Source: Simmondsia chinensis
Lineage: Eukaryota > Streptophyta > Magnoliopsida > Caryophyllales > Simmondsiaceae
NCBI GenBank assembly: GCA_018398585.1
Contig: JAGTTD010000024.1
Coordinates: 5,608,071-5,672,070 of the forward strand
Length of the DNA: 64,000 nucleotides
Direction: 5' to 3'
Below are positions 1-64,000 of the stretch, piece after piece. Position numbers and translations under genes: made by a program. Within the stretch, counting starts at the first letter, position 1; every line of letters starts with the position of its first letter. The notes beneath the pieces are model-generated. The model was not told where the DNA came from. It worked only from the letters and a program-made list of their open reading frames with translations, and did no database searches.

Positions 1-146
1 TTATTACAACTAGGTCTTTACACACAACCTAACTCTTATGTATGTTCCTACTAGCGTCCCTTCTCACGTGCTATTCTAACGGCAACAACTTTGGTTTATA
101 ACGTGGTATTCTAACGCATCTTCTTCATGAACCACTATGCCGCTAT
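1..146. other. 3' untranslated end of gypsy element 1
   Basis: This stretch lies beyond the pol stop codon of the minus-strand gypsy element whose polyprotein ends at 147. It should be the 3' untranslated region leading to a 3' LTR that would lie outside the left edge. I see no match here to the LTR sequence that begins near 5284, and no gene. Confidence 0.4.
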
Positions 147-1398
147 CTAGGCATAATATTTCTTGAGATTTTGGATATTCCATGTCCGAGGGATTTTGGA
201 TTCGTCCATTCGTTTCAACTTGTAGCTTCCCTCTCCCAGTTTATGGGTGACGCGGTAGGGTCCCTCCCAGTTTGCAGATATTTTTCCTCGTTGAGTTTGG
301 TCAACCCGTTGGAGTACCAAGTCTCCCTCATTGAGGGGCCTAGGGCATACATGCTTGTCGAAGTACTGGGATATCCCCTGCTTTTGAGCGGTTATCCGAA
401 GGAGCGCATCCTCTCATGCTTCGTCCACTAGATCAAGTGATTGCCGTCGTAATTTAGTATTCTCCGGCTCACGGTAATGTTGTACTCTGTAGCTTGGCTC
501 CCCTATTTCCAGAAGAATAACCGCCTCTACACCATACATTAACATGAATGGCGTTTCACCCGTAGCTGCCCGATACACCATATGGTGTGCCCAAAGAATG
601 CTCGGTAGCTCATCCACCCATTTTCCCTTAACGTTGTGTAGTCGTCATTTGAGTTCGCCGAGTATTTGCTTATTCTCAGCTTCGGCTTGTCCATTACTTT
701 GCGGGCATGCTACGGATGTAAAGTGGACTTCAATGCTCATGTGCTGACAATAATCGCGGAACCGGGGTTTGTTAAACTGTGTGCCATTATCGGTTATCAA
801 GGCCCTAAGGATCCCAAAATGAGTGATGATATTTTTTCACAAAAACTGACGAGTGACATTGTTCGTGATGCTCGGGACCAGCTTAGCCTCCACCCACTTG
901 CTGAAGTAATCCACTGCTACAATGAGGAACTTCCTTTGGCTGCCGGCTAAAGGAAAAGGTCCTAAGATGTCCATTCCCCACTGCAAGAACAGTATGGGAT
1001 CAACAATTGGGTGCAAAACGCTGTCAGGATGTGGATTAGAGGTGCGAACCTTTCGCATTTATCACAGCTTCGGACTAACACATCCACATCCTTTCTCATG
1101 GTGGGCTAGAAATAACCTTCTCGTAGAGCCATCTCGAATAAAGTTCGTCGGCCAACATGGGAACTGCATATCCCCTCATGGATCTCTCTCAGCATGTAAT
1201 TTCGCATGTCAAACGTTTTAACAAGGGGTGGCTGAAGGACCTCTTGTAGAGTTGGTGATTAATTATGATGAAATGGGCCACGCGCTTGTGAATCTTTCGT
1301 GCCTCACCCTTATCTGAAGGCAACTGATCATGGAGTATGTAGTCACGGAGAGGGTTCATCCATTCCTCCTGATTATGCACCTGCATTACCTTACTCAA
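147..1398 (-). pseudogene. gypsy 1 integrase
   Basis: Reading down the minus strand there is a zinc-binding N-terminal remnant (1189-1398), a core segment with the first catalytic Asp context VAVDYFSKWVEA (837-1058), a segment with the motif AATGETPFMLMYGVEAV (414-617), and a C-terminal domain with NWEGPYRV and LKKYYA ending at a stop at 147-149. These are standard landmarks of plant Ty3/gypsy integrases. In-frame stops and frameshifts separate the pieces, so no full-length enzyme can be made. Confidence 0.85.
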
Positions 1399-1401
1399 TT
1401 C

Positions 1402-1929
1402 TCACTTGTCCGGGCATCTAACACTAGTCTCTGAGAGGTTAAGATGCCCTTCTCGGCCCCCGTCTATACGCTCCATGCTAGCTTGGTGGCTTAATTCGTC
1501 TGCTCGTATATTGTCTTCCCGTGGAATTCCTTGAATAGCAAAGCACTTCAATTCGAATACCCCATTCCGCACAAGGTTCAGATACCGTAACAGGTGTGGC
1601 TCCCTAGCTTCGTATTTTCCTAACACCTAGTTTACCACCAGCTCTGAATCGCTCAGGGCAATGAGGTGTCATGCGCCGACTTCTTTAGTAAAATCGATTT
1701 CATAGAGCAAGGCTTCATAGTCAGCTTCATTGCTTGTTGCCTTGAAATTTAGCCTAATTGAGTACTCTGCTCGCTCTTCATCGGGATTTACCATTACTAT
1801 GCCTATGCCGCATCCACTTTGATTAGCGGAACCATCCACAAATATTTTCCATGGGAGCTCTTCTTGGGCTGACACCAGGGATCCTTCTAGGTTGACTTCA
1901 AAAGTACACTCCACTAAGAAGTCATCCAA
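1402..1929 (-). pseudogene. gypsy 1 archaeal-type RNase H (aRH)
   Basis: The segment 1669-1929 contains the pattern WKIFVDGSANQSGCGIGIV followed by FKATSNEADYEALL, the typical catalytic Asp and Glu surroundings of the second RNase H found in Tat-lineage elements. The continuation at 1402-1626 carries IPREDNIRADELSHQAS, the usual end of the domain. A stop codon separates the two parts. Confidence 0.8.
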
Positions 1930-2419
1930 GGCTTGAGCCTTTATAGCTCGGCGGGGGAGGTAATGGATATCATACTATGATTTTTTTTACCGCTAACGAC
2001 AACATTCTTCCCGAGAAATCTAGCCTTGACAATAACTTCTTAAAGGGAAAATTAGTGAGCACTATTATCGGGTGCGCTTGGAAGTACAGCCTCAGTTTGC
2101 GGGCGGCTATAATTAGGGCGAGCACAGTTTTTTCACAGTTCGGATACCTTTTTCTCCGCGTCCTTAAGAATCTAGCTTACAAAGTATGCCGGAAGCTGAC
2201 GCCCCTCTCTATCTGCCACTAAGGCTGCGGTTGCCACATCTTCAGAAGTGGCAAGGTATACGTACATTGCGTCGTTTGGTTTAGGCTTAGTAACAGTTGG
2301 AAGATGCAGGAGATATTGCTTTAATTATGCAAAGGCATATTCACAGCCTTCATTCCAGTAGAAAGGCTGCGTCTTTCTCAGTGTCTTGAAGAAGGAGAGG
2401 GCCTTTTTTGCCGATTTAC

Positions 2420-3110
2420 TTATAAATCGAGCCAGTGAGGCCATGCTTCCTGTGAGTTTTTGAATGTCCTTCTCGGTCTTAGGAGACCCATATCCAGAAT
2501 CGCACGAACCTTCCTAGGGTTTGCTTCAATTCCTTGCGAACTTACAATGAATCCTAAGAACTTCCGTTTTAGTACCCCAACTGAACATTTTTCGGGGTTT
2601 AACTTCATCCGATATTTTCTAAGGGCTTCCAAGGTTTCTCTCAAATCCTTGACATGCTCTTGCCTTCATTGGGACTTGACTCTCATGTTGTCCATTGTAT
2701 ACCTCCACATTATGACCAATCTGAGCGGCGAAGATCTTGTTTACAACTCGCTGATAGGTTGCTCCGGAGTTCTTCAGGCCGAAAGGCATGACTCTGTAGT
2801 AGTATGTCCTGTCTGCCATTATGAAAGACATCTTTTCTTCATCGTAGGGATGCATACGTATCTAGTGGTATCCGGAGAATGCATCCATAAAGCTGACTAG
2901 CTCACAGCCCGTCGTTGAGTCCACCAATCTGTCAATTTTGGGCAATGGATATGAGTCCTTTGGGAATGCTGCATTAAGGTCCGTAAAATCTATGCACATT
3001 TTCCAGCTCCCGTTAGGCTTTTTCACCAGCACTACGTTGGCTAGCCATTCTGGGTATAAGACCTTCCTAAGGATCCCAGCATGCATTAGCCGTTCAACTT
3101 CAGCTTTCAT
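2420..3110 (-). pseudogene. gypsy 1 reverse transcriptase
   Basis: Fingers and palm motifs are clear: KKPNGSWKMCIDFTDLN and FPKDSYPLPKIDRLVD (2862-3110), then MPFGLKNSGATYQ (2619-2855) and the thumb with LNPEKCSVGV and FLGFIVSSQGIEANP (2420-2644). The catalytic YxDD box is damaged: where VYxDDM is expected, near 2690-2700, the frame reads VYTMDNM. Overlapping frames show at least one shift. This copy is inactive. Confidence 0.85.
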
Positions 3111-3317
3111 GGCCTTATTTCTTTCAGCATAGAAGCTGTGCCTCTTCTGTCTAATGGGTGTCCTGTCAGTTTGTGCATTAAGCTAGTGAGTGACCACTTC
3201 TAGCAGTATTCCAGGCATTTCTTCAGTAGCAAAGGTGAAAACATCACGGTATTGTGCCAACAACCCCCTGATTTGTTGCCGCAAGTCGGGGGTTAGTCCA
3301 GTGCCTAGGTTTACGTG

Positions 3318-4074
3318 TCATCCTACCACAAGTTCATACTTTTCTAACAACAGAAGGGGAAGCTCTCTAGCCGCCTTTTGCTCTGAGGATTTCCGTGAAT
3401 GTGTGGGCCTTGCCGTCAAGATGGATGGCCCATGGGACGCCTGGTAACATTCTTTAGCGAGACTTTGGCTTCCCCGAACAAACATAATTTCGCCATTGTC
3501 TGCCTGAAACTTCATAGTCAGGTGATACATGGATACAATAGCACGAAGCCGATTTAGCGTGGGTCTGCCCAGAATCACGTTGTATGCCGAAGAGACATCA
3601 ACCACCAAATAATCCACCTCCATTGCCCGCTGCTTCCACTTATCACAGAAAACTATAGCTAACGCCAGCTTCCCCAAGGGAGATATGGGGCTTCCTGATA
3701 ATCCCACCATCGGGTACGGGATGGGGTGCCAGTGTTGCTGATGGAAGTTCCATTTTATTATAACACCCACGAAAGAGTATGTCCACCGAACTCCCTCGGT
3801 CAATTAACACCCGGTGCACTGTATAGCCCTGGATTTCAGCTGTTATCACCAGCGGGTCCTCGTGGGGTGCGGCGATCCCCTTAGCATCTTCCTCGGTAAA
3901 GCATACGTCAATCTGCTCTCCTATGGTCAACAGGACCAACGCTAGCTCCCCTACTACCATGAAATCGTGCTGATGTATATAAGAATGCCAGGCTTTATGG
4001 GTAATGGTGGCAATAACCTTCGATACCGAGCCTCCAAGGTCCTTTATAGGCTCGTTGCTCTCTCCCCTTACCAA
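3318..4074 (-). pseudogene. gypsy 1 aspartic protease region
   Basis: The pattern VHRVLIDRGSSVDILF in 3643-4074 is the retropepsin active-site region of plant gypsy elements; the usual form is D-G/T-G-S-S, here DRGSS. It is followed by ISLGEAGVSYSFL and, after a frameshift, VVDVSSAYNVILGRPTLNRL (3318-3803), the usual end of the protease. The domain is frameshifted and lacks the canonical Gly after the catalytic Asp. Confidence 0.75.
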
Positions 4075-4114
4075 TCTTGAGCCTTTTTAGATCGGCATAC
4101 GCCCCCCACTGTCC

Positions 4115-5166
4115 CACTCATTTGGCTTCTTCCACTTCAAACTCGCAGGCCCGACACTCAGTGTTATTATGGCCAGGTGCCTGATCGTACTGACACCATC
4201 TAGCCTCCCCATCCTCGACACATGACGAGGCCTCATGAGGGTTTCTTTGTGCGGCCTTCTTCTTTACCTCCATAAGAGGCCGGGGGGCTCCCTATTTGGG
4301 AGCGGAGTTTTGCACGTGTCTTGTGGTTCGATATGTATTCCTCTACAGCCACTTTGGGTTTTCCCTTTAACTAGAGCGGTTACCCTGATGGAAGTTTGCT
4401 TGCCTTGGTATGGACCGTACTACCTCCTCGGCAGAGATGTACTTATTAGCCTTGTTCCATAGTTCATCAATTGTAGAAATTTTCCCCTTAGCAAGGGCAA
4501 ATTTAAAGCTCGAATTCTGCAACTCGTTGATGAAAGCGGTGATGGTTGTTTCATCAGCGAGGTTGGCGATGTCAATCATGGCGCGGGTAAACTGGTGCAC
4601 GTAGCCTCTCAGTGATTCATTTTCGTGCTGTTGCAACTTGAGTAGATGCGTGGCGGTTTTCCTTCTTCTTTTGTTGCTGACAAAATCACGAACGAACCTT
4701 TCTAACAGCTCAGCGAAGCTGTGAATGGATGAGTTTGGGAGTGACGCAAACCAGTTTTGGGCTTCCCGCTTTAAGGTGGCAGGAAAGCACTTGCACCAAA
4801 CATCCTCACCTTCGTCTTGTAAGTACATCCGCGCCATAAAGCCTGCTAGATGATCCTCCAGGTCTTGAGTTCTGTTGAATAGTTCAATGTTCGGATTTTT
4901 GTCTTCCCTACCAGGGCCATTAAGATCCTGAGAGTAAAAGGCAAATGTGTGCCCAGTATTTGGGGTATCATGCCAGGCCTTCCCCGCCTCTCCCCGTTTC
5001 TCTTATTGCCTTGGGTAGGATCACGGTAAGCACTGGCTGTCGACTCGGCAACTTCATCTGAGGCTTGTACACTTGTGGGTTGGAATTTCGTATGGGCTAC
5101 TGGAAACTGATCGAGACCCAAGGTTCTCCCTGCCAGTTTCACTCCATTACTAACATCATTAGACAT
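4115..5166 (-). pseudogene. gypsy 1 gag (capsid and zinc knuckle)
   Basis: The gag begins with MSNDVSNGVKLAGR (5166) and, after a stop, continues at 4367-4837 with the retrotransposon gag core (FPATLKREAQNWFASLPNSS, then FVRDFVSNKRRRKTATHLL). Downstream, near 4140-4200, a Cys-rich string (WCQYDQAPGHNNTECRACEF) marks the nucleocapsid zinc knuckle. Start codon and core are separated by a stop, so the gene is broken. Confidence 0.8.
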
Positions 5167-5283
5167 CCATGAAAGAATTTGTTCAATTTGTTGCTATAGA
5201 GGATAAATCGTACGGGCTGGTATGTTGGTTGGAATTTTGCATAGAGGAAAGGTTTTTTTCCATTTCCCACAAACGGCGCCACT

Positions 5284-5900
5284 TGTTTCAGGATAAATCG
5301 AGCAGGTTGCTTAGGTCAGTAGGCCTATCTCGATTTGCCCCTAACAAGACTGAGTAAGTCCGCTGCACGGGTTTGTGAAGGAAGGACCGTGCTCAAAGCC
5401 CTCAAATTCTTTCCTCTTTCTCTCTTTCCTTTCTTTTTGGTTTCTATCATTCTTCCTCCTCTTTAATCTCTCCTAACTTCGCACTTATAAGGGCGTGGAG
5501 ATAGGCTTGAGCTGTTGCTGACCGAAGACTTTTGGTGGGCTTGCCTCATCGAAGACCCTTGGTGGGCTTAATCGAAGACTTTTGGTGGGCTTGCCTGACC
5601 GAAGACCCTTGGTGGGCTTAACCGAAGACTTTTGATGGGCTTGACCGGGAACTACGGGTAAACTTGCCGTCTGGAAGCTTAGGTGGTCGTCATTGCTTCC
5701 TTGGCGGCTATTATTATGCTACCGGGCAGGTCAGGGATTGTCTATGGCTTCTGTATTAGTTGGTGACGTGGCACTATGGTGTATGGCAAGCACGGTCCTG
5801 GCTTGGGCGAGACTTTTGCCTACATTATTGGGGTATTAGGGTTAGTTTGGGGTTTTGTGCTGCGACATTAATAGACTTTTGGATTTCCTAGACATCAGAT
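5284..5900 (-). mobile_element. 5' LTR of gypsy element 1 (outer end uncertain)
   Basis: The minus-strand LTR ends with TGAAACA just before the primer-binding region at about 5264-5281. I cannot fix the outer end because the partner LTR is outside the window. The block includes a C+T-rich stretch (5405-5475) and a tandem repeat array at 5523-5645, features often seen in Tat LTRs. Confidence 0.55.
5523..5645. repeat. Tandem array with alternating 27- and 23-bp spacing
   Basis: The heptamer CGAAGAC starts at 5523, 5550, 5573, 5600 and 5623, giving spacings of 27, 23, 27 and 23. Each unit carries TTTTGGTGGGCTTG or CCCTTGGTGGGCTTA. The true period is therefore a 50-bp composite of two diverged half units. 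It lies inside the presumed LTR. Confidence 0.85.
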
Positions 5901-6629
5901 TAAAAAAAACTAAAATGTCTGATGGCAGAATTAGAATTAATTAGAGTTTCTATAATTATGGATTAAAAAAGAAGGGGAAAATGGAAAAAAAAAGGGTCAT
6001 GTTGGGATGCCTTGCGATATAAGAAATGCCTACGTGAACTTACCGGTTAATACATAAATCTTAAGCTTATTCGGGTCATTTATTCATAATAATAAGAAAA
6101 TAAATGTGGTCTTAAAGAGGAAACATATGTTTACGTATCATCCGTGTCATGGGCTATGACACTTGTAAACATGTAATATACTTTGTTGTGAATATGAACC
6201 ATTGTGATCAAAAGGATAATTTCTTTTGAGTTTCTCTATATTTTATACAAAGTTTCACTCTCCCATGTTTGACATGAGAAAAATTAAGGATATTAAATTT
6301 TTGGTATATGATGCACATACTAAACCGCTTTGATTGCTGAGATGAACTCATACTCTTGTGACTTATGCCATGAGCGGGTGAAATGTGGGGGCATCGTCTT
6401 ATAAAAGAATAATAGTTAATTTGCAAGAACTTGCATGAAATGCATTTTTTTTTTTTTTGATAATTATTGGCATAGCCGTAGTACATATAGGTAACTCGAC
6501 AAGGCGAGCCCTAATAGTGATACAAGAAAGATATTATAACCTTATGTGTTTAATGAATTGTCAACTGAGTGTATAATAAAAGAGCAACATGAGAACTCGA
6601 GGGAGGTGTGTTTGTGGTTGAACATGGTT
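5901..6629. other. AT-rich stretch without recognisable gene
   Basis: I find no protein similarity or clean repeat here. A short T-run lies at 6445-6458. The right edge passes into the decayed copia reverse transcriptase, so part may be upstream copia sequence that has decayed beyond recognition. Confidence 0.3.
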
Positions 6630-8000
6630 ATTAATATGATAAATGAATTAGAATAAGACCCCAAAACCTATAAGGAGATCATGAAATCAATTGATTCCAT
6701 TTTTGGAGAGAGATTAATAATCACACTTGGAAACTAGTAGACATTCTTCAAGGGTGTAAATCCATTGGTGACAAAGTGGGCATTCAAAACAAAAATGAAG
6801 GTTAATGGCTCAATAAATAAGTTCAACTCAAGATTAGCAGCTAAAAGAAATGCTCAGAAAAGGGGGTTCATTAACTTGACAACTCACCTGTAATTAAAAT
6901 AGGCACCATTAGAGCTGCGATAGATTTTACTCGTGTCCATGATCTTGTGATGCATCAACTGTCACTGAATTCTCGAATGGTGACTTAAAGGAAAATTTAC
7001 ATGCATAACCAAAACGGTGTTCATGGAAAGTAAAGTTTATAAGCTTGTAAATCTCTAGCATTAAATCTCTAGCATGGTTTTAACAAGCTCCTAAAAGAGT
7101 GCTTTAAAATTTTGATAAAACGTTGGCTATGGATGAATTCATTGTTAATAGTGTCAATGCATGTGTGTATTCTAAGTACGAAGATTGTAAGATAATTCGT
7201 TTATATCTCAATAATATATTTATTTTGGAAGGGGTATGAATGTAACGAATGCTATAGTTTTTTAATTTCATGTTTTGCCATAAAAGGCTTTGGTAAAGCT
7301 GATATGTTTCTTGGTGTAAAGATCATTACAAAATCTCGGGATTTAACTCTTAGTTACTAGTATTATCTAGAGGAAATATTTAGAAACTCTTGATCATTTT
7401 GATGACATAGTCTACTTGACTCCATGTTCACTTGAAAGAGGAACAAAGTTGATTGTATATCACATGCTAAATCTGCAAAGGTGTTTGATAACGTAATGTT
7501 TTAACATGAGCTGTTAGTATACCCAGTTTATACACATGTAATTCATGTGATGAGCATTGGAGTGCTCTAATTAAATTCTACCTTGTTGAGGTACTAACAA
7601 AGTATTATGGATTAGAGTTTACATTGCGATAAACTCACTGTTGTGCTAGACTAATGTCGTGATATTGATGAATTTATTCAACTAATGACAATAAGCTTAG
7701 GCGTATTAATGATGCTGTATGTTGGGATCCTCTCTCAAGTGAGCAGTGATGAATTGACCTTGGAATTTGAGAAATGATGGATATAAAGTTGAACAACTTG
7801 GGAATGTAGTAGAAGACATTCCGTTAGGGGGTTCTGTACATCCAGGGGTTTATGTGATATGTTGTTTAACTATAATCTTTGTGATTATTGTGATTCTACT
7901 GATATTCACTATTCACTGTTGGCTTACATGAATTGATTACAATGTAAGTACCATTTTGGTGATTGTCCAAAGTCAATGTGGATAGCTTGATGATGCTAGC
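6630..8000 (+). pseudogene. Ty1/copia reverse transcriptase, decayed
   Basis: Frame-hopping translation gives DPKTYKEIMKSIDSIF and INNHTWKLVDILQGCKSIG (about 6655-6770), KMKVNGSINKFNSRLAAKR (6797-6855), a TIRAAIDFTRVHDLVMHQLS-like stretch (6908-6965), MDEFIVNSVNACVYSKYED (about 7132-7187) and FGKADMFLGVKIITKS (about 7287-7335). These follow the order of copia reverse transcriptase from the N-terminal fingers to the thumb. There are many stops and shifts and no long ORF, so this is an old dead copy. Confidence 0.75.
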
Positions 8001-8379
8001 ACTTGGGTTCGAAAAGCCTCATAATTGTGTGGATTGCCTTAATTAGTTTGAATTGTAAAAGACATTTTGTAAATTATGGTATTTTGCAAACTAAACTGGT
8101 GGTAATCCGATTGATTTGAGATTATAATTGTTGTGATTTGAGGGTCCAAAAAACAAATTTTAATTTGGTTAAAGCTCTTAAAACATTCTTGTTAATGTTG
8201 ATCTAAGAAAAACCAAACCTATTTTACAACCTAAGTTCGAAACCAGTTGTTTTAACCTTACTATTTTTAGGTTATCTTTGTTAAATTTGGTTTTAACGTC
8301 AACGCTAACTTAGTTCATAATCGGTGAAAATGGTGGTCTTTAAACTGTGGCTCTAAGCTTTGAGTTGAGATTACAAACG

Positions 8380-9354
8380 ACGATAGAAGACATAAACGAA
8401 ATAAAGAGTACACACGATATTTTAACGTGGTTCGGTCCTAAATGACCTACTCCACGGTCCCCCTACCATTAGAGAGATCTATATTATTAAGTATTACAAA
8501 TCATATTACAAATCGCATAAATGTTACAAGGCGCTTTCCAATGACCTAAACTATTAAGACACAACCCTTTCTCAAAACCGACTTTACAAATTGAAACAGT
8601 AAAGTAAGAGAAAGGGGTAAGAAATTATACCGACTCCGAGCTAGTGGCTACAAGTCTTACGATCCCAGGTCCCACCGTTGGACTAGCCTTCATGGTTTCC
8701 AGCTTCTAGCGAGTCCTCTTCTTACTAGCTAGGGTTTGGCACTTCAAAAGCCCTCAAACAACCCAAAAACAAGGCCTCTAAAGGGGGAGGAGAAGGAACG
8801 GATGAAGAGAGAGAAAGAGGAGAGAGAGAACCAGATGAAACCCTAAAAAATGCCAGAATCCTCTCTCTCTCTTCATAACCCCCTCCTTATATAGACAAAA
8901 GCCCGTCCATGTGCATTGAACAAGAGCCATTGATATAGCTCAAACGGATGGCCCAGATTCACCCAAACAAACACATATTGGGGCACCAGATGAGAGACAC
9001 GTGTCCCCTTTATAACCCACACGATCCATCGCCGAAACCAACGACCAAGATGAGGCCTCCGAAACCCGCAAATCATGGCGCGACACGTGTCCCCTTTGGG
9101 GGGAAATTTGAACAGCCTCATTTGCTTCCCTTGGAAGCTTTGTCCTTTTTAAATTAATAACGGTAATAAATTTAACATAAAATATATTTAATTAATTTAT
9201 TTATTTTATCTTACTTAATTTAAAATCCATTTAAATTAAGTACAAAAAATGGTCTGTTATGATTTTTAACAAAATGCTGATTGTAACGTTAATAACTTAG
9301 ATCTCATGCTTTATTTCGGGACATAGGTTAGACTATATAGGAACCAAATTCTAA
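8380..9354 (-). mobile_element. LTR-like block inserted in the copia pseudogene
   Basis: On the minus strand the right edge reads TGTTAGAATTTGGTTCC, a typical LTR start with TG. Near 8430-8462 is the phrase ACGTGGTTCGG followed by CCTACTCCACGG, a widespread plant retroelement sequence. A CT/GA-rich stretch lies at 8815-8870. The left edge is not resolved (somewhere between 8330 and 8400), and I found no target duplication. It separates the copia reverse transcriptase from its RNase H end. Confidence 0.45.
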
Positions 9355-9441
9355 CAATAATGTTTCACAATGTGAAACTGACAAATTTGCGGTATATATC
9401 TCTCGTGCCAACTATATATACGATATATGGACGCTATGCGT

Positions 9442-9655
9442 ACCAAAGAGGGAACCAATGAGAACTCCGAAGTTAAGCGTGCTTGGGCGAGAGTAGTACC
9501 AGGATGGGTGACCTCCTGGGAAGTCCTCACCCTCAGGTTGGGGGCACTGGGAAACAGCCTCTCTTCAGGTTAAAACCCTGAAGGGAAAGGCTGCGTACAT
9601 CTGTCCCCCCAGACCCTGCGTAGGCGGGAGCCCTTGAGGCACTGGGTCTGTTTCT
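9442..9655 (+). mobile_element. 5S rRNA-headed SINE, copy A
   Basis: The first part (9455-9530) is nearly a 5S rRNA gene: AGAACTCCGAAGTTAAGCGT, then CGAGAGTAGTACCAGGATGG and GTGACCTCCTGGGAAGTCCTC, covering the 5S internal promoter A-box, intermediate element and C-box. About 20 bases of the 5S front (the CACCGGATCCC region) are missing relative to copy C at 47802. The second part (9560-9650) is the 3' domain shared by many plant SINEs: GGCTGCGTACATCTGTCCCC, CAGACCCTGCGTAGGCGGGAG and CACTGGGTCTG. No clear target duplication was found here. It sits inside the copia remnant. Confidence 0.8.
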
Positions 9656-9839
9656 TTATGCTCCACTAATATGTTATACTCACTATTGTTGTAGTGGACA
9701 GGCGATGGAGCTAGATCTTTAATAACTCATTGCTGATACCTCATTGTGGGGAAAGTAGCAACTCATGATTGATGATTGGCAGTGGTCAATCTTTAAGTAC
9801 CACTTTATTTTAATACAATGTTGAAATGCCATTTATGAA

Positions 9840-10135
9840 TGTTAAGCATGATGCTCTAACCTAAACCATAGTCTATAATGGATGGTATGGGCACTACACA
9901 CTTAATGGGTTTAGCAAGAGGAGACTTGTTCGTCTTAGGCATAAGACCGTAAAGGATCTACTAGAAAGAAAGTGATATCACTAAAATTGTGTAAAGGTCT
10001 AAAAAGAACCTTGTGGACCCATTGATAAAGGGCCTATGTCAAAAAACGGTCATGGAAACATCAAGGGGGATGGGACTAAAGTCTATTGTATGAATAAACT
10101 GTAATGAATCCAACCTGATTTTATATAGGTTCAAA
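9840..10135 (+). pseudogene. Ty1/copia RNase H C-terminal end
   Basis: Translation across small shifts gives a YNG-like start, then RHKTVKDLLERK, ISLKLCKGLKRTLWTH-type text and DPLIKGLCQKTVMETSRGMG (about 9950-10075). This is the invariant tail of copia polyproteins (RHIRxRHxxVRxL ... DPLTKGL). It is colinear with the reverse transcriptase at 6630-8000, so the two belong to one copia element split by later insertions. Confidence 0.75.
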
Positions 10136-11500
10136 GTGAAAAGTCATAGTTTATTTTGGGAGTGCACTGTATTTAGGTCCATATCTATATGTTTGGTGGT
10201 GTGAGTAAGCTCACACTTGATGGATACCATCAACATGCTACTAGGGTGGTGAGCTTGAGCTTTAGCTCTTAATAGACCCATAGCCATATATTTGGTGGTG
10301 TACAGTAACACACATGATAGGATCCACCTATGTAGGGGTAGAAGTGTGGCCGCTCCCTATGAATGTTGAAGACTTGTCTTCTAACGCATCTAATAAAATC
10401 CAGGACGGGCTCATTGTTGAGAAAACGTATCAAATCGCAAGAGTTGCTGATATTTTGAACTTGGTACGTGTCCAGGTGACAGACTATACAACCACTTGTG
10501 TTCAAGACGAAAGTCACCATGCAAGCCGTTGGTCCAAAAATTGGACTACACTAGGTGACGATTCAAGTCACGAGACATCAGCACTGAAACACTAAGTTCT
10601 CTTCACCCAAAATTCTTTTCTCTTCCTTTGGCTGGTGTCTTTATGGAGGATTGTTGGAAAAAGACACAAGTATTTTAAAACCTCATTTTTCATAACCCTT
10701 TCATAAGCTTTATCCCACACTAGAAAATCATGGTAGTACAAAATAATCTCTTCAATTAAGATAAATATTTTGGTATAGGTTCTTTTAATAGAAGATCAAA
10801 CTCAAATCTTTAAGTTCTATTGATTAATGGATTTGATACAAGAGGTACCGTAGATTGAGTACAAGTGTAATAAATGGGGGGATGAAGGTGAGTGAATTCG
10901 TGTCCCCCTTTGAAGCATAAGGGGGTATTTATAGATAGTCAAGAATGTCATAGGTAGAGGGTAAAGCAGCAAAAGGAAGGAAAAAGGGATCGAGAGAGGG
11001 GCACGCATCTCGCCTGGTTCGTGCAAACTCGGGGCGAGATGCGGGGACCCCATATCCCTCGATCTCGAGCATTTAATTCGGATGTCTTGAAGTGAGGGCC
11101 GCATCTCGCCTGCCGGGGGTACCCGGGGCGAGATCTGCCATTATGCAGGGCTCAGATTAATGTTTTATATGCTGCGGGAGATATTAATCGGGGATATGAT
11201 CTGCTCCTACATCTTGGGACCATATTCGGCCGGAATCGTGGGGTGCACACCTTACCCATCTCAGGGCGAGACGCGGTTGGGTGAGATGCTTGTGGCACCT
11301 GGGCAAGATGTAGTCTGGGCGAGATGTGATCCGAGCGAGATGTAGCCGTATCCTTGTTGTTACTTTTCGGCTTCAAAACTATTAAGGGGTTGTTATCAGT
11401 TAGTCCCCCGCAAATGCTTTTCGTTTGCAATTTGCAATGCGGTTGGTCTTATACACATGGGGGAGTAGTGGGCAATCCCCTGCACTTTGGCCCTCACTCC
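10136..11500. other. Noncoding retroelement flank with internal duplication
   Basis: No gene is visible. A roughly 100-bp segment is duplicated: CCATATCTATATGTTTGGTGG (near 10181) recurs as CCATAGCCATATATTTGGTGG (near 10279), each followed by related text; this may be part of a copia 3' LTR. From 10970 to 11345 the phrase GGGCGAGATG or a variant recurs many times. This part may be the 3' LTR of gypsy element 2, but I found no matching 5' LTR. Confidence 0.4.
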
Positions 11501-11514
11501 CTTGACTCCTCCAA

Positions 11515-12660
11515 GTCTTGATTTATCCTCAACACTTTAGCCTCGGTCACCACATGGCTGGCTCTTCGGACATTACTTTTGAATTTTTTTCTTACTTTCT
11601 CGTGAAGTCCCTTTTGAGGTTTCGATCTTTGTCTCATTCTCGAGCTCGTCTACTCCATTCCCGTCATTTCATAGCGACTCACGCCTCTCGCTCTTTGGAC
11701 CGTTATGCTGACAGGTTCCTGGTCCAATCATGATGCTATATTTACCCAAACAATGTTTTGGTCTATCCCGGTGCTCCTACTGATGGAATAGTTCTGCCTC
11801 AGTCCTCTGTGGATTTTCTTTCGGGCTATGGGCTACAATGGTGGCTTGGTCTTGTGCTAGGAATTTAATCCAGCGGGCCCTTCTCGTTTATCCATCGTCA
11901 ATCCTGTGACCCGCTTTTACTTTCCTCTGGGCTTGCTGACCGAAAGAATCTTATCCTCTTTCATTCGATGTCCCATGACAGTTATCTTGAGGTGCCAAAA
12001 TTCAACCTCTTCCTTTAGGTACACCGTTAACTTGCTGGTATATGGCGTTAGTTCGGGATTGGTTAGAGGGGAGTGGTCCAACACTCACACGGTTTTTGCA
12101 TGGGAAGACGGTTGGGCGTATAAGGGCGAGTTATATGTCGGGGGGAGGAACTTATTATTTCATGTCCTTGTCTGTATTGGTGACCTTATCTACCTGATGT
12201 CGAACTGGGGTTCCTATATCTCAGAGCGATCTCCTTTTTCTGGCACCTATGTTGTTCGATGGGACAAGCTTTGAACTTCTATCGAGTTCCTATTTTTCCC
12301 TTCGAGGGTTCGCCAGAATATAGCCCATTGTGATGATGCCGATCTGTTCCGCTGGGATGGCCCTGCAGTTAGGGGTACCTCGTTTTATCTGGTCCTACTG
12401 TGCAACTCTCTTTTCGGGGTGTGGTTGCAACGTGACCGCGATGACTTTTCTTCTTGGTTTCTTTATAAGAGTGTTCATTACAGGTTCCTAGTCCCTCGAG
12501 ATGTTGGAACTTCATATGTGGTAGGGTTGTCGGTTTTCGGCCGGTACTTGACCATTGCTTCTGGGGGTGGCTGATATCGCTGTTATTTGGACAGTCCTGA
12601 CCATGGCGTTTTGGAGCATTTGGGGCAATACCTTTATCGGGGACTAATCTCATTATACCC
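11515..12660 (+). pseudogene. Tat-type antisense ORF, N-terminal part, degraded
   Basis: Broken plus-strand frames (11518-11733, 11906-12274) give FYFPLGLLTERILSSFIRC and ELYVGGRNLLFHVLVCIGDL, resembling the putative gypsy-type transposon protein family (Pfam Transposase_28-like) found as an antisense ORF between pol and the 3' LTR of some Tat elements. The strand is opposite to the pol of gypsy element 2 (17.84-23.11 kb), as expected for that architecture. The family assignment rests on overall feel and position, not on a decisive motif. Confidence 0.4.
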
Positions 12661-13006
12661 GTACACAGGAACTCTTTACCTTGAGCTGCTGGGTCTTGTG
12701 CTCCCTTTTTAATATGACCTCCTCAGTTCCTTGGACTTTGGCCTTAGCATGCCTTTAGCTTTTGTTATGTATTTCTGCGGTAAGTTTAGTAGTGGTTGTT
12801 TGGCTACTTCTTGGGTTAAGTGCCCTCTTTTTTATAAGTGGATGTACTTGGTATGTATCTTATTTTGGAATATTTGCGTTTGAAATATAGAATTGGATGC
12901 TTGTATCTTGGGATTTTTGTATCTTGAAATTTTAAGTCGCAGGTGTGATCTTGGACGTTTCTTGTTCTGTTGAAATTTTTCGTATCTCGGCCCTATGGAT
13001 CTCGGA
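12661..13006. other. No gene seen
   Basis: T-rich sequence with no convincing coding content. It joins the degraded antisense ORF to the tandem array at 13007 and probably belongs to the same retroelement. Confidence 0.3.
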
Positions 13007-13112
13007 CATGTCTCGGCCCATCCAATCTCGGGCGTGTCTCAGCCCATCCAATCTCAAGCGTGTCTCGGCCCATCCAATCTCAAGCGTGTCTCGGCCCATC
13101 TAATCTCGGCTC
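13007..13112. repeat. 26-bp tandem repeat, four copies
   Basis: The unit GTGTCTCGGCCCATCCAATC plus six bases (CTCGGGCG-like or TCAAGC) starts at 13007, 13033, 13059 and 13085. Copies differ by one or two bases; flanking sequence (12980-13006) holds looser matches to ATCTCGG. It lies directly before LTR1 of the RRM-bearing element. Confidence 0.85.
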
Positions 13113-13127
13113 ATTGGACCTCAGTCG

Positions 13128-13781
13128 TATCACGATCCTTGCCTTGGCCCGATCCAGTTCACTACCCGAGGTCCGGCCTAACACATCAAGATGCATCTTA
13201 ATAATTTTATTATATTTTGTTGGAATATTCTAGAATGTTCTAGAAGCTTTTCGAATAGTCCTTATGTATGTAATAGCTTAAGAGTAGTAGTAATTACTTA
13301 AGATATTATCTAGAACACATTGTAAGGACAACACTTGGGGAAGTGCTTGATTGCACGTTAGCCAAGGGGCGTGTCCCTAGGGAAGTGAGTACACATGTGA
13401 CAAAGTGTATCTAGACAATGCCTTGCCTAGGAAGCTCAATAGTGGCATTAATTAGGGATGGTTGGGGAGTTGGGGGCATTTTAGGCTCTTCTTTAGCATT
13501 TTTTCCATGTATTGGCAATCTATAAATAGGGGTAGTAGTTATGTAATGGAAAAATCAATCAACTAAAATGATACGAATGAAATATTCTACTTTTCTCATC
13601 TCCCATATTTTCTCCCTTTAATTTCTCATCTTAATATTTTATCTTCTCCTCTCATCTTAAAGCTCTAATTTCTCTTCTTTTTCTCATCTAAATTCTGAAA
13701 TCCTTCTCTTCTCATCCCAAATTCTGAAATTATCCTTCAAAACCTGTCCAAAGCCGAGTCACTAATCTAAGGATCATGACA
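13128..13781 (+). repeat. LTR1 of RRM element
   Basis: Begins TATCACGATCC (the expected TG is mutated to TA) and ends GGATCATGACA. It holds a TATA box, TATAAATAGG at 13521-13530, and a CT-rich segment (13590-13735) with repeats of TCTCATC. It is colinear with LTR2 along its whole length, with scattered substitutions and short indels. Confidence 0.85.
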
Positions 13782-13882
13782 ATGTGGTATTAGGGCTATC
13801 TTGCGATCAAGAGACTCATTATATATATATATGCTGCTCTCATTACCAAATCAAAAAAAAAAAAAAAATTAGACTGTTCATC

Positions 13883-14200
13883 ATGGCCGCAAGAAAAGAT
13901 TGGGAATCTACACTTGCTGTCAAGATTTCAAATCTTCTATATCCTGTCACCACAAGTGTCCTCAACCAACTCTTCTCTCCCTATGGTCAGATTTATGAAA
14001 TTGAAATCATCGCAACAACTTCCTTGAATGTTGAAGCTTTTGTAACCTTTTATTCAAGGAAAGGCGTGGGGAGTGCACTTAAATGGCTAAATGGAAGAAA
14101 CATCTACGACTATTATTGTATGATGGACATTCAATTCTACAAGCCCTTTAAGGAAATCGCAATGAAATTGGATGAGGTGCTAGCAAATCTCAGTCCATAA
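13883..14200 (+). CDS. RRM domain protein carried by LTR element (PTB-like)
   Basis: The 105-aa ORF starts MAARKDWESTLAVKISNLLY and has the beta-alpha-beta-beta-alpha-beta order of an RRM: a strand with VKISNLLYPVTTSVLNQLFS, the GQIYEIEI strand, a VEAFVTFYSRKGVGSALKWL segment, and LNGRNIYDYYCMMDIQFYKP at the end. The combination of YPVT..VLNQLFS.YG and LNGRNIY..CC/YC..DIQF is characteristic of the second RRM of polypyrimidine tract-binding proteins and hnRNP L. The frame is open upstream to 13784, but the Met at 13883 is the sensible start. It lies between LTR1 and LTR2, so it is presumably transcribed from LTR1. A captured host exon or a specialised element protein are both possible. Confidence 0.6.
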   Translation: MAARKDWESTLAVKISNLLYPVTTSVLNQLFSPYGQIYEIEIIATTSLNVEAFVTFYSRKGVGSALKWLNGRNIYDYYCMMDIQFYKPFKEIAMKLDEVLANLSP

Positions 14201-14208
14201 ACGAGAAG

Positions 14209-14586
14209 TTGAACAAGTGTACGCACATCCTAGGCCATCCTAACATTGGCCACGGGGTGGGGACTGTGGACAAATCGGATGACTCAACCATCGCGGAGGA
14301 AACCGAAGGCAACCTTGATGAAGAAGTAGACATAATAACCGTTGAGGAGGGTAAATTGGTTGGAGAATCCGTGTTTGAGGAAACAATCGAGCCTCGTCCA
14401 GCTGCTACATTGGAACTTGAAGATGACCTTAATGTTGACGTGGAAATCATGACCGTTGAGGAGGCAGTGGCAATTGGTGAAAAGGGCGAACAGGACATTG
14501 ACATGAACATCGGTGTAGAGACTAAGGCGGCGCTGCAAATGAGTGACAGTCCTCTTGATGCAAGACAGCCAAAAGTTCAAGGGTAA
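14209..14586 (+). CDS. Acidic low-complexity ORF next to the RRM
   Basis: The 125-aa frame is rich in Glu and Asp and shows an imprecise internal repeat: DIITVEEGKLVGES and EIMTVEEAVAIGEK. It lies in a different frame from the RRM ORF and begins 8 bases after its stop, so it may be the C-terminal part of the same original protein after a frameshift. No known domain was recognised. Confidence 0.4.
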   Translation: MNKCTHILGHPNIGHGVGTVDKSDDSTIAEETEGNLDEEVDIITVEEGKLVGESVFEETIEPRPAATLELEDDLNVDVEIMTVEEAVAIGEKGEQDIDMNIGVETKAALQMSDSPLDARQPKVQG

Positions 14587-14753
14587 AACCGTGTCAAGCT
14601 CACCAACTCAAGCCTAAGACTTCTCGAAGAGACATAAAAAAGATCAAGGTCAAAGCGCGGGTATGGAAACAATTTCCAAAAATAGGGATCGGCACGAAGC
14701 ACTTGGGCCACATAACATACTTGAAGACAAGGATGATTTCAAGGGGAAGGGTT

Positions 14754-15406
14754 TGTCACAATCCTTGCCTTGGCCCAATCCAGTTCCCTACCTGAGGTCC
14801 GGCCCAACACATCAAGACGCATAATAACAATTTTTTTATATTTTGTTGGAATATTCTGGAACGCTCTAGAAGCTTCTTGAATAGTCCTTACGTATGTAAT
14901 AGCTTAAAAGTAGTAGTAATTACTTAAGATATTATCTAGAACACATTGTAAAGGACAACACTTGAGGAAGTGCTTGATTGCACGTTAGCCAAGGGGCGTG
15001 TCCCTAGGGAAGTATGTACACATGTGACAAAATTTATCTAGACAATGCCTTGCCTAGCAAGCTCAACCGTGGCATTAATTAGGGACGGTTGGGGAGTTGG
15101 GGCATTCTAGGCTCTTCTTTAGCATTTTTTCTATGTATTGGCAATCTATAAATAGGGGTAGTAGTTATGTAATGGAAAAATTAATCAACTAAAATGATAT
15201 GAATGAAATATCCTACTTTTCTCATCTCCCGTATTTCTCTCTCTAATTTCTCATTTTAATATTTCATCTTCTCCTCTCATCTTAAAAGTCTAATTTCACT
15301 TCTTTTTCTCATCTAAATTCTGAAATCCTTCTCTTATCATCCCCAATTTTGAAATTATCCTTCAAAACCAATCCAAATTCGAGTCACCAATCCAAGGATC
15401 GGGACA
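14754..15406 (+). repeat. LTR2 of RRM element
   Basis: Begins TGTCACAATCC and ends GGATCGGGACA. The TATA box TATAAATAGG is at 15147-15156. The purine tract lies directly upstream and a good Met-tRNA primer site (TGGTATCAGAGC) directly downstream, so this LTR is flanked by both internal borders, as in a tandem LTR-internal-LTR-internal array. Confidence 0.85.
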
Positions 15407-15421
15407 AAGTGGTATCAGAGC

Positions 15422-16620
15422 TATCTTACGATCAAGAGGCTCGTTCTGGCTTGGCGGCTTCTATGGGGGTTCCTACTACTATATCAGATCCTTCTGTCCC
15501 GAGAGTGATGATTGAAGTAGCTGGAGCTTCCGAGGCCTTGGGGTCTTCTGGTTCGAACTTGCCAAAACTCCTTCCATCTTTCCTCGAGGAGATTTCTTTA
15601 ACCCTTCCTTATGATAGACGCCCATCACCTTTGCGTGCATCTAAAAGGATATTCGATGTTTCCCCAGATCAAAGAAGGGTTCTCTCTCCGAAGGCTGGGA
15701 AGGGGAAGGAGGTGGATACGGCGGGTTCCTCCGTAGCAGTGGAAGGTTTTGGCTCCTATGTCTTGATTCCAACAAAGGTCAGTACCCCGGTAATTAATTA
15801 TCATTGCGCCTTTACAGCTAACGTGAATGCTTATTGGGAGATGTGTGCCTGCCATCTTTTCCTAAAGGACTTTGCTTATCTAGATGAGGTCTCTCCATAA
15901 TATGCAGCTGTCCACCTATCACAAGTAACCTTTGAATGTGTTTATTATTATATTTCTGGGTTTGCGTAGTCGGGAAGTATTCCTTCAGCTAATCTTGCTG
16001 CATTGTGTGTCTTTGTGGAAGTTCTTTGCTTGTTCAGCGTCCGTGTATCTCCGTTGGAGGAAATGCTATCGGGAGTTGGGGGAAGTACATCGATTGAATG
16101 ACGAGCTCAAGTTGCAGCTGTCCCGATCAAGCCCTGTTTCCTTGGAGCAGGGTGACCGTACTGTGGCACAAAATACTCGTATTTCTAAGTTGGAGTCTCT
16201 TGTTTCGTGGCGAGGTGCTCGTGTTTCTGAGCTAGAGGCTTTCATCTCAGCATGAGATGCTCAAGTGTTTGCGCTGAAGTCCCTTGCCGTGGCGCAGGAT
16301 GCTCGCGTGTCTGAGTTGGAGTCCCTTGCTTTGACACGAGATGCCCGGATATCTCACTTGGAGGCCCTTACCTTGACTATTCCAGAACAAGTTTCACGTG
16401 TTGTCTCAGACTTTAAGGGGTTGTTGAATTCCAGAACCAGTACTGGAAAGGATTCGACACGGGGTTGGCCTTGCTGTGAAGAAGGCGAAGCATTTGGACC
16501 CCCACCTCGGAGTTTCTTTTCTTCAGGGAGTCTATCAGTCAGTTTTGGATGACGCGAAGGACGGGAGGCTCGGTGCGACCAGTTCGTCTAATGCCACTCA
16601 CCCTGCTAGCGGCAAGTGGG
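15422..16620 (+). pseudogene. Tat-type antisense ORF, C-terminal coiled-coil part
   Basis: Plus-strand frames at 15349-15900, 15932-16255, 16265-16552 and 16476-16739 together encode a Ser/Pro-rich stretch, then a coiled coil with near-perfect repeats of VSELESLAxxxDARISxLEAL (16170-16380), then EQVSRVVSDFKGLL and VKKAKHLDPHLGVSF. This layout (Ser-rich middle, coiled coil, C-terminal helical tail) is usual for the antisense ORF protein of Tat elements. One stop (16254) splits the coil and a shift follows. It reads opposite to pol at 17.84-23.11 kb. Confidence 0.5.
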
Positions 16621-16876
16621 AATGGATCTGTTCATGCTTTTTGTTGCTCCTACTATTATGTTTCTTTTGTTTGGCATTTCTTTTTGGAAATTTTTTTTTG
16701 TGTGTATCCCCATTCTCTCTTTTTTTTGTATTTGGGTAAATAATGCTTTGTGATGAAATTAATTATGTCGTTTTTGTGTGTGATTGTTGTTTTGGTGACT
16801 TGAGAATTTATTTGTGGCTTGTTTTTATTATATGTGGGGTTTGATTGTTTTGAAAAAGTTGATAGTGTTTCGCTTG
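16621..16876. other. T-rich noncoding spacer
   Basis: A strongly T-rich stretch between the antisense ORF and the tandem array. No gene seen; read on the plus strand it would be the leader-distal side of the antisense ORF, possibly its 3' untranslated region. Confidence 0.4.
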
Positions 16877-17727
16877 CCTCGAAAGCCCTTACAGCTAAAT
16901 GTATTTTGCATGTCGAAAGGGCTTACGGCTTAATGTGTTTGCCCGCCACGGAAGGGCTTACGGCTAAACGTATTTCGCCCTCCTCGGAAGGGCTTACCAC
17001 TTAACGTGTTTGCCCACCTCGGAAGGGCTTACTATTTAACGTGATCTGCCCACCTCGAAAGGGCTTACAGCTTAACGTGTTTGCTGCCTAGGAAGGGCTT
17101 ACGACTAAACGTAATTCGCCTGCCTTGGAAGGGCTTGCGGCTTGAGGTGTTTGCCCGCTTCAGAAGGACTTACGGCTTGACATAATTTGCCCACCTCGGA
17201 AGGGCTTACGGCTTGAAATAATTTGCCCAACTCGGAAGGGCTTAAGGCGAAACGTATTTCACCCGCCTCGGAAGGGCTTACGACATAACGTGTTTCGCCC
17301 GCCTCGGAAGGGCTTACGGCTAAACGTAATTCGCCTGCCTCAGAAGGGCTTACAGCTAAACGTAATTTGCCTGCCTCAGAAGGGCTAACGGCTTGATGTG
17401 CTTGCCCACCTTGAAAGGGCTTACGGCTCAACTTATTTTGCCTTCCTCGAAAGAGCTTACGGCTTAACGTGTTTGCCCGCCTCGGAAGGGCTTATGGCTT
17501 AACGTGATTCGCCCGCCTCGGAAGGGCTTACGGCTTAATGTGTTTGCTCGTCTCGAAATGGCTTATGGCTAAATGTAATTCGCCTGCCTTAGAAGGGCTT
17601 ATGGCTTTACGTGTTTGCCCGCCTCGGAAGGGCTTACAGCTAAACGTATTTCGCCCGCCTCGGAAGGGCTTACAGCTTGATGTAATTCGCCCGCCTCGGA
17701 AGGGCTTATAGCTTAACGTATTTGCCT
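16877..17727. repeat. Array of about 23-24 repeats of 35-36 bp
   Basis: The unit is close to GTGTTTGCCCGCCTCGGAAG followed by GGCTTACGGCTTAAC. Units vary between 35 and 36 bp and alternate between GTGTTTGCCC-, GTAATTCGCC- and GTATTTCGCC-starting forms. Because 36 is a multiple of three, runs of the array stay open and give pseudo-proteins of 12-residue repeats (SPSEAGELRLAV) on the minus strand; I do not regard these as genes. Such arrays between pol and 3' LTR are well known in Tat elements. Confidence 0.9.
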
Positions 17728-17839
17728 GTTCTAGAAAATTTTTCATACTTAAAAGGGAAGAAAGTTCTCGCAAAATGTGGAACGAGTTTATATTCTTCCA
17801 AGGTTTCATACATAGTACTTTCTTGAAAATCCCTCTTTT

Positions 17840-18790
17840 TCACCTTGGAATTAAAGTATTTTGCCATTTTTTTTGTTTTTGGGTGACCATCCTAACCGAT
17901 GCATTTTCCCGCATTTCTTTTATTTCATCCAGCAATTATCTCAATGCCTCTTCGTTGCGTTCCCTATCATAACCCCGTGCTCCAAGACTGGGCTCTCCTA
18001 CCTCTACTGGTAGTATTGCTTCTGTTCCGTACACCAGGTCGTATGGGGTTTCTCCTGTGGCATTTTGTGTTGTCGTTCTATAAGCCCATAATACAATGGC
18101 GAGCTCCTTGGCCCAGTTCCCCTTGGCTTGGTCAAGCCCACGCTTTAGTCCTGAGAGGATATGTTTGTTGGCGAATCCTACCAAACCATTGCTTTGTGGG
18201 TATGCCACCGAAGCGTAGTTTATTCTGATTCCTAGATTCCCACAGTAGTCTTGGAATCTTTGTGAGCTGAACTGGGTACCATTATCGGTAACCAGAGTTT
18301 GCGCGATTCCAAATCGGGTGATGATTCCTTTCCATAGGAACTGGTAGATAGCGCAATTGGTAATTTGGGCAATGAGTTCAGCCTCTATCCATTTGCTGAA
18401 ATAGTTTATGGCCATGATGATATACTTTCTTTATCAGGTCGCCTTGGGGTATGGCCCCGAGATGTCCAACCCCCATTGCTCGAATGGGATTGGGCTAAGG
18501 ATGGGTTGGAGCAAGGACACGAGAGTATGGATTACTGAGGCATGTTTCTAACATTTCTTGCATTTTTGTACAAGGCTTTGGGCGTCTTTTTTCATGGTAG
18601 GCCAGTAGTATCCGAATCGTAAAGCATTGTTAGTCAGTGCTCGACTTCCGAGGTGTTGTCCGCAGATGCCTTCATGGATCTCACGCAAGACATATTCCCC
18701 CTCTTCTTTGCCTAAACATTTTAACAACGAGTGTACGAAGGATATCCTGTACTGGTCCTCGTCGATTAACATGAACCAGGGCGCTCGTCT
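17840..18790 (-). pseudogene. gypsy 2 integrase, catalytic residues lost
   Basis: Zinc-binding domain: REIHEGICGQHLGSRALTN and YYWPTMKKDAQSLVQKCKKC (18548-18772). Core: MAINYFSKWIEAE, TLVTDNGTQFSSQRF and YPQSNGLVGFANKHI (17936-18415). In active relatives these read VAIDYFSKW and QSNGQVEAxNK, so the first Asp is Asn and the catalytic Glu is Gly here; only the middle Asp (DNG) is kept. The C-terminal domain stops near 17840 without its GDLVL part. Confidence 0.85.
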
Positions 18791-18964
18791 CTGGACCAGT
18801 TTTGCCTCTATTTGGGTGCTAGGGAGGGTTCATTTTTTTATATACTCTATCATGGGGTGCCACCAGTCGTCTACGGCCCGCACTTGCGCACCTTTTTCTG
18901 AGAGAAAGGAGGGCGGCGGGTTCCTACAAGAAGTTTCGACCTCCTCGACTTGGACGGTGGGGTC

Positions 18965-19441
18965 TCAGTGCTTCTCTTTCGGTCTCGAACTGGCTATTTG
19001 GCTTAGCTCATCTGCTCTAACGTTTTCTGCTCGTGATATGAGGTGAATCCTGAAGTGGGAAAAGGCTCCTATTGCTTCGTTCACAACCTTTAAACATTCC
19101 ATTATGGTAGTACTTCGTGCTCCATAGATTCCCTGGATTTGTTTGACAACCAGCTGGGAATCGCTGAACACCTCAATCTGCAGGGCGCTTGCTCTTTTCG
19201 CTATTCTTAGTCCGTGGAAGAGTGCCTCGTTTTTGGCCTCGTTGTTGCTGGCCCTGAATTTCAATCGTATGGAATATGAGAAATGCTGACCCGTGGATGA
19301 GATGAGTAAGATCCCTGCCCCACTTCCTTGATTATTGGAGGATCTGTCAACGTATAATCTCCAGGACTCCCCTGGGGTGTCTCTTGAATCTACGGTTAGT
19401 GTGTTGTTAGCGAACGAACATTCGGCTAGGAAATCAGCCAA
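18965..19441 (-). pseudogene. gypsy 2 archaeal-type RNase H (aRH)
   Basis: An uninterrupted 158-aa frame contains WRLYVDRSSNNQGSGAGILL, LKFRASNNEAKNEALFHGL, IEVFSDSQLVVKQIQG and LISRAENVRADELSQIASS. The first catalytic Asp motif is VDRSS rather than VDGSS, and the usual NNEAEYEAL reads NNEAKNEAL. This is the Tat-lineage second RNase H. Confidence 0.85.
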
Positions 19442-19474
19442 TGCCTATGCCTTGATTGCTGTTCTTGACTCGAA

Positions 19475-20055
19475 CTAGATACCGTGCTCTAGTAGTTCAA
19501 CTGCCCAAGCCAGCATTCTTCCCAAGCATTCAAGCTGCCGGAGCGATTTTTGAAGGGGTTGATTGGTTTGTATCTGGATTCGATGCGTTTGGAAGTAGGG
19601 ACGAAGTTTCTTGGCGGCCATGACGGTGGCATAGGTGAGCTTTTCGATGTGGGGGTATCGTCTCTCCAAATCTTGGAATATTTGACACACAAAGTAGACC
19701 GGTTTCTGGTCATTTCCCTTCTCAAACACCAATACAGCGCTTACTGTGTTGTCCAATGCTGCTATGTAAAGGATCAATTCTTCTCTAGTGGCTTGTTTTG
19801 ATATGGTGGGGAGTTTTGCTAGGTGTTCTTTGAGTTCTTGGAAGGCTTGTTCGTAGGTTTCGTCCCACCTGAAGCCCTCCCTGCCGTGCAAGATCTTGAA
19901 GAAAGGGAGAGACCCATCCACTAGGCGGCTAATGAACCTATTGAGTGTGGTTAGGCAACCTGTCAGCTTTTGGATATCTTTTGACGTCTTTCGGGTCACC
20001 ATTCTCAAGATCGCATTCACTTTGGCAGGATAGGCTTCTATTCCTCTCGAGCTTA
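19475..20055 (-). pseudogene. gypsy 2 reverse transcriptase thumb and RNase H
   Basis: The frame starts at SSRGIEAYPAKVNAILRM, continues with the connection (TSKDIQKLTGCLTTLNRFIS, LPFFKILHG, FRWDETYEQAFQELKEHL), and then the retroviral-type RNase H (LILYIAALDNTVSAVLVFE, RRYPHIEKLTYATVMAAKKL, RMLAWAVELLEHGI). The frame upstream of SSRGIEAYP belongs to the solo LTR insert; the missing front part of the enzyme lies at 21485-21990. Confidence 0.85.
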
Positions 20056-20212
20056 TGATGCGTGCCGAGCACAGCAAATTAAAATTAAACTCTAAATCAA
20101 CCTGACTAACTAGTAGATAGGGGAAGTAGAGGTTGATCCCACGAGGGTTAAAGTGTTTCAATTATCTAAATTCGAGTTTCCTAAATAACTAATCTAATAA
20201 CGCAAGTAAATT

Positions 20213-20245
<33 letters not shown>

Positions 20246-21484
20246 GGGGGTGTTCTGGATTCAACTATCTAAAGTACGCTACATGAAGTAATCTGTTAAA
20301 GATGTGAACTTTCTAAAGGTTCTTAACAATATATTAAAAGCATTCAGTAGAGAATAGAGAAATTCACCATGAATTTAGTAACTAATCATCAACACATTCA
20401 ATTCACTAGTTTAACTAGATTGACTGTAGAATTCACCAACGAAGCTATTACTCCCCATCTTTCCTTAATTTTGGTTTAATCCAGACGACCTGCAATTAAA
20501 CCCTAACCACTAAACAACCCTCAAATGATTGAAAAGTTTAATCTAATTGCAGCTTTAACGAATAAGAAAGACATCATCAATCCTAGACAATAACATACAA
20601 CGATGCAGATATTTAGTCTAGACTATGAAATATCATAACAGAAAGCATAAACTTGACCATCCATGTCTCTATTATTTGCTACTTGTGTTAATTCAACCAA
20701 GCAATTATGAACATAGAATCATTAACTAGCATTAGATATCAAGAAGTAATTGAGTAGTAGGCCTCCTACACAACCAATCCATCAATCATGACATTCAAGC
20801 ACAAATGATTCATAGATATTTAAACATAGCGATGTGAAATTCATTAAAATCAAAATACTTGTCTCATGATCACAAATTCATGGTTTCAATCCTTTCTCTA
20901 CCGAATAATAAAAGATTACACACTCATGATCATTGAAGAAAAGAAAGAATTAAAGAAAAGATAAGAAGAACTCATGCTAAATTAATTGATGAAGAACACG
21001 TCTCTACAGCTCCTTGGATCTTCAAAAACGTGCATCCCTTGATGATTCTTGGTTAGGGCTCTCCACCACGTTTTTTTTTTTTTAAATTGAATTTTCCTAA
21101 AAATTAGGCATGTAATCTTCTTGGAATCCTTTTTGAATTAGGAAACACCTTAAGATAAGCATTTGTCAGCTGAAAAATAAGTCAAAAAGCCCAAAATAAC
21201 GTTTTGCCACATAAAACGAGCCTCTTGGCACCCAAGTAACTTCCAGTTCTTATCTAATTGAGATTCTAAGTAGATTTTTGTCCAAATTGAAATTCCCTCC
21301 AGCTTGCCATCTAAATTTCTTATCAATTAATCTCATATCAGCTCCTAAAATCAAGGAAACAATCAAATAATTACTAAAATTCAAAAATACAGAATTATTA
21401 ATTTAAAAACATAAATAATCATAAAAAACACAACCAAAAAGCATAAAGTATGATAATTAAATATAACATTTCTAGCACTTATCA
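20056..21484. mobile_element. Probable solo LTR (1429 bp) inside gypsy 2 reverse transcriptase
   Basis: The block interrupts the reverse transcriptase exactly between FLGFIVS (21485 side) and SSRGIEAYP (20055 side). On the plus strand it starts TGATGCGTGCC and ends GCACTTATCA, so it has TG...CA ends with imperfect inversion. Minus-strand flanks are TAAGT and TAAGC, a 5-bp target duplication with one mismatch. Inside are a run of 29 G (20215-20243) and AT-rich sequence; no coding region was seen. Confidence 0.65.
20215..20243 (+). repeat. Poly-G run of 29
   Basis: Twenty-nine consecutive G, followed by TT and five more G. It lies in the presumed solo LTR. Length in the assembly may not be exact. 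Confidence 0.9.
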
Positions 21485-21990
21485 ACTTACTATGAAGCCC
21501 AGGAATGTCCCTTCCGGAACAGCAAAGACGCATTTGTCTGGGTTTAACCACATCCCATGAATCCAAAGCGTCTCTAAGGTTTGCCTCAGGTCATCATCGT
21601 GGTTTGAGGCTTTCCTGGTTTTTACTATCATGTCATCAATGTAAACTTCCAAATTCTTCCCTATCTGTTGCCGAAATATATTATTTACTAATAGTTGGTA
21701 CATGGCTCCGGCGTTTTTTAACCCGAATGGCATGACCCGGAACAGTACGTTCCCTCATGGGTGATGAAGGAGGTTTTCTCTTCGTCCTCTGGGTTCATCA
21801 CAATTTGGTGGTACCCTGAGAATGCTTCTAGGAAGCTAAATAGTTCATTTCCGACTGTAGAATCAACTAGCTGATCTATCTTAGGCAAAGGGTAAGAGTC
21901 TTTGGGGCAGGCCTGGTTTAGGTCAGTGAAGTCGATGCACATTCACCAACTGCCGTTTTGCTTTTTCACCAGGACCACATTGGCTAGCCA
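21485..21990 (-). pseudogene. gypsy 2 reverse transcriptase fingers and palm
   Basis: The frames 21718-21942 and 21482-21733 carry MCIDFTDLNQACPKDSYPLP, FLEAFSGYHQIVMN, MPFGLKNAGAMYQLLVNNIF and the catalytic box LEVYIDDMIVKT, here intact, ending at FLGFIVS where the solo LTR begins. A frameshift lies between the two frames near 21725. Confidence 0.85.
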
Positions 21991-22585
21991 TTCGAGGTAC
22001 AACACTTGTCGCATGAAGTTTTGACTTTAGCAATTTCATAGTTTCTTTGCTTATAGCCCGGTTTCGTTCTGCGCAAAAGTTGCACTTTTTTTGCTTTATC
22101 GGTTTTCGTTCAGGTTGGACATTTAGGTGGTGGCACATGATTTATTTGCTTATTCCAGGCATTTTGTCCACCGAGTATGTGAAGACTTCTCGGTATTATA
22201 GGAGCACCTGCAAGATTTAATCTTGCGCCTCGGGGTTTATTTGTGCCCCAATTCGGGCTGTCCTCCCGGGTTCAAGTTCGGCTTCAATGGTGTCCTTAGG
22301 ACCATGCTTACCTTCTTCTCCGTCTTCCATTTTTACTACGTCTTGGGTATCTTGAGCATAGCAACAGTTGCAGGCTGTTTGTTGGCATCCCCTGATTGTT
22401 ATGATATTCCCTTTGTCTGTTTCAAATTTTATAGCTAGATGGTAGGTGGACACTACCGCCTTTAATGAATTTGATGTGTGGGGTCAAATGTCGAGTGTGC
22501 CGCAACCACTTGGAATTCGGCTTTGAACGTATGCACCCGGCTTTCATATCTTAAAAGGACGTTGAGACTTATGGTCCCCAGTGGG

Positions 22586-22828
22586 TTAACAACTTCTCCG
22601 GAGAAACCAGTGAGGGCTCCTATTGCAGGCCCCAGTTCCTAGTGTGAGATTCCCAATTTTTTTTGAGCAATGGAAAAAAAGGATATTAACTGAATTTCTT
22701 TGATCCACCAGGATTCTCTGCATGCAGAAGCTACTAATCTCCATGGTGATGACCATTAGGTCCTCGTTTGGGGTCCTGACTTTGGCGAGGTTGTCATGCT
22801 TAAAGACAAGGGGTTGGCACCGTTTCAT
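22586..22828 (-). pseudogene. gypsy 2 protease remnant
   Basis: MVITMEISSFCMQRILVDQR followed by NSVNILFF is the retropepsin active-site region; the usual DxGSSVNILF reads DQRNSVNILF. The frame then degenerates. A second piece, STYHLAIKFETDKGNIITIR (22217-22453), corresponds to the linker after the protease. Confidence 0.65.
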
Positions 22829-23034
22829 CTTGCTTTCGCCCCTTACCGAGGTTGGGTTATTTATTTATTTTCCCTTTTGCTCAACCGTGGCTATCACGCA
22901 CTTCGGGGAATTTGCCAGGGCATTGTGTTGCTCGTAGGATGGTCTCGGGATTCCTGGTTTAATTTTCTTTATGTCCAAGAATGTGCCGAGGTCACCCTTT
23001 CTCTCTATTCATCCATTCGATACTTTAGCGCCTG

Positions 23035-23112
23035 ACAATCTCTGGTGTCGTGCCTAGACGATTCGTGGTACTCACACCACTTCTTTTGTCCTATTCTAGA
23101 CTCGGGGCTCTT
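23035..23112 (-). pseudogene. gypsy 2 zinc knuckle remnant
   Basis: Minus-strand translation gives KKWCEYHES, LGHDTRDCQALKYRMD, the C-x2-H...GH-x4-C pattern of the Tat nucleocapsid knuckle. No capsid core follows on the right, so gag is truncated. Confidence 0.5.
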
Positions 23113-23249
23113 CACGGCCTTGACCTTTGGTATGTCGGGCTTCTTTACTTCTAAAAGCAATTCCCTTTTACAGGGCGTTCCCTTTTTACTTTTTTACTTC
23201 TTCACTTTTACAGGGCGTTTCCTTTTTGATCCCTGCGCAAGCATTTAAT

Positions 23250-24060
23250 TTTACGCTATTAGAAAAATGTCGAAAGAATGCATATGATGAGTAAATTCAA
23301 TTTTGCTAAGCAGTATTCATTAGATGAATAAAATTAAAAATTATGAAATAAAATAACTTTGTTAAAATAAAATTCATAAAATGAATTTTTACATGTGAGG
23401 AAAAAAAGAAACAGGTGTGATCTGCGTGAACTAAAACGAACCAACCAAAGCAGGACATGTCCAACGAGGATGATCCGGGCCTTTTGGCGTGGACCAATTA
23501 GAGTGTGACACATGGCATGCTTGGAAAGGCTTATGCAGTTAACCCATGCCCGCGTTGGCTGCCCACAAAAAAATTGGCTAAAATGGCGACATTTTATCTG
23601 CTATTTGTCATCCCACATCGACTCTTTTACTTTTTTAAACCAGTAACGTATCATAAATAGGGGTCCTAGAATTAAGGTTTAGCAAATAATTTTAAGAGAG
23701 TGTTGATTTTTAGAGAATTAAAAGAGGAAAATTTTCCATTGAAATTTTTTCTCTAGTTCGATATTTTTCGAAGCCCACACTCTAGGTGCTCAGAGGAGGT
23801 TGAATAAAAGGTCACGTAGTCTCCGTGATATCTTGGAGCAATAATTGCGGACTACATCCCAATATTTTTCTTTCCTATCTTTTCTCTTTTTGTTTTTGCT
23901 TTTCTATTCGTTTATAGTATTTATTATGATAGTTATTTTTTATGTTATTGTGATGAATATATTAGAGCAGAGACCTGTAGATTTAAAATTAAGAATTTTA
24001 AATCGTTCCGCTACATTAATTCGATTGGTTTAGGGAATATTTTTGAAATACATCTAAACA
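23250..24060 (+). mobile_element. 5' LTR of copia element 2 (left end approximate)
   Basis: The LTR end ATCTAAACA at 24052-24060 is followed immediately by a primer site. CATAAATAGGGG at about 23652-23663 is a TATA box. The left boundary is placed where gypsy 2 similarity stops; I see no convincing TG start and no target duplication. Confidence 0.55.
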
Positions 24061-24062
24061 AT

Positions 24063-24074
24063 TAGTATCAGAGC
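24063..24074 (+). other. copia 2 primer-binding site
   Basis: TAGTATCAGAGC differs by one base from TGGTATCAGAGC, the complement of the initiator-Met tRNA 3' end used by most plant copia elements. It lies two bases after the LTR end. Confidence 0.7.
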
Positions 24075-25132
24075 AAGCTTTTGATTATATTCATAATATA
24101 CATGATAGCCATATTAAATTGAAATAAATAAATTTGTGAATGAATAAAATAGAGATTTTATCAATAAAAATAAGAAAGATGAAAGAGTTATTAAAAGTTG
24201 TTTTATAACAATTACACCTGCCGATTCGTTTTATTTAAATTGTTTAAGACTTCGATTGAATTAAAATTCAGATCCACAAATTATGATTTTTAAAAAATAT
24301 TATTTTAGATATGTATGATATGATTTTACATATCTAGTAAGATTAAGATGCCAAATAAGATGAGCTAATGAGATTAGAATCAATATTTTTTAAAATGATA
24401 ATAAAATATAGTATTTTGTGCTGACGTCACCGTTAACGTGGAATTTTAAAAAAAAATTCTCGGACATGCAGACGTCAATACTGACATATAATAATAAATA
24501 ACAAAATTTAATTTTAGAATGTGATTCTAATGTAGATTATGTAATAATCAAGCTATAAATGAATTTTAAATTACAACCCACTAGTTTATAAAATTCAAGT
24601 AGAAGCAAGATTCAGTGCTTGAATCCTCACGATCTCCATTACTGGCTTGACGGTATAGCAGATCGACATTACTCCCTGAGAAGTGCGTCGGTTCACAGGG
24701 TAAAAGGTTAGATTTCTAATAGGATAGTCTAAAGTACAAAGTAGCGAGTGAGACCACATTACCGTGGAGTATTTCATATATTTGTTTGGAGGTTTGGGTA
24801 ATGGTACGCACTTGACTAGAGTGATACATTAGCCTCTCTGAGGAGCTCTGTTGTGTTACGCTAGAGACTAAGAAAAAGTGATGAGTTAATCATGTTTAGT
24901 AAGAGTTATAAGAAAGCATGTTAATTGAGAATAATTCTCACCTAAACTAATTTCATACGCCCCCGCTGCAGGGAGTAAGGAGTGGTATGTTTAGTTCATC
25001 ATTGCATTCATGATAGTTCAGTTTTGTGGATACCTAACTTATTTTATTTGCTAAATTTAAAAGAATAGGTATCACAGCATTTTGCATAGCTCATGTTAAG
25101 TTACACAAATGTTTGCATTTATAGAGTTATAA
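24075..25132. other. copia 2 leader
   Basis: AT-rich noncoding leader between primer site and gag. Nothing coding seen. A segment at 24600-24900 (ACTGGCTTGACGGTATAGCA and following) looks like the conserved leader of copia elements, but I cannot be more specific. Confidence 0.4.
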
Positions 25133-25950
25133 TGGCAACAATTGGTGCTCTTCATTCAATTCTTAAGCACAATGTACTCACTGGACCGAATTATTTTACG
25201 TAGAAAAAGAATTTGGACGTAATTCTAATTCACGAGGGTCACAAGTTTGTTCTTACTGACGCTCATCCTCCAGTTCCTACTACTAATTCTACAGCTACTG
25301 TTAAAAAGCATCACGAACGCTAGCAAAAGGCTAATGAGTTAGCTAGATGTTACATATCGACCTCTGTGTCTAATGTTCTCAAGCATCATATGCTTGAGAT
25401 GCAAACAGCAGCTGAGATGATGAAACATTTGGAAGAAATGTTCAAAGAACAGTGTAAAGCAGTGAGGCAAGAACTGATACGGATGTTGCTCAACATGAGG
25501 ATATCCAAAGGAATACCAGTTGAGAAACACATTATGAATTTGATGGCATGTTTTTCTGAACTGAAAATCCTTGGAGCTGAGTTTGACAGTCAAACTAAGC
25601 AGGATATCATCCTCAGTTTTTTGTCCAGTTAATTCGCTCAGTTCGGGCTGAATTTTTTATGAGTAACAAGGACTATTCATTGCCTAAGCTAACGAAAGAG
25701 CTGCAAATAACAAAGGACTTGATGCAGGCCAAAGGAAGTGTCCACTTGACCTAGGCATCAAGGACGAGTGAGAGTAAGCAAGCCATAGGAAAGTATTTCC
25801 TCTGCAAAAAAAAGAGCCATTGAAAAAGGAGCTGCACTAAGCATTTAGCTACCCTTCCTGCCAAGACTGGCAAACCATCTGGTGAAGGCATTAATGATAT
25901 CTCACTTAATCGAGTCATGTGTAGTTGAGAGTCCACCGGATTCCTAGTGT
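25133..25950 (+). pseudogene. copia 2 gag
   Basis: Starts MATIGALHSILKHNVLTGPN and continues through stops as FTWKKNLDVILIHEG-like text (the tryptophan codon reads TAG), KANELARCYISTSVSNVLK, then the open part 25366-25632 with MQTAAEMMKHLEEMF and GIPVEKHIMNLMACFSELKI. This is the UBN2-type copia gag core. The nucleocapsid knuckle at 25795-25840 is degraded. Confidence 0.75.
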
Positions 25951-26960
25951 GTGGACTCAGGTTCAATTTACCATGTCTATAATATGTTACAAGGACTCAA
26001 GTTAGCCAGGAGGCTACTTGATGGAGAAGTGTACCTGACAGTTGGAGATGGTACAAGAGTTACGATCTTAACAGTAGGAGATTTTAGCTTAATTTTTAGT
26101 GGTAGATTTTTAATTTTGAAAGACTATTTATTTGTACCTACATTATACAGGAATCTGATTTTTGTTTCTCGTTTAGTTAATAATGAATATTCAATTAATT
26201 TCAAGTCTAGATTTGTCATTAAAAGAAATAAATTGTTTATTTGTAAAGGTACAAGTGTGGATGGTTTATTCATGTTATTTCTTGTTCAGAACTTTGTTGA
26301 TTGTTCATATGAATATAACACAAGCTCACTTGTTCAATCTCGTAAACGAAGACACTCCAAAAAGGATAACGCCTTCACATGGCACCAATGTCTAGGTCAC
26401 ATTAATTTGAACATGATCCAAAGACTAGTAAAAGATGGACTGGTAGAACTTTTGGATTTGAAGTCTTTACTAGTCTGTGAATCCTGCACAGGAGGTAAAA
26501 TGACCAAGTTATTATTTAAGAGTAAAGGCAACAGAGTTGGTAACTTGCTTGAGCTGGTTCACACAAATGTGTGTGGACCAACCAATGTTGAAGAAAGAGA
26601 TGGATATGAGTACTTCATCAACTTTCACGGATGATTACTCAAGGTAAGGACATGTATGCCTAATGAGGCATAAGTCTGACTCTTTTGAAAAGTTCAGAGA
26701 GGTCAAGGCTAAAGTTGAAAAGCAGTTAAGTAAACATGTCAAGGCACCTTAATCAAATTGAGCTGGTGAGTACCTTTTAGGAGAGTTTATGGATTTCCTA
26801 ACTGCAAATGAGATAAGATCTCAACTTTTTGCTCCAGTACTGCACAGCAGAATAGTGTTGCAGAAAGAAGGAACATGACACTACTAGAGATGGTATGATC
26901 CATGATGAGTCATTTTATTTACCAATCTCTTTTTAGGGTTATACCTAAAAAATAGTTGCA
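25951..26960 (+). pseudogene. copia 2 protease end, GAG-pre-integrase and integrase start
   Basis: The 227-aa frame at 25951-26634 contains MDSGSIYHVYNMLQGLKL (protease DSGS), RFLILKDYLFVPTLYRNLIF, and the pre-integrase block FTWHQCLGHINLNMIQRLVK and CESCTGGKMTKLLFKSKGNR, then DGYEYFINF of the integrase. Downstream (26640-27130) integrase motifs appear only in shifted pieces (VAERRNMTLLEM near 26855; FGCPTHVLKKNLDKLESRT near 27045). Confidence 0.8.
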
Positions 26961-27585
26961 TATCTGCATATCTCCTTCACTTAAAAGTCAATTCCTAAAA
27001 CACCTGTGGAGTTATGGATTGGGCGAAAGCATAGTTTAGGATACCTTCAAATTTGGGGGTGTCCAACACATGTTTTGAAAAAGAATCTTGATAAGTTAGA
27101 ATCGAGGACGGAGATGTGTTTGTTGTAGGTTATCCCATAGGAATAAGGGGTGATCTTTTCTACAGTCCATCTGGAAAAAAAAAAAAAGAAAAAAAGGGGG
27201 GTATTTGTAAGTGCAAATGCTAGATATTTGAAGGAGAATTTTGTAATAGACTACAAAAGTAAAAGCAAAGTAGTGTTAGAGAAATTGAGAGAAATTGATA
27301 CCATTTCTAAATAGCTAGAGACATCTTGAGATAGTGTGGATGTATTAGATGCACCTACAAATAGAATCAAGAATGTGACGGTACACAAGAGCCTGGGCAT
27401 ATTGGGAGGATTGTCAGGGCACCTGATAGATTCATGGCCAGAGCCTTAAGGGTTGGCCGTGACATTGAGTCTGATCCTTTTAACAACATTGAGGCGCTTA
27501 AAGACAAGCATGCAGTATATCTCCCAAAAATAAAAATAGAGAATTCTCCCCAAAAACAGAGTCCTAAACGAAACTTACATACTAC
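26961..27585 (+). pseudogene. copia 2 distal remnant
   Basis: Beyond the integrase the sequence keeps short copia-like phrases (27040-27200, including an A-run interrupted by G at 27172-27200), then becomes unrecognisable. Reverse transcriptase, RNase H and 3' LTR are missing; the element is truncated. Confidence 0.45.
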
Positions 27586-28069
27586 TGATGTGGGCTGAAG
27601 CTGGTGTCCGTTGAACAGGGATGCGGGTATTGAGCTGTGCCAAGGTGGGTTTGCGTAGGGACGATGGGTTGTGCTGCTATTGAATTTCATGGACTGGACT
27701 AGTGCTGGACGCTGCCCATGGGCTTGCGGGTGCGGATGGTGCTGGGCCGGACGAGTTGGGCTGAGGCGTGATGGACTTGAGGTTGATGTTGACGGGTTGA
27801 GGACGCAGGTCTGGGCCTAGAAGAAGATGGGCCTGGCGTTTAAGTTTGGCTCCCACAATTTTGACCCTATCTCCGATTGACTTGATTTAATTGCTTATGC
27901 ATTGAATCTTGCCTTGTTTGCACCAAAATTTGACAATTTTTGGAACTTTAATTTTGAATCTATAAAACATAAAAATTGCCAAAAATGAGTATATAACTAT
28001 AATTAAACAGGTGTAAAATAACTAAAATAAATAATAAAAGATGCGTAAATATGAGACGCATCAGTTGCT
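27586..28069. mobile_element. LTR-like fragment with TGATG...CATCA ends
   Basis: Starts TGATGTGGGC and ends GAGACGCATCA, so both ends share an inverted TGATG(T/C)G. It resembles the ends of the 1.43-kb block at 20056. Flanks differ (ACTAC against GTTGC) and belong to different elements, so it is not a simple insertion. The left half is GC-rich, the right half AT-rich; no gene seen. Confidence 0.4.
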
Positions 28070-29290
28070 TATTACGTTGCAATAGTTAAATCCAAGCACT
28101 GTTATGGATTGGAACTTTAAGAGGCAAGCAGCCGGTGAAGCACTTTTTGGCAGAGTTTTTTTTTTTTTTTTTTTTTTGGCAGTTTTGGGCATCCATAGAG
28201 GGATTCAAGCTTTTTCGTCCATTGATCAGTATTGATGGTGGCCATTTATATGGGAAATACAAGAGAAGTTGCTAGCTGCTGTCGCGTTTGATGCCAACAA
28301 AGGTCTATATCCATTGTGTTTTGCTTTTGTTGATAAGGAGAGCACATGGAGTTGGACTTAGTTTCTATAATTTCTACAAACCTATGTGACAGGTGAGTGC
28401 TTCCCAATGTGTATAACTTCTGACCAACGTGCTGGAATCAAGAATTGGATGTCAGCGATATGGCCTGAGCCTGAAGGGTATTATCGGTATTGCATTCGCC
28501 ACCTGATTAGTAACTTCAACCATAAATTCAACAATCATGCTCTAAAGAAGAGGTTGAGTTTGATGGAGAAGGAACCTTCCCGGAGAAAGTTCGATGCTTT
28601 GTATAATCATTTCGTCAACATTAATGAGGAGGTGACAGAGTGGATTGAGAGAGAGCCTAAAGAACATTGGTCGCTTTCGTATGATGGTGGTTATCTTTAT
28701 GGTAACATGATCATTAACTTATTTGATGTGCACACAATGTTTTGAAAGGCAGATGAACACTCCCGGTTATCGCCCTTGTGGAACTGACATTTTATAGACG
28801 CAACAAATACTTTGTCGATCGCAGAGATCTTGCCGGGGAGTTCTTTTCATGGGTGTCCAATGGCCACTTACTATCTTTGTTTAAATAGAAGCCACCCCCA
28901 CAAAATCAAGACAATATACAGTCATTCTGTTTGATTAAGACTCCATGTGCTTTCAGGTAACGACTCCTAGGCGTCAGATCAAAGTAGGCTTAAGAGGGGA
29001 GATTTGCCATACTGTAATGTCGAATGAATGGAGTTGCACTTGTGGTACATGGCAACTGTTCCATCGTCTATGTTCACATGTGATGGTATGTTATGCCACA
29101 TTTAGGATCGACTATGGACATTTCGTTAGCGTGTACGCTCCGTTTGTTTCACCCTCTTGCTAATCAATTTTTATGGTCGGAGTATACTGGGCCTAAGGTG
29201 GTTGCACATCATACTAGGTGGAGGTTTGGTAGAGAACGTTGAAGTCAACCTGGTTACATAATGAAATGGACGTTAGGGAGGGCTCATCCA
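28070..29290 (+). pseudogene. MULE transposase, MULE-PMD copy 1
   Basis: Plus-strand translation gives FRPLISIDGGHLYGKYKRKL and AAVAFDANKGLYPLCFAFVD (MULE domain, DGxxLxGxY and AFDAN landmarks), TYVTGECFPMCITSDQRAGI (second catalytic region), WPEPEGYYRYCIRHLISNFN, and a SWIM zinc finger EWSCTCGTWQLFHRLCSHVM (CxC...CxH) at 29020-29085. A T-run (28157-28178) and stops break the frame. The N-terminal zinc-finger part is missing, cut by the fragment on the left. Confidence 0.85.
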
Positions 29291-29790
29291 AAAATAAATG
29301 TAGTATATGTGATCAAAGAGGCCATAATAAAAAAAAAACTTATCCTAATAGACAATGTTGATTTGTGATTAGGTTCACAGCTTGATATGTGTTTCATTCT
29401 TTAGTGTGACATGTTGTAATATGTATTATTAACAATTGTATTCTTTAGTGTTACATAATGAAATGGACGTTAAGAAGGGGTCGTCCAAAAATAAATGCAG
29501 TATACGTGATAAGAGAGGTCATAGTAAAAAAATTTGTCCTAATAGACAATGTTGATTTGTGATTAGGTTCATAGCTTGATATGTGTTTTATTCTTTAGTG
29601 TGATATGTTGTAATATGCATTATTAACAACTGTAAGAACACATAATGCGACGTTGGTATAATATGTGCAATTTTGTTTTTGTGTTGTGATCGATTGGAAT
29701 GTTATAATATATGTATTGTTAATTTTAGACCAAGGACATTGGGCGATTATGTCTTTCATAATCAAACTTCATATTATTTTTAATTTTGCT
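29291..29790. other. Intergenic spacer in MULE-PMD copy 1 with duplication
   Basis: A segment of about 185 bp is tandemly duplicated: the text ACATAATGAAATGGACGTTA to GTGACATGTTGTAATATG occurs at about 29255-29425 and again at 29450-29620. No gene is visible. The corresponding spacer in the right arm copy (42160-42480) shows one unit. Confidence 0.6.
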
Positions 29791-29794
29791 AGAA

Positions 29795-32500
29795 AAATGT
29801 TAAGGACACGAGGAGGACATACTTCCATTGCGATTGGTTTTCCATATGCTGAACAGAATCCTAGTCCAGACTACAATTGAGTGCTTGCAAGACCAACATC
29901 GATCGGAGGATGTTTGGCGCCGTGCGGTATGTTAACAATTTATATGATACCATAATATATTATATTTTAATTATTCAGATAGTTCACTGATATATTTTAT
30001 GTCTTGCTTTACAGGACGACGACGAGATTTAGGGTGAGGCAACACCATCCATTACTCCTGCACCATAGAGTACGACCTTATATTATTTAGGCCAATTTTA
30101 TTAGATTGATCCAGATAGGTCATATCCAAATCGATAGCTATTTGATTATTTCGTTGTTAGAGAGGTGGAGGCAAGAGCTCACATATTCCATTTACATGTT
30201 GGTGAGATGATGCCAACATTGCAAAATGTAGCATTTTGCTAGGTTTACCAACAGTCGGCATGGCAGGCACTAGTACTCATGATTAGGGGAATGTGTACCA
30301 GTATTTATTACGTGTAGCTCTCCCTCCTGAGCGGTTGAAGGGTGGCATGGTTGAAAATCAATAATTTAAAGAACAGTTTCAACATGGACTGCCAGATGAA
30401 GCTGTGAAGCAAGTTTTGTTGCAGCACGCTAGAGGTTACATCCTCCATTTCTATTCACCAACAACATTGGTAAATGGACGCTGCTCATCTTCCTCCCATT
30501 GTTTCGAGACAATGGAGCGGTATAGGTTGTACAGCTGAAATTCAGTAGTGCTAGCCCACCTTTACAGACAATTGTGTCAAGGTTGCATGAAGAGCACCAA
30601 GCAACTTAGCGGATGTGTTTTATTGCTCCAGGTATGAACCACAATGGCATTCATGTTTTATTTTTGGGTAAATTATATATTAGTATCCCGAGGTTTGGCG
30701 AAATAATTTTTTTAGTTCACAAACTTTGTGAAATAATTTTTTAGTCCACAAGTTAAGATGAAATTATTTTTTAGTACAACCGTTGTTAAATCTTTCACAA
30801 TAATTTACAAAAAGACCAAAATATCCAATAAAAATTTCAACCAATTAAATTATAATACCTCACCCATCCTAATCTCACCTAAGCCCCATCCATCCACCCA
30901 CCACTCTCCTCTGTTCCTTCAACAAAAAATTTTCGTAGCCACCCCTCAAACCAATTCCTAACCATTCCCTTTAGTGATATCTAAGATTCAAAGGTATCCC
31001 CAAATTCCTTAAATTCGTGATATCTTAGGTAACTCTATCCATAGCGGTAGTACCTAGCGAGGGTAAAGAGAGAGAAGGTGAGGGGGCAAGGGACCTGTGG
31101 TGGTCAGATGGGGTGATGTGCGACGGTGGGTGGCGTTGCGTTGGATTGACGTTGGAGGTAACATCAGGGGTGTGGCGGTGGGTGATGGTGGGGTGAGGTG
31201 TTATGATTTAATTGATTTATTTATTTTTCTTTTTTATTTCATAAAGGGTATTTTGATCTTTTCATAAATTTCGATGAAAGATTTAAAGGCAGTTGGAGTA
31301 AAATATTATTTCACTTTAACATGTAGGCTAAAAAAATTATTTTACAAAGTTTGTGGACAAAAAAATTATTTCACCAAACTTCAAATTAGTAATATGTAGT
31401 TTACCCTTAATTTTTTTAATGTGTTGTATTCCTAATTTTTTACAATTTATCATGTGTAGCTATAGTCGTGATCGACCAATTGTCACCACCCACCGTCAAC
31501 ATTAAGCTTTACCTAATGATCCATTGCCATCATTGGGCGCTTAGTAAGAGAATATTCCATACATCTTACTTTAATGTATATGTAATATTGTGTATGTATT
31601 ATAATATAATTTAATGCACATTTAATTAGATGGTATGTCGCCATGACATTCAGCAAAAACCCAAAGCATTCCCGGTCCTTCTACAAGGACCAACATGATG
31701 TCCAAGAACCTCATCAGGTATATACGTGAAAATATTCATTTATTATCGTTTAATACTTTCAATAATAACTAAGTTATTTTGTCAATTTGCTAGGTTGAAT
31801 GAAAGTCGTACCAGTAATCAAACGGTTAGCCTCTTTGCCCCAGATTTATTTCGAGGGTCAGCTCATCTACCGATATGTAAGACCACTGATGTGCTTTTGC
31901 ATTTTTGAAGTGTATTGTCCTGAAAAAGTGTTGCATTAGTTTGGATTGACACAGCATATTTTAGATTATGTCTACATATTACGTCTCGATGGGGCAGGTG
32001 GACAAGAACTGGGTTGTCTACCGTATCAACTGGATGGAGCTGTGGAATTCACTGATAAATCGTATCACCTATGAGTGTGATCCTCCGACATCGCCCAGCG
32101 AGCACATACAATGGTACCTATCTATCTCTTGGCATGTCATCACATGGTGTGAGGTGCATATTCCACGCCACTCCTGGCTTGGTTTTGACCCAAGTGGCAA
32201 CCTTCTTCAACGAGTAATATCTACTTTGAAAATATTTGTTTTCTTGGTTATTCAACACTACGTTTTATTGACATTTATAAGTACTATGTGCGTCAGGGCA
32301 TAATGTAACAGTGTTGCCACATTATACAGTCTGTCTCCACTGATTAGCTTGCTAGATGTAGTAGTGTACTAGATGCTACCGGTGAGGAACACCAATTTTC
32401 ATCAGATTGTGCAATAAGAAGGTGTTAACTACCGTTCATTAACTTGTGCGGAAGGAAATAGACGTGGAAGGCGACATGAACGTTATCTATCATGATGCTT
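29795..32500 (+). pseudogene. Plant mobile domain (PMD) gene, MULE-PMD copy 1
   Basis: A short first exon-like piece (29800-29925) ends in LQDQHRSEDVW-type text (here TSIGGCLAPCG in a shifted frame), as at the start of many PMD/MAIN-like proteins. After an intron-like gap comes the PMD core (30090-30640) with VREVEARAHIFHLHVGEMMP TLQNVA-like text, and C-terminal pieces with DKNWVVYRINWMELWNSLIN (31968-32303). Stops and shifts are frequent. The PMD lies downstream of the transposase in the same orientation, a known association of PMD proteins with MULEs. Confidence 0.7.
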
Positions 32501-33190
32501 TTCTATTCATAAGTAATTTATAGTCTCATCAGAAGATGATAGTAAACCTAGTAGTAGATCCACATCTTGATTCGTAACGTTATTCATATTATTTATTTAT
32601 ATTAATTATTTTATGTATTTTGATATTTATTATAGAATATTTATTTATTATATTTTGTGTTTTTATGAGTATTGTGTGATTAGACACAAATAAATAAATA
32701 AGTACCATTATTCCTTTAAAACGCTAGCTATGTTGATGCATTAAAGGAGATTCATTTAATGTGCAAGTACTATTGGCACATTAAAGGTAACTGGCGCATT
32801 CTCCTTGAGCTTTAAAACGCCAGTACAACTGGCACATTAGAGCATAATGCGCCAATTGTACTAGCGCATATAAATAAAACGTGTTTGCGGATCTGGCGCA
32901 ATTTCCATTTTCTAACAAAGTGCAACATTTTGTAAATTTTTTTGGTGATGTGCCACTTTTTAAAATATTTTTACAAAATATGTTAATTTGCTAAATGAGT
33001 AAAAAATATTTGGACCATTGGTACGGTTGGAGAAAATTTTAGGGAACTGAATGTACGTCATTTTTCACTATTCCAATGGACACAATGAAGCTCCTTTTTT
33101 CATTTCTTTTGTTATGAGAAACTTGTAAATATACGCAACATTATTCAAAGAATACTACAGAGAAAAATATTACAGAGAAATAACAAATAA
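32501..33190. other. 3' flank of MULE-PMD copy 1 with repeated CGCCAGTACAA motif
   Basis: AT-rich. Between 32725 and 32900 short inverted motifs recur: ACGCCAGTACAACTGGCACA and GCGCCAATTGTACTAGCGCA. A second copy of this tract lies at 35575-35720. No gene seen. Confidence 0.6.
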
Positions 33191-33836
33191 ATCTAGGGTT
33201 TGTGGGGCTGAGAAATTGGATCGAGATGGGTTGTCTACCATGCCAACTGGATCGAGCTGTCGAATTCACGAACAAATCGTATCGCCTACAAGCGTGATCC
33301 TTCGACATCGCCAAACGATTACATGCAATGGTACCTGCCTATCTCTTAGCGTGTCATCACACCATGCGAGGTGCATGTTTGGCACCGCTTCTGGCTTGGT
33401 TTTGATCCAAATGGCAACCTTCTCCAACGAGTAGCATATACTTTAAAAATATTTATTTTCTTAGTTATTCAACATTACGTTTTATTGACATTTAGAAGTA
33501 CTATCTGCTAGGTCAATCTTATTGTCGATCAGACTAGAATGGTAGCTAGAGCACTACGTTCAGTGTTGGCCACATTGTACAGTTTGTCTCCATCAATTGG
33601 CTTGCTGGTTGTAGTAGCGTATTGAATGCTGCCAGTGAGGAATACTCTTTCGTTAGATTTTGCAAAAAAAGGTGTTGATAACTCGTGCGGAAGGAAGTAG
33701 TCGTGGAAGTCAACGTGATCGTCCTCTATGACGCAGTTTTTCAATAAGGAGTTCATAGTCTAATCAGAAGATGACAGTGAACCCAATTGTAGATCCATGC
33801 CTTAATTTGTAACATAATTTATATTATTTTTTATAT
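33191..33836 (+). pseudogene. Partial second copy of PMD C-terminus
   Basis: GGGTTGTCTACCATGCCAAC at 33228 and the following 600 bp are colinear with 31999-32600 of copy 1, with about one change in ten. This means a 3' fragment of the same element was duplicated or inserted beside it. It continues, after the MITE, at 35480. Confidence 0.75.
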
Positions 33837-33845
33837 TAATCATTT

Positions 33846-35470
33846 GGATTTTTGCATTTTACCACCTATATTTTATACAATCTAGCTTTTAACCACCGAA
33901 CCTTTGTTTTTTTTGCTTTTAACCACCTTAAAAAAAAAATCTTTAGTAGCAAATGACCACCATTTAGCAATTCCATTAGAAAAACGGAATATTCCATCCA
34001 ATTTTGTAATATTCCGTGTTTATTGTATGTATTTTATGATTTCTAGCTTTTAACTACTTGTATTTACAATTTCTAGCTTTTAACCGCCTGTATTTTATGA
34101 TTTCTAACTTTTAGCCACCTGTACTTTATGATTTTAAGCTTTGAACCACATGTATTTTATGATTTTTATCTTTTAACCACCTGTACTTTATGATTTTTAG
34201 GTTTGAACCACGTCTTTTATGATTTTTAACTTTTAACCACCTCTTTTATCTATGTGTGAGAACACACAACCTATGTCTGTGTGTCGACACACAGACAAAT
34301 CAGATATGTAGTAAAAAAAATATATATATATATATATAGTCTTTTAACCACCTCATAATACTCTGTAGGGTATCATTTATCTTCAAGGCTATGTTTTTCA
34401 AACACTTAAACTAAAATACTAATAATTTTTACTAAAATTTTATGATATACAGATTTTAACCACCTTTTTTTTTTTCTTAACCACATATTACAGAAATATT
34501 TTCAAAAATATGTGTGTGTCGACACACGGAACAATTATAGCCATTACCTTACGCAAGTTTTTGTGATTTTTAGAAAATTGAGTTAGTGTATTTTAAAAAG
34601 TCGTGTCCCTTAATTAAAGATATGTTTAGTAATATGTATTAAAGATATGTTTAGTAATATGTGTCTCTTTCTAAGAGGCACATAGATTTCTATATATATC
34701 ATGTGCATAAATAAGAATTTGCATTAGACCTAAATACAAAAAAAAATGTATCACTTAGATACCATAACGTTTCAGCATTTATAACTTAGCTGCCACCATA
34801 TTTCAATATTTACAATGAGATACCTTGAAACTTAAACATTTTATCTTCTGAGGCTTTATGTTGAAATTAAACAATGAATGTTTTGTAAGATTCTGACCAA
34901 TTTTATACAGAAAATACTTATGTATTATATGAGAGCAATAATATGTATGAGTCATATCATCATTTTTAGCAAAAAATAAACAAATTATGTTAAAATTTCA
35001 CATAATTTTGATGTAAAATACTTAAATATTGCCAAAATCACATAGCATTATGAGGTGGTTACAAGACTGATTTTTTTTTTTTTTTTTCATTTTACTACAG
35101 ACCTGATTTATCTGTATGACGACACATAGACCTTATGTGCCAACACATAGACGCAGGTTGTGTGTTCTGTACGACAGTTTGTTGACACAGAGATAAAAGA
35201 GGTAATTAAAAGTTAGAAATCATAAAATACAGGTAGTTCAAAGCTAAAAATTGTAAAATACGGGTGGTTAAAAACTAGAAATCATAAAATACACGAAATA
35301 AACATAAAATATTCCAATATTGGATGGAATATTTTGTTTTTCTAATGGAGTTGTCAAATGGTGGTCATTTGCTACAAATATTTTTTAATGTTGTTAAAAA
35401 CAAAACAAAAAAGGTTAGGTGGTTAAAAGCTAGATTATATAAAATATAGGTGATAAAATATAAAAAACTC
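33846..35470. mobile_element. Non-autonomous MULE-type MITE, 1625 bp, 9-bp target duplication
   Basis: Flanked by the perfect 9-bp duplication TAATCATTT (33837-33845 and 35471-35479), the length typical of Mutator-like elements. Long imperfect terminal inverted repeats: left GGATTTTTGCATTTTACCAC then CTATATTTTATACAATCTAG; right, inverted, GAGTTTTTTATATTTTATCA then CTATATTTTATATAATCTAG. Subterminal regions hold repeated units of about 35 bp, TTTTAACCACCTGTATTTTA TGATTT-type (34040-34260, mirrored 35200-35300). No coding region. It has inserted into the partial PMD copy. Confidence 0.9.
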
Positions 35471-35479
35471 TAATCATTT

Positions 35480-35914
35480 TTATATATTTTGCCATTTATT
35501 ATAGAATATTTATTTATTATGTTTTGTATATTTACGAGTGCTGTGTGATTAGGCAAAATAAAAAAATAACATTATTCCTTTAATACGCCAGCTATACTGG
35601 CACATTAAAGGTTTTTTTTAGTTTTTTTGATCAAAAGGTGAGATGTGCCAGTTGCACTATAGCGCATCCCCCTTAAACTTTTAAACGCCAGTACAATTGG
35701 CACATATAAATAAAATGCACTACAGCTTAAGCATTTTACTTTTTCTAACAAATTATTTTGTAATATTTTTTTGGTAATGTGCCACTTATTAAATTATTTT
35801 TACAAAATATGCTAATTTACTAAATAAATTACTAAAAAAAAATAACTCGAAAGTAAGGCGTTTTTTTTTTTTAAATAATTTTTATAGAAGTTGAGTACTA
35901 AAAACAAACCCAAT
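35480..35914. other. Continuation of the partial MULE-PMD 3' flank
   Basis: Colinear with 32600-33020: same CGCCAG...GGCACATTAA motifs (35585-35715) and the same GTGCCACTTATTAAAT tract. No gene. Confidence 0.65.
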
Positions 35915-36330
35915 AAAAAATTGACTAATTTGGCAAATAGAAATTTGGCTTGTCAGCAAAAAAATTCTAGCAAAATGAGACAATTTAGTGTAAGACTCTT
36001 ACGAACGCCATTTGAAATGGCGTGCATAGACGGCAGGCCATTTATGCACGCCATATCCCATCATCGGCCTCTTTAAGAATCTCTGCACTTCTCTCTCCCG
36101 TGAACCCCTCTTTGAGAACTTCTGCACTTATCCTCCCATGAACTCTCTCCAATTTAAATGCAACATTCCCGTTACTACACATGCAGAGAATCTCTTCAAA
36201 AACTTCTTAAACCTGTGACCTCCTCTTCTTTTACCCCCCTCTTCATCACTTTCCTGCCATCACCCCCTTCCTTCTCATCCTCCTTTATATATACTATCTC
36301 CTCCTTTTATTTATTTCACAACAATCATTT
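35915..36330. repeat. Extra copy of the MULE-PMD terminal segment
   Basis: This ~415-bp block matches 36331-36760 in order: GCAAAATGAGACAATTTAGT against GCAAAATGACACTTTACTGT, the near-palindrome ACGCCATTTGAAATGGCGT, a pyrimidine-rich stretch with CCCGTGAACCCC, and TTTATATATACTATCTCCTC against CTATATATACTAACTTCTCC. It is therefore a tandem duplicate of the element end. Confidence 0.7.
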
Positions 36331-37029
36331 AGACTAATTCAGCAATATGACACCATTTAAAAAAAAATAGAAATATGTCATGTCAGAGAAAAATTTTAGC
36401 AAAATGACACTTTACTGTATAAATCTTATGCACGCTATTTGAAATGTTGTGCATACACTGCACTCCATTATGTACACAACTTGAAATGGCGTGCAGCGTG
36501 CATAATCCCCTCTTCACTCTCATGCAATACATACATCCTGTGACCCCTCTCGTCACTCCCGTTATCACCACCCTTCCATGAACCTTCTTTTTTCTACCTT
36601 ACATGCAGAAAATTTCTACACCCCCTATTCCCTCTTGTGATTTCTTCAACCTCAACCCTTCTTCTTCATCACCTTCTTCCCCTATTTATCAGCACTCTCC
36701 ACCCCAAAGCCCCTTCCTTCTTATCCTCCTCTATATATACTAACTTCTCCCAAAACTTGCACGCCATTTCAAATGGCATACAGTACCATCACCCTCTCGT
36801 GAACCCCTATCACCCTCCCGTGAACCCTATCTTTTTGGTATGAAATGTGTAATGTTGGTGCTTGGGGTGTATATAAGTGGTCAGAGTTAAAGATGGATAT
36901 AAGTAAATGAGTGTTGTGAAATATATAAGAAGTATAGGTGATATTATATAAGGTAATGAAGATGAAAGAAATATTTATTATAACGTCAAAATACATAAAT
37001 AAAAGAAAAGTAATATAAATTAGGGTACA

Positions 37030-39095
37030 AAATGTGACGTAAATCTATGACTAGGTTCACCATGATGTTTTGAGAATGTGAACTCCGTATAAACCGAAAA
37101 ACTATGTCGTGGAGGAAGTTCATGTGTACCTCCTTCCGCAATAGGTAAAGAACGGTAGTAAACACTTTTATCTTGCAGAATCTGTCTGAATTGGTGTTCC
37201 TCACCAATAGCATCCAGTACGCTACTGCAACCAGTAAGCCAATCTGTGAAGACAGACTGTGCAGTGTGGCCAACACTGTTACGTAGCGCTTGAGCTGCCC
37301 TTATAGTCTAAATTTTAACAAAAACAACCTAACACGTAGTAGTTTTAAATGTTAATAAAAACATAATGTAGAATAAGTAACAAGACTAATATTTTCAAAG
37401 TACTTACTATTCGTTGAAAATGGTTGCCACTTGGGTGAAAACAAAGCCGAGAGCGACGCGGAACATGCACCTCATGCTGTGCGATGACATGCCTTGTAAA
37501 TAGATAAGCACCATTGCATGTACTTTCTAGGCGATATCAGAGGATTACGTACGTTGGCGATACGATGCATCCATGTGCTCCACAACTTGAGCCAGTTCGC
37601 ATGGTAGACAACCCAATTCTCGTCGCACCTGCCCAGACAAATATTACGTAACGAGTTGAGAGTGTCAACAGGAACTAGGATATGCTGAGTCAATCCAAAC
37701 TGACGCAACACTCAGTTAAGACAATGTAATTCCACAATGCCAAAGCATATCAATGGTCCTACATATCGTCAAATGTCACAACCCTCAACACAAATCTCAG
37801 GTAAAGACTATCCAGGATTGCCAATACAGCGTCTAATTAACCTAGCAACACACAAAATAACTTGGTCATCACAGTAAATATTAAACGACAAAGAAATATG
37901 TATATTTTCAAATATATACCTGATGAGATTCTTGGATATCAAGTTGATCACTGTAGAAGGACTGACAATGACTTGGATTCTCACGGAATGTCAAGGCAGC
38001 ACATCATCTGATTAAATATGCAGAGAATTATATTACAATACATACATAATATTACTTATACATCAAAGTAAGATGTACAAAATATTTTCTCTTACTGAGT
38101 GTCCAATAGCGGCAGCGGATTATTAGCTGCAGCTTGATTTTGACGCCAGACGGTGACAATTGGTCGACCGATGTGCACATGCTTCCACGACAATTAGGAA
38201 TATAACACATTAAAAAATTAAACATGAATATCATTTCGGTTCATACCTGGAGCAATAAAACACATCCATAGAGTTGCTTGCCGCCCTTCATGCAACATCA
38301 ACACAGTTGTCTGTAAAGATTGGCGAGCAATGCCGACCCCCCACATGTACAACCTACACTCCTCAATCGTGTCAAGCAAGGGTAGTGAGATAAGCGATGT
38401 CCAACTACAAGTGTTGTTGGTGAACAGCACGGAGTCGATCAAATGGAGGATGTAGCCTCTAGCGTGTTGCAATAACACTAGCTCATCAACGTCATCTGGG
38501 GGGCCACGTTGAAACTGTTCCTTCAACCATCGACTTTTGATCATGCCACCACGCAATTGGCCCCAAGGGGGAGCTGCACTCAATAAATTCTGGCACGGGT
38601 TCCTCCAATTATAATTAGAGGTATCAATGACTGCCATGCCATACGTAAACCCAATAAAATAGCTACATCTTGTAGTGTTGGCGCCATTTCACCAACACGT
38701 AGGTGGAATGTATGAGTCTCCCACCTCCACCACTCTACCAAAGCACTAATCAAGGAGTTATCAATTAGGAGATGGCCTATTCGAGTCACTCCAATAAAAC
38801 CAGCCTGTATTATATAAGGTCATACTGCATGGTGAAGGGGTAACAAATGGTGTTGCCTCACCATAATCTCATCGTTGCCCTGTAACACAAGACATCAAAT
38901 ATAACACTCAACTATTCAAATAATTAAAATATAATATTTTACGGCTAAACATAAATTATTAACATACCGCTCCATGCCAAAAATCCTTCAACCAATGCTG
39001 GCCTTGAAGTTGCAACACCGATATGTTGTCTGCTCACCATATCGATTGCCCGAAGCATGCGCTCCTTGTGTTCTTACCATTTCTCTAGAAAAATT
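37030..39095 (-). pseudogene. PMD gene, left arm (copy 2)
   Basis: PMD core pieces: IGHLLIDNSLISALVEWWRW and THTFHLRVGEMAPTLQDVAI (38580-38789), then QNLLSAAPPWGQLRGGMIKS and SRWLKEQFQRGPPDDVDELV (38218-38637). C-terminal pieces: HILVPVDTLNSLRNICLGRC and DENWVVYHANWLKLWSTWM (37472-37711), and the DKFxKI-like end near 37100-37250. Frames are joined only by shifts, so the gene is not intact, but several segments remain open over 70-140 codons. Confidence 0.8.
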
Positions 39096-39229
39096 AAAAA
39101 TGGCAACCAATATCTATAGGCTAAAAATAAAACTACAAATATTATAACATTCTAATCAATCATAACAAAAATAAAATGCATATTACATGTTACTAAAAAT
39201 TGAAACACATCAAGCTATAAACCTAATAA

Positions 39230-40795
39230 CAAAATCCGAGTTGTCTATTAGGACAAGGTTTTTTTTTATTATTATTATGGCCTCTTTGACCATATATACT
39301 ACATTTATTCTTGGACTCGCCCTCCCTAACGTCCATTTCATTATGTAGTCGAATTGATTTTGGCCATCCTCTACCAAATCCTCATCTAGTTTGATCTGCA
39401 GCCACTGTAGACCCAGTGTACTCCGTCCATAAAGATTGATCAGGAAGAGGGTGAAACAATAAAGCATATGCGCTTACATACATGTTAAGGCCGTACAACG
39501 GATCAACATACTGTCCGTAGTCAATCCTATATGCACTACAACATGCCATCACATGCAAACATGGACGATGAAATAGTTGCTGCCATGTACCACAAGTGCA
39601 ACTCCATTCATTCAACATTACATTGCGACGAATCTTCCCTCTTAAGCCTAATTCAGTCTAATGCCTAGGATTTGTTACTTGAAAGCACATGGTGTTTTGA
39701 TCAAACAACGTGACCATATGTAGTCTTGATTTTATGGTGGCACACTCTATTTCAACGAAGATAGTAAGTGGCCATAGCAGACCTCGTAAAAAAAACTGAC
39801 GAAGTATTTGTTGCATCGAAGAAATGTCAGTTGCACAAGGACGGTTACTGGGAGTGCTCATCCCCCTTTCAAAACCAGTTGAACACTTTCGATAAATTAG
39901 CGATCATGTTACCATAACGATAACCACCAACGTACGAAAGCACCCAATGTTCTTTAGGCTCTCTCTCTATCCACTCTTTGACCTCATCATTACCGTGGAT
40001 GAAATGATCATATAAAACATCAAACTTCCTTTTTGAAAGGTTCCCTCGCCATCGAACTTCACTTTTTCTTCAATGTATGATTTTTGAATTTCTGGTTGAA
40101 GTTACTAACCAGGCGGTGAGCGCAATACCGATGCTGCCCTTCCGGCTTAGGCTAAATCGCTGACATCCCATTCTTGACATCCCATTCTTGATTCTAGTAT
40201 GTCGATCAGAAATTATACACATTGAGAAGCGCCCACCTGTCACATAGGTCTGTAGAAAAAACAAAAACCAAGTTGAACTCCATGTGCTCTCCTCGTCCGC
40301 CAAAGCAAAACACGATGGATATAGACCGTTGTTAGCATCAAATGCAATAACTACTAACAATTTTACCATGTATTTCCCATACAAATGGGTACCATCAATA
40401 TTGATCAATGGACGACAACACTTGAATCCCTCTATGGATGCTCCAAATGCCCAAAAAACTCTGTGAAGCAGTGCTTCCCGGGCTGCTTAGCTCTTAAACT
40501 GCCAGTCGACAACAGTGCTTGGATTTGATTGTTGCAACGCAGTGAGCAGCTTAGGTAGCATCGGAAATGCTTCCTCATGCGAGGCAAACAATCGCTCAAG
40601 CACTTGTTGCTTAGCTTTCCATGCCTTGTAATACGAAATTGTGTACCCGTGTTGTTGTTTCACTATTGCTCGAATTATTTCAACATTCATTTTAAGATCA
40701 GCAAACACAATATTTAACACCACATTCGCAATAAAATTTGAATGATGTTCGACCGCTGTATTGGCAAAAGGCCACCGGCACCTAACCTCAAATTT
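39230..40795 (-). pseudogene. MULE transposase, left arm (copy 2)
   Basis: From the N-terminal side: EVRCRWPFANTAVEH (read through the palindrome spacer), ADLKMNVEIIRAIVKQQHGY and TISYYKAWKAKQQVLERLFA (40487-40723); MINIDGTHLYGKYMVKLLVV, AFDANNGLYPSCFALADEES (40070-40408); and the SWIM finger EWSCTCGTWQQLFHRPCLHV (39382-39618). Compared with copy 1 it keeps more of the N-terminal DNA-binding region. Stops and shifts near 40065 and 39880 disable it. Confidence 0.85.
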
Positions 40796-42270
40796 TGTTG
40801 CGAATGTGGTGTTACCTAATTGTGTCTGCTGATCTTAAAATGAATATTGAAGTAATTCGAGCAGCAGTGAAACAACACCACGGGTACACTATTTCGTATT
40901 ACAAGGCATGGAAAGCTAAACAACAAGTGCTTGAGCGATTGTTTGCCTCACATGAGGAACTACCTAAGCTGCTCACTGCGTTGCAACAATCAAATCCAAG
41001 CACTGTTGTCGACTGGCAGTTTAAGAGCCAAGCAGCCGGGAAAGCACTGTTTCACGGAGTTTTTTTGGCATTTGGAGCATCCACAGAGGGATTCAAGTGT
41101 TGCCATCCATTGATCAGTGTTGATGGTACCCGTTTATATGAGAAATACATGGGGAAGTTGCTAGTTGCTATCGCATTTGATGCTAACAGCGGTCTATATC
41201 CATTGTGTTATGTTTGGTGGATAAGGAGAGCACATAAAGTTAGATTTGATTTTTGTTTTGTCTACGGACCTATGTGACAGGTGGGCGTTTCCCAATGTGT
41301 ATAATTTTTGATTAACATGCTGGAATGAAGAATGGGATGTCAATGATTTGGCCTGAGCAGGAAGGGCAGCATCGGTATTGCGCTCACCGCCTAGTTAGTA
41401 ACTTCAATCAAAAATTCAAAAATCATACACTGAAGAAAAAGTTGAGTTCGATGGCGAGGGAACCTTCCAGAAGGAAGTTCGATGCTTTATATGATCATTT
41501 CATCCACGTTAATGACGAGGTCGGAGAGTGGATACCGAGAAAGCCTAGAGAATGTCGGCGCTTTCATATGATGGTAGCTATCGCTATGGTAACATGACCG
41601 CTAATTTATCGAAAGTGTTCAACAGTGTTTTGAAAGGGGGACAAGTACTCCCAATAACCGTCCTTGTGCAACTAACATTTTTTCGATGCAACAAATACTT
41701 CGTCAGTCGCAGGGATCTTGCCAGGGAGATTTTTACGAGGTTTTCTCCACATATTGTCTTCGCTGAAATAAAGCATGCCACAATAAAATCATGACTACAT
41801 AAGGCGACGCTGTTTGATCAAAACACCATGTGCTTTCAGGTAAAAACTCCTAGGCATCAGACTGAATCAGGCTTAAGAGGAAAAATTCGCCACAATGTAA
41901 CATTAAATAAATGGAGTTGCACTTGTGGTACATGGTAACTGTTTCATCGTCCATGTTCACATGTGATAGCATATTGTACCGCATATAGGATCAACTACGG
42001 ACACTATGTTGATCCGTTGTACGGCTTTAACAAGTACACAAGTGTGTATACTCCATTGTTTCACCCTCTTCCTAATCAATATTTAGGGACGGAGTATACT
42101 AGGCCTATGGTGGTCACAGATCAAACTAGGTGGAGATTTGGTAAAGGATGACCGGAATCAACCCGGTTGCATAATGAAACGGACGTTAGGGAAGGCGCGT
42201 CCAAGAACAAATGTAGTATATGTTGTCAGAGAGGCCATGATAAAAAAACTTATCCTAATGGATAGCACTG
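40796..42270 (+). pseudogene. MULE transposase, right arm (copy 3)
   Basis: The 160-aa frame 40795-41277 begins in the palindrome junction and carries SADLKMNIEVIRAAVKQHHG, YTISYYKAWKAKQQVLERLF, LISVDGTRLYEKYMGKLLVA and IAFDANSGLYPLCYV. Further pieces: MKNGMSMIWPEQEGQHRYCA (41325-41597) and the SWIM region WSCTCGTW...CSHVIAYCT (41910-41980). Frameshifts near 41270 and 41560. Confidence 0.85.
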
Positions 42271-42469
42271 ATTTCATAATTAGGTTCATAGCGTGATGTG
42301 TTTCATTTTTTAGGGTAAAATGTTGTAATACATACTATTAACAATTGTAATTAGATATAATATATGTAATTTTATTTTTGTGTCGTCATCGATTGGAATG
42401 TTATAATATTTATAATTTTTATTTTTAGCCTGTGGATATTGGTTACAATTTTTAATTTTTCTAAAGAAA

Positions 42470-44470
42470 TGGTAAAAACACAAGAAGGACATGTTTCAGG
42501 CAATCGATATAGTGAACAAAATTCGGGTCCAGACAACATATCAGTGTTGCATCTTCAAGACCAGCATCGGTCAGAGGATGTTTGGCATTGAGCGGTATGT
42601 TAATAATTTATGTTTAACCATAAAATATTATATTTTAAATTTGAATAGTTGAGTGGTATATTTGATGTCTCGTGTTCCAGGGCGACGACGAGATCAGGGT
42701 GAGGTAACACTATCTGTTAGCCCTTCACCATGCAGTACAACCTTATATTGTACAGGCCTGTTTTATTGGAGTGACCCGAATAGGTTATCTCCTAATTGAT
42801 AACTCCTTGATTAGTGCTTTGGTAGAGAGGTGGAGGCGGGAGACTCATAAATTCCACCTACGTGTTGGCAAGATAATGCCAACACTGCAAGATGTAGCCG
42901 TTTTACTGGGTTTAGGTACAGACGGCATGGCAGTCACTGATACCTCTAATTATAATTGGAGGAACCTGGGCCAAAATTTATTAGGTGCAGCTCCCCCTTC
43001 GGGGCAATTGCATGGTGGCATTATCAAAAGTCGATGGTTGAAGGAACAGTTTCGACATAGCCCCCCCAATGACGCTGATGAGCAAGTGTTGTTGCAGCAC
43101 GCTAGAGGCTACATCCTCCATTTGATCGACTCCGTGATATTCACCAACACATTGATAGTTGGAAATCGCTCATCTTCCTACTATTACTTGATACAATGGA
43201 AGAGTGTAGGTTATACAGTTGGGGGTCCGTAGTGCTCGCCAACCTTTATAGATAGCTATGTCGATGTTGCATGAAGGGCGGCAAGCAACTCGATGAATGT
43301 GTTTTATTGCTCCACATATGGACCTCAATGATATTCATGTTTAAGTTTTTTCTCATGTGTCATATTTCTAATTTTTACAATTTATCATGTGTAGTTAGGG
43401 TCATAGGAACATTTACACATCGATCGACCAATTGTCACCGTTCGACGTCAAAATCAAGCTGCAGCTAATAATTCAGTGCCACCATTGGTCGCTCAATAAG
43501 AGAAAATATTCCGTACATCTTACTTTAATGTATATGTAATATTATATATATATATATATTGTAATATAATTCATTGTATATTTAATCAGATGGTGTGCCA
43601 CCATGACATTCCGCGAGAATCCAAGGCATTGTCAGTCCTTCTACAGGGACCAACTTAATGTCCAAGAACCTCATCAAGTATATACATGAAAATAAACATA
43701 TTTCTTTGTCGTTCAATATTTACTGTAATGACCAAGTTATTTTGTCTATTGCTAAGTCAATTGGACGCCGTACCGGCAATCCCGATTAGACTCTTTGCTT
43801 GAGATTTGTGTTGAAGGTCGTTGATATGCTTTGGCTTTGTAGAATTACATTGTCCCGACATAGTGTTACGTCAGTTTGGATTGACGCAGCATATCCCAGA
43901 TCCTGTTGACACTCTCGACTCATTACATAATACATCTCGTCTGGGCAGGTGCGACAAGAACTGGGTTGTCTACCATCCGAACTGACTCGAGTTGTGGACC
44001 ACTCGGATGCATTGCATCGCCAACGTCTGTAATCCTCTAATATCGCCTAGAGAATACATGCAACGATACTTATCTATCACTAGACGTGTCATCGCACAGC
44101 GAGAGATGCATGTTTTGCGCTGCTCCTAGCTTCGTTTTGACCCAAATGGCAACCATTTTTAACAAGTAATAAGCACTTTAAAAATATTAGTCTTGTTACT
44201 TATTTTATATTACGTTTTTATTAACATTTAAAAGTAATATATGCTAGGTCGATTTTGTTAAAAATCATACTAGAAGAGCAGCTCGGGTGCTAAGTAACAG
44301 TGTTGGCCACATTACACAATCTGTCTCCACAAATCGGCTTACTAGTTGCGGTAACGTACTGAATGTTGTCAATGAGGAACACCAATTTAGACAAATTCTG
44401 CAAGATGAAGGTGTTGACTACCGCTCTTTACCTACTGTAGAAGAAAGTAGACGAGAACTTCCTCCATGAG
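42470..44470 (+). pseudogene. PMD gene, right arm (copy 3)
   Basis: First exon-like piece with SGPDNISVLHLQDQHRSEDV (about 42525-42590), typical of PMD protein starts. PMD core at 42771-43232: GYLLIDNSLISALVERWRRE, THKFHLRVGKIMPTLQDVAV, NLGQNLLGAAPPSGQLHGGI. C-terminal end near 44287-44469: QFRQILQDEGVDYRSLPTVE. It follows the transposase by about 200 bp. Confidence 0.8.
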
Positions 44471-45225
44471 ACAGTTTTTCGGTTCATACGGAGTTCACTT
44501 TGTCATAACATCATGGTGAATCTAGTCGTAGATCCACGTCACATTTTGTACCATAATTTATATTACTTATTGTTTAAGTATTTTGATATTATAATACATA
44601 TTTCTTTCTTCTTCATTACCCTACATAAATATCACCGCCACTTTTTATATATTTCACAACACTTATTTATTTATATATATATCACTAACTCTGACAATTT
44701 ATATATACCCCAAGCACCAACATTACACATTTCACACCAAAAAGATAGGGCTCATGGGAGGGTGACAGGGGTTCAGGGAGGGTGATAATACTATATGCCA
44801 TTTGAAATGGCATGCAAGTTTTAGGAGGAGGTGGTATATATAGAGGAGGATGAAAAGAAAGGGGGTTATGGGAAGAGAATGTTGATAAAGAGGGGAGGAA
44901 GGTGATGAAGTCGAAGGGATGAGGTTGAAGAAGTCATGAGAGGAAAGAGGGGCTGCAGGCATTTTGCAGAAATTCTCTGCATATGAGGGAGGGTTCTCGA
45001 GAGGGTGGTGATGATGGAGTAAAGAGACGGGTCACGGGATGTACTGCATGAGAGTGAAGAGGTGGTTATGCACGTCATATGAAATGGCGTACATAACTGA
45101 GTGCAGTGTAAATGGTGTGCGTAAGATTTGTACAGTAAAGTGTACCATTTTACTAAATAAAATTTTCTAATATACCAAATTCCTAAACTTTTTTTTAAAA
45201 TGGTATCATATCGCTAAATTAGTAC

Positions 45226-45320
45226 AAAAAAATTCATCTAATCAAACCCCCCAATCCAAAAAGAACCCTTGAAATCCAATTTCACAATCCCGCAAATCGA
45301 AACCCCAAATCCAAAAAACC
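45226..45320. other. Short 3' flank of the uL18-like gene
   Basis: About 95 bases between the MULE end and the stop codon of the minus-strand gene. It is rich in AACCCC and CAAATCC and may be the 3' untranslated region of that gene. Confidence 0.4.
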
Positions 45321-45695
45321 CTAGAATTCCAATTTTTCAACCCCAGAAATCAAAACCCCAGCCCTTTGCACCGAATCAAACAAAGGACTCACCATCTTCC
45401 TGTGATATAGCGGCCGCGAGATCTCCTCACGGACGTCAATTTCAACGGCGGCGACCCCGATCTCCATAAGACGGAACCCTAGTTTCTCACCGACACGAGC
45501 GGCAACACGGGCGTCCCAGAAGTGGTGGGAACGGGGGAACCGTGTCAGCTTGGCGCGGTAAAGGGGGATGAATTCTTGCTCGGAGGAGGAGGCCATGGCG
45601 ATGATGGAGTTGGTGGATGGGTTGGTGACTTGTGCTGTGAGTTTCCGGCAGCTTAGGACTAGGCGGAGGATGTGAGGGTGAGGTGGGAGCGACAT
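45321..45695 (-). CDS. uL18-like protein (ribosomal L18p/L5e family)
   Basis: A single-exon ORF of 124 aa. It starts MSLPPHPHILRLVLSCRKLT and carries QVTNPSTNSIIAMASSSEQE, RFPRSHHFWDARVAARVGEK and LGFRLMEIGVAAVEID, ending near KMVSPLFDSVQRAGVLISGV. The pattern beta-strand RLVLSCRKLTAQV, then IIAMASSSEQ, then DARVAARVGEKLG is the fold of the L18/L5 ribosomal family, and plants have small proteins of this size with just this domain. The role is probably in an organellar or uncharacterised ribosome-related function, but that is inference. A GA microsatellite lies right before the start, and a MULE ends about 100 bp beyond the stop. The full domain is open, so I consider it a real gene. Confidence 0.75.
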   Translation of the reverse strand: MSLPPHPHILRLVLSCRKLTAQVTNPSTNSIIAMASSSEQEFIPLYRAKLTRFPRSHHFWDARVAARVGEKLGFRLMEIGVAAVEIDVREEISRPLYHRKMVSPLFDSVQRAGVLISGVEKLEF

Positions 45696-45696
45696 G

Positions 45697-45719
45697 GAGA
45701 GAGAGAGAGAGAGAGAGAG
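45697..45719 (+). repeat. (GA)n microsatellite in 5' region of uL18-like gene
   Basis: GAGA repeats directly upstream of the start codon on the minus strand (a CT tract in the transcript), followed by a run of G. CT-rich leaders are common in plant ribosomal-protein genes. Confidence 0.85.
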
Positions 45720-45955
45720 GGGGGGGCGTCTGCTGAGGAGGGGTGGGATGGCTTGCTATGGGGAATGTGTCATGTTTGGTGTATAAAATGCGTAGTGATC
45801 GATGATGTTGCACCTGAATGCTGATATTGTCGTGTCACAATTGTTACCGTTAGAAGTATAAATTTTTTTTTTTTTGTTTTTTGGACGAAGTAACAATTTT
45901 TTTGATTGACATGTGATAAATAATAATCATAAGACTTTAGTAAATTATTCTGTTT

Positions 45956-46388
45956 AGGGGTGTATTTGAGCCGAGCGAGCTAAGCTTGAGCTTGCCGGGT
46001 TCGAGGCTTGGCTCTTTTGCATTAAGCGTAACTCAGGAGCTTCAAAAGTTTAATCTCAAGTTCGGCTCGGCTCGGTTAAGCTTGGCAAGTTTCAAATTGA
46101 ATTTACAATATTTAGGCTTATTTAAACTACTCTTGGCTTTTTTTTGAGCTCGTTTAGGCTCACGCTTGGCTCATTTAAGCTCAAACATAGCTTAATTGGG
46201 CAATATTTACGCTAATAAATTATATTAAAAAAGACTCGCTTAGGCTAGCAAGCCTACGTGCTCGAGCTTCACTAGGTTTAAGTTTGGCTCGATAAGCTAA
46301 ACAAGCCGACTCGGCTCGGCTCAAGCTCAAATCGAGTCGAGCCTTTTGAGCTTTATGACGAGCCAACTCGACTTATTTACACCTACAG
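45956..46388. mobile_element. hAT-type MITE rich in GAGCTCGGCTC motifs
   Basis: Ends are AGGGGTGTATTTGAG and, inverted, CTGTAGGTGTAAATAAG, resembling hAT MITEs that start (C/T)AGGGGTGTA. Flanks TTCTGTTT (45948-45955) and TTCTGTTA (46389-46396) form an 8-bp target duplication with one mismatch. The interior is made of short diverged motifs such as GAGCTTGGCTC, which can fold back on itself. No gene. Confidence 0.65.
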
Positions 46389-46470
46389 TTCTGTTATCAA
46401 TAACTTACTCTGGTGATAGGGACATAGCTAATGTTGTGACTTCAATAAAATATATATAATGAGTATTACA

Positions 46471-46702
46471 ACAACAATAGACTCAGTGCTTCAAGAGCTC
46501 TTGCATAAGCAAGGTCTAGGAGGGGTGGATGTACGCAGTCTTACCCCTTCAGGATGTAACCCTGCCGAGAGGCTATTTTCGAGGACCCCCAACCTTATAA
46601 GATTGGCAACACGAGAACTTTCCAAGAGGTTATCTATCCTGGTACTACTCTCGTCGAAGTTCTAATGGAATCCAGTTGCATTAGTGTCTGGTAAATGAAC
46701 CC
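46471..46702 (-). mobile_element. 5S rRNA-headed SINE, copy B
   Basis: Flanked by a perfect 20-bp target duplication (46451-46470 and 46703-46722, starting TATATATAATGAG). On the minus strand the element begins near 46702; its head reads ACTGGATTCCATTAGAACTT, CGAGAGTAGTACCAGGATAG and AACCTCTTGGAAAGTTCTCG, clearly 5S rRNA, but a 17-base deletion removes the A-box segment AGTTAAGCGTGCTTGGG. The tail domain has GGTAAGACTGCGTACATCCA, CCTAGACCTTGCTT and GCACTGAGTC, ending in TTGTTGTTGT. Confidence 0.88.
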
Positions 46703-46744
46703 TATATATAATGAGTATTACACAGTCTACTTACTTGTATAAAA

Positions 46745-47801
46745 GACCTAATTTAACCCTAATCATTTGTCAAAATCTTTTTTGTTCAAATATTTGTCAA
46801 AATCTTTTAGGCTAATATTTTTGCCGCTAATTTTATAAGGATCAAAATTTTGTTATGTTATTATTGGTCGTCATGTAGAATATAGCATATCATAGTCAAA
46901 CTATATTAGGTTATAATCCCAGTTTTGTTAGAATCCAAAATATTATATATATAATTACATGCTTTTATACTCTTTTAGTATTGTTTTAAACTATGGTATG
47001 GACAATGTTATGGTGTGTTATTTATAATAAAAAAATATTATTACATGTCATATTACTTTACTTAATCCTTGAATTATATGTTACTTTACTCAATCCTTGA
47101 ATACATATTGAAGAAAACATGCTTAAAGCGAGATATATTCGGTGCTTATACAATGTATTACTAAGACACAACATATTGTACTTATCATATCCGAATAATA
47201 TATTACAAAATATTATGGTAATCACTATTAATGTATACCCTTACTGAATAATTTTTCTGGATCTACCAATGTTTGGAGACAACATTACCCTATGACGTAT
47301 GATTTATTAACATTAGTAAAATCTTACACAACCCTATAATACGACACGTGTGACAAAATAATAGTAGAACAATACACAAGACAAAAGAAGAAATTCCTAA
47401 CACTGTCAGCATCATCTGGTAAATGGCACTGCCTATAACAACAAAAATGACAATGTTGCTGGTACGTTGTTCGACTATTGAATTGTGATACTTATTCAAT
47501 TCAGTGTTACATTGAATAATCGCATTATTCAAACTGTTGAATTTAACTGGGCCTAAATCCACGGAGTTGGAACAAGCAAGGTCCATATAGAGCTTGAGTA
47601 GAACTCCATCAAAGAATCCAATTGGCATTAAGTGAAGTAGCCGAATAGGCTTATATATGTCTCTTCACTCTCATAACTCCTATGTGAGATTCAAATTAAA
47701 CTTATATATGGAGTTCTTAATACGACAATGAAAGAGCTTTATACCAAAATAAATTATAGGACAATTTGAGAGGAATTCAATGAATCACTTAAAAGAACTA
47801 A
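46745..47801. other. AT-rich intergenic sequence
   Basis: No supported gene. A 112-codon open frame on the minus strand (47290-47628) has two hydrophobic stretches (IVIFVVIGSAIYQMMLTVLG and FVLCIVLLLFCHTC) but matches no family I recognise; it may be a fragment of a membrane protein or chance. The rest is AT-rich. Confidence 0.35.
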
Positions 47802-48042
47802 ATGACCAAAGAGGGTACAAACACGCTATCACCGGATCCCATTAGAGCTTTGAAGTTAAGCGTGCTTGAGTGAGAGCAGTACCAGGATGGGTAACCTCCT
47901 GAAAAGTCCTCACCCTCAGGTTAGGAGCACTCGAAAACATCTCTTCAATGATAATACCTTAAAGGGGGAAGGCTGCGTATATCCGTCCCTCCAAACTCTG
48001 CTTAGATGGGAGTCCTTAAGGCACTACATATGTTGTTGCTTT
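47802..48042 (+). mobile_element. 5S rRNA-headed SINE, copy C
   Basis: Flanked by a perfect 15-bp target duplication ACTTAAAAGAACTAA (47787-47801 and 48043-48057). The head (47830-47912) is 5S rRNA from CACCGGATCCCATTAGAGCT through GAAGTTAAGCGTGCTTGAGT to AACCTCCTGAAAAGTCCTC, keeping all three internal promoter blocks in diverged form. The body then has GGCTGCGTATATCCGTCCCT and GGCACTACATATGTTGTTGC, a TTG-rich 3' end. An ORF across it (47866-48048) is meaningless. Confidence 0.9.
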
Positions 48043-48057
48043 ACTTAAAAGAACTAA

Positions 48058-48560
48058 GTGAGCTTGCAATCCAATAGCTTTTGGTTGCCTTCATTTCTGG
48101 GTGTTTTCAAGTTAAAAAGCACACATAATTTATGTTTACCGAGTTAGGCTGACGTCAAAATAGCTTATAGGTTTATCCTTTTTTGTTTCTTAGGTAGCCT
48201 TATAGCAATTCGAGCCTGCTTGACTAAGCTATACAATAATTATTTTTACCAAAAGCGCCTTTTAAGGAATCACTTTTATAAAAATGCTTTTAATAAAGAT
48301 ATTTTTTATAAAAAAATTTTAATTTTTACTTTTATTTTATTTTTTTTTTCCAAGTGAAACATTCTTAAATTCTCAAAAAAGTACTTTCTTAGAAAAAGAT
48401 GCTTTTGTGCAAAAAATAAAAAAGCTCGGCTAAACATGTTGTTGACTTACCAAGTTACCCTGAGTTCAACTTTGGACCATATCCAAGTCAATTGAGATTT
48501 GAGCTTAACTCATCTATAGCTCCTGTCAACTCCGAGTTCAAGCCACAGGTTGAGTTTTAA
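48058..48560. other. AT-rich intergenic sequence
   Basis: No gene or clear repeat recognised. Several poly-A/T tracts are present (48310-48430). Confidence 0.3.
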
Positions 48561-48690
48561 GGTACAACAGCAACTCAGTTCCTCGAAAAGGCTCCCGCTA
48601 AGACAGAATCTAAGGATGGTAAAATAAATCCAGCCATACTCCTACATGATACCATCCTGCAAAGAGGATTCTAAAAAAAACATGTAGAGC
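48561..48690 (-). mobile_element. Degenerate SINE tail
   Basis: On the minus strand the sequence contains TAGCGGGAGCCTTTTCGAGG followed by AACTGAGTTGCTGTTGT, matching the SINE 3' domain of the copy at 50881 (TAGCGGGAGTTTTTGAGGCA, then CTGGG and TTG repeats). The upstream part is too diverged to assign. No target duplication found. Confidence 0.45.
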
Positions 48691-49387
48691 AAATCCTCTT
48701 ATAAGTTTTACAGCAAGCAAGACTGAAGCAAAAAACCACACGAAAAACAGGGTATTAATTTCTAGACAAAAAATGTTACTATTAGAGCACTAATATAACA
48801 TACAATGAATAATAACCATAAATTTTTGCATCAAATTTTTTCCCTATTAATAACATTAGCCTAAAAACATTACCTTCTCGGTATTAGATCTATTAATTTT
48901 ACTAGTCAATAGATAGAAATTCAGACTTATTAGTTGTTACCCAAAAAAATACATATAAATCTGACCAAACACATTTTTGATTTGTGGTCTTTATCCTCCA
49001 AAGGTAAATTTAAATTAACTGCGGGTGTGGCCAAATCCAAGCGCAGTAACATCAGATAGGTTTTATAACTACTCCCCTAATAAGAAACAATAAAAAGGAA
49101 AAGGAAAAAAAAAAAAATCTTATTTTTAGGTAAACAAGGCCAGGGATTTACGACTAGGACCTCTTATCTTAGAGCCTCAACACCGCTAAAATTTATCAGT
49201 CGAAATGGATGTATTTACTTTTATAAAAGTTTAAACTGATCTAGTATATATGCTAGGACAAGAAACCAAGAATAAACAGAGATTCTGCTGTTCAAAAAAC
49301 AAAAACAAAAAAAAAAAAAACAAAACACAAACAGGGGTTCTGAATAAAATCACATCTACCAATAAATAACATATACTAATTATACAT
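48691..49387. other. AT-rich intergenic sequence
   Basis: No gene seen. Poly-A tracts lie near 49099-49120 and 49297-49320. Confidence 0.3.
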
Positions 49388-49620
49388 TCCATAGATTATG
49401 TCTACAAGCACGGAAAAGAACCCGCAATGGCTCTGGATTCAAGTTCGTTGTTGTAGCGTCTTCTATTCAAAGGGCCAAGTTATGACCTCAGTTACCTCAG
49501 CTCTCTGTTTCGCCAAAAGTCGTAGCACTTTCCGTAGATTATGTCTACGACAGCAGAGAACCTGCCATGGGCCGGGATTTCGAGCCTGGCATTGCAGCGC
49601 CTTCTATATAATAACAATGG
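49388..49620. repeat. Direct duplication of about 145 bp
   Basis: ATAGATTATGTCTACAAGCA ... CTCTGGATTCAAGTTCGTTG ... AGCGTCTTCTATTC (49391-49470) recurs as GTAGATTATGTCTACGACAG ... GCCGGGATTTCGAGCCTGGC ... AGCGCCTTCTATAT (49534-49610). The two units are strongly diverged. The middle resembles a tRNA-like B-box only weakly, so I do not call a SINE. Confidence 0.6.
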
Positions 49621-49732
49621 TATGTCAAGACCACAATTACCTCGCCTCTTCTTTGATGTATCGATATTGGATAAGGACGCTGGAATGACACCAAGACACT
49701 AGATATTAGACTAGAACCACAAGAAAAATCTT

Positions 49733-49958
49733 GGGAGCATGTTCGGTATCTTTTTTTATTTGGAGTTTTTCAAGAATTAAAAATTGGGTTATGAAAATGA
49801 TACTTTTGTTATTTTTGGTTTTTTGTTTTCAGCTTTAACTCAAATTGGCAAAAAACTAAAAACAATAAAACCAAACACATGGAAAAAATCATTTCCAAAA
49901 TATGAATTTTAGCTTTTAAAAAAACAAAAACTACAAATAAAAAATAATAACAGGCCCC
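49733..49958. mobile_element. MITE with GGGxGCxTGTT ends
   Basis: The left end GGGAGCATGTTCGGTATC is roughly inverted at the right end, where the complement reads GGGGCCTGTTATTATTTTT. The interior is AT-rich and symmetrical, with A/T-runs on both sides, as in hAT-type fold-back MITEs with GGGCCTGTTTGGTA ends. No clean target duplication. Confidence 0.45.
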
Positions 49959-50185
49959 AAAGGTGAATCTAATCTATGAACATATACATGTGCCCAACAC
50001 TCACACCCCAGTCTAGATAAACAACGGTTAAACGGACCACTAAATCATGCAACCTATTCCGGCCATGTTAGGCCGAGTCCAGAACCACAGAAAGCTTTTA
50101 GAAAACAATCGAGTCTAACCTCCAAACACAAACCCATGTATGACTCTCATACCTGAGTTTAGGTAACATGGGTCAACCCGGAGAA

Positions 50186-50578
50186 CTAACCAATGTAACC
50201 CCCTCCAGGCATATTAGGCGGTGCCCCTTGTGATGGACTAGGGCCTTGTGGAACCAACTGTGATCTTCCAGGACCTTGCATATAAGACTGGCCCATTCCA
50301 GCCCCGACCATTTGCTGTGGCTGTGACTGCTGCTGCTGCTGCAACTGCTGTTGTAACAGGGGAGGAAGCTGCTGCGGCTGCTGTTGCTGTTGCAACGCTT
50401 GAAGCGGCTGCTGCTGCGGTAGAGTCTGTTGTTGCAGCTGCATAGGCTGCTGTTGTTGCTGCGGCAAATGCGGAAGTTGCTGCTGATTTTGCTGATTTTG
50501 TTGTTGTAGTTGGTTCTGTTGCTGATGTTGCAGTTGTTGCTGCTGGCTCGGGATTTGAGGTTTGAAAACGACCATGTC
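50186..50578 (-). CDS. MED25: MED25 last exon, glutamine-rich activation tail
   Basis: Starts with an acceptor TAG directly before GACATGGTCGTTTTCAAACC (DMVVFKPQIP), then about 90 residues rich in Gln with Leu and Pro, then GQSYMQGPGRSQLVPQG and the ending GGGYIG before a TAG stop at 50186-50188. The CAG/CAA mix makes the exon a repeat-prone tract; frames in other phases and on the other strand are shadows of it. Confidence 0.95.
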   Translation of the reverse strand, partial: DMVVFKPQIPSQQQQLQHQQQNQLQQQNQQNQQQLPHLPQQQQQPMQLQQQTLPQQQPLQALQQQQQPQQLPPLLQQQLQQQQQSQPQQMVGAGMGQSYMQGPGRSQLVPQGPSPSQGAPPNMPGGGYIG

Positions 50579-53443
50579 CTAGTTTTACAAGACAAGTTAT
50601 TCACGAACGATTAACGACATCAGGAACATTTTTGGTAATGTGACGAGTAGTAAAACTTCCATCGGTAAAACGCAAAGCAGCACAAGTAACCATAATGTTC
50701 ACAACCAAAAGCAGCCGGTATCACTCTGATGATCCTATTAGAGCAAAATCAAACGACTTTGTTACTGTTGGGTACCTATAGCTAGTTGGCATATCAAATT
50801 TCAAAGTTTTTACATAAGCTATGACAATCTAAGCTGTTCTTCCGGTGAGCTCGGCTATATATTTCAAAGTGCATCGCAATACAACAACAACAACAACAAA
50901 AAACCCAGTGCCTCAAAAACTCCCGCTAATGTAGGGTATGGGGGGATAACATGTATGCAGCCTTACCCGTCCAGGGTGCTACTCTAAAAGAAGGCTGTGT
51001 TCGAGGACCCCCAACCTGAAACCTTCAAAGTGCATCACAATGCTATGGCATAAATCCCATTTTCGTCGAGCTCTAATGAGAAAAACATGGCTTGTTGGGT
51101 CTCCATCTCTACCTTCTTAACATGGCTAGGTTTAATGAACCAAATTCATCTCACTGGGCATCCATAGATCTCTGCTACACATGCTAATACCATCTTAAAC
51201 GCATCTCCCTCATCTCATCGTTACTAGTACCAACTTTATGGACTCATTTCCAGTCTTAGCTTTTTGAGTTTGCTCACTACCAACACATCCATCATGCCAT
51301 CTTTGTCTCTATGACACACATTTTTTGCGCATGCTAGTCCTTGGTTACCAGCATTTAGAACAATAAAGCATGAAGGGAGTATTTTTCACAATTTTCTCCA
51401 TGGATGGAACTTCAAAATACTTTTGCATAGCATGTATGTTTTCCAACAATAAGGAAAGCATTATATGTATTAGTATACCTAATTATGTCGCAGTAAATCA
51501 TTGGCTTTTAAAAATAATATTAAACATGGAGTTTATTACTCAGGTAGTCAAATGTTTGAGCATTTACCATTCCATACCCTGACGTTTCAATATTACAATG
51601 AGGTACTTTGAGATTTAAAAAATTTATAATTTAAATATTCCAATGCTAGAATGCAGCGAATTTTTATCAAAATCCAACAATTTTTTGCCAAAAATACTTA
51701 TATGGCATATTATTCAGCAGTATGTGTGAGGCCAGTGTTCCCAGCAAAAAAATTGTCGGACCACATAAAATATCCACATAATTCCAATGAAAGGAACTTA
51801 TATATTACCAACATTATGTATCACATGAGTATTTTTCAGCGAGAAAGCACCAAATTCCAATGAAGGGCGCCTATATATTATTGAGAACAAGTTCTACATC
51901 AAAATTTTGTGACGAAAATTCACTTGATTCTAGTTGAGGTACCTGGGTGATAAAACGTTGAAATCTCAAGATATCTTCGTATATGTCAAGGTACTTAGGT
52001 TATGAAACAACGAAATTCAAGGTAAACAACTAAGTTATAATTCCAGATTAAATAATTACATTTTTATAAGCTAATGACTTTATGCCCGTATGTATTGCGC
52101 ACACATTATGAGTATGGTGTACCCATAGCATTGCTCAATCTGTAAATGCATTGAGAGCACCTGGCTCAAAAATGCTTAACTTAGATAAACGTTCAATTTC
52201 ATAGCAGGCCGTTTCTAAAGTAATACCAGGAAGGTCCATCCAAGGTGAAGAATGACGGGTCCTTTGTCATATTATAACGGAATTTCAGATCAAACATTCA
52301 ATTGAGATTCCATACGATATCAATAAAATAATATCGGAATGGGAACATACAGCTAGTGAAATCCAAATAACTAAAATATGAAGAAAGATTTTACCCCAGG
52401 AAAGAGCATTCCAATCAAGCGGCATGCTTTGTCAGATACGGAGAGTAGAAGCGTCTGAGAAGGAAGCTGGATGACAGCACACTGAGAACACAAGCAAGAG
52501 AAACGAAACGTTAGACTTACTGTATCCAAAACTTGAGATAGGCTTTGAATCGCAGGCTCTAGTGACTTACAACATGAATAATATGCCTAGCCATTAATGA
52601 CTTACAAGCTTCTTTTCTTGCAGCTGTGAAAGAAACCCATGCTGATACATTGCTCTGAAAACAAGAAAATCTGCTTTGCCAAGGTATTGCCTAACATGCA
52701 ATTGGAAAATATCATCAGAAATCAACAAACAAAAGTCACAGTGGACACAACAAGAATCAGCATGTTAGGGTTTAGAAAGGCCCATACGCTCAAATGAAAT
52801 CAAATGGCAGTTGTGGTCACTCCATAATGGAAGTAGCGTGTCGTTGGCTCACATAACAGGTTGTGGGGCGGGTTATTTACGGGAAGATAACTTTTTTAAG
52901 TTTTTGATTGTGAAAACTTGAAACAACCATATCTTCATTATATTATACCAGTTTTGGTACATTTATATTTCAACATGTCTTATTAAATAAAATATAGTAT
53001 ATACACACCATAAAGGTTGTAACAAAAGCATAGTTACATAAAAGGCTGGCTCAAAATTTGTTTGACGCGAGTTATATTACATAACAGCCTTTTAAATGGA
53101 CCATACAAAAAGAGGAAAAAGCACACATAAGGAATGCTCATTGTGCAGCACGTGAAATCTAGATTCGGAGAACATTACTTGTTATTCATGTGATCCTGAG
53201 ATATAAGGCGAACTATTTGCATAGTTGCTGGCCAGTTTGCTGCAAGCCTGATACGAGAGCAATGTTACCAAGTGAATTGTGAACATAAATAGACCGCATG
53301 GGAACTCCAACATTCAGGAACTCAAATAAACCGTAGAAACATAAGACACAGCAAGAAGTCCAATATGCAATCTCGAAATTTTAAATGGAATGAGGTGATA
53401 TAGAGAATCTCATACGAATTCAAGGGCAACAATCCAGCATCAG

Positions 53444-53481
<38 letters not shown>

Positions 53482-56400
53482 TTCTTTCTCTCTAAATAGG
53501 AAAGACTACATTTTCACAGTTCCATTGTAAAGCTTGATTCTCTGAGAACAGTAGAGAACACGGAATCAAATCAGGTCCAAGATCATGGTAATTGGGAAGC
53601 GTGGTATCATGGATGTCACACAACGGGTTGCAGTGAGGCCTATACAGCAGACTAATATTTATACCTTTTAGATAGTTTTTATTATCAAAATATGTTTATA
53701 AATAAATTTTAGTAAATAAAACACATATGCTTTTGGGATCACAAGAGCAACATCATTAACAACCTTTCTCTCGGTCGATTTGAAAATATTGTCGATAAAT
53801 GAGCCATTATTGAAGGTTGTGGAGAGACAGAAGGTGGAGACGATGGTGGAGGAGAGACAGATGATTGCAGGGCCAGATGGACAAGCTGGTGTAGCAGAGG
53901 AAAGAGATGGGTGTCCCTGGTTGCACCACTAGGGTTTTCATGGCGAAACGATGGTGGTGGAGGTAGAAGGGAGGGAGCAGATGGTGGCTAGAAAGACTGC
54001 ATAGGTTGCCAGGGTTTTAATTTCCTTTAAAATTCTTGGCAAATGCTGGGAAAGGAAGGAAGAACACAGTTCCCTTTCCTTTTATAAGCAAAGCAATTAC
54101 CATACATTGCATCTTTTCTCTCTCTTCTCATTTCCCTTTCTTTTCCTTTCTAGGGAATATTAGAAAACCAAATATATCCTCAATGCCATTTAGTGAGAGA
54201 ACAAAAATTAACATCAACAGCAATGAATAACATTTAGTGATATAGGCCAGTTTTCCAAACTTACGTTTCTGAAGCAGATGAATTTCTATAGCCCTGAGAC
54301 AAAAAGGTCAAATGAGGTCAGTAATGTAAGTAAACAGTGCCTCAATTTAGAATATCAGAGTCTGCCTTAAAACAGGGAAAAAGCAATCTTCTGATGCACA
54401 AAATAGCAAAATCTTTCAATGGAAATTCACCAACATACTTCCAATCTAGTGATGAACACAGGCTGTCCTTGTCTTTGTCCAGATAAATTTCCCTGTGATT
54501 ATATAAATAGCAAGTTGGTCAGTGGTGCAACATGACGTTGAATCAAGAAAGTAGTAAGTCTTATCTTCAGTGGGACCTGAAGAAAATCTGACAATACGAC
54601 TTATGGTTCATAAAAGTAGGTCTAATATGTGGATTCTCAATACGAGCACAAAGTAGATATAAGACAAGCCTTATTATGTCAAAAGTGTACCAAAATAAGT
54701 TTCATCTCAGTAGAACACTGAACTAGAGTTTCATGTATATTGGTAGAAATTCTTCATCAGGAAACGGAATAAATGGAAAGGGTGACTAGAGCACAGTTTT
54801 CCAAACAGCTTAACATCAAGGGACACTCACAAGGAATCTCTTCTATGGCAAATCAGTTAGACTCAGGACACTGTATCATTGAAATTATGGGAACATACAT
54901 ATTGGCACATGCACGAATTATAATCAATCCTAGCCTACTTCTTTGGCATTACAAACATCTCGCAGTGCTGATTATGTACTCTTTACCTATACAGAAGGGC
55001 AAGGGATAAAGGGATTTTCTATCAAAACATCATGGGATACTAGAGAACCTGCCTTCCAAATTTATCAGCAATGTAAAGGTAAATATGATGTACCTCCCAG
55101 ACTTTGACATATTTGGATTGTGCTGGTATAGAAGTCGAAGCCTGCTGAGACATGGACATATTAGTAGCTGGATTGCTCACCCCAACAGAGTGCAATCCTG
55201 GTTGTACTTGCTGAGGCATTCCCGGTGTTGGCATCATGGGGCTGGTGCCAGAAGATGCAACATTGGATCCAAGGTTATTCATCATATTTTGAGCCATGCC
55301 AGTACCACTTGGTGCCATTTGTGGAGCATTTCCTTGATTCATGCCTGATACTGACTGACCCATGGCAGTGCCAACACCTCCTTGAAGATTATTTAATGGC
55401 TGTGAAACACCCAGGTTAGAACTTGCAGAGCCATTGGAAGTTGCAGTAGTAAATGAACCGAGAGCTGGGTTTTGTAAAGGTTGCGAAGTTCCTGTCATTG
55501 GTCCAGAACCAGATATTGCAGTGATGCCAGATTGCCCAGACGATAATACAGTTTGAGGAGGCACTGAAGATGCCATTCCACTGGATATCATGTTTGACAT
55601 GTGCATACCGATAGAGTTCCCACCAATCGAAGGTAAGCCTAGAGAGGTACCCCCTGTGAGGGCAGCAGAGTTCATTAACCGGGCTTGAGAGATATTGTTC
55701 AGTATGGCACCAACAGGCCGCAAGGGCTGTGACATGCTAACTATCGGTTTTAACTCTGGCATATTGTCAGTACTAGAAATCAGCTCCTGAGATACAGAAG
55801 GCGGTGAAGATGCCTGTAACCCAGGCACACTTGGAGAAGTAGTTGCACGAGGAACCGATGGCATGTGAGGAAGAACAGGTCCAGAAGCCATGGAAGAGAC
55901 CGCGCTTGGCTCCTGCAAGAGTACATTATATGATATCAAGACCACTATATAAGCTTAATCAAATAGCCATGATATTAAACTAAACAAAGTGATAAGGATG
56001 CCTTACAACTTTAACGGTTGCTTGATTAATATTTCCAACAGAGATAGGCGGTCGATTCATCACAGTTCCATTTGCTGGAAGAAAATGGAAGTTAACAAGC
56101 CATGGAAAGAAAGTCAAGTGGCACAAGTGAATGCTGATACAATATTCAAACATATCCCCCCACCCCTTCTCATAATGCCAAGGTGATTCTACGAGGAAAA
56201 CAAGGAAATCTTGAGGATTGAGGATTGCATGCATGAAAGTTGTGAAATAAAAAACCTGTTCCTACACAACCAAAAATATGACAAGTTGATAGAGATAGAG
56301 GAGGAAAGAATGAGATCTACATTGAAGACAAATTATATCGTTGTAATTTTATATTTTAAAGCTTTTAATTAGGTTAGATATTAGGATTAGATTTTGTATT

Positions 56401-59400
56401 TATTTGATAATTATTAGATTAGGAGTTTATCATGTTATCATGTTAGTTTTAGATTAGTTTGTTATTATCTCTAAAGAGTTTCTTTTCCTTTAAGACTTCA
56501 GTTTTATATTTCTATAGATAGGGATGTAAACATAGCTTGAAAAGCAGATCATTATACTATTGAATAAAATTTCATTTTTTCCTATTTTCTTAAGTACAAT
56601 ACTGCTTAAAGCTAATTGCAAGGATCCTTAGTTGGGTGGACACATGGCTGTTCAACCATCCTCCTAAGCACAGGGATGCTTAGGATCCCTTCGATTAAGC
56701 ACAGGGATGCTTAATCTCTATCAAATTGGTATGAGAGCAAGTTTCGATCCACCGCTTCTGTTGCTACCACCACCACCGATCATCATTCACCACCACCTTC
56801 ACCCCTTTCCAATCTTCATCACCCACGTTCAATTCAGTTTCACAAAAAAAAAAAAAAAAAAAAAAAATTTCCACCTACCCCTTTGTCATCTTTACCTATT
56901 TCCGCCCCAAAAAAAAAATAATAATAATAAAAAATAAATCTAATCTACGACACTTGCCGGAACCCTAGGCCACAGCCACCACAACCGCCGACCCCAAAAA
57001 GCCACCTGAATCCTGGCACCGACATAAACCCTCGCCAGAAACCTACACCCAAGTCCCGCACCATACCTAAAAACCCTAGATCTGAAAATCCGATCACCAC
57101 AAACCCCTCCCTGTCGACCACCCTAACCAGCCACCGCCTGTAAAACCTAGATTTGAACTCTTGTGGCACAGGGTATGATGATGATGACGACGACGACCAA
57201 GGACCATCTACCCAAATCCACTGCTGATCTAAATCCTCGCCAAAACAAACACCAAAAGCTTAAATCCACATATTAACCCTAGATCTTAAAAATAAAAAAA
57301 AAAGGAATTGAGAGAAGAAAAAGAAAATGAAAACCCCACCCTCCAGTGCTGGTCTCCTCCGCTACCGTTTGCCTCCAACTCTACTATTTGCCACCGCCGC
57401 AGTTACCACCATCGTCCCGAGGTCGCTGGTCACCTCCATCATCGAACCTCGCCGTCTCTCCTGCCTGTCAGTTCTGGTCGAGTCTAGACCAGTGAGAAAC
57501 CCTAATTTGGGTTAATTTTGGGCTAAAAAGGTTAGACTTCATGTTCTTTTTAGATTAAAAGGGTTTTCTAAAAAGTTGAGATATGAACCTAATATCGGAG
57601 AGAGCAATAAATAAGTCAGAGAGAAATCTTGAGATCACTGGAAATCAACTACTTACTATCCCTCCAGATTTAGATAATGAGCTCCTCTCATTACCCAATA
57701 CTACTTTGGCACATCTTGTCAAAGTAGAATTATCATCGTCGAAGTCCAGGAAGGATGCATTTTCTCCATTGATGAAAGCATTAGTAAGTGATCAACTCTT
57801 GAAACACCATGATCCTGACATAAAAGTTGCAGCTGCTATTTGCCTCAGCGAAATTACAAGGATTACAGCTCCAGATGCACCTTATGATAATAATCAACTG
57901 AAAGAGGTATTTCAATTGATTGTGTCATGTTTTGAGAAATTATTTGACATGTCCAACAGATCCTACAACAAGAGAGTTAGGATTCTTCAAATTATGGCAC
58001 TCTCTAGATCTAGTTTGATGATATTAGATCTTAAATGTGGTGGCTTGATCCTTGAGATGTTTCAACACTTCTTCAGATCGATAAGATACTTTCATGATGG
58101 CACGGTGTTTTCTTATATGAAGATGATTATGATACTGATCTTACATGAGAGTGATGATGTATCACCCGAGCTGCTGTTATGCATCTTAGAGATTATTAAG
58201 AAGGGCAATAACGAAGTCTTGTCTATTACTCAAAGACTTGTGAAAGGAGTAATCAAAAGAACTGCCGAAAAACTTAAACCGTGCCTTGCTTACTTGGTGG
58301 AATTTTATGGAATTTCCTTGGACAAATACAGTAAGGTGGTTGGTAACATATGTCCAGCAGTGCCTATTATAACCGAACCCATAAAAAAGCATGATTTTGA
58401 AGAGCAAGATTTTGAGGAAGTTTCATACGAAGAGGAAGCAATACTTGCAAATGATGAATTAGAACAACGAAGTTCTGAAAAGAAGCATAGCATTCAACAA
58501 TTAGACGAGAAAGATGATTGCAACAAAGCAGTTCTAGCCAAACAAGAGATGATAGTAGATGATGTTGAGCATATTGACTTCATTATTCCCAATGACACTT
58601 ATTTTGATCAAAAGGCTCATTCCCTGATCATGATGCTACATCAACAGGAAAGGATTGAGATTGGTCAATTTGTTGTGTTGTGTCTCGCCTTGAGGATGCA
58701 CTTTTCGTACTTCATTCAATTCATCCTGCCCTATTACAAAACTCGAGGTTGAGTTTTTTGCAACCGGGGGAGATTAATAAAGATAGAGGAGGAAAGAATG
58801 AGATCTACATTGAAGATATTAGAAGATAAATTATATTGTTGTAATTTGTATATTTTAAAGCTTTTAATAAGGTTAGATATTAGGATTAGATTTCATTTTT
58901 TATTTTATTCCAATTTTATTTGATAATTTTTAAATTAGAAGTTTATCGTGTTAGTTTTAGATTAGTTTGTTATTATCACTAAAGAGTTTCTTTTCCTTCA
59001 AGACTCTAGTTTTATATTTCTATAAATAAGTATGTGACCATAGCTTGAAAGGTAAATCATTATACCATTGAACAAAATTTCGCTCTTTCCTATTTTCTTA
59101 AGTACAGGGCTGTTTAAAAGTACATACTTAGTTGGTTGGGTACAGGGCTGTTCAACCGTCCTCCGAAGCACAAGAATGCTTAGGAACCCTTCGATTGGGC
59201 ACAAGAATGCTTAATCTCTATCACAAGTAATGTCATGAACTATTAAAACTAACAAGAGCCCTCGCTCCCATATGCAATTAAAAGTAACAACCTGACGGTA
59301 AAGAAGTAGCCGCTGACCCCGGAGGTAGAGACGGGGCTGAATTCTGATTTGGCACCAAGCCTGAGCGACTCAGAGAAAGAAGGGCCTCCATGAAACTCTC

Positions 59401-62400
59401 TGAAATTAGAACAAGGAAGTGAGGCTGCTTAACATCAACCGTTGGATCTGCAGCTCGAGGATTGCGCTTTCCCTACATCAATAGTACGCAGAACACAGTG
59501 AAATAGAGCCTCTCCGAAAGAGATAGGGGCTTAAAAGCATTTCCACTGCTGCTTCTCGTGTTAAACTTCATTTTTGAAGCAAGCCTTGCCCATCAATCAA
59601 AGGGTAGTCAAAGCAAGAATATGCTTAAAATAACATGAAAGATAACTAGAATCATTCATCTACTCTTCTGGGCCAAGCAATCAGCAACAAAGTGGTCCAC
59701 TGACTGACTCATGCATAGTGAAGAAATGCAGAACGTGATTTCTGATAGGATGCAAGAGTCAGCTTGTGGTTGTACTTGCACATGGAAAACAACACAAAAC
59801 AATCGAGGTTGAGCTGGTGTGACTGCCATACAAGCAGTATCTTCTTCATAGAATTGGGTTATTTTACTCATCACTGCTAGTCTTTTTGCAGAATGAGAGC
59901 AGGGCATTGGCGGCTGAGTTAGGCATGGATGGCAAATTTGAAAGTCGAAGTTAGGGATATAGTGAGTGAAAATATTGGGTTATTTGGGGCTCAATATCTT
60001 GCACGTAGTTACAATTGAAGAGTTCTTTTTGTTAAGACTTGGGATCTTGTAAGGGATTTGGGGGGTTAATTCACAGGTCAAGGCCATGAATCATGAAGCA
60101 GAATTCTAGGTCCAAAATTTGCTAATTTTGAGAGAGCAGTAGCTTAGGGATTCAATGGCTTGGGACGGTAATGGCTGGTCTCCAAGGTGATTCTCTGGGC
60201 TTCAGTGTAGAGAATCGATATCACCCTGGCAGCAGCGGTGCAGCAGCGTGGAGACAAATGCAGCAGCCATTTGACTTTTTCTTTTGTACTTTTTCTACTT
60301 GGGTCAATAAATTGCCTAAACAAGTTAATTGCTAAGAAAAATCTGAAATTGGAATATTACAAACAACTCAATTATGAAGACTCCTAATACAAGTACACAA
60401 ATAAGAAAAAAATTTTACAGTAGAATATTTAAGATATTTTAAGCCATTCTAGAAGCCTATGATGCATTTGCAGAGACATAATGCAAAGACCCTGATGCAA
60501 GTTAATATCTCCTTAACATGATCTAAAGAAACTGGCAGCTTACCGCATTATAAATTGCTTTAAGCTTCGGTATCTGTTTTGGACAAATCACTGACAAAGA
60601 AACCGAACACTGCAGGCAAACATCAAAATCAGGAAACTCCTAGTGAAAACATAAAGAAAAGGCAATAGTATTTCTAAACAAAAGCAGTGATCGACTCACT
60701 ACCTGCCCAAACCACTTGGCAACTGTTTCAGCATCAAATAGAAGATTTTCTGCTTGTGCTTCATTTTCTCCTTGCTCTGAATTTTCAAGCTGTGGCCTAA
60801 ATACTGGTGTGGGCAATGGGTATGGATTACTCGCGGAAACAAGAACACAATGCCTCTTCCCATCCAAATTCTGCTGTCCCTGGTATCCGTTCTGAGGTAT
60901 TGCGAACATCTGAGGGATGACACACCAAAATGTAGTGAGAAATCAAGAAGAACGACAGATATTTAAGGGCTCGTTTGGTATCGTTTTGTGTTTTTAACTT
61001 TTGGTTTTTCTAGAAACTAAAACATCATATTCTGAAAACAATTTTTTTTCTAGTTTTTAATGTCTTGTTTACAGTTTTTTGCTCGTTCGAGTGAAAACTG
61101 AAAACAAAAAAGCAAAAGGCAGGGGGGAAAAAAATTTGCTTCCAGACCTTGTTTTTAGTTTCTCGAAGCTGCAAATAAGAAACGATACCTAACAAACCTA
61201 AGAAAACATAACATCAATAAACAGCATGTTTCTTCATATAAGCAACAACAATGACAGAAAGCAATTTGCACAACAAACCAACCATCCTCAATATCCAATG
61301 CATTATGACACCCTCATACAACAGACATACAGGAAATTCAAGAAGTTCATATCAAAAGGCAGGTTTGACAAAGCGTAGAACATAGATAAGAGCAAATATC
61401 AGAGCAGTCATGCCTCATGCCACAGATTTATTAGGCAAAAAGCACTTAGAAACATAGAAATTAAAAATCATAATATGTAAATGAGGGGAATCCAGACCAT
61501 CAATGCCTCAGCAAGGCCTTCTGCAGTAGCAACATCACTTAGACCACCACCAGCAAAGCTTATGGTAGATAGCCACCCCAAAAAATTCTCTACATCTCTA
61601 GTCCAGCTACTCCTTTGAATTAAGGCACCTGCATACAGAAAGCCAAGAGGGTCAAATTCATGCTTTAATAAACTCCCGCATGTTATTTTAGCGTTATTGC
61701 AGGGCACTACATATATCATAACCAAGATTAATGTGCTAGCAAAATTCATACTGAAGTGAAGAAATTACGAAGCAGAAGATGGAAAAATGCCATTATGGTA
61801 GGAGGTTTGTAGCAGGGAGGTGTTTGCTACATACAAGAGTTTTAACTACACCAAATATTAGTAACAAGCCCAGGTAAATTTACCCACTGCATCTACAAAG
61901 TTTATTAATAGAATCAAAATAAAGGCCGATGCAGAAGTATCTGATAGATGTTGTGTGAGTCATTATGTGATTGAATGTTCTACAATGGTATTTTGTAAGA
62001 AACATTATGATTCATATATATTGTACTTTATTTATTTATGTGCATAAACGTGTTTACATGCTAAATGTACTAAAAGAAGCATTGAAATTAATAATTGTAT
62101 GATTCTTCATTCAAATATTGTAAACATAAGAATTAAAGGTAGCTCATATTCCTAAAAATCCAACATGATCACCTCGTCTCATTATGTAACACTTCTACTA
62201 AACATAAGACTTTAAGGCAGCTCATATTCCTAAAAACCCAACCTTGATCACCTCCTATTGTTATGTAACACTTCTACGGCACTATGACCGTGATTGTGAC
62301 TCGATGGTTTAAGCAAGTTGATTCCATGATTATGCCTTAGAAAATCAATTGGAAACAGCAGTCTCCTTCAATCGTTCCGTGCCTCTCCCTCACATTATAA

Positions 62401-64000
62401 GTTCTGTTAGACAATTTGGCATTTCTAGCATCAAGCACGAAAGTTTTGAACAACAGTCTTATTCTAGAATTAAATTCACAGAAAGCGAAAATTCTAAGGA
62501 TTAGAAGAACCTTCGATGTCTACAAAAGGAAGATGTACTTATTCTGCACATTTAGGGCCGCTGCACGACCGTTTTGCCAAGAAAGTCCAGAATGAATCAA
62601 TTCAAATAATAACATGAATTTGAGAAAAGAACATCAATGCTTTCTTTCTTGGACAGATAGGGAAACCAATACTGCAGCAAGTCATTCAAATAGATATGAT
62701 ATTGGAAAGATAAAAGCATTGTCTGAGAAAAGAATCCACGTGTTATAGTTATTTTTAACGACTGTAACATACCAGAATAAGGACCATGAGTGTTGAACAT
62801 GACCAAGGCAAGCTCCCATGTTGAACCAGACGCAGGTGAAGCAGCGGGCTTCTGTGTTTAACAATTATGTAGGTATGGAAAGACAATGAGTGTCAAGCTA
62901 ACTATTGGATCTCAATAGCTTGATATGCAGTTAAGAAGCCTAAAGCGCAATTACCGAAGACAACCATCTAAGGGATAATACGAGTATGGGAAAAAAATAT
63001 TTAGATGTGTTCAAGCATGTGCAATACAAGGTCCGTTTATCACAACTGGAATTAGCCGTTCATTTTAAAGGATTGAAACTCATAGAACAGAATCATGTAT
63101 ACTTAACAAATTCCAACCTGGACTTGCACAAAAGAAACAACGGCACTCCAAAAGAATAGTCAAGTGCCATGGGATTAAGCAATAACCCAGCTATGTGCAC
63201 TTCAACCTTTGTGTTCAAATTTTTGTACGCTAAGATAGCCAGGTCTGGCCACTGACATGGAATGTATGCATCGGGTCTAGATCAATTCTCATTTGAGGCC
63301 ATTTTCACATAGCTGATTGCACAGAGCCTCGACAAAACACACCAGAAAATACATGGAACAAACAACAGCTGCTGCATGCACGTCATACCAAAACATTCCC
63401 CCACCCCTGCAAAAGAAAGAATAGGAACAAGAAAAGAAATACCTGCCCCATCATTTCATTTCCGCAAAAAGACCTGCACAATCACAGAAAAAAAAAAGGT
63501 GTAATGCTAAGTTTACATTGTTTTATTACTAAATATAAGGCACCTCAAGACATGGAACATTTTTCCCAGGTTATAATAAACGACAATTACAATTGATTCC
63601 TTCCTACATGCTCCAAAGAATTCCCAAAAATCAGAAAACTAAGATACAAAACTACAAATTTGTGCTCTCAGAAACAACAACTTGAACCTTTTTGGGTAAC
63701 TAAGTGCCCTGGCGAGCTAATACGAACCTCAACTATTCCCCTGGTTACACTTACCACGAGCTTCAAAATTTCCATACATGTAATAGGATAAGCAATGAAA
63801 TCAATTGTTTGACTCAATGGCAGGACTCAAACTACAAGCCTGACGCTCTATAAGGTACCTAACTACATGAAATTACCACATCAAACATTCTATTTTCTAA
63901 ATTACACTGCAAAACAAGCATTTAGATGCGGACATAGGGGTTCAATCCTAACCAAAATACACAACCCACCCCCCCTGCGGGCGGTGGAACCACCTATTAT
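50186..64000 (-). CDS. MED25: MED25 (PFT1), Mediator subunit 25, 5' end outside window
   Basis: Plant Mediator tail-module subunit that links transcription factors (jasmonate, light and flowering pathways) to RNA polymerase II. Fourteen coding exons are visible on the minus strand: 63443-63473, 62773-62851, 61498-61628, 60703-60909, 60544-60609, 59292-59472, 56007-56074, 55094-55912, 54439-54492, 54265-54293, 53179-53247, 52606-52690, 52395-52481, 50186-50578. All introns are GT-AG and all phases agree, giving 765 codons before the stop; the missing first exon (about 35 codons) lies beyond 64000. Domains: vWA (VMFNTHGPYSGALIQRSSWT, GLAEAL, KRHCVLVSASNPYPLPTPV), a Ser/Pro/Gly-rich middle in the 819-bp exon, the activator-interaction domain (YVKVWEGNLSGQRQGQPVFI through LLSVSDKACRLIGMLFPGD), and a Gln-rich tail. 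No disabling change seen. Confidence 0.95.
50881..51023 (-). mobile_element. Headless SINE of the same 3' family
   Basis: Flanked by an 18-bp target duplication with one mismatch, TTCAAAGTGCATCGCAAT (50863-50880) and TTCAAAGTGCATCACAAT (51024-51041). On the minus strand it begins at CAGGTTGGGGGTCCTCG, which is just where the 5S head ends in the other copies, and carries GGTAAGGCTGCATACATGTT, TAGCGGGAGTTTTTGAGGCA, CTGGG and a (TTG)5 tail. It has no 5S head, so it is a 5'-truncated insertion. It lies in the intron between the last two MED25 coding exons. Confidence 0.85.
53446..53475 (+). repeat. Poly-C run of 30 in a MED25 intron
   Basis: Thirty C on the plus strand (G on the transcribed strand) followed by a pyrimidine-rich stretch. 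It lies in the intron between exons 53179-53247 and 54265-54293. Length may be uncertain. Confidence 0.9.
56287..56723 (+). repeat. LTR1 of PDS5 element
   Basis: 437 bp with perfect terminal inversion TGATAGAGAT/ATCTCTATCA. The TATA box position (56513-56520) reads TATAGATA, while LTR2 has TATAAATA at 59021, so the promoter copy may be weakened. Tail holds paired motifs CACAGGGATGCTTA (two copies). Confidence 0.9.
56757..57582. other. Leader of PDS5 element
   Basis: Low-complexity sequence rich in CCACCACC with an A-run (56846-56867) and ATG-starting short frames, none convincing. The start of the captured ORF region may lie here; no PDS5 similarity is visible before 57640. Confidence 0.5.
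57583..58752 (+). CDS. PDS5-like cohesin cofactor fragment carried by LTR element
   Basis: A 389-aa uninterrupted ORF. Residues ~20-250 match the N-terminal HEAT-repeat region of plant PDS5 proteins: KDAFSPLMKALVSDQLLKHH, DIKVAAAICLSEITRITAPD, APYDNNQLKEVFQLIVSCFE, RSYNKRVRILQIM, LILEMFQHFFRSIRYFHDG, SPELLLCILEIIKKGNNEVL and YGISLDKYSKVVGNICPAVP. PDS5 binds cohesin and controls sister chromatid cohesion; whether this copy does is unknown. Host PDS5 genes have many introns, so the continuous frame implies capture from a spliced mRNA. After residue ~270 an acidic Glu-rich stretch and a C-terminus (FVVLCLALRMHF...YYKTRG) belong to element sequence. Some conserved residues differ (for example SRSSLMILDLKCG where relatives have a CVVMLDLECD-type segment). 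Confidence 0.85.
   Translation: MNLISERAINKSERNLEITGNQLLTIPPDLDNELLSLPNTTLAHLVKVELSSSKSRKDAFSPLMKALVSDQLLKHHDPDIKVAAAICLSEITRITAPDAPYDNNQLKEVFQLIVSCFEKLFDMSNRSYNKRVRILQIMALSRSSLMILDLKCGGLILEMFQHFFRSIRYFHDGTVFSYMKMIMILILHESDDVSPELLLCILEIIKKGNNEVLSITQRLVKGVIKRTAEKLKPCLAYLVEFYGISLDKYSKVVGNICPAVPIITEPIKKHDFEEQDFEEVSYEEEAILANDELEQRSSEKKHSIQQLDEKDDCNKAVLAKQEMIVDDVEHIDFIIPNDTYFDQKAHSLIMMLHQQERIEIGQFVVLCLALRMHFSYFIQFILPYYKTRG
58775..59223 (+). repeat. LTR2 of PDS5 element
   Basis: 449 bp, colinear with LTR1, TATA box TATAAATAAG at 59021-59030, ends ATCTCTATCA. It contains the extra bases ATATTAGA near 58818 that LTR1 lacks. Confidence 0.9.
60967..61199. mobile_element. MITE in MED25 intron with GTTTGGTATCGTTT ends
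   Basis: The left end GGGCTCGTTTGGTATCGTTT is matched by the inverted right end AGGTTTGTTAGGTATCGTTT. AT-rich interior with T-runs. This is a well-known plant MITE shape (hAT-like). No clear target duplication. It lies between exons 60703-60909 and 61498-61628. Confidence 0.6.
62122..62277. repeat. Tandem duplication of about 78 bp in MED25 intron
   Basis: AAACATAAGAATTAAAGGTA GCTCATATTCCT and so on (62122-62198) is repeated with changes at 62199-62277. The copies share GATCACCTC and TTATGTAACACTTCTAC. Located between exons 61498-61628 and 62773-62851. Confidence 0.8.
63474..64000. other. MED25: MED25 first intron (part)
   Basis: No coding sequence on the minus strand matches the expected MED25 start (a VEGTAAMGP-type segment), so the first exon must lie outside the right edge. 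The stretch is ordinary intron sequence and includes GCGGGCGGTGGAACC near 63977. Confidence 0.6.

What the first reader, a model, noticed from the sequence alone, without database searches (positions are those of the whole stretch)
56287..59223. LTR retrotransposon that captured a PDS5 (cohesin cofactor) coding region
All structural marks of a retrotransposed unit are present (paired LTRs, 5-bp target duplication, primer site, purine tract), yet its only ORF is PDS5-like, intronless and 389 codons long. An ORF that stays open while the LTRs have diverged hints at selection or recent amplification of the family.
Basis: partly seen in the sequence, partly recalled or inferred. Interest (0 to 1): 0.87.

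Follow-up and report, generated by a model that had tools for sequence, protein, structure and literature searches.

The report
Retrotransposon family carrying selected PDS5 gene
A family of jumping genes in this plant has carried a spliced copy of the host's chromosome-cohesion gene PDS5 through its spread, with natural selection keeping the PDS5 part intact, and beech seems to show the same kind of theft independently, which suggests that the stolen protein helps the element.

Summary
In detail: 56287-59223 is a 2,937-bp LTR element (LTRs 437/449 bp, TSD CAAGT, primer site, purine tract) whose only ORF over 80 aa (389 aa) has a PDS5 N-terminal domain (residues 51-236, Pfam E 4.5e-45) plus a non-PDS5 tail. 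It is no lone pseudogene: 26 of 30 loci read show LTR pairs, and about 129 places in the 831-Mb genome match the ORF (weak ones unchecked). Codon ML on 29 copies: the PDS5 part has omega 0.18 on internal and 0.54 on terminal branches; the tail is neutral in the same copies. So selection acted during propagation and copies decay after insertion. Two PDS5 genes of this genome have three introns that the ORF lacks, and the family groups with them (98%): capture of spliced RNA in this lineage. Beech holds two further PDS5-plus-tail protein types; a common origin is rejected (AU), though their LTRs were not seen. LTR end, primer site and purine tract resemble a chromodomain Ty3/gypsy element, a relative of the probable helper. 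The role is inferred: interference with PDS5C-type silencing or cohesin partners. Novelty: new cargo and apparent repeated capture within a known kind.

The parts
56282..56286 (.). target-site duplication CAAGT, left copy
56287..56723 (+). 5' LTR (437 bp), TGATAGAGAT...ATCTCTATCA
56727..56738 (+). primer binding site, tRNA-iMet type (TGGTATGAGAGC; TGGTATCAGAGC exact in 9 of 30 loci)
   Evidence: tRNA identity recalled
56739..57582 (+). 5' internal leader, poorly conserved between copies (many ORF-bearing matches start near element position 1150-1290)
57583..58752 (+). PDS5-derived ORF, 389 aa plus stop
57733..58290 (+). PDS5 N-terminal HEAT domain (residues 51-236), the part under purifying selection; host intron sites absent at about 57903/57904, 58085/58086 and 58212/58213
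   Evidence: the nucleotide places of the absent introns were worked out by hand from the alignment
58291..58749 (+). C-terminal tail (residues 237-389), not PDS5, neutrally evolving; model mostly below pLDDT 50 with a helix 342-387 of low to middling confidence
58766..58774 (+). polypurine tract GGGGGAGAT; CAACCGGGG shared with the chromovirus-type element L062
58775..59223 (+). 3' LTR (449 bp)
59224..59228 (.). target-site duplication CAAGT, right copy

Best explanation
A non-autonomous LTR retrotransposon, probably mobilised in trans by a Ty3/gypsy chromovirus with matching LTR ends, primer site and purine tract, took up spliced RNA of a host PDS5C-type gene once in this plant's lineage, has no gag-pol, and spread to many copies. 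The PDS5 domain was kept by purifying selection in the lineages that went on transposing and decays after insertion, so its protein matters to the element (shown statistically). Most likely role (inferred, about 35%): the protein, PDS5 HEAT/ARM repeats without a Tudor domain, competes with host PDS5C/E for partners in RNA-directed DNA methylation or cohesin unloading and so eases silencing of the family. Similar but independent captures in beech suggest that the same theft pays repeatedly. The confidence below is for capture, amplification and selection, not for the role.
For: Structure: 26 of 30 loci show an LTR pair; 12 of the 20 loci whose two ends were both found, of 24 tried, have a perfect 5-bp TSD. 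Family. Selection: PDS5 part omega 0.42, 2dlnL about 150 against omega 1; tail 0.87, about 2.7; PDS5 internal 0.179, bootstrap 5-95% 0.129-0.249, terminal 0.540, 2dlnL 40; tail 0.98/0.82. Lys at 151 in 29 of 29 copies, Glu at 96% of 56 host-type proteins. Introns. Donor lineage: (element clade 100, with both host genes 98; 12 of the 29 copies in that tree). Helper. Silencing link: passages of PMC8184781 (RDM15: N-terminal ARM repeat, C-terminal Tudor, binds NRPE3B of Pol V) and PMC12859917 (PDS5C/E mutants de-repress TEs); TE-borne anti-silencing has a precedent in VANC (passages of PMC13317346).
Against: No transcript, protein or methylation data. The loop that docks Wapl-type motifs is relaxed in the copies (exact APDAPY in 5 of 29, against 49 of 56 host-type proteins), against a plain Wapl decoy. 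Nothing ties the domain to Pol V directly. Only 30 loci were read in full and 29 used for dN/dS. The helper is assigned by short end sequences only; one such element was read and its frames are broken. Beech LTRs were not seen.
Confidence: 0.88

Rival explanations
1. Passive passenger: a captured fragment that hitch-hikes, the ORF open only by chance or recency.
For: [quoted passage not shown] 25 of the 29 copies carry at least one stop and 3 more a gap that is not a multiple of three; bases inserted relative to the window ORF were not counted.
Against: Omega 0.18 on internal branches in the PDS5 part while the tail of the same ORF in the same copies is neutral; 43 of 47 host-invariant positions kept.
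Confidence: 0.05
2. The PDS5 protein serves the host: one or a few long-lived loci became a domesticated PDS5-like gene and copies are by-products.
For: The window copy is the only one of 29 with neither stop nor gap in the 389 codons although its LTRs are the third most diverged of 26; chance of staying open if neutral since the LTR split about 0.0013.
Against: Window branch omega in the PDS5 part 0.478 against 0.551 for other tips, in the tail 0.553 against 0.832, neither a significant gain; selection is on internal branches in general; LTRs not sisters, so the dating is unsafe; other copies also have long open frames, such as L027 with 361 and L007 with 348 aa.
Confidence: 0.12
3. The domain acts in the retrotransposition cycle itself, for instance by tethering particles or integrase to cohesin-bound chromatin, in the place of gag.
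For: Proteins of the form gag-like+tail and PDS5+tail share a tail in beech and in metagenome contigs, so PDS5 sits where gag sat; the helper-type element has a chromodomain.
Against: No insertion-site preference was tested; needs a cis advantage that was not shown; Pfam does not recognise gag in P0070.
Confidence: 0.25
4. Camouflage: the host spares the element because siRNAs against it would hit the essential donor gene.
For: Proposed for captured sequences in general (passage of PMC13317346).
Against: Copies and the C22 host gene differ at about 1.4 (window) to 1.9 (median) synonymous substitutions per site, so siRNAs would hardly cross-match; and the constraint is at the amino-acid level.
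Confidence: 0.03

Closest known systems
Kaonashi (KIU): Ulp1 domain captured by VANDAL-type MULEs, with the VANC anti-silencing system
   Same: A host domain captured and conserved in a TE family, with a suggested advantage to the TE; VANC relieves silencing of its own family (passages of PMC13317346; search-listing abstracts of PMC10398659 and PMC5735166)
   Different: Those are DNA transposons with a Ulp1 domain; here an LTR element without pol and with a PDS5 HEAT domain; no anti-silencing effect has been shown here
Bs1 of maize (LTR element with H+-ATPase and other host fragments)
   Same: LTR retrotransposon with transduced host coding sequence and a chimeric ORF (passages of PMC13317346)
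   Different: Bs1 took segments of three host genes; here one gene domain, many copies and selection along internal branches
Captured genes of LTR elements in rice and sorghum (surveys cited in PMC13317346)
   Same: Captured sequences in LTR elements, most of about 1,235 rice genes under negative selection, and 1,343 in sorghum (passage of the review)
   Different: Those are genome-wide tallies; here one cargo followed through a family, with internal against terminal branches and a neutral control in the same ORF. The originals were not read
LARD/TRIM-type non-autonomous LTR elements
   Same: LTRs, PBS and PPT without gag-pol, moved in trans (definition recalled)
   Different: As a rule they carry no selected coding ORF (recalled)
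RDM15/PDS5C (AT4G31880) of Arabidopsis
   Same: The captured part corresponds to an N-terminal ARM/HEAT region such as it has (passages of PMC8184781; that RDM15 is PDS5C is recalled)
   Different: No Tudor domain in the element ORF; Lys151 fixed; APDAP loop relaxed

Membership tests
LTR retrotransposon | paired LTRs, TSD, PBS, PPT | tested here: met
LTR retrotransposon | copies at many sites with different target duplications | tested here: met
   12 of 20 perfect TSDs, of various sequences
non-autonomous element (LARD-like) | no gag, RT or integrase in the unit | tested here: met
   no other ORF over 80 aa in the window copy. For the family only in part: of 30 LTR loci, 16 have PDS5 sequence within 1.5 kb, 14 do not; 6 of these 14 look like solo LTRs with a TSD of at most one mismatch, L038 has a primer site and was not read further
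Ty3/gypsy chromovirus derivative | own RT/IN places it in the lineage | not testable with these tools
   the element has none; LTR end with PBS (88-93% over 44-48 bp in four copies), part of the LTR in three copies other than the window (71-75% over 112-118 bp) and CAACCGGGG at the PPT match the chromodomain element L061/L062
PDS5 protein | PF20168 match and HEAT fold like PDS5 | tested here: met
   25 of the 26 ten-residue blocks to residue 260 have mean pLDDT of 85 or more; the four hits with E <= 0.001 are PDS5
PDS5 protein | APDAP loop that docks Wapl-type motifs | tested here: inconclusive
   kept in the window copy, exact APDAPY in only 5 of 29 copies
full-length PDS5C/RDM15 | C-terminal Tudor domain | tested here: not met
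   Pfam gives only PDS5 and a sub-threshold HEAT in the 389 aa
retro-captured (spliced) gene | introns of the donor absent | tested here: met
   three GT-AG introns in both host genes read, none in the ORF
TE anti-silencing factor | relieves methylation of its own family | not testable with these tools
   needs plants

The most novel reading that the evidence does not exclude
LTR retrotransposons have stolen the N-terminal part of the same host silencing/cohesin factor, PDS5C, at least three times (once in this plant's lineage, twice in beech) and keep it by selection as a weapon against RNA-directed DNA methylation or cohesin control: a host silencing component turned into a retrotransposon counter-silencing protein.
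Probability: 0.3. Interest if true: 0.92.

Novelty: new variant of a known kind. Interest (0 to 1): 0.74.

Why it matters
Captured genes in LTR elements are mostly read as decaying fragments or as raw material for the host. Here a captured domain is kept by selection while the element spreads, with a neutral control inside the same ORF, and the cargo is a protein whose plant relatives take part in TE silencing. Repeated independent capture would make PDS5C a target in the conflict between plants and retrotransposons, and the idea is directly testable by expressing the domain in Arabidopsis.

Tried and rejected
Wapl decoy by the APDAP loop: weakened, since the loop is relaxed in the copies. Tudor-domain search for the host gene: the two loci fetched were judged by reading to be MSH6-like (L063) and enhancer-of-polycomb-like (L064), both names recalled; the host genes came from the N-terminal search. 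A third place there (C11:8280818 and 8281133) has the exon pattern of a host gene but was not fetched. Tail search of this family (P0083, residues 205-361) in 5.8 billion proteins: 109 candidates, none with E <= 0.01. Tail homology to the beech-type proteins rests on a short motif: hhalign score 33.8, probability 71.5%, over 13 columns, against at most 19.3 in 30 column-shuffled controls (18 of 20 chosen proteins entered, two had no motif), plus KTRGRVF-C/S-NQ next to the end. The first protein tree, without the host genes, put the family near monocots and Ginkgo; that was replaced once the host genes were in, and the first AU test (fast searches; p 0.003, 0.022, 0.002, 0.045) is superseded. 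Which host gene is the nearer donor is unresolved (C22 with the element: bootstrap 49; AU keeps both orders). The dS and identity figures for C15 used wrong exon starts and are not used; one search has the right ones. Off-frame control for NG86: medians 0.70 and 0.82 against 0.395. The first branch-class fit had not converged and was replaced. In one search the omega-1 runs used kappa on a grid up to 5, which flatters the test for residues 1-50 (free kappa 6.9). In the notebook I called the window LTRs the 4th most diverged of 26; they are the 3rd. Searches failed or came back empty (script faults); one search ended in a fault after printing what is used here.
Full report
What is there. The unit 56287-59223 has a 5' LTR (437 bp), primer site, a leader of about 850 bases, one 389-codon ORF, a purine tract, a 3' LTR (449 bp) and a CAAGT duplication on both sides. 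The ORF's residues 51-236 are PDS5 (Pfam E 4.5e-45; human PDS5B E 1.5e-18). An AlphaFold model has mean pLDDT of 85 or more in 25 of the 26 ten-residue blocks up to residue 260, is below 50 over 272-341, and shows a helix at 342-387 of low to middling confidence; Foldseek's four hits with E <= 0.001 are PDS5 (best 6.2e-7).

It is a family. A search of the window's own genome (831,394,711 bases, 35 contigs) with the element gave 89 matching stretches, 40 scored of 698 candidates; the Pfam PDS5 search gave 44 (44 scored of 220); a plant PDS5 N-terminus gave 152 (146 scored of 306). From the 150 rows listed, after removal of 6 rows with a host-exon pattern (two host genes read, a third presumed), 129 places on 26 contigs remain when rows less than 1.5 kb apart are merged; the weak ones were not checked one by one. 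Of 30 loci read, 26 show an LTR pair (L018 and L019 have the same match coordinates and scores), K2P 0.033-0.174 (the figure for L024 includes ORF sequence of a tandem copy); of 24 tested by script both ends were found in 20, and 12 of these have a perfect 5-bp target duplication. The primer site is exact in 9 of 30 and within two changes in 26 of 30. With the LTR alone, 30 loci were read of 45 matches: 16 have PDS5 sequence within 1.5 kb and 14 do not. Of the 14, six look like solo LTRs with a duplication of at most one mismatch (three perfect); L038 has a primer site and was not read further; the rest are incomplete or undecided.

Selection. 29 copies (L019 dropped as a duplicate of L018) were laid on the window ORF; they carry 0-5 stops each. 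NG86 dN/dS: median 0.395 over 406 pairs in frame, 0.70 and 0.82 in the two wrong frames; 0.25 in the PDS5 part, 0.585 in the tail, 0.516 in residues 1-50; close pairs (dS below 0.1, 11 pairs) 0.66, distant pairs (dS over 0.4, 104 pairs) 0.355. IQ-TREE codon model: PDS5 0.420, tail 0.866, residues 1-50 0.755; against omega 1, twice the log-likelihood difference is 149.5, 2.7 and 11.3 (the last is flattered by the kappa grid). A branch-class codon model of my own, which agrees with IQ-TREE for one omega (0.419, lnL -5102.8), gives the PDS5 part 0.179 internal (24 site bootstraps, 5-95%: 0.129-0.249; internal below terminal in 24 of 24) and 0.540 terminal, 2dlnL 40.4; the tail 0.98 and 0.82; residues 1-50 0.42 and 0.92. 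So the PDS5 domain is constrained while the lineage propagates, copies decay after insertion, and the tail is an internal neutral control. Selection for any open frame alone would not spare the tail.

The window copy. It alone of the 29 has neither stop nor gap over the 389 codons, though others keep long open frames (L027 361, L007 348, L002 341, L029 321 aa), and its LTRs are the third most diverged of 26. If it had drifted neutrally since the LTRs split, it would stay open with probability about 0.0013, but its LTRs are not sisters in the LTR tree. In that tree 13 of 18 pairs are sisters; the window, L010 and L011 are not, and those of L002 and L003 pair crosswise, as if these two had been duplicated after insertion. 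Its own branch omega (0.478 PDS5, 0.553 tail) is not significantly different from that of other tips (0.551, 0.832). I leave this open.

Donor and mode of capture. Two PDS5C-type host genes were read in part: C22 (L065) and C15 (L066). Both have GT-AG introns at three matching places inside the captured part (134, 1000 and 74 bp; 126, 330 and 73 bp) where the ORF is continuous. Median amino-acid identity of the copies is 0.607 to C22 and 0.571 to C15; the host genes are 0.777 alike. In a 45-row tree with 12 of the 29 copies, the copies form one clade (100) that joins C22 and C15 (98), then a Dionaea protein (89). Lys at position 151 is in 29 of 29 copies whereas Glu is in 96% of 56 plant PDS5-type proteins, and both host genes read LDLEC: one capture, then divergence.

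Helper. The string CTATCAAATTGGTATCAGAGC occurs 40 times exactly in the genome (539 with up to one mismatch; 0 for the reversed control). One such site, on C30, lies 1.3 kb before a match to P0070. That element has LTRs of 353 bp (3' copy 90% identical), starts TGATAGAGAT, differs from the window at one of 31 bases across LTR end and primer site, shares CAACCGGGG at the purine tract, and its pieces match zinc knuckle, RT, RNase H, integrase and a chromodomain. Its frames are broken. It is a relative of the probable helper, not shown to be the helper.

Elsewhere. A search with residues 225-355 of P0029 (a metagenome protein) found 24 proteins with E <= 0.01: 9 labelled Fagus sylvatica, 9 from jgi and 6 from ena sources without a named organism. 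They include two PDS5 types joined to a common tail, each with Fagus-labelled members (P0064 and P0065; P0079-P0082), and proteins with the same tail after a gag-like part (P0070, P0075, P0077); P0077 and P0078 are named retrotransposon gag by their source, while Pfam finds nothing in P0070. The tree test rejects one origin for this family and the two beech types (AU p 2.5e-66) and for each pair of them (0.0009, 4e-5, 3e-5), and puts one beech type with the Fagus protein P0054, which looks like a host gene (97); SH does not reject the pair of this family with the first beech type (p 0.15). P0029 and P0040 look like mixtures of the two types, which could disturb such tests. Hence three captures or more, if the beech proteins are in LTR elements. 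The tail similarity between this family and beech is a short motif only.

Mechanism. Shown: element anatomy, spread, spliced capture, selection on the domain. Inferred: helper in trans; the protein works for the element. [quoted passage not shown] that RDM15 is PDS5C is recalled and fits a passage of PMC11519323; loss of PDS5C/E de-represses TEs near genes (one passage of a meeting report, PMC12859917). The element keeps the repeat part and lacks a Tudor part, which is the shape of a competitor. Against a simple Wapl decoy stands the relaxed APDAP loop; that this loop docks Wapl-type motifs is from passages of PMC8198109 and PMC10656103.

Known or new. Gene capture by TEs, selection on genes captured by LTR elements, and TE-coded anti-silencing are known (passages of PMC13317346; search-listing abstracts of PMC10398659 and PMC5735166). 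I found no report of PDS5 in retrotransposons in the held library with the searches, of whose hits I read passages of a few only; most subscription papers are not in that library.

Noticed in passing
window 42708-43229 (+): Plant mobile domain PF10536, E 3.3e-25; that this is the TE-related domain of the MAIL1/MAIN silencing proteins is recalled (PMC5418596 seen as search-listing abstract only).
   Followed up: no
window 55040-55951 (-) and about 59270-59400 (-): Minus-strand stretches on both sides of the element read like a MED25/PFT1 gene (recalled; Pfam gave no match for the first), so the element probably sits in an intron, antisense to the gene.
   Followed up: no
window 4367-5002 (-), 19475-20161 (-), 25948-26634 (+): Pieces of other retrotransposons: gag, RNase H, Copia-type gag-pre-integrase.
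   Followed up: no
G000 C10:10172984-10177000, C5:12256841-12260502, C8:9240677-9244831: PDS5 elements close together on one strand, as in tandem or nested insertions.
   Followed up: no
L018 and L019 (C11:18150504+ and C11:13384058-): Two copies with identical match coordinates and scores in inverted orientation on one contig: a segmental duplication or an assembly artefact.
   Followed up: no
L002 and L003 (C22): Their 5' LTRs and their 3' LTRs pair crosswise in the LTR tree and the right flanks begin alike (GCTTCT): probably one insertion duplicated later.
   Followed up: partly
P0047 (Tanacetum coccineum): A predicted protein with zinc knuckle, RT and a PDS5 domain in one chain: perhaps another capture or a gene-model fusion.
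   Followed up: no
window 58606-58743: The neutral tail ends in a strongly hydrophobic stretch modelled as a helix (residues 342-387), membrane-like in composition by eye.
   Followed up: no
L034, L036, L041, L042, L044, L049: Single LTRs of the family with target duplications of at most one mismatch: solo LTRs from recombination.
   Followed up: partly
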